Source of the DNA: Panorpa germanica
Taxonomy: Eukaryota; Arthropoda; Insecta; Mecoptera; Panorpidae
NCBI GenBank assembly: GCA_963678705.1
Contig: OY783203.1
Location: 45,818,347 to 45,882,346 of the forward strand
Direction: 5' to 3'
Length of the DNA: 64,000 bases
Shown: piece by piece, positions 1 through 64,000 of the stretch
Layout of the letters: each line of letters opens with the position of its first letter
Numbering within the stretch: the first letter of the stretch is position 1
Program-made: the position numbers and the translations under genes
The notes under the pieces: model-generated
Databases searched by the model: none
What the model saw: the letters and a program-made list of their open reading frames with translations, nothing else
What the model was told of the DNA's origin: nothing

Positions 1-66
1 ACTTAGCTCAAAGTTGACGTCTTTGTCGACGTCTCCTGCATCTCCCACGTCCACGTCGTCAGACAT
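1..66 (-). CDS. 5' end of an unrecognised gene, cut by the window edge
   Basis: On the minus strand an ATG at 66-64 opens 22 codons that run off the left edge, reading MSDDVDVGDAGDVDKDV and then NFELS. The peptide is very acidic, which is not what a chance reading of AT-rich DNA gives, and the first 200 bases are clearly richer in G and C than the next 13 kb, as expected of a first exon with its 5' leader (about 67-200). No domain can be named from 22 residues. The alternative is that the GC-rich patch is a plus-strand exon or only a promoter region; the open plus-strand reading of 14-241 looks low in complexity and less convincing. Confidence 0.35.
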   Translation of the reverse strand, partial: MSDDVDVGDAGDVDKDVNFELS

Positions 67-3000
67 GTCCGCTTGTATCCGGCAAAAGGACCCTTGCCCG
101 GAGAGCGACTCCTCGGTTCAACGTGAGTCAACTGTGCGCTTCCAAAACTCTTCTGGAACCATTGTTTACATTTCAGTGGCGTCCTGGGTGCCAAAATGTA
201 ACATTTTTCAAAAATCTATTTTGGAGGAAAAACGATTATAGTATGTTTTATGTTTATTTTTATTCTTTAGTTTATAACATAACATCAGGGTAGCTACATA
301 TTTTAAATACATTTCTTTGAAATTTGTTTATTCTCTAAAACTAAGAATTTTTTTATTTATCTTTATCATTTCTTTTTGGCCAAATCTATCGGATTTAGTG
401 GTTTTTTTAGAAAACTTTTATTTCTTTTATTTATTATACGTTAGTGTATTTTCTTTATTACCGCCCTTTTTTGTCATTTATACAACAGTTTACGTATTGA
501 AAAATGATATTCACTTTTAACTATTAGTTTTAACTATTAACTATCACTGCTACTATTATTTTATATAACTTATTTTTTTTGTAAGGGATTCATTTTCTGT
601 TGATATTAATTTTTCAAGAAAAAAGATTGAACTGTGGAAAAATTGTTTTTATATATATCGTTTATTCAATTTATGGCATACGATATTTACTATATGATCC
701 CTTTTAACCGTGGTATAAATACGTTAATTATCTGTTTCGACTATGATTTTCATTTCATTGAAAGACATTTTCGGAGTAATTTTTTATTTCGTCGCAAATG
801 TTTTACTTGTTGTCTGTTCACTAAGGTAGATCAATGTCTATATTACAAGCAAAATGAAATGGTGCCCTTACATAAAAACAGCTTGTACACATAACTAAAA
901 TAGAATTAATTCTACTTTATAATTACCTTTGATTAATCATAAAAAGCTACTGTATTTGACTCATATGATAAAAATATTTAATAAGTCAGGAAATTCACTT
1001 ACCTACGCAATGAATAATCCGTGATTAGTGTTTTAATTAGCAAAATTCATAATCTTTCTAAATTAATATAATAAGGCACCATATTAGTCAAAGATTACTT
1101 AATATGAAACCCAATCGCATGTGCGATGGTATTATGTAGTTATTCTTTATAGCCGGACATAGCTATGTATGGATTAGATTTGTTTCTTTATGGTCGCTTC
1201 TTTCCATTGATAGTATGCAGCGATACGAATATAATCGATGATAGTTTCTATTTTTTTTGCGTTTGAACGGGTAGTTTTTTCGACAGAATATTTTGAGATA
1301 AAACTTATACACGAAAATTATATATTAATGTAAAAAGAAATCACAACCTATTTATCAAAGCAAGGTGCTAAATGGTGGACATATCTGGTCCTACAACACA
1401 ATAAATTTATAAGTTTTGTTAAGAATAAATCTAGATGTTTGCTTGCAAAATAGACTATAACTAAAAAATCAATTTTTCTGGAAGTTATGCAAAGTTAAAG
1501 ATAAACATGTTATACACATATTACTATATTTTTGTTTTTATATAAAGAATTTTCTGAACAATTTATTGTCATTATATAAAATGTCATAAAATTAATTGAA
1601 ATTACAAATTGTACAATTGTGAGTCGTAGAAAATATTCACCAATTAGAGGCGTTTGTAACTTTTCGCTACGCTTTAATGTCACTAGCAAATTCATGTATG
1701 GTTTTATAAGTTGTATTCATAGCAGAGTTTATATGTTATTTTATATATTTTAAATCGACAGTACCTAATCTTTTAGGTTTATAATTGCATTTATTGCGTT
1801 ATGTATTTCACTAAAGTCTAGACTGATTGTACAATGGTCTAGCCTTATTTATTGTTAAGAATTTCGATGGTAATCATTTTTATTCATTATCAAATGTGGT
1901 AATACACTCAATAAAAAGTAAAATAAATAAACAATTGCGAGTACATAGTTTTACATTAACGTTTACAATGTAAACTAAATCCGCGTGAACTAACTGTAAT
2001 TTATAAACATGAAAATGCAAATATCTTGTTTGTGTTACGATCAATAATATATTTTAATTCTGAAACTGTTCAACTATAATTTCATTTCAAGAAATAGTGG
2101 ATATACTTGTTTACCCACCCTGTAAATGCTTTTTAAGAGAGCAGCGGACCAAATTGTTTGTTAATCAGAGATATTTTTGAAAGACTGATCTATCAAAATA
2201 TCATCATTTATTTTTCATCTCATAAATATCGAAATTTGTTCTTAGAGTGAAATATATTTACGTCCGGTATTCAATTATCTAATATAATTGAATAAATGTG
2301 TTGAATAATAAACAGAAGTAGATGCGTCCTTCTAAAAATGCCTTCTTCCAGCTTGCCATCCTAATCTTCGAGTGAAAATCTTTATTACAAAAAATTATAC
2401 TGAATAATTTGTAATAATATATTCGTATTGATAAAGTAACACTGTTTAATTTTTGACACAAGTATATTTACTGCTTTCTTGAAACTACGACAGTCTTTAG
2501 AATAAAGTGGTCTCGCATAATAAGATAGACCTCGCACGAAGTCAAGGATCCGCTCAGTGCGACCATGTGGGTTTGTCGAATAGGAAAGCATGTGCGAAGT
2601 GTTCACAAACATCAAACGACTATACAGAACTACAGAAGTGTTCTCCGTGTTCTCGCTCCAGCATGTGACCTTCTCAGAGTATACTATTTCTGTCCTTAAA
2701 TACGACCATGTTGAAGCCTATTCAATCAATATTTAAATATACAGAAATATTTAATAAGTAATTATTTTAATGAAATACGACTATACAATAAACAACTGTA
2801 AATTAAAACAACAATCAACACCGTTATTAATGCATCCTTAGTTTCTGCATCTTACTCAAGATCTCATTCAAACAGCCTAACCATATATTAGCGTGATCCT
2901 AAACTTAGTTACACTCTAGTGAACATTTAATAGTGCTGTAATAAATATTGAAAACGGCTATTTTAAAATCACATAGATAAATTTCTAGATTCTGATCAAC

Positions 3001-3361
3001 TGTTTCAGATTTACAACTACATATGTAATAATCATGATATGTGTCTACGTCATTTCATAACAATTGCTATCTGCAGTAATATTGAGGCCACTGATCTCTT
3101 AATTAAAATAATGTACGTCTGTCGGCGCAAAGTGGTTGCTGAGATATGGTCATTTAAAACTATCTAATTTAGATATTGGTGTCTTGCGTTTGATGTGCTA
3201 TGCTAGGAGACATGCATTAATCAACAAAATGATGATCAGAACTATGAATTTTGGATAAACTAACTATGTATTATAAATGTTAATCTTTAATTATGCGGAA
3301 ATCACATGCAATTCTATCTCTTCATTTAATTTTTTTTAATTGTTACAAATATTATTAGATA

Positions 3362-3586
3362 TAGTTCAAATCACGACAGTTCGGCGGCGACTTATACTTA
3401 AAAGAGGTTATAAGAGCGGTATAAATCTATAATACGATAATGAATTTTATCTTATTCGTTTCTATATACATCATAAAAAAATAAGTGAGTCAGTGCTTTT
3501 TACTAATATCAGCAGTTTATACCCCACACCTTGTTTTGGGTTTGGTATAAGTATGAGTCGCCGCCGAACTCTCGTAATTTGAACTA
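3362..3586 (+). mobile_element. MITE copy 1, 225 bp, TA target site
   Basis: The element begins TAGTTCAAATCACGA and ends with the inverse, TCGTAATTTGAACTA. The inverted repeats continue inward through GTTCGGCGGCGACT and its complement, giving termini of about 35 bases. TA dinucleotides flank both ends (3360-3361 and 3587-3588), as for the Tc1/mariner superfamily. There is no coding capacity, so the element is non-autonomous. A second copy lies at 9762-9973 in the opposite orientation. Confidence 0.88.
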
Positions 3587-6500
3587 TATTGATATTTTTA
3601 TGACTGTAAATGTAACAAACATAACCATGGTCCAATTATATTATAGAATAAACGAGTATAACGTGCAAATTCACAATGCAGGAATTTATACCGGGGTTGT
3701 AATTAAAGCAACATGAACACGTAAATCATTACATATCTTCATGGTATGTGATTGTCTAAAAATATTACATACACAAAATTTTCCTATGACACCAGTCATA
3801 ATTTTAACTGCAACCTATTAAAATACAAATAAATCATGTGCATAATAAGTCGTTTATTACTATTGCATAAAGTTGAATATTTTTAGAAATCCTGAATTTG
3901 CTAATTGTAGGTCAAATAAAGACGCGAAGAGAAAAAAGTGTGCATCTTTCTTTGAATTTCACTAGAAAGATTTTCAACTTTATTTGTGTCTTTCTTTTTC
4001 TTATATAATAGCGGCATGCTTTTAGGATATGACCTCTGGAGAAATTTAATGTTGTGTTTTTCATTTTCGTCCGTTATTTCAAATAAGATATTGAAAACAA
4101 AGTATATTTTTTAATGTTTTGAATCAATTTTTTCAAATCAACAATGTGGAAGATTTTTCAAGGAACTGCAAGCAAAATGTCTACTTTCTGGCACACTGAG
4201 ACCTAAGACCACTGACCAATATCGACCATTTTTTGTGTATATAAAAATGACAGTATTCTCTTAGTATGTGTTTTATGATACACATATTTGAGGTATGTTG
4301 AGAATTATTGAAATGTTGTATAGATTGTTTGTTGTTTATACTTTATGCATTTGTTGTCAAAACTTAAAAAAAAATATTTGCATACTTTTAATATATCGAA
4401 TAGTTTCATAATGTATAATTATGATAAACAATAACTACATAATTTGTTTCTTTTGTTACATTCACTGTACACCACACGTAACAATATCTTAGAACCAGTG
4501 GTGTCTAGAAATTTGGGTTACCAGCACACAACTACATGTATACCAAAACACCACAAGAAAACACAACTTATAGAGCCGGCTATCATTTGTTTTTTTAAAA
4601 AAAACTATTTGATTTTTCAAAAATTCAATTGTATTCTAATCAATATTGTACTTTGTTTTTTTTTGGATTTTACGTGATCATTTCTATTTTTTTTATGTAA
4701 ACATTTGTAGTTTAAATGGAATTAACTAGATCCTGGCTTACCTTATCAGGGCTGACTCACCATTGACCAATTTATCACTGATTAGTATTGTTATTATTTT
4801 GACAAGTTTGGTGAGTTTCAAGTATTTTTATATTTTCTTTCAAATAATTAACTTAAGACTTGTATTGATATAGAAATTCATCTTGTTGAATGTTATATTT
4901 AATTCAGATAAAATCTAAATACATTTGCGAGATATAAATATGTAATTAGTCTGCTCATTATAGGAACGTCATAAACGTTATAAAATTTCACCCATTAGGA
5001 GGAGTTCAATTATCAGTCTAACTTTCTTCACGTTGCAGAACCAGATGTCCATGTGATCACGTTTTCTGCAGTGACGCAAAACAATGTCAACTACACATCT
5101 TTTATGTAACAGTTGATTATTTTGTACATTTCACTGACATTTAAAAGTTAGATAAAAGTTAGTTTCACTTGATATAGATTTCTCTCCAGTCTGATTTTGA
5201 AAGAGGGTAGCTGCTGTCAAAAACAGCTTTTATCGCCTTATGTAAACGTAAATATTAACATACTAGTTTTCAAATGCTGTATTAATAAGATTTATATTAT
5301 ATAAACTAATGTAATATAATGTTCCGCTTCGACTAAGATTTTTCCCTAAAACTGTAGTTTATATTACTAAATTTATATTATTGTTGTATATATTTTTCGG
5401 TAGGTACGTCGCTTAATAATATAAACCTCCGTGATATACAGCCCTGTGTCAACAGTATTATATTTTACTTGTGGCCTCAATTTTTTTAAACTTTTTGCTA
5501 TCAATTATATTACAAATTATTATTAAAATATCGATTTCAGATTTCCTCCGGAGATTAAATTTAATAATATACACATACTTTTAAGAGATATTTGATATTT
5601 TTAAATAAAATAAATAATAAATAAAATTCAGTTTCCCTTAGGTTCGGTTAATGGTTATTAATATACATAAATAGATATTAAGAAAAAAAGAACGATTATA
5701 AAAGTATTTTATAAATTTTATTAACTATAACAATTATTAAATTTCTTTTGTTCTATAGATTTTTTAAGGTATCAAAATAAATAAATTCTTTATTTTATTT
5801 TGTATATATTAATGAAGTGACCGATTTTCCTTTTGGCTATATGACACATTCTTTAAACATAGAGAAACATACATAAAGGAAGCAAATCAGATTTAATTTT
5901 TCTGCCGTAGTACTTTCACGTTAGAAACAACTATTGCGTTACTTCTCATATTTAGCAGATGTTGCAGATACATGTAAGATATTTTATGTTTCCCTTACAC
6001 TCTTGTAACAAAATTAATTTCAGTGAATCATAAAATAATTCAATATCTAGCAACGCAGCAACAACGATTTTGTGTGGGCAGTCACTAAAGAAGCAACCCT
6101 ATATTTGTTTAATAATATCGATTTTGAAAGATGTAGGAATTATAACAATTATATAAGTCCTCGTCTTCACTAATGAGAATGTATTTAGGACGTGGTTTGA
6201 GCCATGATAATGAATTTTTTTAAGATTATTGCATATTTCCAATTACGGCGATATAAATCAAACGAAATTGTTTCAGTGTGATGTAACAACAGCAATGCAC
6301 ATCAATGCATCTACAGTGACCGACCGCATGAATCTATTTGTTTCTTTTTAAATCAATGCATAAGTAATATTCAACCGGGTTTGGTAGAATAACTTTTATT
6401 TGTAAATACCTGGATCATACAACAGAGTATGGAGTCAACGCTACCCGGGACTACAGATGTAGGCGGTGTTTGTTTACATATTTTTTTATCATACTTGTTA

Positions 6501-7324
6501 TTGTTACTCACGTTCTGGGTCGTTGAACATTTTTAAATTTATTACCATCTTTGGTATAAAATGTATATTTAGTAAAACCTTTGAATCTTTTTTAAAAACA
6601 AGAATAGTTTGATAAAAAGTTTAGACGACGTGTTGGGAGATCTAGCGATGTCTATTCGTACTTTTCTAGTTGTCTAACAAATCGAAATGCTTGCTTCGTA
6701 TATGTATATACAAGTATACACTTTGTATATATAGGTGTATATAAGTATAAACTTATGTATGTATAACAAAATGGTTGGAACATTATATCAGAAACGTAAA
6801 ACCTGATATATGAATTACTATATACTATATGATAGTTGTTTTTATGTCTGGCTGGTCTGCATTATATTTTCATCCTTTTGAATTTGGCATACTATATCAT
6901 ACAGAGAAAACTTACCTAGTCTATATGATATTTTTGATGTTGAAAGGAATTTAATACTGTTGATGCGAACAGTTTTATTATTCTCTTAAGAGGATTATGT
7001 CGCTATGTCCACTTGACCTTGGAGAAGTTTTATCTTATCCTCTTTCCTCTGTATATGATTTTATTCAATTTTTTTTTAGTATTTTTAATTTCTTGAGAAA
7101 AGAGAAATTCTACATAGATTTCTTGAGAAATTTGAGAAAAAAATATGTTTACTTGAATTGACAGAAATTCTCTGAAACATTCATGTACTTAAAGAAATAT
7201 TTTGGTGTGTAGAGATTTCATTGTTTCCATGGTTTCGTTTCCTAATATATGTCACCGCTGTCTAATAAGTTTATACTTACACAAAATCAATTAACCTTTG
7301 ATACTCTAAACACAAACTCAAAAA

Positions 7325-7390
7325 TTATAGCGCTGGTCCGTATATCGAACTGAAGACACAGAAGGTCTGCCTTGAAGCATAAATGGTATT
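7325..7390 (-). repeat. Possible SINE scrap
   Basis: A short stretch reads like the minus-strand head of the SINE family seen elsewhere in this window: a degenerate ATCGAACTGAAGACACAG followed by CTTGAAGCAT. It is too short and too diverged for a firm call. Confidence 0.3.
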
Positions 7391-9761
7391 TGCCGCCGTG
7401 CCCTAAATGGAACACTGTTAATGATTTTTTTTATATTTTATTCTTTACGGTTGTTCTTTTTCATTTTTTTGCTGATGTTCTATTGATGTTTTATTTTATT
7501 TACTTCCGCAGATAATTTATGTTTACATTTCGAGGTTATACTTGTTTAATAATGCATACTATTTCGTAATAAGAATGCATGAGCAGTGTTTTTGAATACC
7601 CCTGTAATATAGTATCGTAGATTGTGTTGTCCATATTAGGAACTGTATAAACCGTATAAAAAAAAACCATCAGTCAACAAGCAATGAATAATATTTATTC
7701 ATCACTTCCATGTTCAATGTTCTCATGCACTATCTCATATCTGCCATATGTTTGGAATTTATTTTTTATATATTTAAAAAATAGTTTGAATATTTTTGAA
7801 ACAGCATTTAATGTATTACTGTATTTGCCAAACATTTTTCTAACTGACTGAGTGTTGCTTTCTTGGTGCAGATTCGGCTTTTAAGTGCTATATTATGTCA
7901 TAAATAATAAAAACATTTTTTAAAATATGTAATTACAATGATTCTTAATTAATTCATACTTTAACCTATTTTATATCTTGTAACTAACTTAATTAATTTT
8001 TCAATTGTTTGTTTCTGGTTTGGCGGTCAAATTAACTTAAAATTAGATCGTAAGGACGACTAATGTTTTCAAGTCAAGGCATTAATGTGGGGGGGTCAAA
8101 GAGTAGGGATTACTGAATTATCTGTAAATGTATGTGTATGTAAATAAATACAAATTGCGTATTGTGTCGCATTGCTCTGAGAATAAATAGCGAATTAAAT
8201 CTATGATTAAAATTATAATAAATCGAAATACCACGGGTAACCTACATAATTTTGTTCGTTTTTGTTCAGATCAAATACGGATTTATTCTTTTTGCTCTTC
8301 TTATTCTCCATTAAAAAATAATAATTTTTATTTTTGTGTATGATAACTAAATACTGTTAAAAAAAATCGTTTTTCCGTATTCAAATAATAATAAACATAT
8401 CTAGTAAGCATAAAGGCTGAACTTCGTAATTAATTATCTAGAATTTCATTTTTTTCCGGATAAATAATTTTCCATTTTAAAATATCTACAACAAGGATCT
8501 ATTAAGGATTAATGAATTTTCTCCATTGAATATTTTTTTAAGGCACAGTTTATGCAACTGGGAAACGATATACATATTTCTCGATCAATCGTTTGAATTA
8601 AAAAGAATATTTCATCCCTATGTTATCTTTATTATTATTATGTAATATTTTCGATGAATAATGAAATTTGGTCACAGTTACCCATTCGTTTCAAGTCTTT
8701 GTTATATACATCGATGTCAATCTTGACAACGATGGTAAAGATTGTACCAATTTAGTAGTATTTAATCAATCAACATCGTTTTCGAGGTTAAGATTGATGT
8801 ACCTAACGCCCTGTCTAATTTAGGTCAGGTACATCGTAATTCATAATTTTACTTTTACTTTAGATTGACCATAACCTACGTTATTTTACTCTTAGATTAT
8901 AATAATTCAAAAATTTATATCGAAAGTAATAACATGTAGTTTCTAATGTAAAATAATTTGCATTCTAATTACATGGAAACTGTGATTGCAAAGTTAATGC
9001 TAGTTATTTGAGGTTTTACAATACAAATATTTATATATATAAATACTTATATATATTTTCAACTTAATGACTTTTTACATAATTCAGCTTTGTATTCGTT
9101 ATAAATATATTTTCAGATTATCCAATAAGCATCCAATTACAAATTTTGCTTAGTCAACGTTTTGTCAAAATGCATATTTAGTGAACACTGTGCTCTATAT
9201 GAAAAGCAGAGTTATATACCATCATTGTTTTGATGAGTTTTAATCGGTGTGTACGAGAAGTAATGTTTCTTTTAATAATATTAAATATCCCACCTACATC
9301 ATATCCTGTGATAGTTTTAGATTAATAAAATTACTGAGGCATGCATGTGCTCGTACTTGTTTCTGAGACCTTCCGTTCTCAATTAATGAAATAAAATAAT
9401 ATGAATCATACTCGAACTCATAAATCCTTGATGCAAACGCGGAATACTCCAACTGCAGTGCACTGCATGTACAATGTACACAGGATGTGATCTGAACTGG
9501 CGGATGAACGGTTCAATTATTTGGGTAGATGCAGTGTCAAATGTTTGGTTCCTGTTTTAAAATTCTATTTCTTATTATGAATAACTATATTTTGTTTTTA
9601 TGCCAAATTTCATTCTCTCCAGTCATAATTTATTCGATATTCTGACTTCGATCCAGTGCTGCGTAACTGCTTATGAATACTATGTATTTGCTTTTGAATT
9701 ATAAATTTAATAAAAGATTATTATTAGATTATTTATTTCTAATTCCCAAAAAATAGTTATA

Positions 9762-9973
9762 TAGTTCAAATTACGAGAGTTCGGCGGCGACTCATACTTA
9801 AAACAAGTTGTGGGGCATAAACTGCCGATATAACTAAAAAGCACTAACTCACTTATTTTTCTATAATGTGTATAGAAACGAATAAGATAAAATTCATTAT
9901 CGTATTATAGATTTATACCGCTTTTCTAACCTCTTAAGCATAAGTCGCCGCCAAATTATCGTGATTTGAACTA
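9762..9973 (-). mobile_element. MITE copy 2, 212 bp, TA target site
   Basis: This is the same element as at 3362-3586, inverted. Reading the reverse complement gives the same terminal TAGTTCAAATCACGA, the same GGCGGCGACTTAT block and the same internal stretch around CGGTATAAATCTATAA. Flanking TA dinucleotides are at 9760-9761 and 9974-9975. The copies differ by scattered substitutions and small indels, so insertion was not very recent. It has no coding capacity. Confidence 0.88.
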
Positions 9974-12900
9974 TATTCACTTACGTATTTAGTATTTAGG
10001 TATAGTATTAGATACGTATTTCATTAGTATATAGGTAATTTTGTGAATAAACAAAAATTTCATAAAGATGTGGTATACACTAAAAAATTATAAGTGCTTC
10101 AGTTGTCAGATATGTCAAGGCTTATCAAGCAGTTAAGACAATAGGTAAAATCAAGGTCATGCAGATCTATGTAAATTTTCATTGTTTTTTTTTTTAATTT
10201 TAATAGTAACCAAACAGCTATTTGTTTTATGTAAAAAAATATATTTTTAATATTCATTCATATTATCATTCAGTAATAAATGGGTGATATATTTATTACA
10301 TTGTTGATTTATTTATTGAGATCTATTTTTAAAATAAGGTGCTCGAGTAGCCTCAGTCCTTAAGTGACACACTTTCATAAGTTATTTAACCTAATTAAAA
10401 TTTCGTATGAATAAACGACCTACAAAACGAACCTAAAAAAATGTAAGAATTTACAATGTGTATTTAATTTTAAAATTTCATAATAATTTAAATGTATTCA
10501 AAAGATAATTTTCTTTGCTAAGTTTTAAAAATTTTATTAATTTTTATAGCAATTGTGCCCATTGCCCATATATATACACACATACTAACCTGTGTTAAAA
10601 CAATTTGTATCTAGGTACATATTAGACCTCTATTTTGTAACCTTTTGGTGCATGTTAACATTAGGCTATTTTTCAAAGACCACAGTTTAGATAGTAGCAT
10701 TTTCAAATCATACCATTAAATTACTAAATTATTCAAGTTAATATTGAAAGACATGTTTCTATTAGGTTTTCTTTAAGAATCACTATATAATAATATTTTT
10801 TAATTAAATTTGAAAGGAAAATGATTCCGTAAAAGAAAATTATTTAAAATTTAATTTTTATTTTAAAGAAAGTATAATCCTTATAACGATAGGCTAGACT
10901 TTTGTTTTATATCTCTACAATCAATTGAACCTGAGATATTCATTTAACAAAAATATGCACTATCTTAAATAAAGTTATTGTAAAGTTTTTTTTTTTTTAA
11001 ATGCGGATAAAAACTAAAGTTACGATATTCTTAAATTTAATTGAATACATGATTTTCTAGGATAAAAATGATCTTTGTAATTATACTATCTTTGTAAATA
11101 AATAAATAAAAACAAACATAATTTTAAGATCATTCTCGATTTCTTTTATTTAGCTCAAGATCGTCGTGACATTTTAAATTAGAATTTTATTTCGTTTAAA
11201 ATAAAGTTTTACCAAATAATTTTTAAAATAACATGTGTGGAAATGGTAGTATTTATAGAAAATTACGTAGTTGTCACAAATGTCTCATATATATATATAT
11301 AAATTTTTGAAGAAATTGGAATTCGCACATTTCGTTGAGGTTTTGTTTACCTATAATATAAAATGAATTGAATGAACAAAATGAAGACAGCAAAGCGGCC
11401 GACAGCATTTGTGCTTAGCACCAGACTGTTGTACCTTTGGGTTCCGCCAATTTTTCCAATTTTTCTAGTCATTATTTCAATAATTCAAATATAGTGCTTT
11501 TACAAAAAAAACTATCTTAATATGTCTATTTGATTATTAGGGAGAGCGATATAAAATATATTGTTGAAAACGAGAAGTTAGATGTTATGCAACAAATTTT
11601 ATCAGTAATGCTTTCTTAATCAATAATACGATAAAATGTCAAAATAAATTATTTGGAAATTACGACAGTTCATCTCTAATCTACACAAGACACTAGACAT
11701 TAGACAGGTTCGCTTCGTTTTTATGCTGCTACAAATGTTTACGTACAGCAAAAGTTAAGAAGAATTGATCACAACAGTCGTACACAGCAAACGTCTGCGG
11801 CGTTTGTACGGCGTTTTCCAAAGTCAACGTATTTAGTTTATTTTTAATTTATTTTTATTTTAATAACAAACAAAGCAACACAACAACACACAGTTTTCCA
11901 TTTTTAACTATTTGTCATATACAACATATAAATTATGTGAATTTAATATTTTTAAATTTGAAATGTATGGCAGAGTTAACGAACAAAGAGTGGTGATTTC
12001 CGTTTCCGGAAGTTTCATTATATTTTTAACTACACACTCACATCATCTGCTGTTTCTTATAAAATTTCTATACTGTATTTACTTTGCTACTATAGTTATT
12101 TTTGCATTGGTAATGCGTAATTGTTTCGTTGGCTTATTTCCCTTCATATTTGTGGTTAAAATATTTGTAGGTACATATGTTTAAAAGTTATAAACCAATA
12201 ACCTTTCTTATTTATTCAATATCAATTTTAAATTCGAGGTTATAATCTAATTCCATCGAACATAAATTTCAATCTGCACTGTCAATGTTCGTAATTTTAA
12301 ACATATTATTTACGTATTAAAAATTATTACATTTTGAATGGTAGTATTCATAGAACAGTAAGCGTTTGCTTTTCTTATTTATAATTTAGAATTAAAAAAT
12401 ATGTATAGTTTTAGTAACCAACCTAAAACAGACACTTTAAAAACGCCATTTAAAGGTTTGAATCTTTGATTACGTTTAAATTTCTAAATGTTAGTCTATA
12501 ACATAAAATTTGATTTGGTTTTACTAGGCGCAGCTGGTCTATGTAAGCATTAAAGGCTTTATTTACTCTTTGCTTTAACTTAGTTGCTTTGTTCTCAATT
12601 CTTACAATGACCGATCGTCTCTGGTTGTTACAATGCCTGATTAAATTTGTTGCTTGAATTATCGACTATTGAATACAGAACAACTGAAAAAAGTAAACAT
12701 AACAAATAAATTTGTTCAATACACAGTGTGCTTGGTTCTTAATAGTGCATCGTCTATTAATTTGTGTGAATTGTGTGAGATTATTCTCAGTTCACCTGAG
12801 ATTTCTTCATTACTTAATTTTAAAGTTTAATTAAACAATATTATCTGATTCAAATTTAGAACTTTTTCTGAGTTGTCATATTCTTTTATTTTGCCATAAA

Positions 12901-13598
12901 GATACGACAGAAATATCAGAGAGTTGACATCTAGACGTAATTATTTTATAAGCTAACAATCCAATAACAATCCACTTCTTCGAATATATATTTATACACA
13001 CACCATAAAATATATTTTAGTTAATTAAACACATATTATGCATCTCACAAAATTTACATATTGTGCAATAGTTTGACCCGTAAAACATGCATATTGATAT
13101 TTGCTCTTCTTCCATACGCTACGCAAACATTACAACAAAATACGCATTTATATTTCTCCTATTTAAATTCAAAATATTTCCATATTTCTTCTCTTTCATT
13201 TTAACTTCAGCTTGTAAGGAAAATATACTTTCGTTTTTACAATTGGTACTGTGAGAAAAATGAAAACCAATCATATTCATTTTCAACACGTGGGTTGTAT
13301 GAACCTTCAGCCATTGGCCGAATAGTGGTAAATTACCCTCTTCATTTATTGCGCATGTGCCATTTTATCATTGTAAAATTATTTAATGGTTTGTATGTAG
13401 TACCTTGTGAGGGCAAGTGACAGTCGTTATTTACAAATATTCTGAACTTAAACCGAATTAAAAACCGAAGTATTACATAATTAAGTGGTTTAATACTGTG
13501 AACAAAATTAATTTGCTTTTTTTATTAAGAGTGTGCTACTAGGTTAAGCAGAGTGTGGAAATTACAAAATTATCAATTTATCGAAGCAACTAGTTGAA

Positions 13599-16500
13599 AT
13601 GGACGATTTGTATGTGTTGTTTCCACCACCCTGGCCCACAGATCCCAAAGAGCGATTGTAAAGTTTATGTATATTTTTAAATTAGGGTTTTTTTTAATAT
13701 TGGTTATAATTGTGAGACATGAAAATACTTTATGATTTTTGATACAATTTTCAACTTCACTAAATTATTTATGTGTGATCTATAATTATAAACATTTTGA
13801 CATGGAGTGTTTGTTTGGTATGAATGGTACCCCTACCTAGTTCCTCGATTGTTTTGTGATTTGTGACAATGATTTGTTTTACTAATATCATGAAATGTTT
13901 AGCAGCGACCGTGGTTCTCGCCGTAGACATGACCGCAACAAGCGTTCGCATATTCGCTCCCCCACGTCCAATCGACGACATCGCCATCGTCATCGCGATG
14001 AACGTACTTCTTCCCGACGTCGTAAGAGAGATCTGGACGCTCAGGTAGGTCCAAGTCCTTCAAGGTCTAATTTTATTGTTATCTTAATATTATTGTTTTT
14101 TTAGTAGAAATGCCATTGTTGTATTGTTCTAATCAATCAATGCAGATTTGTTTTTTGTTTGTTTATTTGTTGAGTCTTGTTTCACAAATGTTTATTTCAT
14201 TTATTCACTGTAAGCTTTTAAAGACAAAGTTTAGTTGTTCGAAACGAGTTGACGCGCATTGTTATTTCTGAAATTAGTGAATAAAATACATATGGTCGTG
14301 TATCGTGTATCGTGCGTTATCTGAATTCTACGAATAAATACCAGTATAACAATTTAAAAATATTTATAAAACTAAAGAAAGCTGAGAGCTGAACCAGAAG
14401 ACATCATCATCATCCTATGGTAAATTCAAGTTCTTTTTAAAATTACAATCATAGATGAATATGGGATACTTTAAACAATATTTTCTTTAGACAACATTTT
14501 CAAATACTGTGGGCGGACTAAGGAAAATCGTTGTTAGGAGACCGAGGAACAACTAAACGGAACGGATTCTTTAATTCTAAGGTTGTCCGCGTTGTTCTAT
14601 TAATAGTTACCGGCTATTTCTACCAAGACTCGTCATTGCATTTATCTAGTGGCTCTGAAGTTCTAATTTCACTGAACTAAGATCGTTCTCTCGCATGTAA
14701 CTTTATAGATAAATATACGTTATAATAGGAACTTTCAATCCATACTATAATTTTAGCGTTAGTAGGAACATAATTTTCATAGCACGAACATGTCTTATTA
14801 AGTCGCGGTGTTGTGATGTTATTAACCACGTTCACAAAATGTGATAAATTTAATAAAAACATCTTTAGTGACTTTACGTTGGTGCATGATATACTCGTAT
14901 GTTTGAAATACATATAATCGTAGAATGACAGCCTAGTATAAAGTTTAATAATTAGATGAGATGTTATCCGGCTGGTCGGGCCCAAGGAATGCACTTTTCT
15001 GCTGCAGCCCAACAAATATGGAGCACCACACGTTGTTACCAAAAATATCCAAATTTGAAATACATAAACCCAGTGAGGAACTCGTGGACAATTCTAACAT
15101 AACATCAGTGAACCTAATAAATTCGTTTAATAATTTTGCTGAAAATTATGATAACGTTCGTCTGTTGCCGGTGAATACCCCAGCTACCTCAGCCATCGCC
15201 AAGGAAACATCGCAACCCAGTGATACAGAGTCCTATTACGACGGCCCGGTGTATTGTGATTATATGTCAAAGTGCAACGAACACGAAGGTGTGAAGAAAG
15301 TCACGAGAAATCCATTCAACACACCACCGTTTCCCGCCAACAACTTAAAAACAGGAAAAAACAAACATGTAAACAAAGAAGATGATATATGGAAATATTT
15401 ACAAAGCAATTCGTTTGCAGATTCAAATAATCCAACATGTACCAATAATGTAAATAGTTCAACAAAAAAACCTTCATTTCCAGCTTTTATACAAAATCAA
15501 GTGATAATTCCTGGCAAATATGAACTACCTCCAGCATTTAATCACTCCAGAAGAAATAAAAGTTACGTGTCGACGCATCCTGTGATATACCCGCCCTCTC
15601 CGGTTATGCATACAGAAGCCCAGCCCTCGGCGCAACCCTGTAGTTCAATTTATTTAATTCCATTCGAAAATACGTTCGATAATTTAAGTTCTAATGATAT
15701 GAATATGAATAACATGGATCAGCAATCTACATTTGTGGATGAAAAAGAAAGAGCTGTGTCCTTTGATAAATCAATACCAATAAGTGATTGTTATTTTCCT
15801 CCTGTGCGACAATCGGATCCAGCCACTATTCATCCAGAACATCCATGTCCTTACAATAATCCTTTTGTGGAAAATCAACAAGTTCCTTATATGAAAAGAC
15901 ATGATTATAACTTCATGTCTACTTCAAGGCCACAGATTTATAATTACGAAAATTCTCCTGGTTACTGTTATAATCCGTCTATAGTATACCCAACTTCTTC
16001 CCAGCCTTCTCCACAGGTTCCCCAACCTCCCCAACCTCCATCCATGACCGTTTTACCATCTACGTGGTGGCCTGTTATTGAAACTCCACATCAACCGTCA
16101 ACTTCTTGGGGCTGGTCGGAACAGGGGCCCCAAGAAATTTATGAAAAAGATAATCGAAGTACAACTGATGCATCCGAGGTACCCGCCGCAATATAGAACA
16201 GTTTTGCCATTTTTAACAGCATGGTACACTTTGGCATGGTACACACGTGTGAGTGACTTGCTTTGTTGAAACTAACATTAATAACATACCGATATTACAA
16301 GAATACTAATTTTTGTCGACCTACAACCTACAACCTACTCAGATATAAGCAGAGTTCTATGTTACATATCATTATTTTGTTATGTCGGGCTTTACACCAA
16401 TAGGATATTGGCAAGACATATTTTGATTGTCCTTTTTTAAAGTTTTACGTCACTGTACAGTGTACACTCTCCCAAAACGTGGGTAGTAGTAACGTCGAAA

Positions 16501-19500
16501 TAAACTCAAGCGGAAAAATTCTACAGGACACAAATCGTACTAGCAAAATGAAAAACACTACGTCGTAATCATTAAATATAAATGAGAAGATGTTGTATTT
16601 TATTTTAAAGAGTATAAAATGAATTACACTAAACTATTTTTAACAAATTATATTTCTAATACAATATACCAGTGTACATAAAATGAAAACAGTTCATTCA
16701 GAACAGTTAAAAGTCAGAAGAGTCTACAATTTGATCAAAAATATCTTTGAGATACGAAAATAGTACCTACTTACTAAATGACTTCATACGAAATTAGTTT
16801 TCTGTTTACGTGTTTCTTCGCCAGTGGAGTCTGTCGGGGTAACAGTTCTGAATTTGTGATGAAACCTTCACTTATTTACGTTTACGTGATTATCGTCTCA
16901 AGGAATACTGCGTTATTTACTCCTGTCTTTGTTTAATAACACATCGCTCACAGTGATAAACTCAATGATTGTATTCAATTCACTCATATTATTTTATTTA
17001 AATGCTAAAATAAATGTGTTATTCGGTTAATGTGTGGAACGTTTTAAGTGCTATAACTAGTTCGAATAAAGTGCAACGCATCCCTAAGGGTTTAGACTCT
17101 GAATTGCATCTCAATTTAGAAATAAAATATTCCTTTTATTTAAATTAAAGTTCCAATAATCTTTCCATTTATTGCGACTACATCATTTGTTGTGGTACCG
17201 TTGTAAAACGGAGTGGGACCGCCGGACCGCGAGAGTGACCTTGATGCTACAGATAGAATTGTATCATTTAACAAGCGTAATACGCGTCGGGTCGCGTCGA
17301 ATTAGTGTCGCTCGTGAATATCGCCGAATACAGTACAGTACAATAAAAAACTTGTAGTCTTTGTCATTTTTAATTTTTAATTCGGTATAATTTTCTTTAC
17401 TAATTTAAAGTAATGTTTCGCACTTTTAAATTTCTCATAATTAATTATGCGTGCCGCTGCCATTGTGGGAGATCGAAATCATTTCCCAGACATCCTAAAC
17501 ACCTAACATCTCTCGATATGTGATCTGTCTTGTACTTCACCAAAGTTGACAGCGCTAACTGGAGAGTGTTACAAGCTGAGTTTAGTGGTGTTACATTGAC
17601 CACCAATAGTTACGCGAACGGCAAACGGCAAATTGCACTAACGCTGTGTTGTAGCACTACTCATTATTTCAGCAGCGGGCTGACGATATTTTTAGTGTCG
17701 TGATATTTGGCAGCGGAAAACCGTTTGCAAGCGACGATCAACCGGGCCGCGACGAGCTTTAGTTGCACCTTCGATACCACGGTCGTCAGACGGTAAATAT
17801 CAGACATTTCGTACTTGTCGAAAATCGAAAATATAGCAATCACGTTAAAATTGTATGGATGTTTACTGTGTTAAATTATTGTTAACAAGGGCAAGGGAAT
17901 TAAACAATGAGTGAGTAGATGTGATTTATTTAGTTATTGGACGTCTTGATTAATTTCAATGGCGGCGAGATCATCGGGGACGACCCCCAACAACGCCTCT
18001 GTGCGTCGCAACAGGTACTCGCGATCCTCAACTACGAGTGTCACACAGATGTTATCGGACAGTTGTTCTAGTTTATTACATCGGCTCACACGAAGAGGAC
18101 CGTCTGAGAAGCCCGAACGTACGATCGCAACCACTAACACTCATAGAGGTCGACCGGAGGATAAAAATTTATCGCCCCGCATAAGAACTGACAACAATTC
18201 AAATTCCATTGCCACATCTAGTAGATCAGATGATAGAAATCTTTATTTGTTCGGGCGGAGTAGGTATGATGATAATTCACCACTCGCAGCTTATTCCAGT
18301 AATCAATTAAATAACAATAAAACAGCAGGAGCACCAATGACAACTTTTGGCAAAACGCGAAGAGAGAAAGACAATAGTCCTGTGATGACAGTAATCCGTA
18401 CAACTTTAAATAATGTCAAAGACGCAACAACGTTGGGCAGCACTCGTAGTCGATTAGAAAATAAATATTCTGCCGTACTAGATAGAGTAAAGCGAAGAGA
18501 TGATGATGATAGAGAGAGAACTATTGAACCTAATCCTAGGAGCTTAATGAAAAGCTCAACGACTGTACTATTAGGTGAAAAGGCTTATCCATATGTAAGC
18601 ATGCAACCCACGCGTGAGAAAACTCGAGAAAAGACACCGTACCGTGCATCACAACGTACTAATAATCACGAACTTTCGTCATATAGTTCAAAAAATCATA
18701 AAACTGACCTATGGTTTTCTCAAGATACTGCTAGTGGATATTTAGACCGTGATAGCGCCTACAGACCTCGACACAGATCTGGTCATGTCGAAACAAAAAA
18801 ACATGCCAGACCGACAAGGTCAGGAAAAAGTGAGCATTCTGATAGAAAGGCGGATAGGAAAACAACTAATCTTAGGTTGTGTCCCGTGGACTTAAACGCC
18901 ACGTATGATCACGATTCCCGCCGAAATCAAAAATCTCAAAATAGACATAATTATGAGGACGATGAAGCTACACCAACGAATAATGACCAGTTAACTGAAC
19001 GTGAAGCAAAACGAAAGGAGATTCAAAGTTTAATTATGAAATATGCCCAGTTGGATGAAGTTTATGGACGCTCTGAAAATATCGCACCTGTAAATGGAGC
19101 ACCAACTTCATCGGCTATTGCAACCACTTCTTCATCGTCAGCTATTGTAAACAAAGCTCACAAGCAAAAGATGTCGAAAGTGTTGTCACCATCCGTAAGT
19201 AATGGCTTTGAACTGAACTGCGGACTGCATCCTATTTCTCCCACATTTATTATAACATATGGCGAACATATTCTTCAGATTATTCTCGTTCAAATTAGAA
19301 TCTTTTTAATTCGGTAGTGATATATTATAAAACAAAATCATGCATAAAATATCATTATCATTATGATAACACACCTCATAAAAGTGAATTACTAAATTAC
19401 TAACACTGTAGTGGCTTTACTAAAATATCGTGATCTTTTGAACCCTGTGTGGTGCTATAACAAATATTTTAACGGTGTAAATTGTGTTGCTAAATATTTG

Positions 19501-22500
19501 TGCTCGATAACAGTGTGATTGTCTGTCCATTGTGATTTTGCTACATATACTCGTATTTATACATTTTGAATTATCACAAATTTAAATTGAAGTAGTTGCA
19601 TATGTAATGTTACCATAGAATCTTTTACATAATAAAAATAAATCTGCATAGTTCTTACTGCGATAATGGCATATCTATAGCTTTGTAGATCGTGATATCA
19701 CTGTGAGAACTATCGTGAATTGGTAAGACCACAAAATTCTCACAATTAATCAGTACCAGTTCATTTTCAATATACCTAAATAATTTCATCGATCACATTT
19801 AGTTAAAAAAAACATTTGTGATTTAACTATCGGTAAAATCGTTGCAATATGTGTTTTTCCCTATAATTTTATATAACATTGCAACGATTTTTTTTTTTGG
19901 TAACTTGACCGTTTCTCACGGCAATGTTGCCCTGCCTTGTTCTTGATTATTGGTATCTGCACATCTACGACGCGCTTCCAATTGACGTTTCCAACATCGC
20001 TGCCACCTGTCTACATGTTGCCGTCTTGCCTCGTGTTGTCATCCTCCTTCAACGCTACTGAACTTCTGCTGAATACAGAACCAGGCTTCTAGACCATCCT
20101 CCGTCGAAGATGATCTTCATGGGCACCTTGTTTATCATCACGGCGACATCCTGGAGAACAGATGTTCGTGAATACACTAACAACCTCCTATTAGTGTAGA
20201 ACGGTTTTTATATAATAAAATCGATTTTCTTTTAGGAACACATTTTTTTTAAGTTTCAATTACTTTAATTCTCTTTATTCAAATTTAAAATTCAAGTCTT
20301 ATCAAATTACATTTATTAGGAAAAATAATTTTTATCTTAAATAAAGTAATTGAAAGAATTCTTTAAATCAGTAGCATGCTCAGTCATTTAAAGATTAGAT
20401 TTTTTTTTTAATATACCTACTAAATGAGGGTATGGTTAACAGATTCAAAAAAGAAAAAGTTACTGACGGGTGCACACTTTGTGTATATTTTTTCGTTACA
20501 AGTTTTTTTATTTATATATTGGCTGTGTTTGAAGTACATCAGATTTACTGTGGTTTTTATTTTTTACAGACAAGATTCTCTCCACTCTGGGTGAAGGAAC
20601 GTTTGGAAAAGTACTTAAAGTGAAAGATATTCAAGAGTAAGTACTAACGATGATATAAATTTATTGTGTGTTCTGAATTAATTAGTTGTAAGTCTATGCT
20701 ACATATTCACTGAGCAGTGTTCTTAGTAACAGGTTATTCACAATATTATGATATTGACAATCATATTTAAAATAACATTAGTCCATTGTAATTCCATTTT
20801 AGGATGAGAAATACAACTCAAAAATAAAACGTTGTTATTTATTAGTTTATTTTACAAGTAAGTTTATATATTAAATAAAGTTTAACACATATTTTCTTTT
20901 TATTCTAGAGATCATACTATGGCTCTAAAAATTATAAAAAATGTGGAAAAGTATCGAGAGGCTGCTAAGTTGGAGATTAAAGTTCTCGAGAAAATAGCAG
21001 AATATGATCCGGAATGTGAAAAGTAAGTCGTCTAACTCAGTCTAAAATACGAATTTGTATGAATAATGATAAAGTAACACTAAACTGTTATTGTCTTTTG
21101 CAGTATTTGTGTTAGAATGTTAAACTGGTTTGATTATCATGGACATACTTGTATTGCATTTGAAATGTTAGGACAAAGCATATTTGACTTCTTGGTAAGT
21201 GTTTAATAAAATGTTGCAAATAGGTTACAATAAGATATAGTCACTATAAATTTGTTTTAAATTTGCCTATTTTATCATTAGCCTATAGTAAATATTATCT
21301 ATGTGCATTAACAATGTGTGCATCGACTAACTTTTGCAATAGAACAGCTTACTGTGTTATGACAAAAAGAAACATAATTTTTTTTTGTTTAATAAAATAA
21401 TAATCCTAATCATTTGCATATTATTTGTTCAATTTTAACATGTAATATCTCTTTTATAATATAATTTATTATTAAAATTTTAATTTCAGAAAGATAATGA
21501 TTATCAACCTTATCCACTAGATCAAGTACGTCACATAGCTTATCAGCTTTGTTATGCTGTTAGATTTTTACATATGAATAAATTGACGCATACAGATTTG
21601 AAACCAGAAAATATTTTATTTGTTGATTCCGATTATGAGACTGTTTACAATGCTAAAAAGGTAATACTCAAGTCAAAAGTTTTTGGTCTGTTCTTAGATC
21701 CGATAAATACATATTTTTATTTGTTTCAGCGTTGTGATCTTAAGCGTGTTAAGTGCACAGACATTCGATTGATAGATTTTGGAAGTGCAACCTTCGATCA
21801 TGAACATCATAGTACAATTGTGTGTACACGACATTATCGTGCTCCTGAAGTTATTTTAGGTAATTCATTTATATATTTATACAATTATGATATATATAAC
21901 TATTGTTTATATATCGCATATCAGGTTAACTATTAAAATAGCAGAAACATTTTGTAAACATCCTTCTTATAATTTATTTCATAAGACTTCTATATTATTT
22001 AAACTGTCACTTTCATGATTTTTTTTTAGAATTGGGTTGGACGCAACCCTGTGATGTCTGGTCTATTGGCTGTATTATGTTTGAACTTTATCTGGGAATT
22101 ACTTTGTTTCAAACTCATGATAACCGAGAACATCTAGCAATGATGGAGCGCATATTAGGACCTATTCCATACCGGTAATTACAGAAGCTATTTTTTAGAG
22201 TTTATTTGCTTTAGTTTTTATAAGGTTTGCACATTTTTATATTAAACGCTGATATTTTGTTTCAGAATGGGAAGAAAATCAAAAACCAAATATTTTTATC
22301 ATGGAAAACTGGATTGGGACGAGAAAGGGTCTTCCGGTCGTTATGTTAGAGATAATTGCAAACCACTAGCTGTATGTATTTTACTTTACGTCACTAGCCT
22401 TAATTATTTTTGTTTTTGATATTGTAATATTTAATTAATAAAACTATTGCAGCGTTATATTCAGTCTAGTGATGAAGACCACAAACAACTTTTTGCATTA

Positions 22501-22653
22501 ATTGCGTCGATGTTGGAGTATGAGCCAGCGCAGCGAATTACATTAACTGAAGCGTTAAAGCATCCCTTCTTCAGTAAGATTCCTGCTCATCAACGTCTTG
22601 AAAATGACGCTGATCGCGAAGCGAGAGAACGAAGTCACAGTTTGTCAAGGTGA
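13599..22653 (+). CDS. Doa: Doa LAMMER (CLK-type) kinase, short isoform
   Basis: Dual-specificity kinase of the LAMMER/CLK family, which phosphorylates SR splicing factors. This isoform starts with exon 13599-13657 (ATG in GAAATGG context; peptide [19 protein letters not shown]), then 13903-14044, a very basic Arg/His/Ser segment, together 67 residues. Both introns are GT-AG and phases agree: TT is carried over and C completes a Phe codon, and 14044 ends a codon. It can then join the common exons 20079-20163, 20570-20636, 20909-21022, 21104-21194, 21490-21660, 21730-21859, 22030-22174, 22266-22371 and 22453-22653, for 436 residues in all, close to usual CLK length. The kinase identity is certain. 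That these N-terminal exons join directly to 20079 is inferred from phase and composition, not from transcript evidence. Confidence 0.62.
14961..16178 (+). CDS. Doa: Alternative N-terminal coding exon of Doa (probable)
   Basis: An open block of 406 codons from ATG 14961, rich in Asn, Pro, Ser and Tyr and probably disordered, with poly-Pro patches near the end ([10 protein letters not shown]). It is far too long for chance here. A donor at 16179 (GAG|GTACCC) ends the block in phase 0, which fits the common Doa exon at 20079; otherwise it reads 16 more bases to TAG at 16194-16196. There is also a strong acceptor ending at 15007 (CTTTTCTGCTGCAG). Entering there needs two carried bases, and the exon ending at 13657 supplies exactly two, so 13599-13657 could splice to 15008 as well as to 13903. 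I recognise no domain. It could instead be a separate single-exon gene; its position between two other Doa-compatible N-terminal exons argues for a long Doa isoform. Confidence 0.55.
16179..17958. other. Intron and probable alternative promoter / 5' leader of Doa
   Basis: No convincing coding sequence. From about 17440 to 17800 the DNA is richer in G and C than its surroundings and lies just upstream of the ATG at 17959, as expected of a promoter and 5' leader for the long isoform. No TATA box or initiator can be called with confidence. Confidence 0.4.
17959..22653 (+). CDS. Doa: Doa LAMMER (CLK-type) kinase, long isoform
   Basis: Exon 17959-19194 encodes 412 residues of Ser/Arg-rich, probably disordered sequence, with [18 protein letters not shown] near its start, and ends in phase 0 (TCC|GTAAGT). 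It joins exon 20079-20163 ([20 protein letters not shown], the conserved lead-in to CLK kinases) and then 20570-20636, 20909-21022, 21104-21194, 21490-21660, 21730-21859, 22030-22174, 22266-22371 and 22453-22653: 781 residues. In the common 369-residue part I see the glycine loop GEGTFGKV (36-43), the ATP lysine in MALK (K58), the catalytic HTDLKPEN (D155), DFG (192-194), TRHYRAPE, and the family signature [11 protein letters not shown] (253-263; 22134-22151 codes LAMMER). It ends ERSHSLSR. All exon phases agree. The donor at 20164 (GTTCGT) is weak but gives the expected ENRYKILSTLG. One oddity is Cys208 in the activation segment. Confidence 0.93.
19835..19891. repeat. Perfect 14-bp hairpin in a Doa intron
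   Basis: AAAATCGTTGCAAT at 19835-19848 is matched exactly by ATTGCAACGATTTT at 19878-19891, with a 29-base AT-rich loop, followed by a T run. It lies about 190 bases upstream of the exon at 20079. It may be a tiny MITE remnant or a structure in the pre-mRNA; the sequence does not decide. Confidence 0.6.
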
Positions 22654-25600
22654 AAAGACCAATTCTGAGAAATATAATGAGAATTATCGTATTTTGCGTT
22701 GTTTCAAAATTTAATAATCCTTGTTTAATTATTAAATAATAATATAATGAAAGTTTAGCTGAAAAATCATTACGAATATTTTTACGATAATAGAGAGGTG
22801 TTGTGTGTATTAAATGTATATATTCGGATTAACAGCTAAAAACGATTAAGAAACAATGTTTGTTGATATTGTATTATCATCATTATTACGATATTGATTT
22901 AATTGTATCCTAAATTAGCGTCTCGATTTAAAAAAAGCCCTGATTTTATGTTTAGAATTGTATTAATAGTTTTAAATAATCATTCTCGCTTTAAATTTTT
23001 CACAATTAAATAAGGTATTCTGTATCTAAATTACATACGATCATTCTTCATTTAAATTGACTCTGCAACTGATTTCAAAATATCTTTTGATGTTGCAGTA
23101 CTAGAATCAGAAAACTGGTATTTTACCTTTTCGTTTGTTTAAATTCATTTGTTATGTAATATATTTAATAAAAAATGTCATATTAATTATTGTCTTTTCT
23201 TAGAATGGAATAATATAACAACATAAAATGGACCGTATTTAATACGTAAAGCAGGATTTACAGGAGTACTAAGGGCTTTTCTATTTTTTATAATAAAAAC
23301 AATTATATTTAGTGAAATATTGATATTTTCATTATTATATTTCGAGTTTCCATTATTATTTGATTATTTCGCATTACGTGTTTAAATGTGGTCCTGAATA
23401 TAAAATTAAAATAAATCTAAATTCTTTTCTGTTCATTATGATATTTAAAGATAAATAATATTTAATATGTGCAGCGTGTGATATTAAATAATTAGTCATT
23501 ATTTCTGATGCGCTGATCAATTATAAAATTAATTAAAAATAATAAATTAATATTCAGAAATAAATGAAAGAGCGCTTACATATCTCACTATTAAAGTTTG
23601 CAATGTACATTTTACAATTCACTTAAGCCTACTAATACAATTGCATGGTATTGCTAAAAATTGAATTCATCATGATGGAGTAACTTGATTGTTGTTACTA
23701 TAAAGTATAACATTTTCTTTGAAATGTTTTTTTGTCTCTTCTAATAGCAGTTGCATTAATGCAAAATGAATGTAGTCCTCCAAATTATATTCTGGATAAA
23801 AAATGTATCTTCCTGTGTTTGAATTTAAATACAGTTACAGGACCATTTTTCTGCACTGTATAAATAAGGGTTTCATTCTTAAACTTATTTTATAGATGTT
23901 GACGCTGAACACTCTTAACCGACAAAAAAGTTATTCCTATTGTCTTAACCCATTCTACTGGATTAACGAGTTGTCTGTGCTGTACATATCCTGTATCCAG
24001 AGTTTATGACTGAAGAGGACTGTCTTCAGTATCGTCTTGCATATTATTAGATTGTTTTCTTGGCGGACATAAAAAATCAAAGTAGGGTAAAGTTACAAAA
24101 ATAATGTGTTTCACACAGTGTGCATTTGTATGATAGTTATATGACAAATATAGGTGTGATAAGGGGCATATACACTTGTGATAGAAATTTATTGCCCGTA
24201 TGAGCAACTTTGTGACGAATAGAATGCAGTAGAATGGGTTAATTTGATACTAGAGCAAAACTTGTTATGTTATAAATTGAAATAACCCAGATTTTTATTT
24301 TAGCTAATAATTAAGAATTTCTTAGAAGAAATAGTTTTACCAAAAATAAAAAGTTGCATTTTCTCTGTTTTATTCATAGTCAAAAGAGGGAAAAATGAAT
24401 ATAAAACTACAGACCGAAACTGTGGCAGTCTTACACTCTTACAATGTAAAAGGAGGGCAGAACTAAATCTGTGAAAATCTATTCTGCAGTACAGCACATT
24501 TATACATGGCAAACATTGTCCAAGTTTGTTATATTTAAATAAACTATAATTCAATTAATAGATTTTTTTCTATTCATATTTCCATATAAAGAATATACAC
24601 ATATTTATATCTTTCAAAATAAATACGTATCACTAGTTCACAATTATAATTTATATTTTTAAAAATGTTATTTGCGCTTTATTATTTTATATATTATAAA
24701 AATAATTTATCTCTAACTTGAGGTTTTTGAATTACCTTTTAAGTTGCAAATCTTCAATTTTAATTTGGCACTAGTTTTAAATAAATTTGCACTGGATTAT
24801 ACATGTGTCCAAGTCATTTAAAAGGTGATGTAGATTGTAGAACACCAAAATATTCTGTTATGGTGTTATAAAAAAAAGAACGAATGGTACAATTAAAAAT
24901 ATGATTGCAAAATATAATTGCAGATGAACTATGCATGGATTACGTACTCAAATATTCTAAAATTAAAATAATTTGTAGTATGTGAAATATGTGTTACGAA
25001 TTAAATTAGCAAAATAAATTGGTTATTACTTACTACTTACAAATATGTTACAAGACATAATACATAAGCAATGTAATAAGGAGATCGTCTTATGTAAATA
25101 TATTGCTTTACATTAAATAGATTCTGCCGTCAACTCTTGCATGGACCGTTACTACTGGTTGTACTTAATTCATTTGCATGCATTTTGCATAGGAGAAGAA
25201 GAGATTTATGTTCTAGGATCATATATCTCCAACAATTATTTTTCAAATAACCATTTCCACATATTAGTTTACATTTTTCACATTACTATGTGTTTTTAAC
25301 AAGAAAAAAGGTTTGGTTTTTTATGTTCTGTTGCAAAATGTGTGTTATGTTAAAATTGTATCATGTTGTATTAAGAAATGTACTTTTCTATACTTGTTAG
25401 AGATGATCTCCTTACTGTGCTATAGTTCTTTAAGATATGTGAAATAAAGTTTTAGATAAATAGTAAATATAAAGTTGTATTATATTGCACAAAGTAAGTA
25501 AAAATATAGAAAAAATATCTTACGCAATACTTTTTGTACTTCCTTTTCCAAATGTTTTGACCTGAAGTAATACGTAGTACATACATGGATAGCCCCTTAG

Positions 25601-26459
25601 TCACATAGGGATCACTAGTGTCTGTCCGTCCCCTGTAGCATGTTTTCTGGTTTGTTTGAGCAGTCAGGGTATGTAAATAATAATTATAATTGGAAATATT
25701 AAAACAAATACATCAGAATTTTTTGTGTTGTTATTATGTTTTTTGAAATAAATAAATATGTATAAAAAGGAACCCACTATTGTGGTTGTGAAAATAATTA
25801 TATTAAATGATTATGAAAATATAATTTGAAAATTTGCTTATTATAAGGTTTTTAGTTTTCATTTTAAAATTATATAGTTAACGTTAGTTATATTATTTGT
25901 ATTGTAGTGCAAATTTGCAATAAACAAATTGTGTTAAATATATAATGTTCTTATTTAACAGGCTTTCGTGAATATGAATTAACGAAAGCTTGAGAAACTT
26001 TAAAATTGCAAATTTTGAAGTGCATTGGGGCGATCGCGTTCTGAATTACTGAACTAATGTGGCTGAATACAATTGGATTTGGCGCAAGATCTAAATAAAA
26101 CTAATTTACTTTTAAAGAAAAATTTAACTTTTGTAATCGTTATTTCACCGTAACACTTTAATCATATTAAAACTAGACTGTCCTACAAAAGTATGTTTAT
26201 CCAGCTTGTCCAGACCTAAAAGACAAAATTAAAAATAATATGCTTCTTAAATTTGAGAAACGTTGAATAAGCAGAGAAATGATTTTTTTACGTTTGTTGT
26301 TAAATTCACACTGAACTATTTAAAATTTATCCAAAATTGATCATCAAATGTTTTGATAAAATATTTTTACATCAATTGGTTTCAAACTGGTAACAATATA
26401 AATTATGCCAACCATTTAAAATTTTTAGTGTAACCCCAAATCCAAATTAATAGTTAAAT
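22654..26459. other. Doa 3' untranslated region and intergenic DNA
   Basis: AT-rich DNA with no coding signal. Several AATAAA motifs follow the Doa stop, for example near 23166 and near 25442, so the 3' UTR may be short or several kb long. I cannot place the true end. Open readings here on both strands are short and unlike any family I know. Confidence 0.5.
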
Positions 26460-27789
26460 ATGTCTTTCTTATCAATTTATGGACAAGATTATAAATATGT
26501 GTACAGTCCTAGAGCTAAAACGTAAGTGCAGAATTCGAAGGAACATTTATTGAAATAATTGGTAAAAGCAAGTTTTTAAATTTGCTCGAATTGTTTTCAG
26601 TGCAAAACCGGGAACTGAGGAGTACGAGAATCTAAAGCGCGACAAGTTCCTTCAGGTATGTCTTTATTCAGAGAACACGATTTCCTTCCCAACAAATCCT
26701 TTCGGTGGATGGATGGCTGCTTATAACCAAAATCGCTTTTTACAAAACATGAATCATTTAAAATTTAGGAAAGTTGGTAAAAGTGGAAGTAATAGATTTT
26801 AATTACAGATAAAATTAACCGAAGAAGAAGAAGCAGCAATTCGTAAGGCAAGTGAACAGGAACGCCTCAAATCGACCTACATGACTAGTTACTGTAGAGA
26901 TGGTAATATTATTTAATCAGATATTAAATATTTCTAAAATTTATGAAAGAACAATGAATGTGGAATTAGCTACTTAGAGTGACTATAATTATTTACATCA
27001 CAAGATGCGCATATTCGTACTCGTGTCGTAACTGATTCGCCGTATAGCACACGTGTACAGTAACCATTCCACGCATGTGCATGACTCATAGGTGCACAAA
27101 CCATGGTTTTACAAATGTGTCACAGTGGTCTCTATGTGTGTTGAAATTTTCCTAAATAAGTGGTGCAAAAAAACACGTAACATGTGCAGAAGCGTGATTT
27201 ATTACAACCTGAATTCCTACAATGCATCAGATATATAATAGCGACATCGTATCTAGTCCTCTACGACTTGGACGTAAAACGTTTCGTGGATATCGAGTTT
27301 TAAAACTAGATTTGTTTTGGTTTGCACTAAAACGAAAATTAAATCTAATATTATGCCTATTCCCTATAACATATTGTAATACATTTTCTTTTATGTAGTA
27401 ACTGACTACTGCAGCGCTGGAGGTCCCCTAGCGGAAGCTTCAGAGTATATGAAAACTTTCACAAAAGCATATGGACCTCTTACTGAAAAAGTAATGCCAA
27501 CAATTCCAACGCAGCGCCGAAGTAATTCAAATTGTTAACCTAATTTATATTATGGATGAATTTTGATGATTTTATATTGTTGTCTGTTTTAGTCTTTGGC
27601 TACATGAGAGAGGAGTTCTTCCGCATGCCTATCAGTACCTATCAAGATGAGATCGGTCGTAACGGTTACGATGTATTATACAAACGCGAGGCTATGAGTA
27701 TCGAAATAGGAAAGGAGATACAAGCAAAAATGGCCGCAAAGAAAGCTCAAATGGAAAAGAAAAGGGCTGAAAAGCTGGGACTTAACTAG
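26460..27789 (+). CDS. Unrecognised 176-residue charged protein, five exons
   Basis: Exons 26460-26521, 26601-26655, 26809-26902, 27399-27521 and 27593-27789 chain in phase with GT-AG introns. The protein starts MSFLSIYGQDYKYVYSPRAK and ends in a Lys/Glu/Ala-rich helix (AKMAAKKAQMEKKRAEKLG). The donor at 27522 (GTAATT) is chosen over the GTAATG at 27491 because only the former keeps the last exon in frame (carried A plus TC gives Ile, then FGYMREEFFRMP). The short repeats of Tyr- and Thr-rich segments (STYMTSYCRD, EYMKTFTKAYG, STYQDEIGRNGY) recall small axonemal or microtubule-associated proteins, but this is only an impression. No signal peptide or membrane segment is seen. An AATAAA follows at 27852. 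Confidence 0.8.
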
Positions 27790-27851
27790 AGAAATAATGA
27801 CGCAAACACACCTCAATATTTAATGACATTTACTACATATATTTAACAACA

Positions 27852-27857
27852 AATAAA
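27852..27857 (+). promoter_or_regulatory. Polyadenylation signal AATAAA
   Basis: Canonical hexamer 63 bases after the stop of the 176-residue protein gene, the expected spacing for its 3' end. Confidence 0.6.
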
Positions 27858-28037
27858 GTTTTGAAATATATACGGCGTATTTATTGTATGTTGCTATGAT
27901 TACCCGAAAAACATTAAACATATGTAATAGCTTATCAGTTGATGACTCTATCTAATTTATAGAAAGTAAAGCCTAGTATAGTTTTACTATAGTTATGAGA
28001 AAAATAACTTTATACCATTAATTTCAAATAAAATATA

Positions 28038-28085
28038 CATTATGACGACACAGTGGGCCGAGAGCATTGATGCTCTCTACTAGAT
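28038..28085 (+). repeat. SINE head fragment
   Basis: The stretch GACACAGTGGGCCGAGAGC followed by ATTGATGCTCT matches the 5' head of the tRNA-like SINE family seen at 40366, 48915 and 63188. The downstream box-B part is not recognisable. Confidence 0.5.
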
Positions 28086-29085
28086 GCTAGAACTCTCAGT
28101 TTTTTCAAATTTGGCAAGGTTTCAACAAAATTTGTGACATTTTGCAGGATGTCTATCCAATTACATCTGAGTCGAACCCAATATTTGTGTTTTCTTCCAA
28201 GATGGTGAAATTCAAAAACGGGAAATTTTGATTCACAATCACTCATTTATCTATTGTTTTATGAAATTGGAATGGAACTATAAGTTTTATATAAAACTTC
28301 CCAAAAAACAAATTAAATATGTTATTTTGAAGCAATTTGTTTAAGTGCACTATTTTTCGTATTTCGGCCCGGCTCGCGCACTAATAAAGATTCTATTTAA
28401 CAATTAAAGTCAGAGCAGTATCGCGTATGAAATAGTATTACATCATAAACAAAGCTATTTATAAAATACGAGTAGTGAGTAACTGAAAAATGTTAGTGGC
28501 AAGAAGGGTTAAGTAGGAATCACCATTACTATAGCGCTTCTATTGTCACTTGCCACTGATTGGCGTACTGGAACCCAGGCTAGTACAGACCACAGACCGA
28601 ATTGGACCGAATACAGTCGGTACACTCGAAAACGGTATATACCGAAATGTTGTCATGGCGTAACGGGAAACTTTAATTTAAAATAGTAAATTCCGGATTG
28701 TGATAAATCATTATTTAAAAACATAAACCTTATACAAGGTTGGATTTTAGAAATTAAGACTGAATGAAATGAAGATTTTGAAGAAAGCACTAAGAGAAGA
28801 AAAAAACTTGAATTCAGGAATTCGAAAAAGAGAATTGAAGGTCGAAAGAACTAAATAAAGTTAATAGAAGATGGAGAGGAGTCAAGGTCTAGAAGGCTTG
28901 GTGATTTTTATTAGTTGATTCGGGATTCGAACCTCTGAATCTGAAAATATAACAATCTAATTTCACCGCTCTAGTATATTTTTAGTGCATTTAAGATTTA
29001 GTAATAATTAGATTTGAAATAGGTCACTAACCCGTGCCGATTTTTAAATATTGTATTCTTTTATAATCATTCATACAAACACTTA

Positions 29086-29616
29086 AGCCTGACGCACACT
29101 GCAAACGTATTTAAAAGAATTTTGCCCGGACGTATATGCACTACTACACTTTACTTATCCGAGCCTTGTAAATGTAAAGAACCTTCGCTCACTGCAAGCG
29201 ACAAAGCCGTCCGAAACGGGCGTTACCGTGTACCAGCGAATTTTATCCAAGCGAATACATACTACAACGCTAAACCTATCTGAACCTTGTAAATGCAATC
29301 AGCCGTCTCAGACAGAAGGGATATGGAAGGGCATGCAATAGCCTTTTTTAGAACAGTGGTGTATCGATAAAAATTAAAATAAAAGTTTGCCCCATGATAA
29401 ATTATGTTAGTGCAAAACAACTCCAATACAGCTTACAGTACACAAGTTTTACTTGGCGTACTGTCGTATCGGTACGTGGTATGTATGTATTGTGACACAA
29501 CACATGCAAAGAACACAGGAATGGGCTAGCATTGAGAGTTCTAGTCGGTTAATCAAGTCGCCGATTTATGGCCTCTTTCGCCGTCACTTAAATACGCTTG
29601 CAGTGTGCGTCGGGCA
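29086..29616. mobile_element. MITE, 531 bp, probable TTA target site
   Basis: The ends are inverted repeats: GCCTGACGCACACTGCAAAC on the left and, read from the right, GCCCGACGCACACTGCAAGC, each followed by GTATTTAA. TTA flanks both ends (29083-29085 and 29617-29619), as in PIF/Harbinger elements. Internal copies of CACTGCAAGCGA-like words occur. There is no transposase. The 62-residue open reading inside is a by-product of its composition. Confidence 0.75.
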
Positions 29617-29846
29617 TTATACAATACGTCAACGCTCTTAGATATGGGAATTAGATTTATATAACGTTTGGTGTTGAGATCATTCATCATGCTATCTCCA
29701 TCTCTCTCTATTTCATCCTAAAAGCATTTGACACACATTTTATTGATAGTAAGTACATTATTATATGGCCAGGATAGTTAAATATATATAAGAACAATCA
29801 AACACTAAAATGTACAATAAAAAATGCGAAACAACTTTAATGCCTG

Positions 29847-30809
29847 ATGCAAAACAATTATATTCATAAAAAACATTCAAACAGTAGAAAAATTTACGGT
29901 ACAAATGAAGACATTACGGGACATTTAAGATTTTCACTTGGTACAATGTTTGCCGACCAGAAATTCCTCCCTACTCCGACTCCACAGCCCTGGTTACTAC
30001 TAACTACTAGCGATCCATACATTCGTGGAGAATTATTACGTAAGTTTGATAGCAAAGATGTCATTAATGATCTATCACTTAAGTTCGTAATGAAACAAAG
30101 TTATCCTCATAAATCACTATTCAAATAATTATATCGGAAATGATAAGAATCTTATAATTAGATAAAAAGCAAATCTTCAATTCTCTACATGCCGTTAAAA
30201 ATAATATCAAGGTTAAAAATAAATTTAATAAAACTGTTAGATTTATCTCTGTTTGATTTGCTTGAATGGTTTTAGAACATAATATTTGCTTTGCGAAACT
30301 TAACTTTGTCTAAAATACTATAAAAAAAATGACAATAATTATAACTTATATTTATTATAATTGAATTATAACTAATATAAACTTTAACTCTTATTAGTCA
30401 ACCGGTTAGATTTATGTTCATGAATGTCTAATGACCGATTTGGGGAGTTTAGATCGTGAGTAAATTGTTTCGTGAATTTTAGTAGGGTATACACATTTAA
30501 AAACGAACCCAGATCTTGAAGTACAGCTAAAATGCATATGTCTTATATAAAATATTGCAGATACATGTACTCATGCTTTCGGCATTAGTTCTAAATTATA
30601 TACGAGTACAACAGAATACATATTTTATTGTTTATTGTGTATTGTGCTATAAATGTGTCAATCGATTTATAGGTTATATAAAGTCAACACTGGGTAAAGA
30701 GCTTTGGAAGGAGAAGAGGTATTCCTCCAATACTCCCTGGCTCTTCCTCCTCTTCCTTTTAAACAATAATGATGATGACAAAATTATTAAACTGATTGCA
30801 ATGAATTAA
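29847..30809 (+). CDS. Unrecognised 109-residue protein, two exons
   Basis: Exon 29847-30039 starts MQNNYIHKKHSNSRKIYG and holds FLPTPTPQPWLLLTTSDPY. A GTAAGT donor at 30040 carries one base into exon 30673-30809 (acceptor TTTATAG), giving GELLRYIKSTLGKELWKEK and then a hydrophobic patch (NTPWLFLLFLLNNN) before the stop. Phases agree and AATAAA follows the stop at once. A single hydrophobic patch of about eight residues is too short for a clear membrane helix. No family is recognised. An intermediate exon in the 633-base intron cannot be excluded. The case rests on splice-site quality, matching phase and non-random composition. Confidence 0.48.
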
Positions 30810-30815
30810 AATAAA
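30810..30815 (+). promoter_or_regulatory. Polyadenylation signal AATAAA
   Basis: Canonical hexamer immediately after the stop codon of the 109-residue protein gene. Very close to the stop, so the true 3' end may use it or a later site. Confidence 0.35.
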
Positions 30816-31324
30816 TTAAAGAAATTGTGATTTATCATTTATTACAACCAGAAGTGCTGCGGCTCTAGTTAACTTATTGTAAACAGATATACCATACAAT
30901 GTTTATGAAATATTTCATAGTGCTCTACAAATAGATAGATAGATAGGAAGAATAGCAGTGTATATTTGATTAGGCCTAATATAATGAAACATTAAAAGTG
31001 GTGTTATAGCTCGGGGCAAAAAAGTCACCGCTTAAAGGGGATACAAATTTACACTAAAACTGAATTTACTGAATTCAATTATAGGAATAACGGGCCAAAA
31101 GTAGCCCACGTTAACATTTTGTCGTGTACGCAATTTTCCATGGACACACATGTGTCCATGGAAAATTTCACGGATATCCGTGTAGAAAACTGTTTTCCAG
31201 TGCTACAAGCTATTTTCAAGGCTAATTTTCTACTTCTCAAATATTGTAACGCAGTGAGCAATATTCAACTTGCTAGTGTGCTACATGCTAACTCACGTGA
31301 TTTATATTCTTTATACGTAGTTTC

Positions 31325-31709
31325 CAGGGCGGCCTTAGCCATTGCGAGTCCCCGGGCGGCAGAACTTTGTGAGGCCCCGGGGTGGCAGATCTTTGCGAGG
31401 CACTTGTTCTTTGTATAATTTATGTAAATTATAAATAAGTATTTTTGATGATAATTGACGAGAAATAAAATTTTATATTGGAAGTGTTATAAAAGTTAAC
31501 AAATACGAAGACGACAAATATTAATGATGATAAACTAAGGTACATGAATGCCTTAAAAGATATACGCAGTGATTCTAGTGCGATTTCTAAAGAGTGAGAC
31601 GCGAGATTTAAATACATATATAGTAATGAATTTTTCTACTTGGGTTGTTGCGCAAGAATGCGAGGCCCCGGGTGGTTGCCCTGCTTGCCACCCACTAAGG
31701 CCGCCTCTG
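31325..31709. mobile_element. Non-autonomous hAT element, 385 bp, with 8-bp target duplication
   Basis: The left end reads CAGGGCGGCCTTAG; the right end, reverse-complemented, reads CAGAGGCGGCCTTAG. Both ends then carry a GGCAG...CCGGGGCC-like subterminal block. The flanks are an 8-base direct repeat with one mismatch, GTAGTTTC at 31317-31324 and ATAGTTTC at 31710-31717. CAG termini, short inverted repeats and 8-bp duplications are characteristic of hAT elements. No transposase is encoded. Confidence 0.85.
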
Positions 31710-32509
31710 ATAGTTTCCTCGTTGGCGGTTTGATTATTGGCAATCTTTCGGGTACAATTTTTACCAGCGTGTTGTTGTGCGAGAAAACTGCCTCTATATT
31801 ATTATTAACGCGTTGTACGAATTCGCGTTGCAGGACATGCTTAAACTTTAGTTGCTCTTAGTTGTTGTAATAATTAATTCGATGGACGTCGTCTCTTTCG
31901 ATTCTTGTTAACGACGGTATTCGGTTCCTTGGTGTATTATAGCATTAGTGTAGACGCTACTTAATTTTACATTAATATGTTTATTTAATTTTATTAAATA
32001 CGTTCATTTCTCCAGCATGTGTAGTATAACAATTTTAAAAATTGAAACTATTCCTGTATCACAATTACATAACGTTGTGGGAACGAGTGAACGGTCTGTG
32101 GAGATGCATTCAAATCGATCTACGACAGCTAATTCATGATTTCTAGCTTTATCTCTATTAGCCTATTCTATTCACTAGTGTCATCGTCAGCGCCCGCACC
32201 AACGGTTTAGGTTAATCGTACAAGTGAACCGATGTGCTCATTTCTTGGACATTTTTTTCTTCCAATGTTTTACACTCTAGTTATAGAAATCGAGAAAAAA
32301 CGAGGACTATGAACTCTATTGATAGTAAAACAGTTCTAGATCAGTTCTATGAAACATGATCAGGTTCGATAAGTGAAACATAACTGATTTTATCATTATT
32401 AGATGTAAGGTTTAATTGATTTTCATCTATTATATTTCTATTTATATTAAAAATCAATTTATGGATTAAGCTGCGTATTCATCAAATCAACATTTACACG
32501 CAGCGTTAG

Positions 32510-32760
32510 TAAACAGTGAGTACATATTTATTATTGATCCGTGTCGATACGTGTTGTCAAGTGACGTGTTATCAAGAACGTTCACAACAGCAACATGGTG
32601 GTACACGTTGGTGCAACTTAAGCCGGTATCAAACGATGCTACGAACACCTTCGAACGTTGGACGCATCGTGTGGTCGATGCTGGAAGATATCCAGGAAGT
32701 GCAAGTGTGCGAGAAAAACCACGGGCAAGGTGAAAAAAATAAGTGGAGAAAGCACTGAGG
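32510..32760 (+). repeat. Decayed dispersed repeat, possibly a retroelement fragment
   Basis: A GC-richer block inside AT-rich DNA. It shares ACGAACACCTTC, then AACGTTGG and TGGTCGATGCTGGAA with the intronic block at 56810-56975 (minus strand there), differing by one substitution and a small gap. Overlapping open frames with frameshifts (TNTFERWTHRVVDAGRYPG) suggest decayed coding DNA. The second copy reads [13 protein letters not shown], which resembles the start of a LINE reverse transcriptase; the link is tentative. Confidence 0.45.
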
Positions 32761-33230
32761 AAGATACGTGTGAGAAATGGGACGATGAAGGTGGCCAATA
32801 GGAACTAATAGAAAGAAATCTTAAAGGAGGCCAGTGCTCAAAAAGTCTGTAGCACCAAGATGATTGATTACTTGACTATTGGATTATATAAGAATCGACT
32901 ATTCAAAATTGGCCCTTACTCTATTAGCTTTTTTATTGCTGTCAAATATAACTATTAATACTACCATACTAACGTTTTTTAGATTGATAGAAAAATAAAT
33001 TCAACAAAATTTGAATAAATTTTAGTTTTCCAAAGAGTGAAAGAAATGAAATAATATATTATTTAAGATTCATACATAATAAGAAAAAAATAAAGCAAAG
33101 TTATATTAAGGAAAACAAATGACAAACAAATGGGTATGCGAAACAGTTGCTTAATGGTAAATTTAACAGAACTGTCATTGTCAACACATATGTTATTTGT
33201 TTGCCTTTCGTATTTTTGGAATGGTTCAAC

Positions 33231-33948
33231 CTATTCCTTGTTCTTCTTTTTCTCAGCCTGCTCCTTGATCAGCTTCTCTATCTTCTGATAGAACTTGTAA
33301 CTCTCCATGACTCCCTTGAGACAGGTTATGCAAATAGTTTTCGGCAGGTCATCGTACAGAAAAATCTGTAAATAGATAAAAAATGATCAATGATCATTCT
33401 AAAACTCATAATTTCAGTTACATTAATCTAATTTTTTTCATATCGTATGTACCCGTATTATTATTTTACATTGGATATTTTGGAACTTTATAAAAGTTGC
33501 ATAAATAATTTTTGAATTTTGTATATGCATTTCATACGCCTTATTACATTATGATTCCCTATTTGTATGTGACTTTAGGAAGCATACCTGAGCAATCATC
33601 TGACTTTCAAATACATCTTGTTTGTAATGAGCCAAGCTGTAAAACCGAAAGAATCAATACGCCGAAAATATTATAAATATTGATCCCTATGCGGTTGTAT
33701 ATCTGCTAGAAACTATCTAGCATTGTTTATCCTTTTTCTTTATGATTATAAATATTTTTAGGCATGTTTTACGAATATATTTACTTGAAAAGCAATAAAA
33801 TTACCTTGAACGGGGTATACTCGTTGATCAATCTCTGAAGGTCAATCTTCCTTCCCATTTGTCCAAAGATGTGAATAACCACCTTTGAAGATCCAGTGCA
33901 AAGTCTGCAGAGCCAACCAGTCTTTACTAGCTGTGCCATGGACCCCAT
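33231..33948 (-). CDS. Small ZAD (zinc-finger-associated domain) protein, 92 residues
   Basis: Minus strand, exons 33948-33805 and 33365-33231, joined in phase 0. The product starts MGSMAQLVKTGWLCRLCTGS and continues to NEYTPFK, then IFLYDDLPKTICITCLKGV, ending in a charged helix (KLIKEQAEKKKNKE). Two CxxC pairs, CRLC and CITC, are 42 residues apart with DDLPKTIC before the second; this is the ZAD pattern, a zinc-binding dimerisation domain found at the N-terminus of many insect C2H2 transcription factors. No C2H2 fingers follow before the stop, so the protein is a ZAD-only form. It may act as a dimerisation partner or decoy for a ZAD factor; that is inference. A 49-base cassette with good splice sites lies in the intron. 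Confidence 0.82.
33588..33636 (-). other. Possible cassette exon in the ZAD gene
   Basis: Within the 439-base intron a 49-base segment is flanked by a good acceptor (TTCGGTTTTACAG) and donor (CAG|GTATGC). Inclusion would shift the frame and bring in TGA after nine codons, truncating the ZAD domain before its second CxxC. It could be a regulatory 'poison' exon or a chance pair of sites. Confidence 0.3.
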
Positions 33949-34479
33949 TTTTGTAGTTTATTTAATGTTATTTAGTTCAAACAAAAATGATTTTCTTTTA
34001 AGAGATTCAAGGAGCTACCTATAAATTATAGGTGTCTTTTGTTTTTAGTCAGATGCTTCTGCGATATTAAAAATATCTGTGAGTACTCGTACATTATTAA
34101 TTTATTTATCGTTTACACCTTCGCAAAGCAACATATGATTTGAATTAAATTTTTTTTTCATAATTTAATTACATTTTTAAATTGAAATATTTAGTTTGAA
34201 TATTATTATGAAAAGGTGTTTAATATTAATAATATTTTTCTATATAATATAAATATTAAGAAAATATTTTTTCAACAAAATAATGCAACTTATTTTCAAA
34301 ATTTGAGAATTTGTAAATTAGCTTCAAAGTTCTCTATCGTTTTCACACTTTTCACTGCCTTGTGCGCTAACGCCACTTAGAGTTGCCCACCCTCTGTTTC
34401 ACTTCGAATGAAATGTACTCTTAGTAATTCATTTTCAAAATTAATACTCCACTATAAACTTTTATACTAAATTTCATAC

Positions 34480-34785
34480 TAAAGTTCAAGACTCGGCATC
34501 ATCCCATAAAGCCCGTGAAATACAACCTTTTTACAACAAAGAGTTCCCAGCTTTACCTCTCCAGAACAATGGCCACCATATTCCCCGGACTTAAATCCAT
34601 TAGATTTTTCCATATGGTCCATTCTGGAGGCCAGAAAATCAACTGAAAAAATATGAGACGACACCTTAAAGATTGCTCTTCGCCGAGAATGGGACCAAAT
34701 GCCGTGCAGCGTTTGAAGCTTTCTCGGACAGACTCCATGCTATTATCCGCGCTAAAGGTAACTACGTCGAACAATAACAATTTTT
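34480..34785 (+). pseudogene. Decayed Tc1/mariner-type transposase, C-terminal part
   Basis: Plus-strand fragments in shifting frames spell the end of a DDE transposase: QDSASSHKAR, then (after a frameshift) a WPPYSPDLNPLDF-like block with several stops, then FEAFSDRLHAIIRAKG before a stop near 34777. Stops and frameshifts show that it is inactive. No terminal repeats could be paired around it. Confidence 0.75.
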
Positions 34786-35604
34786 GTTTAATTTGAAATG
34801 TTTTTACGATATTCTGAAGTTTAAAAAAAAAGAAAAAACAAAACTGACAAAATTACAGCAGCTTAAATAATACACTATTAAAACAATACTATAAAATATA
34901 ACTATTAAGTTAATGTTAACTTGTATATTTCAAATGTATCCCATGTACTCGCATATCTATATACATCTGTATTTGGGAGCACCCAGTCTATTAAATGCAT
35001 ATATAGACTGATGAGCTATCAGCATAAGTCATTCAACATAGCATTTTTTATATACAATAAAATGTAGGAAGTGAAAAAACTAGCGACTGTTGACTTCTTT
35101 AAACTCTGTGTTAATTGCGCCAACAGATTATTTAAGATAATGCGTGTTGCGTGCTGCGTGCTGCAAGCTGCTTGTGTTGGTGACTAGAGCAGTGCTTAGA
35201 CTTAGGATGTCTGTCTGTATCTGTATGAATTAAAGCGCGTACTAGTACGTTATGCTGATTACTGATTACTGATCGATGATGCTGAATAGTGATTATACCA
35301 TACTCGTAATAGACAGATGCAGGGCCGTTTTAAGACATTCCTAGCCTCAATGCTCTTTCTATTATAGAGATCTAAACAGGATCACATTAGCCAATGAGTT
35401 AAAAAGTGGTCAGCTACAATAGGTGGCTAAAATTACGTAAAAATTAAAATCTTGAGGATAATGAAAGTTTAAAACATAGAGAAATAAAATTTAGTTCATT
35501 CGGAGATAATTACCTTAGCATAGAAATATTGCTTGACATCTTTTCTAGATTTCATAAGTATTTACTTAATTCGACTAATATTAAAAAAAAAAAAAATTAT
35601 TCAG

Positions 35605-35775
35605 CGTGAGTTTATTCCCGATGCTGAGCCCTATCACCGAAGACTTCCTACTATATTACCAGCTTTTGTGGTGTCGTGGCCTCATATATGTCCGGTGGTC
35701 GAACCCGAAGATACATCAGTCAGCTTCAAGCTTCGATGCTCTCTAGCCCACTGTGTCATCTTGATAAATATGCCG
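35605..35775 (-). repeat. SINE copy (tRNA-like head, minus strand)
   Basis: The segment shares GATGCTGAGCCCTATCACCG, GTGTCGTGGCCTCATATATG and GGTCGAACCCGAAGA with the copy at 48915-49172, and ends in CCCACTGTGTCATC, the complement of the SINE head. The GGTTCGA-type box B is on the minus strand. Confidence 0.72.
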
Positions 35776-36194
35776 TAAAACTTTTTCTTGACATTTTTTA
35801 TATTATTTCCATTCATGATCTCTCTTTCATTTTTTCTCTGAAAGGTCATCTTTTGAAAATTATATAAATGTATTCTGCTTAAATAAAACTAATAAACAAA
35901 GACCCTTATACTCGTATTGTAACTCTTTAAGGGTACTCGTTAATATTAGGCGATTAGTCAAAGGATTATTTCTAAAAAAATTAGGCAACTTAAATTTATT
36001 TACTCAAAACTATCAGCCGACTTAAAATGCAGGATGTAGCTCGAAAACTGCTTTATTTGAAACGCGCGCCACACAGTTGCCTGCCACCGCATTTTGAAGA
36101 GCTTAGTCTAACGATTTTTGTACGATTAGTTTAGTAACGATTTTGTTTCACGGAAGAAGGTATTTCACGGGTGAAGGATTAATTGAAAACCTGC

Positions 36195-36680
36195 CTCATG
36201 ACACTTATGTTCTTCAGTGACGAGGTACATTTTAATCTGTCAGGTTGCGCAAATATACAAAACATGCGATATTTGAGAGGCATGAATCCCCGAAAATTTC
36301 ATGGGCAGCCCCTTCAGAAGAACGTGTGACTGTTTGGTGTGCATTATCCAGAATTGACATTATTGGTTATGAAGAGAAAAATAAGACAATTAAAGTAACT
36401 TTGGTGCGTTATTGAAGAAATTGAAGAAATAGTCAAGGATGTGTGCCACCATGCGATTATTTTTTTATGGGGATATCTTAAATTCTTGGTATTCCTGGAA
36501 TGAGCTGAAGAACACTATTCGTGCTGCTATTGCTAACATAAACACAGACATGCTGGTCAAAGTGAAACCAAACTTCCGATTTCGATCCGTCTTGAACCGG
36601 GCATAAAAACCTAATTTTACAAAATATACAACGAAAAGGTATATACACAATTGCAGTATATGTATACTCCATCATGAATG
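36195..36680 (+). pseudogene. Decayed mariner-like transposase
   Basis: Plus-strand fragments match the order of a mariner-type DDE transposase: FFSDEVHFNLSGCANIQNMR, NPRKFHGQP, VTVWCALSRIDIIG, then FLWGYLK and NTIRAAIANINTDML further on. Frameshifts, stops and missing stretches between them mark it as dead. It is a different lineage from the fragment at 34480, which has the SPDLNPLDF-type block. Confidence 0.75.
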
Positions 36681-37834
36681 AAGCAGGACTGGAGTATAGA
36701 TGACGTTCTCAGATATCAAGCTTACAAATTATATAGCAAAGGTTTTATGTAATTTAAAGTTATTGCAATTTATATTAATTTGAGTTTGTATTTTAAATTT
36801 GCATAACGTTAGAATTTGATGCTACATAATTTAAAGCAATAAAATTTATACTCAAACTGAAGGCAATTCACTGACCACAATACCATAGATCATTCTTAAC
36901 ATGACATCTTCGCTGCTAGAGTTTTGATCTGAATTAATAACCATTTGACAAATTTCTAGCTTGTTTGTTTATTATTTATTTATATTGAGCCTGCTCGTAA
37001 TTGTCAACGACCCATTTACAGTAGCGCTTATGTGTTCTATGCATGTATTTATGTTTGTAAATACCATACTAGCATAAAAAACTATTTATTATCAATATGT
37101 GTTCCTCTAGCATTTTCATACTGGGTACATAGGATGCTTAACAACTATAAAGAATGTTAAGTATGCACAAGGCACAAGGCACATGCACATGCACATGGAT
37201 TTTACACAGAGATTTAAAATTTAAAGGATTTCATTCATTTCTGGTTGAATCAAAAACAGATATTTCGCTAAATTGGTAAAAAATGGTTATTGTTTTCGTG
37301 AACCTATAAAAGTTGTTTTTTATATTCCGTCTGTCTTTAGACAATAGAGACAATACCATGTTGACAGTATATTTCATTTTAATGTTTATTTTCATTTCTA
37401 AACAGAAGTATGACTTAACTCTTAAGGCACGGTTTATAGTCCAAAAGGTGTTGCGATGAAAAAATTATCGTAAAATCGTTATCAAATATGCTATAAGGAA
37501 TCATAGTTACATTGTTACTTTGGCATAATCCATCAAAAATATTACAGAAACAAAGTGGGCTAGTCACAATTTTTTTGCTATTGAAAGTGTTTTATATTTT
37601 AAAATGAAATACACACATTAATAAACATATTATTTTTAGTTGCTGTAGAGTTTATAAAAAAACGTTTATAAGAATTATTTTAAGACAAATTAAAAAAAAT
37701 ATATTTTTACAACTGACCATATATAATAAATTTAACTTGCTACTCAAGTACTAATTATAAATGTTTTAAAAATGTTCTAAAATAAGTATTGGTTTTTGCA
37801 AAACTAAAATATTCCTTTTAACAACAAACCAGCT

Positions 37835-37935
37835 AATTACTTTTGACAGGAGCAAAACGGGATAGTTACTGAGCATACAAAAACAAAACGAGGTAGTTAC
37901 CTTCGACAGAAACAAAGACAGCTAGTTGCAAACTA
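37835..37935 (+). repeat. Diverged tandem repeat, about 3 units of 30 bases
   Basis: The words AGTTAC or ATTAC, followed by GACAG and AAACA or AAACG, recur about every 30 bases from 37835 to 37935. The units are well diverged. Confidence 0.3.
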
Positions 37936-38367
37936 GAAATGCAAATTTCAGACGTTTAATATAAATACTTTGTTAAACAGTTTATACCACAGTCATTTTA
38001 TTATGTTATTTAACAGATTACAAAAAAGTTTCAAGATTTATTGCGATGTGATGTTTTAATAACATTTTGGCCCTTTGAGCCAACTTTGATTCTGCACGAC
38101 TCAAATATACAATTTATTTTGCAAATTAACAATTTTTTTTTGTGATTTTATTTCTTTATTTATATTTTTCATTTCAAAAAATTAGAAAAGTATTCAAATT
38201 TTGTTACAAAAACTATTATTAGTATTTTAAGTAATTTAACAAATTGTGATTTGACTTACTCACTCATTGTCAACATTCAGTTTTCTCACGCATTATCAAT
38301 TTTACATTCCAGCTGGAAAATAGAAATACCTCGCAATGATTACCTTTAAGCATATTGTTTTTACTAG

Positions 38368-38737
38368 AGGAAACTGGACGGTGGTGGGTGTCCTTGTACG
38401 TGTCTGACCTTGTGATGACCATGGTCCCTACCGACATCACTGAAGCTATTTCTATTTTTATCAGTCAAATTATTGGCAGAAACGTGGTGGGTCCAAATGT
38501 TTATCTGCTGCACAGAAGACAAAATATGACGCAGGTGGTGATAACTTTTCCAAGTAATGAATCTCTAAATGCATTTCTTTCTGCTATAGATCGCACGAGG
38601 TAAGAAATTTAACCCTTTAGCGTTTGTCTACTCAATGAAAACACATGAAGTGTACGTTAAAAATCATAACTATATTTATTTTTCTTTGCAGTTCAGACTC
38701 TGGCGAAGAAACCAGTATTTTACAGAATATTATTTAA
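38368..38737 (+). CDS. Last two exons of an unrecognised gene
   Basis: Exon 38368-38599 (acceptor TTTTTACTAG, donor GAG|GTAAGA) and exon 38692-38737 (acceptor TTCTTTGCAG) join in phase. They encode ETGRWWVSLYVSDLVMTMVP, then a segment ending QVVITFPSNESLNAFLSAID and a serine/glutamate tail, SSDSGEETSILQNII. The order strand-helix-strand-strand-helix suggested by the hydrophobic pattern is reminiscent of a small alpha/beta fold such as an RRM or ACT domain, but no motif confirms this. The exon begins with two carried bases, so upstream exons must exist; none could be recognised in the 1.7 kb before it. AATAAA overlaps the stop (38737-38742). Confidence 0.55.
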
Positions 38738-38742
38738 ATAAA

Positions 38743-41700
38743 GAAATTTATTCATATAAAACCATGGGGGTCCCATAAATTTTAACTTTATGTTGCATCG
38801 ATTCTAAGGAGAATAAAAAAATGGATTCCACTGGATTTTTTCGCTGAATTTTTCATAAATTTTATTACATTTATTTTATGGTGACATAGTCTAGTTACTT
38901 CGAAGAAAACATCAATTAAAGAAGATAGTTATTAAGATATGAGTACACTAAACACAGTCATAAGTTGCATAAATGTTATTATATAAAAGTTGAGGGACGC
39001 GCAGAGCCCAAATTTTTCTAAAATATTTATTATTAAAATTTTTCTTTTGAAACACAATGAAAATACATCAGCTTTTAAAAATAACATTTATATAGACATA
39101 AATCAAAATCTTTTTTGTAATTTGTAAATTATAATTTAATTACAAAATAGAAAATGTTTGGAAAAGAAAATGTATAGTTTTTAATCCTCCTTAGCTGAAC
39201 CTATAGGTCCTGAAATCAATATATTTAATTAGTCTATAATGCTATTATCATCTTGTTTATTTATAATATATTCTTATGAATATATACTTAATGAATAATG
39301 TTTCATCCTATAGCTCGGACAAGTCTGACATTTTATTCGAATTTTAGTGACCAGTTTTTTTTTATTTTTCTTATAAAAGGCCCTTGTGCAGTGCTGAAGA
39401 TTAGCATAGGTATGGTGAGTAAGATGGCCGGTGCCCGGCCCGGCACTGTAAATATTACGTCAATCTTACTTCCGTGTTTACAGAGTACATACAGCCCAAT
39501 AGTACTCCTGCATAAGATCATCACCATAAAGCTAATCAATTTACCAATTTGAAGTAAAAATATGTGAGATAGCTGGTATTATTCCGGTACGGTACGATAC
39601 TGGACATCCAATTGCCTACTAGTACGTATGCCTACTAGTAGGCTCTAATAGTTATTGAATGCAAGAACTCATATGATACAATAAACATGATATAAATAGA
39701 GCTGTATTCCGAATCATTGATTCATTTGATAAAAATCACATATGCTTATAATATTATTGTATTGAAATAATTGCTGTAATTTAGATTAATTTACCCCCTC
39801 CGTGATATCTAAAAGATATCATTCAATCTTAGGATGTCGCGGAAGGCTTGATAAGACGTTGGTCCAGAGGTCAGAGCGACAGATCTTCCCAGACTCCGGC
39901 GAAGCAGGACTTACATAGTCAGGACTTGTCAGTGAATAATAGATAAATAGTGAATAGTTTTAAGTCAATACAAGAATCAAACTATTATTAATCATATTGT
40001 GATTGAACACGGCCGCGAGCCGCAGCTGATATAGGTTCGTATTTCAGTTATATTTAAAAAATTGTGGTATCTTTAAAAAACTTTTGCTGTTACTTAGTTT
40101 CTGGTTCTCAGAGAAACATTTTTGTAAATTTGTTAGTTCCTTTTATCGCTTTCCGTTCTCGTGAAATAAGAGCAATGGGCATGCGCACAAACGGGTACAC
40201 CATGTATTTTTAAAAAACTAATTCCTGTGATACATAAACATAACACATATAAATCAATAGTTGAATTATTTTTATAGAAAAGGACCAAATTTGTAAGTTT
40301 TATAATCAAATGAAACACACAACGTTAAATAAACTTTATTATCGCATATATATATTACGTTACAATGGCCGAGAATATTGATGCTGAACGCCGGACTGCT
40401 GTGTCTTCGGGTTCGATTCCCGAAGCAGCTCTACGTTTTCTGAGTTTGAATGTTAATTCATTCAATTGGTTATATTCATTGCATATATAATCACAAATGT
40501 AGTAGATAAAGAAAGTAGCTAAACAAAATAAATTAAAACAGTGTAGATTTGTTATGCAATAAACTAGCACAGAACCGCGCTGTATTATCTATGTAGTTTA
40601 TCAACTAGTATAGTTAAACTTAAATGTTTGGTGATTTGAGTCTTTCATATCGGTCAACTAGTGTTGTATATCTTTGAAGAACCCATTGAATATTTTTGAG
40701 AATTTATTGCACAATGCTAGAGATAAAGTTATTCATACGCCATTAAGATATTTATAGTTTTTAATTTGTTTCATCTTTTACATGGGAAAATCCGACCGTC
40801 TGTGATTTTACAACCTCTACTGTATTAGAATTCTTCAGCCTTATTCTACATTTCCATTTTCCTCTGATGCTAGTGCTAGACTTTCTTTAGTATTTACTCG
40901 AATATCAACCAATTTCATAGTAACATATGATTCAGCTAACCCGCTAATTCAATAAAGAATTTTTTATTACTTACTACATTATGTACTAAAACATATATAC
41001 TTAACCAATGTGCCTTAACCTGTATATTCGCATATTGCAGATCTAATATTATACTCGTAGGTAGATGATTACTGTTAAGTATGATTTCTTTGTTTTGGAT
41101 TCGGAAATACTTTTGTAAGCCCGGCCCATTCAAGAATTATAATATAAATATCTTTATTAATTGAAGTAACCAAATAATAATTTTCTAACAAAAATATGTT
41201 TTATTTATGTTAAACAAGTAATTACTTTATGAAAGGCGGTAGTTTAAAAAACACTTTGCTCAGTTGGAAAGCCAGGGGGTGGGAGGGGGGTTATAATTCA
41301 CAGGGCTCTCAAAACGTGTATAAAATATTTTCACCAATTTTGTACTTCAATAACTTCTTTTAACTTCAATTTTTTAGTTATTATTATTTGAATTACATTT
41401 TCTTTATTTTCAAATATTTTAATGAAGGATAAAAAGAAGGTAGAAAGATATTTGTCTCTAAGAACATGGGAATTGAATCTCTTTTATAGAATAGTTAAAA
41501 CTTTAAAAATGTATCTTCTTTCTGAATACGCCGGTATCATTCTATTTATCTACATTTCTTCAATTAGTTTGTGTGACGCACGTGTTACATCTTTTTCCTC
41601 AAAAGTTGTATCAAATAAGCTGCTTCTATTGTTGCTTCTAATTTTTATAAAATCAAATTTCTAATCATATTTTTTCCAAACTAATGCTGACCTAGAAATA

Positions 41701-41893
41701 TCCTAAATCCTAAAGAAATGAGTTTTTCAGTAATATACTCAGTGGCAGACATAGGTGTCATTAATCTGTTGATTAGTTTCATTAGTCTTACATTTTCATA
41801 ACGGAGCTACAACGCATGTTAACGTAGCTATGAGGTCTCAATTAATTTAAGTTTATATGCTAAACATGTTTAGATATTTACTTTTATTTGCAG
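38743..41893. other. Intergenic DNA upstream of the collagen gene
   Basis: Contains a SINE at 40366 and a GC-richer patch at about 39795-40035 (AGATCTTCCCAGACTCCGG, GAACACGGCCGCGAGCCGC) that looks foreign to its surroundings, perhaps an LTR end or another repeat; it could not be identified. The acceptor just before the collagen ATG (CTTTTATTTGCAG at 41893) implies at least one untranslated collagen exon somewhere in or before this stretch. Confidence 0.5.
40366..40470 (+). repeat. SINE copy with intact box B
   Basis: A tRNA-like head: TGGCCGAGAATATTGATGC resembles a box A region, and GGTTCGATTCC at 40410-40420 is a perfect RNA polymerase III box B. The head is shared with 28038, 35605, 48915, 60228 and 63188. 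It does not fold as a full cloverleaf with an acceptor stem, so it is not called as a tRNA gene. Confidence 0.75.
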
Positions 41894-41894
41894 C

Positions 41895-44800
41895 ATGCGC
41901 GCCCTAGCAGGAACATGTGCTATCCTGTTCATGCTGATAGTGTCAGTAACAGCGGTAGCAAGAGTTCGTCGGGTCGGTAGACCAGGTCGTCCTCTATCAG
42001 CAAGGCCACAAGCACAACAACCAGACCCAGGAGATGATTATGACAATGAGTATATCGATGAATACGATGATTTATACACATATGACGGGGAAAGTAAGTA
42101 ACAACAACAAATGATTATTTGAAGAGAAGCATAGATCGAAAGGTTTTTAAATATTTTTAGACGGCAATGGAAATAATGGACAATCAGGGCGAGGACGATC
42201 TTCGGAAGATCCAATTGAAGAAGAAACAGTTACCGAAGTTTTTCGTCAGCAACCTGAGGATGAAGTTCCAACACGAACAGGTAAATTACAGAAATAGAGG
42301 AACAGTTTAACGTTTAGCATGGTTGTCTTTCATTGATTTTTCTCTTAGAACCACCTGTGCAAGTTCAACCAACGTACCCACCTCCACCACCTGGGTCATT
42401 TGTAGGTTAGTTTTATCTGAATGTAATGTGAATATGAACCGGTTATTAGCGGATAATAATACTACTCTATATCAATCTCATAGCTCCCTACTCGTGTTCC
42501 TGGGAAGGACAATGGTACCGTGAAGGAGAGCGTTTTAAACCACAACCCTGTATGGATTGTTCTTGTAGCCAGGGTATCGTAACCTGTCGAGATGATGACT
42601 CTTGTACTAGGCCAGATACAACTAGACCCACTGGACGAGGTTAAACATTTTAACCGTGTTCCTAAAATTCATTTCGAGGCATTTTATAATTATTTTTTGT
42701 AAATTCGTAGTAAATGTAAAAATTGAAGAGCCCCATAGGCCTACGACTCTTCCAACTACACCGAAACCAACTCCGACACCGGCTCCTACACCGACTGCAC
42801 CTGAACCAGGATATGATGCACTTGCAACAGGCGGTGGTGGAACTTCAGCATTAGGACCCAGAGGAGAAGATGGATATCCCGGTGAACGTGGTAGACCTGG
42901 TGATAATGGGTTCCCAGGGTCGCCTGGACAGCCTGGCATTCCTGGTCAACCAGGACCCCCCGGACCAGTTCCTGATGTATTCCAAACTTATTTATATTTT
43001 CAATAATTATAAGATAATATTATTATATAACTAAATTTTATCATTTCAACAATTATATTTTAATTTTGTTTACTTCAGGTATCGCTTTATTATCGTCAAT
43101 TGGAAATGTCACAAGCAAGTGCAGATAAAGGTCCAACGGGTGCAGCTTATGCACCTGATCAATTTCAGTACTTACAAGCACAAGTTGGTCCAATAGGACC
43201 ACGGGGATCACCAGGACCGCAAGGTCCATCTGGTCCACAAGGATTTCAAGGAACTAGGGGAGAATCTGGAGAGCCCGGACCTTCAGGCCCTATAGGACCC
43301 GCTGGTCCTAGAGGACTTTCTGGACTGCCAGGAAAAGATGTGTGTAATATTAATAATCACAATTTCTTAAATATAAATATTGAACAATATATTATTATAG
43401 GGAGAATCTGGAGAGGATGGTGATACCGGACAACCTGGTGCTATTGGGCCAAGTGGACCAAGAGGCTTACCTGGAATGCCTGGTCTTCCCGGTATTAAAG
43501 GTCATAGAGGATTCCCAGGTACTTTCTAAATTTCATAATTGATATTTAAAGGTACCGCATAATCTATTCTACACATATAACGGCATTATATATTCTGCGT
43601 TTAATAGTAAAAGGAAATTGTAGTGCTATGCCTATACTCAGCCGTTGGGGCAAGTGAAGTAATTATAACTTGCATGATGTTTCACATATACAAGCTACTA
43701 AAGTTGTATCAAGTGTATGCCATAATCCTAATTTGCTTGAATATAATCTACACATTACCTAAATGTACATAAATCTATTTATTCTGAACATATAATTTCC
43801 AGGTATTGATGGCAGTAAAGGTGAACAAGGTCCTTCTGGTGAAAAAGGCACAATTGGCAATGTTGGACCAATTGGTCCCGTTGGTCCCATGGTAAGCAAT
43901 TTAATTGTAATTAATTTACTACACGTGTTTCGTATATAATTCTTATAATCTTGTCAAATCTATATTATGAGTCACATATAGTCTAAAAGCAAAAGATTAT
44001 TGGTAAATCATTCTAGTTCATACATACACATTTCAACAGATCAACGAATAATTGAAATAATTGACTTGTGTTATGTAACAGTAACATACCATACATCATC
44101 ACATTATATTTATTGCTTGAATTTATAATAGTATGAAATAGTTTCTTGATTTTATCAACATATGTCCTATATCGTAATTAAAATAACAGATGCAATGACA
44201 CATATCATAATAGCTAGAGGTCGAAGACCGTTGTGTGGCATTTCATGACGTCATGTTTCTGTATGCAGGGCATTAATAATTGTTGTGACACTAAGCATTA
44301 AATTAAATAGATAGCGCGATATATAAATTAATTGGTTATTTGTAAATTTCATTAAAGGGTTCAGCAGGTCCTCGAGGTGAAAGAGGCCGTGAAGGTCCTC
44401 CTGGTCCTCCAGGACTCCGAGGTATCGATGGAATTTCTGGTCCGCCAGGGTCTCCTGTAAGTTAATTATATTTGTTAAGAAAATTAGTAGTAATTATCCT
44501 TTCACAGTTAATATATATTTACTTGTATTGAAATAAAATTTTAGGGAAGCATTGGTAAACCTGGAGCTCCTGGATTTCCCGGTAGTCCAGGACATAAGGG
44601 AGATCAAGGCAGTCAAGGGCCAAAAGGAAGTCAAGGTTTACAAGGACCGCGTGGAGAATCTGGACGACCAGGACAACCAGGTGAAAGTGGTCCTCAAGGA
44701 GCACAAGGTAAAGATGGTTATCCGGGAGAAAAGGGAAGTCCCGGAAGTATTGGACCATCTGGACCACCCGGATTTCCCGGAGCTCGTGGGCCACCTGGAC

Positions 44801-47800
44801 TATCAGGAAGCACTGGAGAACCTGGAGTAAAAGGAATTCCTGTGAGTTAAATGAAATCTAAAACATTATACTAATATATATTATTACCTAGGTAGAAACT
44901 GCGTGCAAATCGTTCCCTCAGTCGTTTGATTATTATTACTTTTTTAATTTTTAATGGGCTAGTAATATGTTATACTTTATTTATTCTTAATTATTATATT
45001 TATAATAATTGTTTCCTAATATTTTACAAACTGAAACTTACATTTAAGGTTAAAATGTAAAATTAGTAAAGTTGAATAGCTTTAAAATAAAGTGTATTAT
45101 GTTGTTGGTTAGGGAGCACCAGGAGAAAGAGGCTTCAAAGGAGAAATTGGCAACAAAGGAGAGGGTGGATTACCTGGACCCAGAGGCTTACCGGGTTCTG
45201 CAGGACCTGAAGGAAAACGAGGAAAAAGAGGTATGCGAGGACCTACTGGACCAAGTGGTCCGTCAGGCGAACGCGGAATACCCGGTGCAAGAGGACTACC
45301 AGGACCGGATGGAGCCCCTGGCCCAAAGGGACAAAACGGAGATCGTGGACCACAAGGACCTCACGGTATTAAAGGATCAGGTGGTGATCCAGGTAGACCC
45401 GGCCCTCCTGGTCTCCAAGGATTACGAGGAATTGCTGGGCGTCCGGGGGCACCTGGAAAACCAGGAAATCCTGGGGAAAGAGGCATTCAAGGGGCTGATG
45501 GTAAACCAGGAGATCAAGGACCACAAGGCTTGCAAGGCCTTCCTGGTCCACTTGGACCTCAAGGAGATAAAGGATTCCCTGTATGTTGACAAGAATATAT
45601 TATTTGATATTCATTACATTATTTATAATATTACATCAATATTATTGTGTAAATAGGGTGAGTCTGGAAAAGACGGAGAATCTGGCCCACCAGGAACAAC
45701 TGGACCTCGTGGAGATCCTGGCAAAGATGGCGCTCCAGGAATACAAGGACCTCCGGGTCCATCAGGTTCCGATGGTGAAAGAGGTCCTCCTGGCCCATCT
45801 GGTCCAAGGGGATTCCAAGGGTTACCTGGAGCATCCGGAAATCCTGGATCACCTGGAAAAGATGGTGAATCAGGAGCACAAGGACCACCAGGCCAACCTG
45901 GACCATCCGGAAATCGTGGTGAAAGAGGATTCCCTGGTGAACGTGGACCTATTGGTCAACCGGGAGCTACTGGCAATCGCGGAGAACCGGGATCTCAGGG
46001 TTCTGATGGGCCATCGGTACATATTACAAATATTCATAAATATTTAAAATTAAATTATTTGAATTTTCATAAGAAATATAATTTATTAGGGTCCACCAGG
46101 ATTGAAGGGAGACAAAGGTCATATGGGACCCGCAGGATTAGTAGGTCTTCCTGGCTTGAGAGGACTGAATGGGCTTCCTGGAGATAAAGGAGAAAGAGGA
46201 TCTTTCGGACCAGTAGGCCCTGAGGGACCACCTGGAAGACAAGGTGAACGTGGTCCTCAAGGACAGGTTGGACCTCCTGGTCCACCTGGAGAGCCTGCTG
46301 AACGTGGAGATACTGGTCCACCAGGACCTCCCGGAGAATCTGGTGCTCCTGGAGGCCCAGGAGAGCGTGGCCCCGTAGGCCCACAGGGATTACAAGGTTT
46401 CCCAGGACCTCAAGGTTTATCAGGGTTACCTGGCAGTAAAGGTGAACGTGGAATAATGGGAATAAAGGGTGATCAAGGTAACTCTGGACCTGTTGGAAAT
46501 CCTGGAGAGTCTGGACCACCAGGTTTAGTTGGTTTAACTGGAGCTAAAGGGGCTAGAGGAGAACCAGGTTCTCGTGGAGATATTGGTATTATGGGACCCC
46601 CTGGTCGGCCTGGAGAGCCCGGCTTAGCTGTAAGTATTATCACCTGTAATAATACAATGTTAATGCTTGTAATGAAACTGAACAATCTCAAGAAATTTGT
46701 TTGTCTGATAGAGTTAATATTAAAATAGTATTTCAAAAATTATTTAGTAAAGTTAGTTTTGTGAATCAGGAGTTCTGAATTTATTATAGTAATTAATAAT
46801 GAATTTTGTTGATCATTTTGAGATACGCAAAATTTCATTGGGAGTGGCAGGGGTATGTTTTACTTAAACGCCGTTCAAAGCAATGGAGTATATGAAACAT
46901 AAAAATCTATGATTGCCATTTGATTATAGTAATAGCTGCCTTTTCAAAATCTAAAACAAAAACCGTGATAACATTATGGGCTAAGTAATTATCTTAAGTA
47001 TTGTTTTAAACATAATGCATTGGACCTCAAGCGTTTTCTACTTTCATCTGAAACTTAATTTTTTTTTTATTCATAATGATTTCACAGTCACAGAGTGTTT
47101 ACGAACATTTAAATATTTTAGGGTCAACCTGGAAACGTTGGTCCTCCTGGTCCATCTGGTCTTCCAGGAATTAAAGGATCATCTGGAGATACTGGCCGCC
47201 CTGGTAATGCTGGTCCACAAGGATTACCTGGAAACCAAGGAATAGAAGGACCTAAAGGTGACACAGGAAGCGAAGGGCCGTCAGGACCGGCAGGACCATC
47301 TGGACCTCAAGGACCGGCAGGAGACCGTGGACTTCCAGGATTACCAGGACCATCTGGACCTACTGGTGCTAGGGGAATAAGAGGAGCATCTGTAAGTAGA
47401 AAAACATATAATGATATCTCTCAATGCTTTAAGCAATTTTTATTGCATGTGTAATTTGATTATTATTTATATTTCTATACATATGTAAAATAATTAAGGG
47501 TGAAACTGGGCCACCTGGAAAACCAGGAAGTGAAGGACCTGCTGGTCCTATTGGAGTAGCCGGGCCACCGGGCTCCCCTGGTCCATTAGGAGAACAAGGT
47601 CCTGAAGGACCATCAGGAAAACCAGGACCTCATGGTATATCTGGTCGTCCTGGAGATAAGGGTCCCGCAGGTCCTGCAGGAAGTCCAGGAAATTCAGGAG
47701 CCCCCGGTTTGCCAGTAAGCAATTTAATTATAATATACTCTACAACATAAGCGCAGGTAAATAAATAATATTATTATTTCTTAATTAGGGACCACAGGGT

Positions 47801-49891
47801 CCCAGTGGACCTCCTGGCGGACCAGGAGAAAGAGGACAACGAGGAGAGACTGGACCGCAAGGAGTTGAAGGCCAATCAGGTCCTCGAGGTAAATCGGGTC
47901 CAGCTGGAGCAGAGGGTGTCAAGGTTAGAATTATTTTTAAATCTGATATGATTTTTTTATTACAAATATTAACATTTTATAATATATTCCTTTTAGGGAG
48001 AACGTGGAGAAGGTGGCCCTAAAGGAGCTAAAGGTCATCGTGGTCTTATTGGTTTACAAGGATTACCTGGACAACAAGGTCTTACGGGTGAAAAGGGTAT
48101 GACTGGAATGGCAGGACTTCCAGGTAAAGATGGAGAACCTGGAACCCGAGGTCCTCCTGGACGTGACGGTAATTCTGGACCTCAGGGTATTTCTGGTCCA
48201 CCTGGATTACGTGGATCATCAGGAGAAGAGGGTCGACATGGTCAACCAGGTAATCCAGGTCCACCTGGGCCTCCGGGACCACCTGGAGAACCATTAGGAT
48301 ATGATGCTGCTGCATTAGCTTCTCTTCTTGGACAAGGAATTAATAATCAAAAGGGGCCAGATCCTATGGGTGATGAACCAGTTAGACTATTTGGAAAAGA
48401 TATATCAGAAGAAGAACGAAGGGAACTTGTACTTAAAGCTTATGAGCAGTTGAAGAGTTCATTTGAACGGTTCCGTAAACCAGATGGACAGAAATCATCT
48501 CCTGGAAAAACCTGTAGAGATATTGCTGTTGCACACCCTGAATCAAAAAGCGGTAAGATTATTCGGTAATATAAAAGGATTTTTTTTAATATTTAAAACT
48601 GTCGATTTATTTATTACTCAGGTGAGTACTGGATCGACCCTAATGAGGGGGATGTTCGTGATGCTATCCTGGTACATTGTGACATGGAAACCAGGGCAAC
48701 ATGTCTCCTTGCTCGACCTGAGAAATCACCAGAAATTAATTACTCCGGAGACGATCAAGAAGTCTGGTTGGGTGAAGTTACCGATGGCATGAAGGTAAAT
48801 AATACTTCATATTTAATATACATAGTGAATTTGAAAAAATCGTGAAGTGAAAAATAATAATCACATTTTATAATTTTCATTCATTTAAGTCATCTTCTAT
48901 TTTTTTTATTTAATTTATTTAACGTCGGCCTATTTCCGATGCTGAGTCCTATCACCGACGACCTCCTACAATGTTGGCAGTATTTATGGTGTCGTGGCCT
49001 CATATATGTGGGCTACACCACTGCCTTTATATTGTACGATTATGTTTGACCATAATCAATATAAGTTCATAATAACCAAACCCAGAGAATATATATCTGG
49101 TCCGGGGATCGAACCCGAAGACACAGCAGTCGGCGTCAAGCATCAATGCTCTCGCCCACTGTGTCGTCCAGTCATCTTCTAATTACATCATTTCTAGCAC
49201 AGTTTTTACACAAGTACAATGTTAATTATGATAATAACGGAGTGTATCTCAAATTATTAAATGAACTACCTATGACGTTCAATTCATTAATTTCTATTTA
49301 TTATTTTTCTACAAATCAATTTTTTCAAAATAATATATATTTTTTTTTAATGGAAAACAATAACGTTAGTTTCGATAATGAAAACTATACAAACAATTAT
49401 AAACAATTATGGGGAACAACAATCAAATATATTGCTTTTCAGATTACTTACAAGGCCGACAGCAACCAAATTGGCTTCCTACAATTACTCTCAGCAAAGG
49501 CATCACAAAACATCACTTATCATTGCAAAAATTCAGTAGCTTATTATGACAATGAAAAGAATACGTACAGAAAAGGAGTGAAACTTCTGGCGTGGAATGA
49601 TGCCGAATTAACTCCACGAGGAAATCACAGATTCAGATACGAAGCAATTGAAGACGAATGCAAGGTATTGATTTGAAAACACACAAAATAAAAATGACAG
49701 TAACATTAAGCAGTCGGTGACTAATTTTTTTAAATTAATTACAGTATAAGAAAAATACTTGGGCTCGCACCGTTCTAACCTACTCCACAGACAAAGCAGC
49801 TCGACTGCCAATTTTAGACATCGCCTCCAGAGATATTGGTGCACCAGGCCAAGCTTTCTGGGTGGAAATAGGACCAGCGTGTTTTACATAG
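41895..49891 (+). CDS. Fibrillar procollagen alpha chain (COLFI type), complete
   Basis: Secreted matrix protein of 1582 residues in 20 exons: 41895-42093, 42161-42280, 42349-42405, 42484-42639, 42711-42976, 43079-43339, 43401-43518, 43803-43891, 44358-44456, 44545-44841, 45113-45580, 45657-46016, 46090-46629, 47122-47391, 47499-47714, 47789-47923, 47997-48552, 48622-48794, 49443-49664, 49745-49891. All phases agree. Order: signal peptide ([17 protein letters not shown]), acidic stretch, short VWC domain (about 126-177, [19 protein letters not shown]), Pro/Thr linker, 13-triplet minor helix, telopeptide-like linker with APDQ (possible N-proteinase site), major helix 303-1316, and C-propeptide with MGDEP (possible BMP1-type site) and [15 protein letters not shown]. 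Odd points: six instead of eight propeptide cysteines, one Gly-to-Ala break (residue about 900), and no TSPN domain. A SINE sits in the intron after 48794. Confidence 0.96.
48915..49172 (-). repeat. SINE copy in a collagen intron
   Basis: About 258 bases, the longest copy seen. It shares GATGCTGAGTCCTATCACCG and GTGTCGTGGCCTCATATATG with 35605-35775, and carries GGGGATCGAACCCGAAGACA (box B on the minus strand near 49105-49116) and the head complement CCCACTGTGTCGTC. It sits in the 648-base intron between collagen exons 48622-48794 and 49443-49664. Confidence 0.8.
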
Positions 49892-50010
49892 AATATAAAT
49901 AGAAAATAATTGTTCAAATTAGGTATTTAAAAGATAATATTAAAAAGATATGGTACCAAAGAAATTCCTTTATAGTAAAATTATCATTTTTTAGTTAAAT
50001 TATTCCATAA

Positions 50011-50016
50011 AATAAA
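50011..50016 (+). promoter_or_regulatory. Polyadenylation signal AATAAA
   Basis: Canonical hexamer 120 bases after the collagen stop codon; a plausible 3' end for that transcript. Confidence 0.45.
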
Positions 50017-50544
50017 ATCAAATGCATTTCTATAATTCATTGAATTAATTAAGATTGTTCGGTCATAGTAAATGTGCAGTATTTAGATAATAATGGTATA
50101 TGTACGATAATAATTATATAATAATAATCACTGCCAAAAAACTAAATTGTGTACACAATTTTATCACAAACGATACTTAATAGTCTAGCGATATGTTGTT
50201 ACTGCCACTTGTATACTAAGATTATATTTAAATATATTTACTTATAAATAACAAAAGCTTGTTTTACTTTCCTGCAGTATTGAGTGTAATATTAACTTAG
50301 CAACCAGAGATGTGACTTCTTGAAATACATGTACATACTTCAAATGCAAATGCAAAATATAAAATACCTATTTTCTATTTTTATGTATATACCTTTTAAG
50401 AAAAAGCACTTTATATTTTATTTGAAAAGTTTTACAAACCTATTTGTAAAATGCAAAAACTTTTCTTATTTTTCTTTTTTCATAGTTTTATTCCGTAACT
50501 GTACATTGGGTTGATAACAATACATTTGAAAGAAAATGTGCTAA

Positions 50545-50735
50545 GCAGCTTGTAGATCATTTAAAGGTTTCCATACATTTGATAAAGTAGCTGAATTGAT
50601 TGCTGATATAAAAGCAGAATTTGGTTTGAAATTATCAGAAATTGTGAAGACATTTACTGACAATTGACCAAATATGGTTACAGTCTTCGAAGCATATGGT
50701 AAACTTGATTCAGAAAACGAATGAGATCTAATAGT
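50545..50735 (+). pseudogene. Decayed hAT-type transposase fragment
   Basis: One plus-strand frame reads FKGFHTFDKVAELIADIKAE, LSEIVKTFTDN, a stop, PNMVTVFEAYGKLDSENE, and another stop. The TDN-x-PNMV core matches the conserved TDNGSN-like block of hAT transposases and domesticated hAT proteins. The in-frame stops and lack of the remaining domains mark it as a dead fragment. Confidence 0.6.
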
Positions 50736-51034
50736 ATTTTGTTCCATTCTTGACGAAAAACACACTTAAAATGGAAAAGTTAATTGTATTCAGTCACAGT
50801 TTACTAATTTAGAATCTGTGCTGTCATACGAGATCCACTTCGCATTTTGAATTAGGAAGAGTTAAATAAAATAAATTATATTCTGTATTAATATTACAAT
50901 TTTTATTACGATACCTAAAATAAGTTGACAATAAATATATTTCTTCATTACTAAAATATGATATAAAATGTATTTAAAAAAATATCTTTTAGTCACACAA
51001 TTCAAAGATAATTTTATTATGATATACACATGCC

Positions 51035-51038
<4 letters not shown>

Positions 51039-51111
<73 letters not shown>
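51039..51111. repeat. TA dinucleotide microsatellite
   Basis: About 36 uninterrupted TA units, with further TA-rich sequence on both sides up to about 51200. It lies in the convergent intergenic region. Its length is likely to vary between individuals and may be wrong in an assembly. Confidence 0.95.
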
Positions 51112-51114
<3 letters not shown>

Positions 51115-51637
51115 TAAATATATGTATATATATATCTATGATTCGTACGTACAAATAGCATGCATTTTACAGACAATAATATAATTTATATATATATCTG
51201 CTTATTAATAATTATTTACCTATTTAAGATCTAATTGTTTTGAATTTGTTAGAAATAATTAAAGCGCAATTAGTATTACATTTCAGTCAAGTGGCTTAAC
51301 TTTTATATTTAATGTATAATTCGTATGATTAGCTTACCGTCAGATATACTCAAGTCTCTAACGGTGTGTACGTTGTATTGATAAAATAAATTTTCTTGAC
51401 CAGCATGACCTACTATATACATATTTTTTAATAAAAATTAGATGCTAATGAAATTTTTAGTACATGAAACTAAAATCTAATTTAAATATTAATTTTATTC
51501 ATAAAAATTATTTAAATAATTTTATGTATGGCATATTTGGCAGTGCACAATGCACAAAATATATTTGTACATATCAGTTGTGGCCAAGATCCATTCGAGC
51601 CCTACGTAAATCTAAAATTAGTGAGTGTATGCTATGA

Positions 51638-51671
51638 ACGATAACGTTATCGGTAACGTTAACGTTAACGT
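51638..51671. repeat. Nested AACGTT palindromes
   Basis: The run contains CGATAACGTTATCG, a perfect 14-base palindrome, followed by overlapping TAACGTTAACGTTAACG, itself nearly palindromic with a 6-base period. Such a CpG-bearing periodic palindrome is unusual in this AT-rich setting. Function unknown. Confidence 0.6.
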
Positions 51672-53604
51672 GGAAGCACTCGACGAAGATTATAAGCGGT
51701 TAAAATAATGCAATTATGTATCTATTAATTGAGTATATAATATGGCCACAACATTATCATTATTACGAACTAAATTACTGTACGTACTGTTCTAATTTAT
51801 TTATTTACTAAAAATAAAGTACTTAATCTTTGATATGGCAGTAAAAATCAGGCTTGATCAACGTTCTATATTTTTAATTACTTTACTCAATAATTAGAAA
51901 TTATAATGTATAAATTACAAAATTAAATATCTAGAAACTAAAACGTTTCTATTTATTATATATAAAATATCTAATTAGAGTGTCAATTTGAATAAGAATA
52001 AAGTCTAACGTAATTTAGCAAACTTTCAACAAACTAAAAAGAGCCCATCAGTAGACACGCTCATTTAGTTCAGACAGTCTGTACCTTCTGATCGTATGTA
52101 AAACTTGTCAGCAAACATTACCTAGAGAAGCTTAAATACTGACTATCACTAACGCTAGCTTTGAGGTACAGATTACAATTAGCACAATTATATAACTTAT
52201 TACAATCATTCATCCTAACGAAGAGATTCGAATAGTGATCCGCTTAGCGCTAAATGATGCGATCGCACCTACAGTCATCTAACAATTATCATTAACTCAA
52301 AAAATGAAAGAACTATGGCATTAGCACTTATATCTGGAGTTGCCTCTCTCTTTAGGTTTTCATTCATTTTCTTCGGGTCTAAGGTTTGAAATATATTATA
52401 AATTTATTATCAAATCAAATATGTTATTCATTTAAAATTTATACTGAAATTAGAATAATTTAAACTACCATTTTTGGCTACTACTTATAATGAAATTTGA
52501 AATATCTAGTAGCGTTCTGTGTCAAGAGTTTAATGAACCATAAAAAATAAATATTTGTGGTAAAATTTTCATTCTTTATAATAAGTTCTTTAATATAAAT
52601 ATTTTTAAAATTTGATAGTATCAGAAAGATTAATTTGAGCGAATAAAAACGATTTTATTTATTTACCAGCCCTTATCTCGTAATCTTCTTAAAACAAAAT
52701 GAAGTCCAAAGAATATCCATCTACGAATTACAAGAACTGTGCAAGGAAAGATCTACTTATTTTAGTATCTGTATCCATAAAATGTTCATAATATTTAAAG
52801 TGCATAATGCATAAAATCATTGTTTGAATTAAATTTCAAATGTTATTTCATTTCCAATGGTTATGTAAATAAATGGACCTATGCACGACAAATGTCATCT
52901 GTTCAAAAGTTATTGTTCTTAATTAATATAATTTTCAGTTTTCTGCATTTTAAAATAAATTTGAAATGTTTACTATAAAATCAGATGAAGTGCCTAATAA
53001 CTTAATTATAGGTACAATACGAAATACGTTTTAGGAGTAAGATTTACTAATATAACGAATTGGTTAAAGTCATATTTTAAATATTTCTTAGACTACAAGA
53101 ATATAATTGTGAAAACCTTGGTAGATTCTTGATTACTGTGAGTCGTTGATTAACAATAATTGATGTGTACTTTGTAATGCTTCGTATCGGTATTCATTAC
53201 AAATAATAATTATTCAAATATATTTTAACTTCAAAAGTAATGCAACTACTCAACCAATTTCTTTTATATTCCTTAATTTTAAACTACCAACAAATTTCTT
53301 AAAGCTGGTGAAATGACCGTTAATAATTTTTAATCGATTTAAAACTAAATAAACAATCTTTGGATTTTATATTCCTATAGAAATGACATATTTTTATGTT
53401 TTTAATTTTTTTTTTATATTAATTATTGTTTGTTCTTGCAGTCTTCATTTTTTTACCATTATAATAATGATCGAAATCACAATTCAATCTAGCAACTGCG
53501 ATTGTCACAATGTTGGGACAAATTGTGCTACACAAATTTGTGCATTTAAATATATCGGAAATAGTATTGTCCCTTAAAATATTTCATATATAATTCATAT
53601 AAAA

Positions 53605-56600
53605 TTATGTCACTTCTAATAGCAATCCTTCATATGGCTCTAAGCAGGTTCCACAGTTTCCTCCAATATGTCCAGTTAATTTTAAGCTTTCATTCTGCAA
53701 AAAAAAAATGATTTGTTACAACAATATCTAAAAATTACAACAGTACAAAAACTATGACTTGTTATACTAAGAATGAAATAATAAGAAACTCACTAATGAT
53801 CTCACACAAGGATTACTTTCTCGATTTGTCCATCGAGTGTCTGTTGAAATTCTAAAATCAGTGCCAGCGAAATTAATTGAAAAATCTCCTCGTACATTAG
53901 AAGAACGTAGGGTAGAGTTATAACAGTCTCCAAGAGCACCGAATACATTGGATTTACCTCTACTTTGTGAATATGTAAAATCGTCACCTGAAATATTAAA
54001 ATCAGATTGTATAATCAAATTACAATTACACACTTGCTTGATATACTGCTGATAAATTACCTCGGACTTTCATTGTAGATAAATTAAATCGAACTTTCTT
54101 GAACGTCGTTCTGCTTTGACGTTCGGCAGGCACGCTACAAAAAATAATATAATTGCTAGGTATTCAATTATTATATAATTATATTATTATATAATTAGTA
54201 ATAAAATTATAGAATGTATCATGCTAATATTTTGAGTAACAAATATTTCCAGAATATCACTAATTGTTTATTTTGAATAATTGTCTATTTAGAGCTAATA
54301 CTAACATGTATTATGTGCTCGAAATAATATGCTACATGATTTAAATCCAAAATAAAGTGTTTACATTACCTGCTTTCATATTTTGAATAATTTTCAACTT
54401 CTCCAGCCTTGAGTGTAATATATTCTAACGGATTAACAGTATTCATTTTTGCACAGTAAATATTAGCTGGTCGGGATTTTACCAATAACGTATATTCTCC
54501 ATCATTTGTTCTGTTTCGTTGTACATCCACGCAAGATCTCCAGGTACCTATATTATTCAATTTACCATCATACACATTTGTTATATTGTCGATTATAATT
54601 GTGGCTTTACTTACATTTTTTCCTTCTATTGCATCTTTTTTCCAATTGTGGTCTCTTAAGTGTACTACATCTTTCGTCGCTTACCATTCTTTTCTCATTT
54701 TGTCTAATAACTACACAATAAACGGATCGCCTTTTTAATCCTTTTCTGCCACATGTATGTGAACACTGTAAGGTAATAAAAAAACATTTCAGAAAGAATT
54801 GTTATACAATATCTACGCATAAACGAAAATAAATATCAAAGATATTTAAATATTCACACATAAAAAGCGTTATGACAGAGTGGATGAAAATATCGATCGA
54901 TTGCAAAAAAAAGTTTTATAAATTTTGCAACCAATAAAATGTGACCAGAAAACCAGACTGAGCAGATTAAGTTTGTGGAAAATATTTACTGATATCTAAT
55001 TGTTGTATACATTTCAGCACGGCCAGATACAGTATTTTACTTTTATGGATAAAAAGTCGCAAATCTTATTTTGGTTTTTTGTAACTATTACAAAAGTTAT
55101 AACTTGAATAAAAAGTAATAAATTGATAAATAGCTTCATGTAATTGTAACTTATTCATGTAGTGTGTCCATTTCAAAAAATCATTTGAGGGCGATTTTCA
55201 ACTCTCAGTTAAAAATAAAAAATGGGTTTTTGAATTCTAATTTTATCAAAGACCAACTACAGAAACTAATGTAAAATGTAACCGAGATATTTTGTAGTTG
55301 AATTGTAAATTCATAGTTATATAGTTACTCTACATACAATAAAAAATATCAGATCAAAACTCATAAGGAGCCTTGTAAACTTTAAGAAATCATTGCTATT
55401 TGCTCACGTTACTTACACCCGCTATTTTTCTAACACCTCTTTATTCATATGATTTTGTTTCAACAGCAAGAGGACCAAGTTCATGGATATCAGAAGCAGA
55501 TGGATATAAATACTTCTTTGATCTAAATACATTGCCCTGACACTATTTTTGCTCTAGATTAGTTGTAGTAGTCTATAAAGCCTTAGGTTGCAATATTATT
55601 CCTTTCTAGTACATAGATTTTCCATTTTTGGTAACCAAACCCATCATATGAACAGAGTGCTGTTAAAATGATAAATAAAACACATGCACGGAAAAAATTG
55701 GTGGTGCAAGTAAAGATCACAAATCTAATTACTTTTTTTTGATTGTTTAAAGTATTCTAGAACATAAGGCAGTAACGTCTTCTGCTACAAACTACTCCTG
55801 ATAAATATACAATCGAATGTGACGTATAATACGCCATGATTTTCCGAATTTTCGACTAGAATTTCCGCCTACTTATTAGTATGTAAATTAATCGTGTAAC
55901 TATATAGAATGTGTTTAATATTTCAAATACTCATTTGAAGCTTGCAAACTAAAAGCATTCTCTTTAAAAAAAAAATAATGTATAAATTTCAGATGCATTT
56001 TGAATGATCGTTCCTACAATTGCAAATATTTACAGCTCGAAAATAACCATATAAACAGAATTTGTTTTGTAAAAATAAAATAAAATTCAGATTAAAACAG
56101 ACTAATAAATTTCTATGAAGAAAACGTCACCAATTTAAGCTGCAAAGCATCAGCAATTTGTACCTAAACAATCTCTTCTGCAGAAATGTACACATTTTCA
56201 TGTACGTATTGTATGTTCATTATTGCTCATAGAGTGTACCTTTCCCCAGCTTTCCGATCGCCACATTGGGACATCGCATTGAACACGACAACGTTTTGTA
56301 TCAGAAGGACGTTCTGCAAGATTGCATAAACTATTTCCTCTAGCATAAGAATCAGATGGATAAATTGGTCTCTTATAACGACCGAATCTCTCTAGATGAT
56401 GTGGCGACCTGTTGGAATCATAACGAGTATATTGTCTTCTTAAATATTGACCAGAAGCTGCGTGCCGTGAAATTGGTCGCTTTTCTACTTTTCTGAAAAA
56501 ATATTATAACAATTAGCAATGAAGATTAAAATAGGAAACATATACTTCATAAAATACTTACCCTGATTTTGATACTCTGTGGCACGTTATGTTTCTCTGC

Positions 56601-59600
56601 TGATAGCCTTCTGCTCCACAATTGCCTTTACACTGAAAAAATGTTAGTGTTACTTTAAATAATAGTAAATCGAACAAAAATGTTAATGGCAAATGCAATA
56701 TATTTAGAGACCAGAATGTATATAAAATATTCCGTTTTATACATTGTCATACGTTGCACTAGAAAGTCAGAATTGTAAACCATTTCTTTAATCTTGAGAA
56801 GGAACCTCAAATCCTTTAATTTACAAAATACATGGAGGGGATAGAAAAATCCCTTTTGACGCGGATCAAAAGACCGACAACAGCTTGAACTTCTTCCAAA
56901 GTGAACGTTGGACAACTGGCATCGGACACAGTTAGTTCCAGCATCGACCAACGTTGGAAGGTGTTCGTAGAATTTTTAATAAACTTAGTTGATAAACATA
57001 TTAGTATTTTATTAGTTATTTGGCGATTAGGCATCTTTATTATACTAAATATTTTCACTTACTGGTGACCATTCCGATGATCTCCAAGTGTAGCATTGAC
57101 TTCTGCAATCTTGGACTGTTTCCGGTTTATCACAGCTGCTACAATACTGATTTGAAATTATTTTACCGACAGCAAATTTATCAACTACATTCACACAAAA
57201 TACTTCTCGCTTCTTAAGTCCCTTTCCGCATGAAGCAGAGCACTGAAATTGAAATTACCACAATGATATTTATGAACATTTTATCTAATTTAAGAGTGAC
57301 AAATATTAACTTACTGCTCCCCAATTTGTGGTATTCCATTGATAGCGCTCGTCACTGTATTTACAAGCCTGTGTTTTTGGATACATTTTTGACGGATCAC
57401 ATTCTGATTCTGGAACATTTTCATTATACTTATCATGACACACGACTAATCGATGTTGTTGGCAAGATGGTTCACACTAAAAGAAAAATAAATTATTTAT
57501 TTTTTAGATTGCATTAATTAAATATAATGTAAAAATAAATTACTTCTCCCCAGCCTCCGTGTTTCCATTTTCCACATTCTAAAGTGTTACATGATTCTCG
57601 ATTATAAGGTCGTTGGAAAGCTGCACAAAATTGTAAGGATATGTGTAAGTGAGATGGTTGAACTCCTGTTGTACCATTCTCGCAAGTTACATTACGTATT
57701 CGAACGCCACCTCCACATGGCTTTGAACACTGAAAAGTCAAAAATAAATATTTGAAATTCAATTAAAATGATTTTTGTTAAAACTACGTTTATATTCCAT
57801 TCTATAAACCTGTCTATTAGTTGGTGAAATGTAGACAAGTTAAACAATTTAATGGTAAATTTAATTTCCCTTTCTAAGGAAATTTTTCGTCGTACGTTTA
57901 ATGTAGTATTTATTTATTTAATATAGAATGTTTCTAAAAAAAAGTTTTTATTTAATTTGCTCAATGCATGAACGTAAGAAATCAGCAAAACAGTCCACAG
58001 TAAAGCTGTGGAGTACACAAGATGTTTTTTTGTTGTTGTATTATTCCGAGAATAACTCTACCAACCTCACTCCATGCTCCAGTTTTCCATTTATACATGA
58101 GCTCTCTGTTGATTGGGTTGTAGGGATCAATGGAATTGTCGTCATCATTAATAATATCATTCAGTGTTATTCTAGGTGTTGAATATCCCTACAAGAAATA
58201 CAATTAATTGTATTATAGAATAAGCGTCTCTGGTAAGAAATACATATATTTTCTTTCATTATAATTAAAATGAAACTAACAATTGGGCACGAAGGTAATT
58301 TGCAAGATTCACGCAACTCCTCTGCGCTAGGTCGTGGGATATTATTGCACGCGTTGATGTGAGTTACTTTATTATTTATTTGACAATACAACGACCGTAT
58401 TCTAACACCATCGCCACATGTGACGGAACACTGAAAAAGAATTAGAAAACATACATAAATAGGTATATTACACTTTATTTGTTATTTCATATGTACTCAC
58501 TGGTGTCCAGTTTCCCATTTCCCACCCAGGACATGCACCAGCGTTGCAACCTTGCGTCAAAACTTTAGTCTTTGAATCACAGAATGATTCAAATACCTGA
58601 TTTCTTTGTGAATCAACACATTCAACCGCGACACGTTGTTGAAATCCGCTGCCACAAGTAACAGAGCACTAAAATTAAAAAAATGTTATAAAAAATATTA
58701 GAAGATATTTATTTTATTTATCAATGACTTACGGATTCCCAATCGCCGAAAATCCAATGATAATCTTCGCAAGGACCCACACAGGATTCTGTTGTTACTG
58801 GTGGACCCAGGTCGCTGCAATGTTCAGCTCCTACTTCCCTTTCGTCGTCGTATTTGCTTTCGTAAATACTCTTCATTACACATTTGTAAAATACTCTTCG
58901 CTCTCCTAGCCCACAATGGCTTGAACAGTCAGATTTTGATGATTCTTTCCAACTATAAAATAACACGGTAAAATCATATTGCTGTTAACATGATATGTGT
59001 TGCGTTGTATGGTAATATAAGAAATTAGGAAGAATGATAATAAGAAGAAATATAAAAATATTTTTAATTTTAAAAATTAGCTTGAGTTGGTGCCGTGAAT
59101 TTTACCTTAAGAAGCATTGTGTATTGCAGTCTTGTTCCCGGTCTTCTGGTTTTCTGACTTCTTCGCAATGAGAATCAGATACAACATTTCTTGTATTATT
59201 TTGAATGCATTGAGAATATTTGTACCTGCAAACGATAGAAAATAATATAAGATGTTTAATAAAACACCAACTTATTATAATTAGTTTATGACTCTGGTAA
59301 AGAAACTTATATTACAAAATCTTTTGAATTTTCATATGAGATTTTGCAATTTGAGTTTCAGTTTGATTATAAATGTTCTATTTCTTGTAATATATTTCTT
59401 ATATATAATGTTTTACTTCTTTCCATGGCATGGCCTATCGCAATGAGTCCAATCCGTACTCCTCCATACATAGTTCATGTGATGACTATTAAGGTTGGAG
59501 ACAGTGTATTCAAAAGTTATATCTGGGGGGTTAGCCTCCCATTTTCCAACAGATAGTACCTGTTACAATACAATAAGTACAATTATTAAAGAAAAATACA

Positions 59601-62600
59601 TTTATAAAACTCTAAAAGTAAGTTTGTTTACCCTGACGATAAGATCTCTTTTTATAGGCCTTGTTTTTGTACTATTTATTCTTTCAATTTCAGAATTTGA
59701 TCCAGAATACTCCAGAGTTACTCCTCCCCAAACCCAAACTTTTCGGAATTTATAAACTTGGTCATTACCATTTAAAATGCTATCATTTGTAAGTCCATCA
59801 ACTAGTACTGTAACATTTCATAAATAAATTATTAGTTTTATAGATTTAAAAAAAAATACATTAAATGGAGCCTATTACATTAAGATGGCTGACACCTTGC
59901 CATGACTTTAAAACGGTCAAGTACTAATACTTGTTTTATCATTGTTTTTTCTAAAGTACTACATGGTTTTTTTGTAATCTTTGTGTTGGAGTAGAAAATA
60001 GATGCTGTTCGTACTAACGACATTATCAATGTTTTATTAAATACCCCTAATACTATTACCAAGCTACAAAGTATTTCCTTTTATTGGCTCAGGCCAGGAA
60101 AGAAACAGGTCATGTAGTCATTCTCCTTTTATACCTAACCTGACAAGATAATTGTAAAACAGAATAGCTAGGGCAAAGTAAAGGGTACAAAAGAAGAATG
60201 AAGCACTTTCCAAAGCGGAATAATTAATATTAGCGTCGAAATCGAGGATCGAACTACACGGCTGCCTAATATTCAGTATATAATCAATTAAATGTAGTAA
60301 CAAGTCAAGAAATCGAGCCCGGAAACACAACAACCTGATGTAAACGCTCCGCTCATTGTGTTATTCATGTTATTAATATTTACCTAAAAAATGGTCGTCA
60401 TTGGAATGATTAAATCCTCGTTGCACTATATCTATATTTGAAGAACCTGAAAAGATAAAAAGAAGTTACAATTTGACATTGATATTGTTTGTTTTGAAAA
60501 TTGAGTTCCTGGACTTTCCAGACCATACTCAGAGATGAAATATAAAGGAACATTGCGCACAGGATAAAAACACGAAACATGCTTAGTAATACAGTCGGTA
60601 AGAATGAGAACTGCTTGTAAGATGGAAAAAGATTGATAAAAAGAATGGCATGCGAAATAGTTCTCTACTTTTCTCTTTTCATAGTCTTTATGGCCGTATT
60701 TTAAATACATTATAAGGTATTCAATGGCGCTTATACCAATGAGGATATTATAGTATTATTAACACGCCTTTGTTTGTCTCTGGTTGTATTTAGACAAGCT
60801 CATTGCCGTTAATTGTTAGTTCACATACCTTTTGGGATTAACACCACGTTGTTGTAGTAATATTCTGATCTATTGTAACTTCCACGAATTATTTTGCACG
60901 TAGAATGATCCCCTCCACAAACTCCACATGAATCTGCATAGAAAAATTAGTATAAATTTTTCTTTATAAATAATCAAAATAAAAAGAACTTTTCAAAATA
61001 CCAAACAAGTTCCTGAACTTAGATTTAGCTTAAAATATATGTATTTAATACATGTGTTTCCAGCTCACCATGATTACCTGATTTAAACGTTCACTCTTAC
61101 TAAGTTAGTTGCAATTTTGTATTAATTCACAAGTTAGCGTGTTGAATATGTTTAATTTAGTAAGTGAGTTAGTACCTGAAATATATTAGTTTGTAAGCAA
61201 CCTGCTCATTCGATCTATTTCAGTTTTAATATGCTATCATGTGACTCATTCCTTGAAATATTATTAAAATATCTTGAGAATTTTCGAAAAATAAAAATAG
61301 TTATCCCAGTAAACATTTTGGAGTCACTTTTACATCATATTGGAGATGCGTATGATTTTTTTGTCATGAAAGAGTTCATTTATAGTTCAGTTTCTCACAA
61401 TTCTTCATATGAAATGTCTGTTTTATCGGCTACAGATGGCAGAACCACTCCAGCTGTCGGAATACAAATGAAGATAAAGTTGTTGCGAACTATAATTGAA
61501 GTGAAATAGTGATAGAAACGTCACAAAATAGGGCACTTCACCAAATGTTTACTGGGTTAAGACATTACGACATCCAACATGATCGAGCATGTACTTTTTC
61601 AAATTTGCATTTATAAACTGCAGAACTGAAATATCATCTGAAAACTTGTTTTGTTTGGAAGTCTGTTGCTTGAAATATCTTTTGAAAAGTATAAACAGCC
61701 TTCTTTAGAAACATTTAAATTAATTAATTTGCCCGATTGGGAACTTAGGGGAAACTTAAAATTTTGGATTGTGTAATAATTGAATATCTAATTAATAAAA
61801 GAAAATCCTAAATTTAAAAACGAGGGCAGTTTTTGACGAGAGAAAAGATTGTGTTAGAAAGTTCAAAATTTATATATAGGGTAACTTTGATACCTAAATT
61901 ACAAATGAACAAATGTACATATACATATAATTCAATATTTACATAAATAGATTCATATCGTTAACACTTGCATAAATGAATTTTTTAATCAACACACAAT
62001 ATAACATATGTTCTAGTTGCACAATAATGATCCATCGTGTGATTATTATGGATGTTGCAACTGATCCAATAGAATTACAAAATTAGTGCAGATGTCATAT
62101 AATTTTTTGTAAATGATACTTGTAATTTAAATGGGGTTTTAAATAGTATACTCGTTTAGAATAGATTAAAATCACATAAACACAACAATCAGTCATTAGA
62201 CAACAGTTATCAGCCGCTTCAGCACTGATTCGAAAAGCACTAAATTCAGATTTAAACTATCATTTCTGTTCTAATTTCTAAAGCAATATGACATAAGTAT
62301 ACATATACGAATATACTTATTAAATTCAACGAGATACGATATATATTGTATTAAATACAATTATTCAAATCTTTTGGCTAATATTGATAACCAAAGAATA
62401 TATTCAAATTTTATACCAAAATATTAAAAAATATTGAATGTTTTACCAATTTGCATATCAGAGTCGAGTTCATTATTACATCCAGCTTTTTTACAAATTC
62501 CATTAACACACTTATTGAAACTGTCTGGTGAACATCTAGTCCCATCTTGTACTTTATCTTTCAGAAGATAGTAATGTGAATTTCTTTGAACACGACAATA

Positions 62601-63906
62601 TAATTTACATTGATCAGGCGCTGAAACTAAATAAACACGATAAATAGAAACAAAAAACACGATAATAGAAAAAAAAAATGTGGCCGAAAAGACACAACAC
62701 AACGATTAAATGACTTTCAGCACATAAAGATAGTCAAAATCAGGAGCTACACAGTACCTCCATATTTCGGGGCCCATTTAATACTGGAATTCAGATTAGG
62801 AAGACCAAAAGTTTTGCCGTTGAAATCGGCACACTGCTCTTCTCTGAAATGGAATAATTCAGTATATATTTTTGCTGAAAACAGTAAACAACATCTAGAA
62901 ATATTTGATTAGTAATACCTGAAATCACTTGTTTCTGGTGAACATTCTTCCGTGGCGCAGGAACGATATTTGGCACGATCGCCTTTGCAGTATCCACCAC
63001 CGTTAGCTGGGGCGGGATTGTCACATTCGCGGATAGAAGTCTTAATACCACCACCACAAGTCCGACTGCACGGTCCCCAGCTGCCATAAAAAAGCAAAGC
63101 GAGTTTCAATAATTGTACGACGTGTAGAAAAGTTAGTTATACTATCACTGTCACTGAAAAACATTTTTCCTTCCTAATGTAGTAAGCCTACCACGAAGGC
63201 GCAGTGGCTAAACTGCTGTGTCCTCGGGTTTGATTTCCGGAACACTGTTTTATTTTCTGATTTTGATTGTTGTCACGTTTAGATCATATGTTAAACATAA
63301 TTATAAACATATAAGCCAGCGGTGGAGTAATATTTAATGCGATTTTTTCAACTTTTCTCAGTTTAAAAAAGCGGTAACCGTAACTCTCGTTTATGGTTAC
63401 GTTCGTCAAAAGATAGATTCCAATATTAAGATGAAAAGCTGACCTGTCATCAATTGTGGGAGCAATAGGACACTAAAACCGAGTAATCCCATTAAAAGTG
63501 GACAATTTGGTCACCCTAAGAAAACCGGTCTGAGAAATACTTCAAAAAGTGTCTTGAATTGAAAACGTTAAATGAAAACATTGCTTATCTTTTATCAAGA
63601 CTTTACAGGCAATAAATAGTAAGCGACCGACAGCCGCGTATTGCTTAGAAACCTTAAAAATAAATTTAGACTTACCCTTGCCAAGGCCCCCATTCCCCAT
63701 TTGTAGGTATCAAAGCGCTTCTGTTGACACTGACACACTCTCCTTTGTGACACCAGCTTTTTTCGTGAGGGTTACCCTTGTGTCTGTAGCAGGCTGTTCC
63801 ATCTGCCCAAGGCATGTGCTGTGTGCGGCACCCACTGGGGCCATCGGGATGTTGTCCTTGGCGCCGCATATCGCGCTGATCTTCTGGAGTTATGCACCAC
63901 AGTCTA
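53605..63906 (-). CDS. ADAMTS metalloprotease of GON-1/ADAMTS9/20 type, C-terminal part
   Basis: Secreted matrix protease; the catalytic domain lies beyond the right edge. Minus-strand exons: 63906-63676, 63080-62919, 62843-62758, 62626-62447, 60933-60829, 60446-60384, 59807-59632, 59559-59417, 59225-59106, 58952-58733, 58668-58501, 58430-58281, 58188-58066, 57729-57544, 57476-57315, 57242-57063, 56632-56562, 56492-56240, 54765-54615, 54547-54370, 54134-54061, 53987-53794, 53694-53605; about 1155 residues, all phases matching. Order: disintegrin-like end ([16 protein letters not shown]), central TSP1 ([11 protein letters not shown]), cysteine-rich region ([13 protein letters not shown]), spacer, nine TSP1 repeats, then a GON domain ([42 protein letters not shown]), ending [18 protein letters not shown]. 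The terminal GON domain is diagnostic for this subgroup, linked to matrix remodelling and cell migration. Drosophila AdamTS-A is the likely fly counterpart. Confidence 0.95.
56810..56975 (-). repeat. Decayed dispersed repeat in an ADAMTS intron
   Basis: On the minus strand this GC-richer block reads [20 protein letters not shown], then [20 protein letters not shown]. It shares about 40 bases with the block at 32510-32760. The second part resembles the start of a LINE reverse transcriptase (FTxEEV), where a KAPGPDG-like motif would follow; here it is degraded. It is not part of the ADAMTS coding sequence. Confidence 0.5.
60228..60365 (-). repeat. Diverged SINE copy in an ADAMTS intron
   Basis: Read on the minus strand, AACACAATGAGCGGAGCGTT is followed by TGTTGTGTTTCCGGGCTCGA, matching the head and box B of the SINE family with several changes. 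Confidence 0.6.
61305..61556. mobile_element. MITE, 252 bp, in an ADAMTS intron
   Basis: Inverted ends: CCCAGTAAACATTTTGGAGT on the left, and CCCAGTAAACATTTGGTGAA read from the right. TTA occurs beside both ends (61301-61303 and 61557-61559), separated from the left end by one base. Its interior gives a 92-codon open reading frame that I regard as accidental. It lies in the 1.5-kb intron between exons 62626-62447 and 60933-60829. Confidence 0.75.
63188..63262 (+). repeat. SINE copy in an ADAMTS intron
   Basis: The stretch CCACGAAGGCGCAGTGGCTA, then AACTGCTGTGTCCTCGGGTT and TGATTTCCGGAA matches the head and box B of the family. It is shorter than the other copies, with the middle of the head (GCATTGATGC) deleted. 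Confidence 0.65.
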
Positions 63907-64000
63907 CTACACACAGGCTACAAACTCAATCACATTTTAGTGCACAGAAATCGTTGACATATACTATATAACTCATTTTTATAGAAAAAAAATCTAGATC

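Follow-up and report, generated by a model that had tools for sequence, protein, structure and literature searches.

Do three fibrillar collagen chains need a disulfide bond between them, or can their C-propeptides hold a trimer together without one? The question is raised by a procollagen gene in a stretch of 64,000 nucleotides of Panorpa germanica DNA (contig OY783203.1, positions 45,818,347 to 45,882,346 of the forward strand), hereafter called the window. A preliminary description had proposed that the C-propeptide of this chain lacks both cysteines of the interchain bond.

The procollagen gene and its C-propeptide cysteines

Exons were picked by eye and spliced by hand. All junctions have GT/AG ends, and the exons join into one open frame of 1582 codons (Table 1). 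The chain starts with a signal-like segment (by eye), and its N-propeptide contains a VWC-like module matched by Pfam VWC at 25.4 bits, below the cut-off of 27.6, over profile positions 1-40 of 57. The module at 42484-42639 appears truncated. A minor helix of 13 triplets also belongs to the N-propeptide. The main helix runs over residues 303-1316 (338 triplets, 1014 residues) with a single Gly-to-Ala change, which lies at triplet 200 in the context GEP-AER-GDT (GCT, 46297-46299), all remaining triplets being perfect. This GCT is one base away from GGT, and a variant or a base error is possible; glycine substitutions in the helix of human type I collagen cause disease. KGHR motifs occur at helix triplets 28 and 309, corresponding to helix residues 84 and 927, and are 843 residues apart, a distance that matches the human lysines 87 and 930, which we take to be the cross-linking pair. 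We likewise assume a cross-link role for the lysine of the C-telopeptide, and the G/DEP motif is the likely cleavage point of the C-proteinase (BMP-1/tolloid), matching the human site. The COLFI domain is complete (Pfam PF01410, 255.2 bits, positions 5-233 of 233), and a QNIT sequon is present at Cys6. With this domain, a helix of about 1000 residues and the six cysteines of the intrachain bonds, the chain is a fibrillar procollagen.

Table 1. Coordinates of the procollagen gene and its features in the window
Feature	Position	Strand	Details or basis
Fibrillar procollagen gene	41895..49891	+	20 exons, 1582 aa; open throughout from ATG to TAG
VWC-like module exon, N-propeptide	42484..42639	+	Probable A-clade type, short, 6 Cys; Pfam VWC
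N-telopeptide and main triple helix exons	43079..48293	+	Cys-free
C-telopeptide Lys, candidate cross-link site	48351..48353	+	Sequence
Asp of G/DEP motif, C-propeptide start	48372..48374	+	Sequence
Stalk region, residues 7-28 in human numbering	48411..48476	+	Numbered from Cys41; coiled coil predicted solely from homology
Lys at chloride-site residue 39 (human Arg)	48507..48509	+	Alignment
Six kept cysteines	48513..49882	+	First codon bases: C1 48513, C4 48678, C5 48702, C6 49524, C7 49659, C8 49880
Ala1396 (GCA) at Cys2 site, residue 47	48531..48533	+	Direct read and alignment
Calcium loop DPNEGDVRD; Asp59, Asn61, Asp67 kept	48636..48662	+	Alignment
Glu (GAG) replacing Gln62 of central chloride site	48645..48647	+	Alignment
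Asp1413 (GAT) at Cys3 site, residue 64	48651..48653	+	Direct read and alignment

Elsewhere in the window, copies of a repeat that carries a GGTTCGATTCC-like box were seen at 40396-40422, 49103-49129 (minus strand) and 63213-63239, giving 3 matches at up to 3 mismatches against 0 expected. One copy lies inside the collagen gene, in the intron 48795-49442. We take the GGTTCGATTCC-like box to be a tRNA-type B box, and the element is perhaps a SINE. An open frame at 21484-21936 matches a protein kinase domain (Pkinase, 65.8 bits).

The solved human COL3A1 (4ae2) and COL1A1 (5k31) C-propeptides served as reference chains. In human chains the intrachain bonds join residues 41-73, 81-244 and 152-197, and the interchain bond joins 47-64 (PMC5353611; this and the other papers are cited from the portions of their text available). 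The aligned Panorpa C-propeptide has cysteine at residues 41, 73, 81, 152, 197 and 244, alanine at 47 and aspartate at 64. Direct reading of the codons, together with the human alignment, confirmed this replacement of Cys2 and Cys3 with retention of the other six, as the preliminary description had stated. Partners for the intrachain pairs C1-C4, C5-C8 and C6-C7 are all aligned, the bonds themselves being read from sequence alone. The Cys2 and Cys3 sites are in two exons separated by a 69-base intron (48553-48621) with GT/AG ends; a frame reading through this intron was ruled out by in-frame stops.

We also looked for cysteines at shifted positions that could still pair between chains, which would have contradicted the earlier proposal. 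Since the stretch from Cys1 to Cys4 is gap-free in all four rows of the alignment, there is no shifted register. Of the chain's 13 cysteines, the VWC-like module and the C-propeptide hold six each and the signal region the remaining one, and the spliced chain has none between the N-propeptide and Cys1; helix and telopeptides therefore provide no shifted cysteine for interchain pairing in that region, and there is no stand-in within the C-propeptide. With both partners gone and the remaining C-propeptide cysteines aligned to the six intrachain positions, the proposed absence of the Cys47-Cys64 link is upheld: on this alignment, the interchain disulfide cannot form in this chain. The cysteine code asks for both Cys2 and Cys3 in a covalently locked homotrimer, and the chain has neither. 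By simple arithmetic, a random loss of two of eight cysteines would strike exactly the bonded pair with a chance of 1 in 28.

The second COLFI gene of the genome

The genome (464 Mb in 249 contigs) yielded eight COLFI profile matches, four in the window gene and four in a single gene on contig C9. A protein search returned 10 matches, of which six fall in these two COLFI genes and four are weak (E 0.02 to 0.97). Three of the weak matches were inspected and resemble a transposon-type family B DNA polymerase, not a third fibrillar gene; the corresponding open frames lie at L012 283-957, L013 419-1036 and L014 3-1157, and we take their YYDTDS-like motif to be the one found in the family B DNA polymerase that large DNA transposons encode. 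The searches worked exon by exon, which may have let a strongly divergent third gene escape, and the weak match on contig C6 (E 0.4) lies outside the inspected set.

The gene on contig C9 reads TCKDLYYGHPQF and DPNLGMGDDA, with glycine at residue 47, methionine at residue 64 and the six other cysteines as in the window gene. Among solved structures, its closest relative is COL1A1 (E 8e-50). The N-propeptide, joined from two pieces, gives a weak match to the COL9A1 structure in the PDB (E 1.3e-4), which would fit a TSPN domain and hence a chain of B type; Pfam assigned no family to the single exon, and laminin G to the joined pieces below the cut-off only. The contig C9 gene is thus a probable B-type chain, and the same bonded pair of cysteines is missing from both it and the window chain, which is probably of A type. 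Two parallel losses or an old absence may account for this.

No partner chain carrying both Cys2 and Cys3 was present among the COLFI genes found by the exon-wise search. Because neither gene has both residues, rescue by a two-cysteine partner chain does not appear to be available, and a heterotrimer of the kind described by the cysteine code would have no suitable partner among the genes found.

Calcium loop, chloride site and trimer interface

Asp59, Asn61 and Asp67 are conserved in both the window chain and its contig C9 paralogue. We take residue 59 to be the equivalent of Asp1277, and Asn61 is presumably a calcium ligand as well. Residue 64 contributes only a main-chain oxygen to the calcium site, so the side chain of Asp64 may not matter for calcium binding. 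Asp67 (PMC5353611) and Asp1277 (PMC6181919) are both reported calcium ligands. The ligands that a calcium-dependent C-propeptide trimer would use at its base therefore appear to be in place. The base of the trimer (residues 30-76, holding the calcium site) is identical to COL1A1 at 26 of 47 residues, compared with 66 of 169 in the petals, and by this measure the base is the better conserved part. In contrast, little of the stalk is conserved where it aligns: 3 of 12 residues are identical in COL1A1 and 1 of 12 in COL3A1, which would argue against a non-covalent trimer. The human stalk comprises residues 8-29 (PMC5353611).

The central chloride site has changed. In human chains a chloride ion sits centrally in the trimer, bound by Arg39 and Gln62 (PMC5353611); the contig C9 paralogue has Arg39 and Leu62, and both of these residues are replaced in the window chain (Table 1), so the trimer interface may differ. 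In addition, the two Panorpa chains share a gap of 6-7 residues covering residue 129 (position by count), which belongs to the vertebrate chain-recognition sequence (PMC5353611). This gap agrees with the reported absence of most of the recognition sequence in invertebrates (PMC2852846). At residue 35 (48495-48497), where Lys35 of human COL3A1 binds procollagen C-proteinase enhancer (PMC6372009), the window gene encodes serine and the paralogue glutamate. A single-sequence monomer model was too poor for use (mean pLDDT 37.1).

Assembly without the interchain disulfide

We consider it likely that the gene encodes a functional fibrillar procollagen whose N-propeptide is probably of the A-clade type, and we infer that its C-propeptide trimerises without interchain disulfides. 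Calcium bound at every interface between chains, together with the coiled-coil stalk, would hold three chains in register non-covalently, after which the triple helix would zip up and lysyl cross-links, made outside the cell, would later add covalent permanence. Assembly would thus halt at what is the first step in human chains, the non-covalent calcium trimer, with disulfide locking omitted. Since helix and lysyl cross-links would supply the permanence, we propose that the vertebrate disulfide lock is dispensable here.

A report on human chains supports this scheme. The C-propeptide of human alpha2(I), which is without Cys2, forms non-covalent trimers driven by calcium, and in chains with both cysteines it is afterwards that the disulfide makes the trimers permanent (PMC6181919). 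Other reports speak against it. Changing Cys2 or Cys3 in human chains abolishes disulfide-linked homotrimers, every human chain that forms homotrimers has both cysteines, and wild-type human C-propeptides short of one cysteine run as monomers on gels (PMC6181919). The alpha2(I) C-propeptide alone is said to be unable to form homotrimers, which the authors of the COL1A1 structure attribute to its one missing cysteine (PMC5353611).

A different account of the loss would be that the chain always pairs with the contig C9 chain in a non-covalent mixture of A and B types and has lost its cysteines as a member of an obligate heterotrimer. The six-cysteine pattern and the gap at recognition residue 129 are common to both chains, and the 2010 review allows for indiscriminate heterotrimers in invertebrates (PMC2852846). 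However, in a disulfide-linked heterotrimer one or more of the chains must carry both cysteines (PMC6181919), and the searches found no such chain. The two N-propeptides differ in type, and A-clade chains had already diverged from B/C-clade chains when sponges branched off from other animals (PMC2852846). Overall we regard obligate pairing as rather unlikely.

Two further explanations are less likely still. An error of assembly or gene model, or a polymorphism, behind which the true sequence has its cysteines, might be entertained because the source is a single assembly and the Gly-to-Ala change in the helix could hint at base errors. Yet the nearest cysteine codon is three changes away from GCA and two from GAT, and a read error is unlikely given the five base changes needed; the frame is intact across 1582 codons and the same loss recurs in the gene on contig C9, which together leave an error barely conceivable. 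A decaying gene, in which cysteine loss reflects relaxed constraint, is slightly less far-fetched and still very improbable. It could draw on the one glycine break among 338 triplets and the short VWC module, but the full open frame and the 1014-residue helix speak against it, as do the retained cysteines, calcium ligands, sequon and cross-link motifs and the restriction of the loss to one bonded pair.

We therefore return to the functional chain with a non-covalently assembled C-propeptide trimer. A more far-reaching version, which we offer tentatively and think improbable as it stands, is that the whole fibrillar system of the animal does without interchain disulfides and that a ring of Lys39-Glu62 salt bridges replaces the chloride in the window chain, giving a calcium-only trimer. 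Chloride-independent assembly of collagen IV has been reported in Ecdysozoa, and a chloride-free Lys-Glu trimer, if real, would parallel it (PMC10694668).

The double loss is less rare than the preliminary description implied. The double loss as such is already known, since both the 2010 review (PMC2852846) and a 2022 paper on lamprey and hagfish (PMC8887668) report it. What appears to be new is that the sole other COLFI gene found, probably B-type, is without the same two cysteines. In the open-licence literature, among the matches listed, we saw neither a genome in which all fibrillar chains found are without both cysteines nor a remark on the chloride site of invertebrate fibrillar chains, which is weak evidence in both cases. 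Judged by title and the start of the abstract, none of the matches listed was an arthropod paper on the Cys2 and Cys3 residues, and the available portions of PMC9966395 and PMC7551324 make no mention of these cysteines. A pattern scan for relatives gave 2 and 61 matches in viral contigs and 34 in genome contigs, with no relative in any of them. The pair of genes also raises the question of how two unlike chains would avoid mixing with neither a disulfide nor the vertebrate recognition sequence.

Among known systems, fibrillar collagens generally may be without Cys2, without Cys3 or without the two together, and some invertebrate fibrillar chains, likened here by description, are without both (PMC2852846). 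The same review states that chains can associate in semi-intact cells without the help of Cys2 (PMC2852846). In the COLF1 modules of Monosiga both can also be absent, but unlike in the Panorpa chain Cys5 and Cys8 are missing too (PMC2852846). Hydra Hcol1 has been reported as a homotrimer (PMC9966395). Lamprey colA2 and hagfish colA4 are listed as changed at residues two and three, and the six remaining cysteines are retained in every lamprey and hagfish gene, as in the Panorpa chain; however, several further genes of these jawless vertebrates, also likened by description, are not listed as changed (PMC8887668). Human pro-alpha2(I) and some type V chains resemble the Panorpa chain in missing an interchain cysteine, but in them the second of the pair is retained, and they assemble with a chain that has both (PMC6181919). 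The C-propeptides of human COL3A1 and COL1A1 are homologous along the full length of the COLFI domain (phmmer E 5.8e-60 and 9.7e-57) and share the six intrachain cysteines and the calcium ligands, whereas their Cys47, Cys64, Gln62, Arg39 and recognition-stretch residues are missing from the Panorpa chain. The human cysteine code makes disulfide locking a requirement for stable fibrillar trimers; an animal whose fibrillar chains, as far as found, are all incapable of that lock would offer a natural test of whether calcium, stalk and helix are enough.
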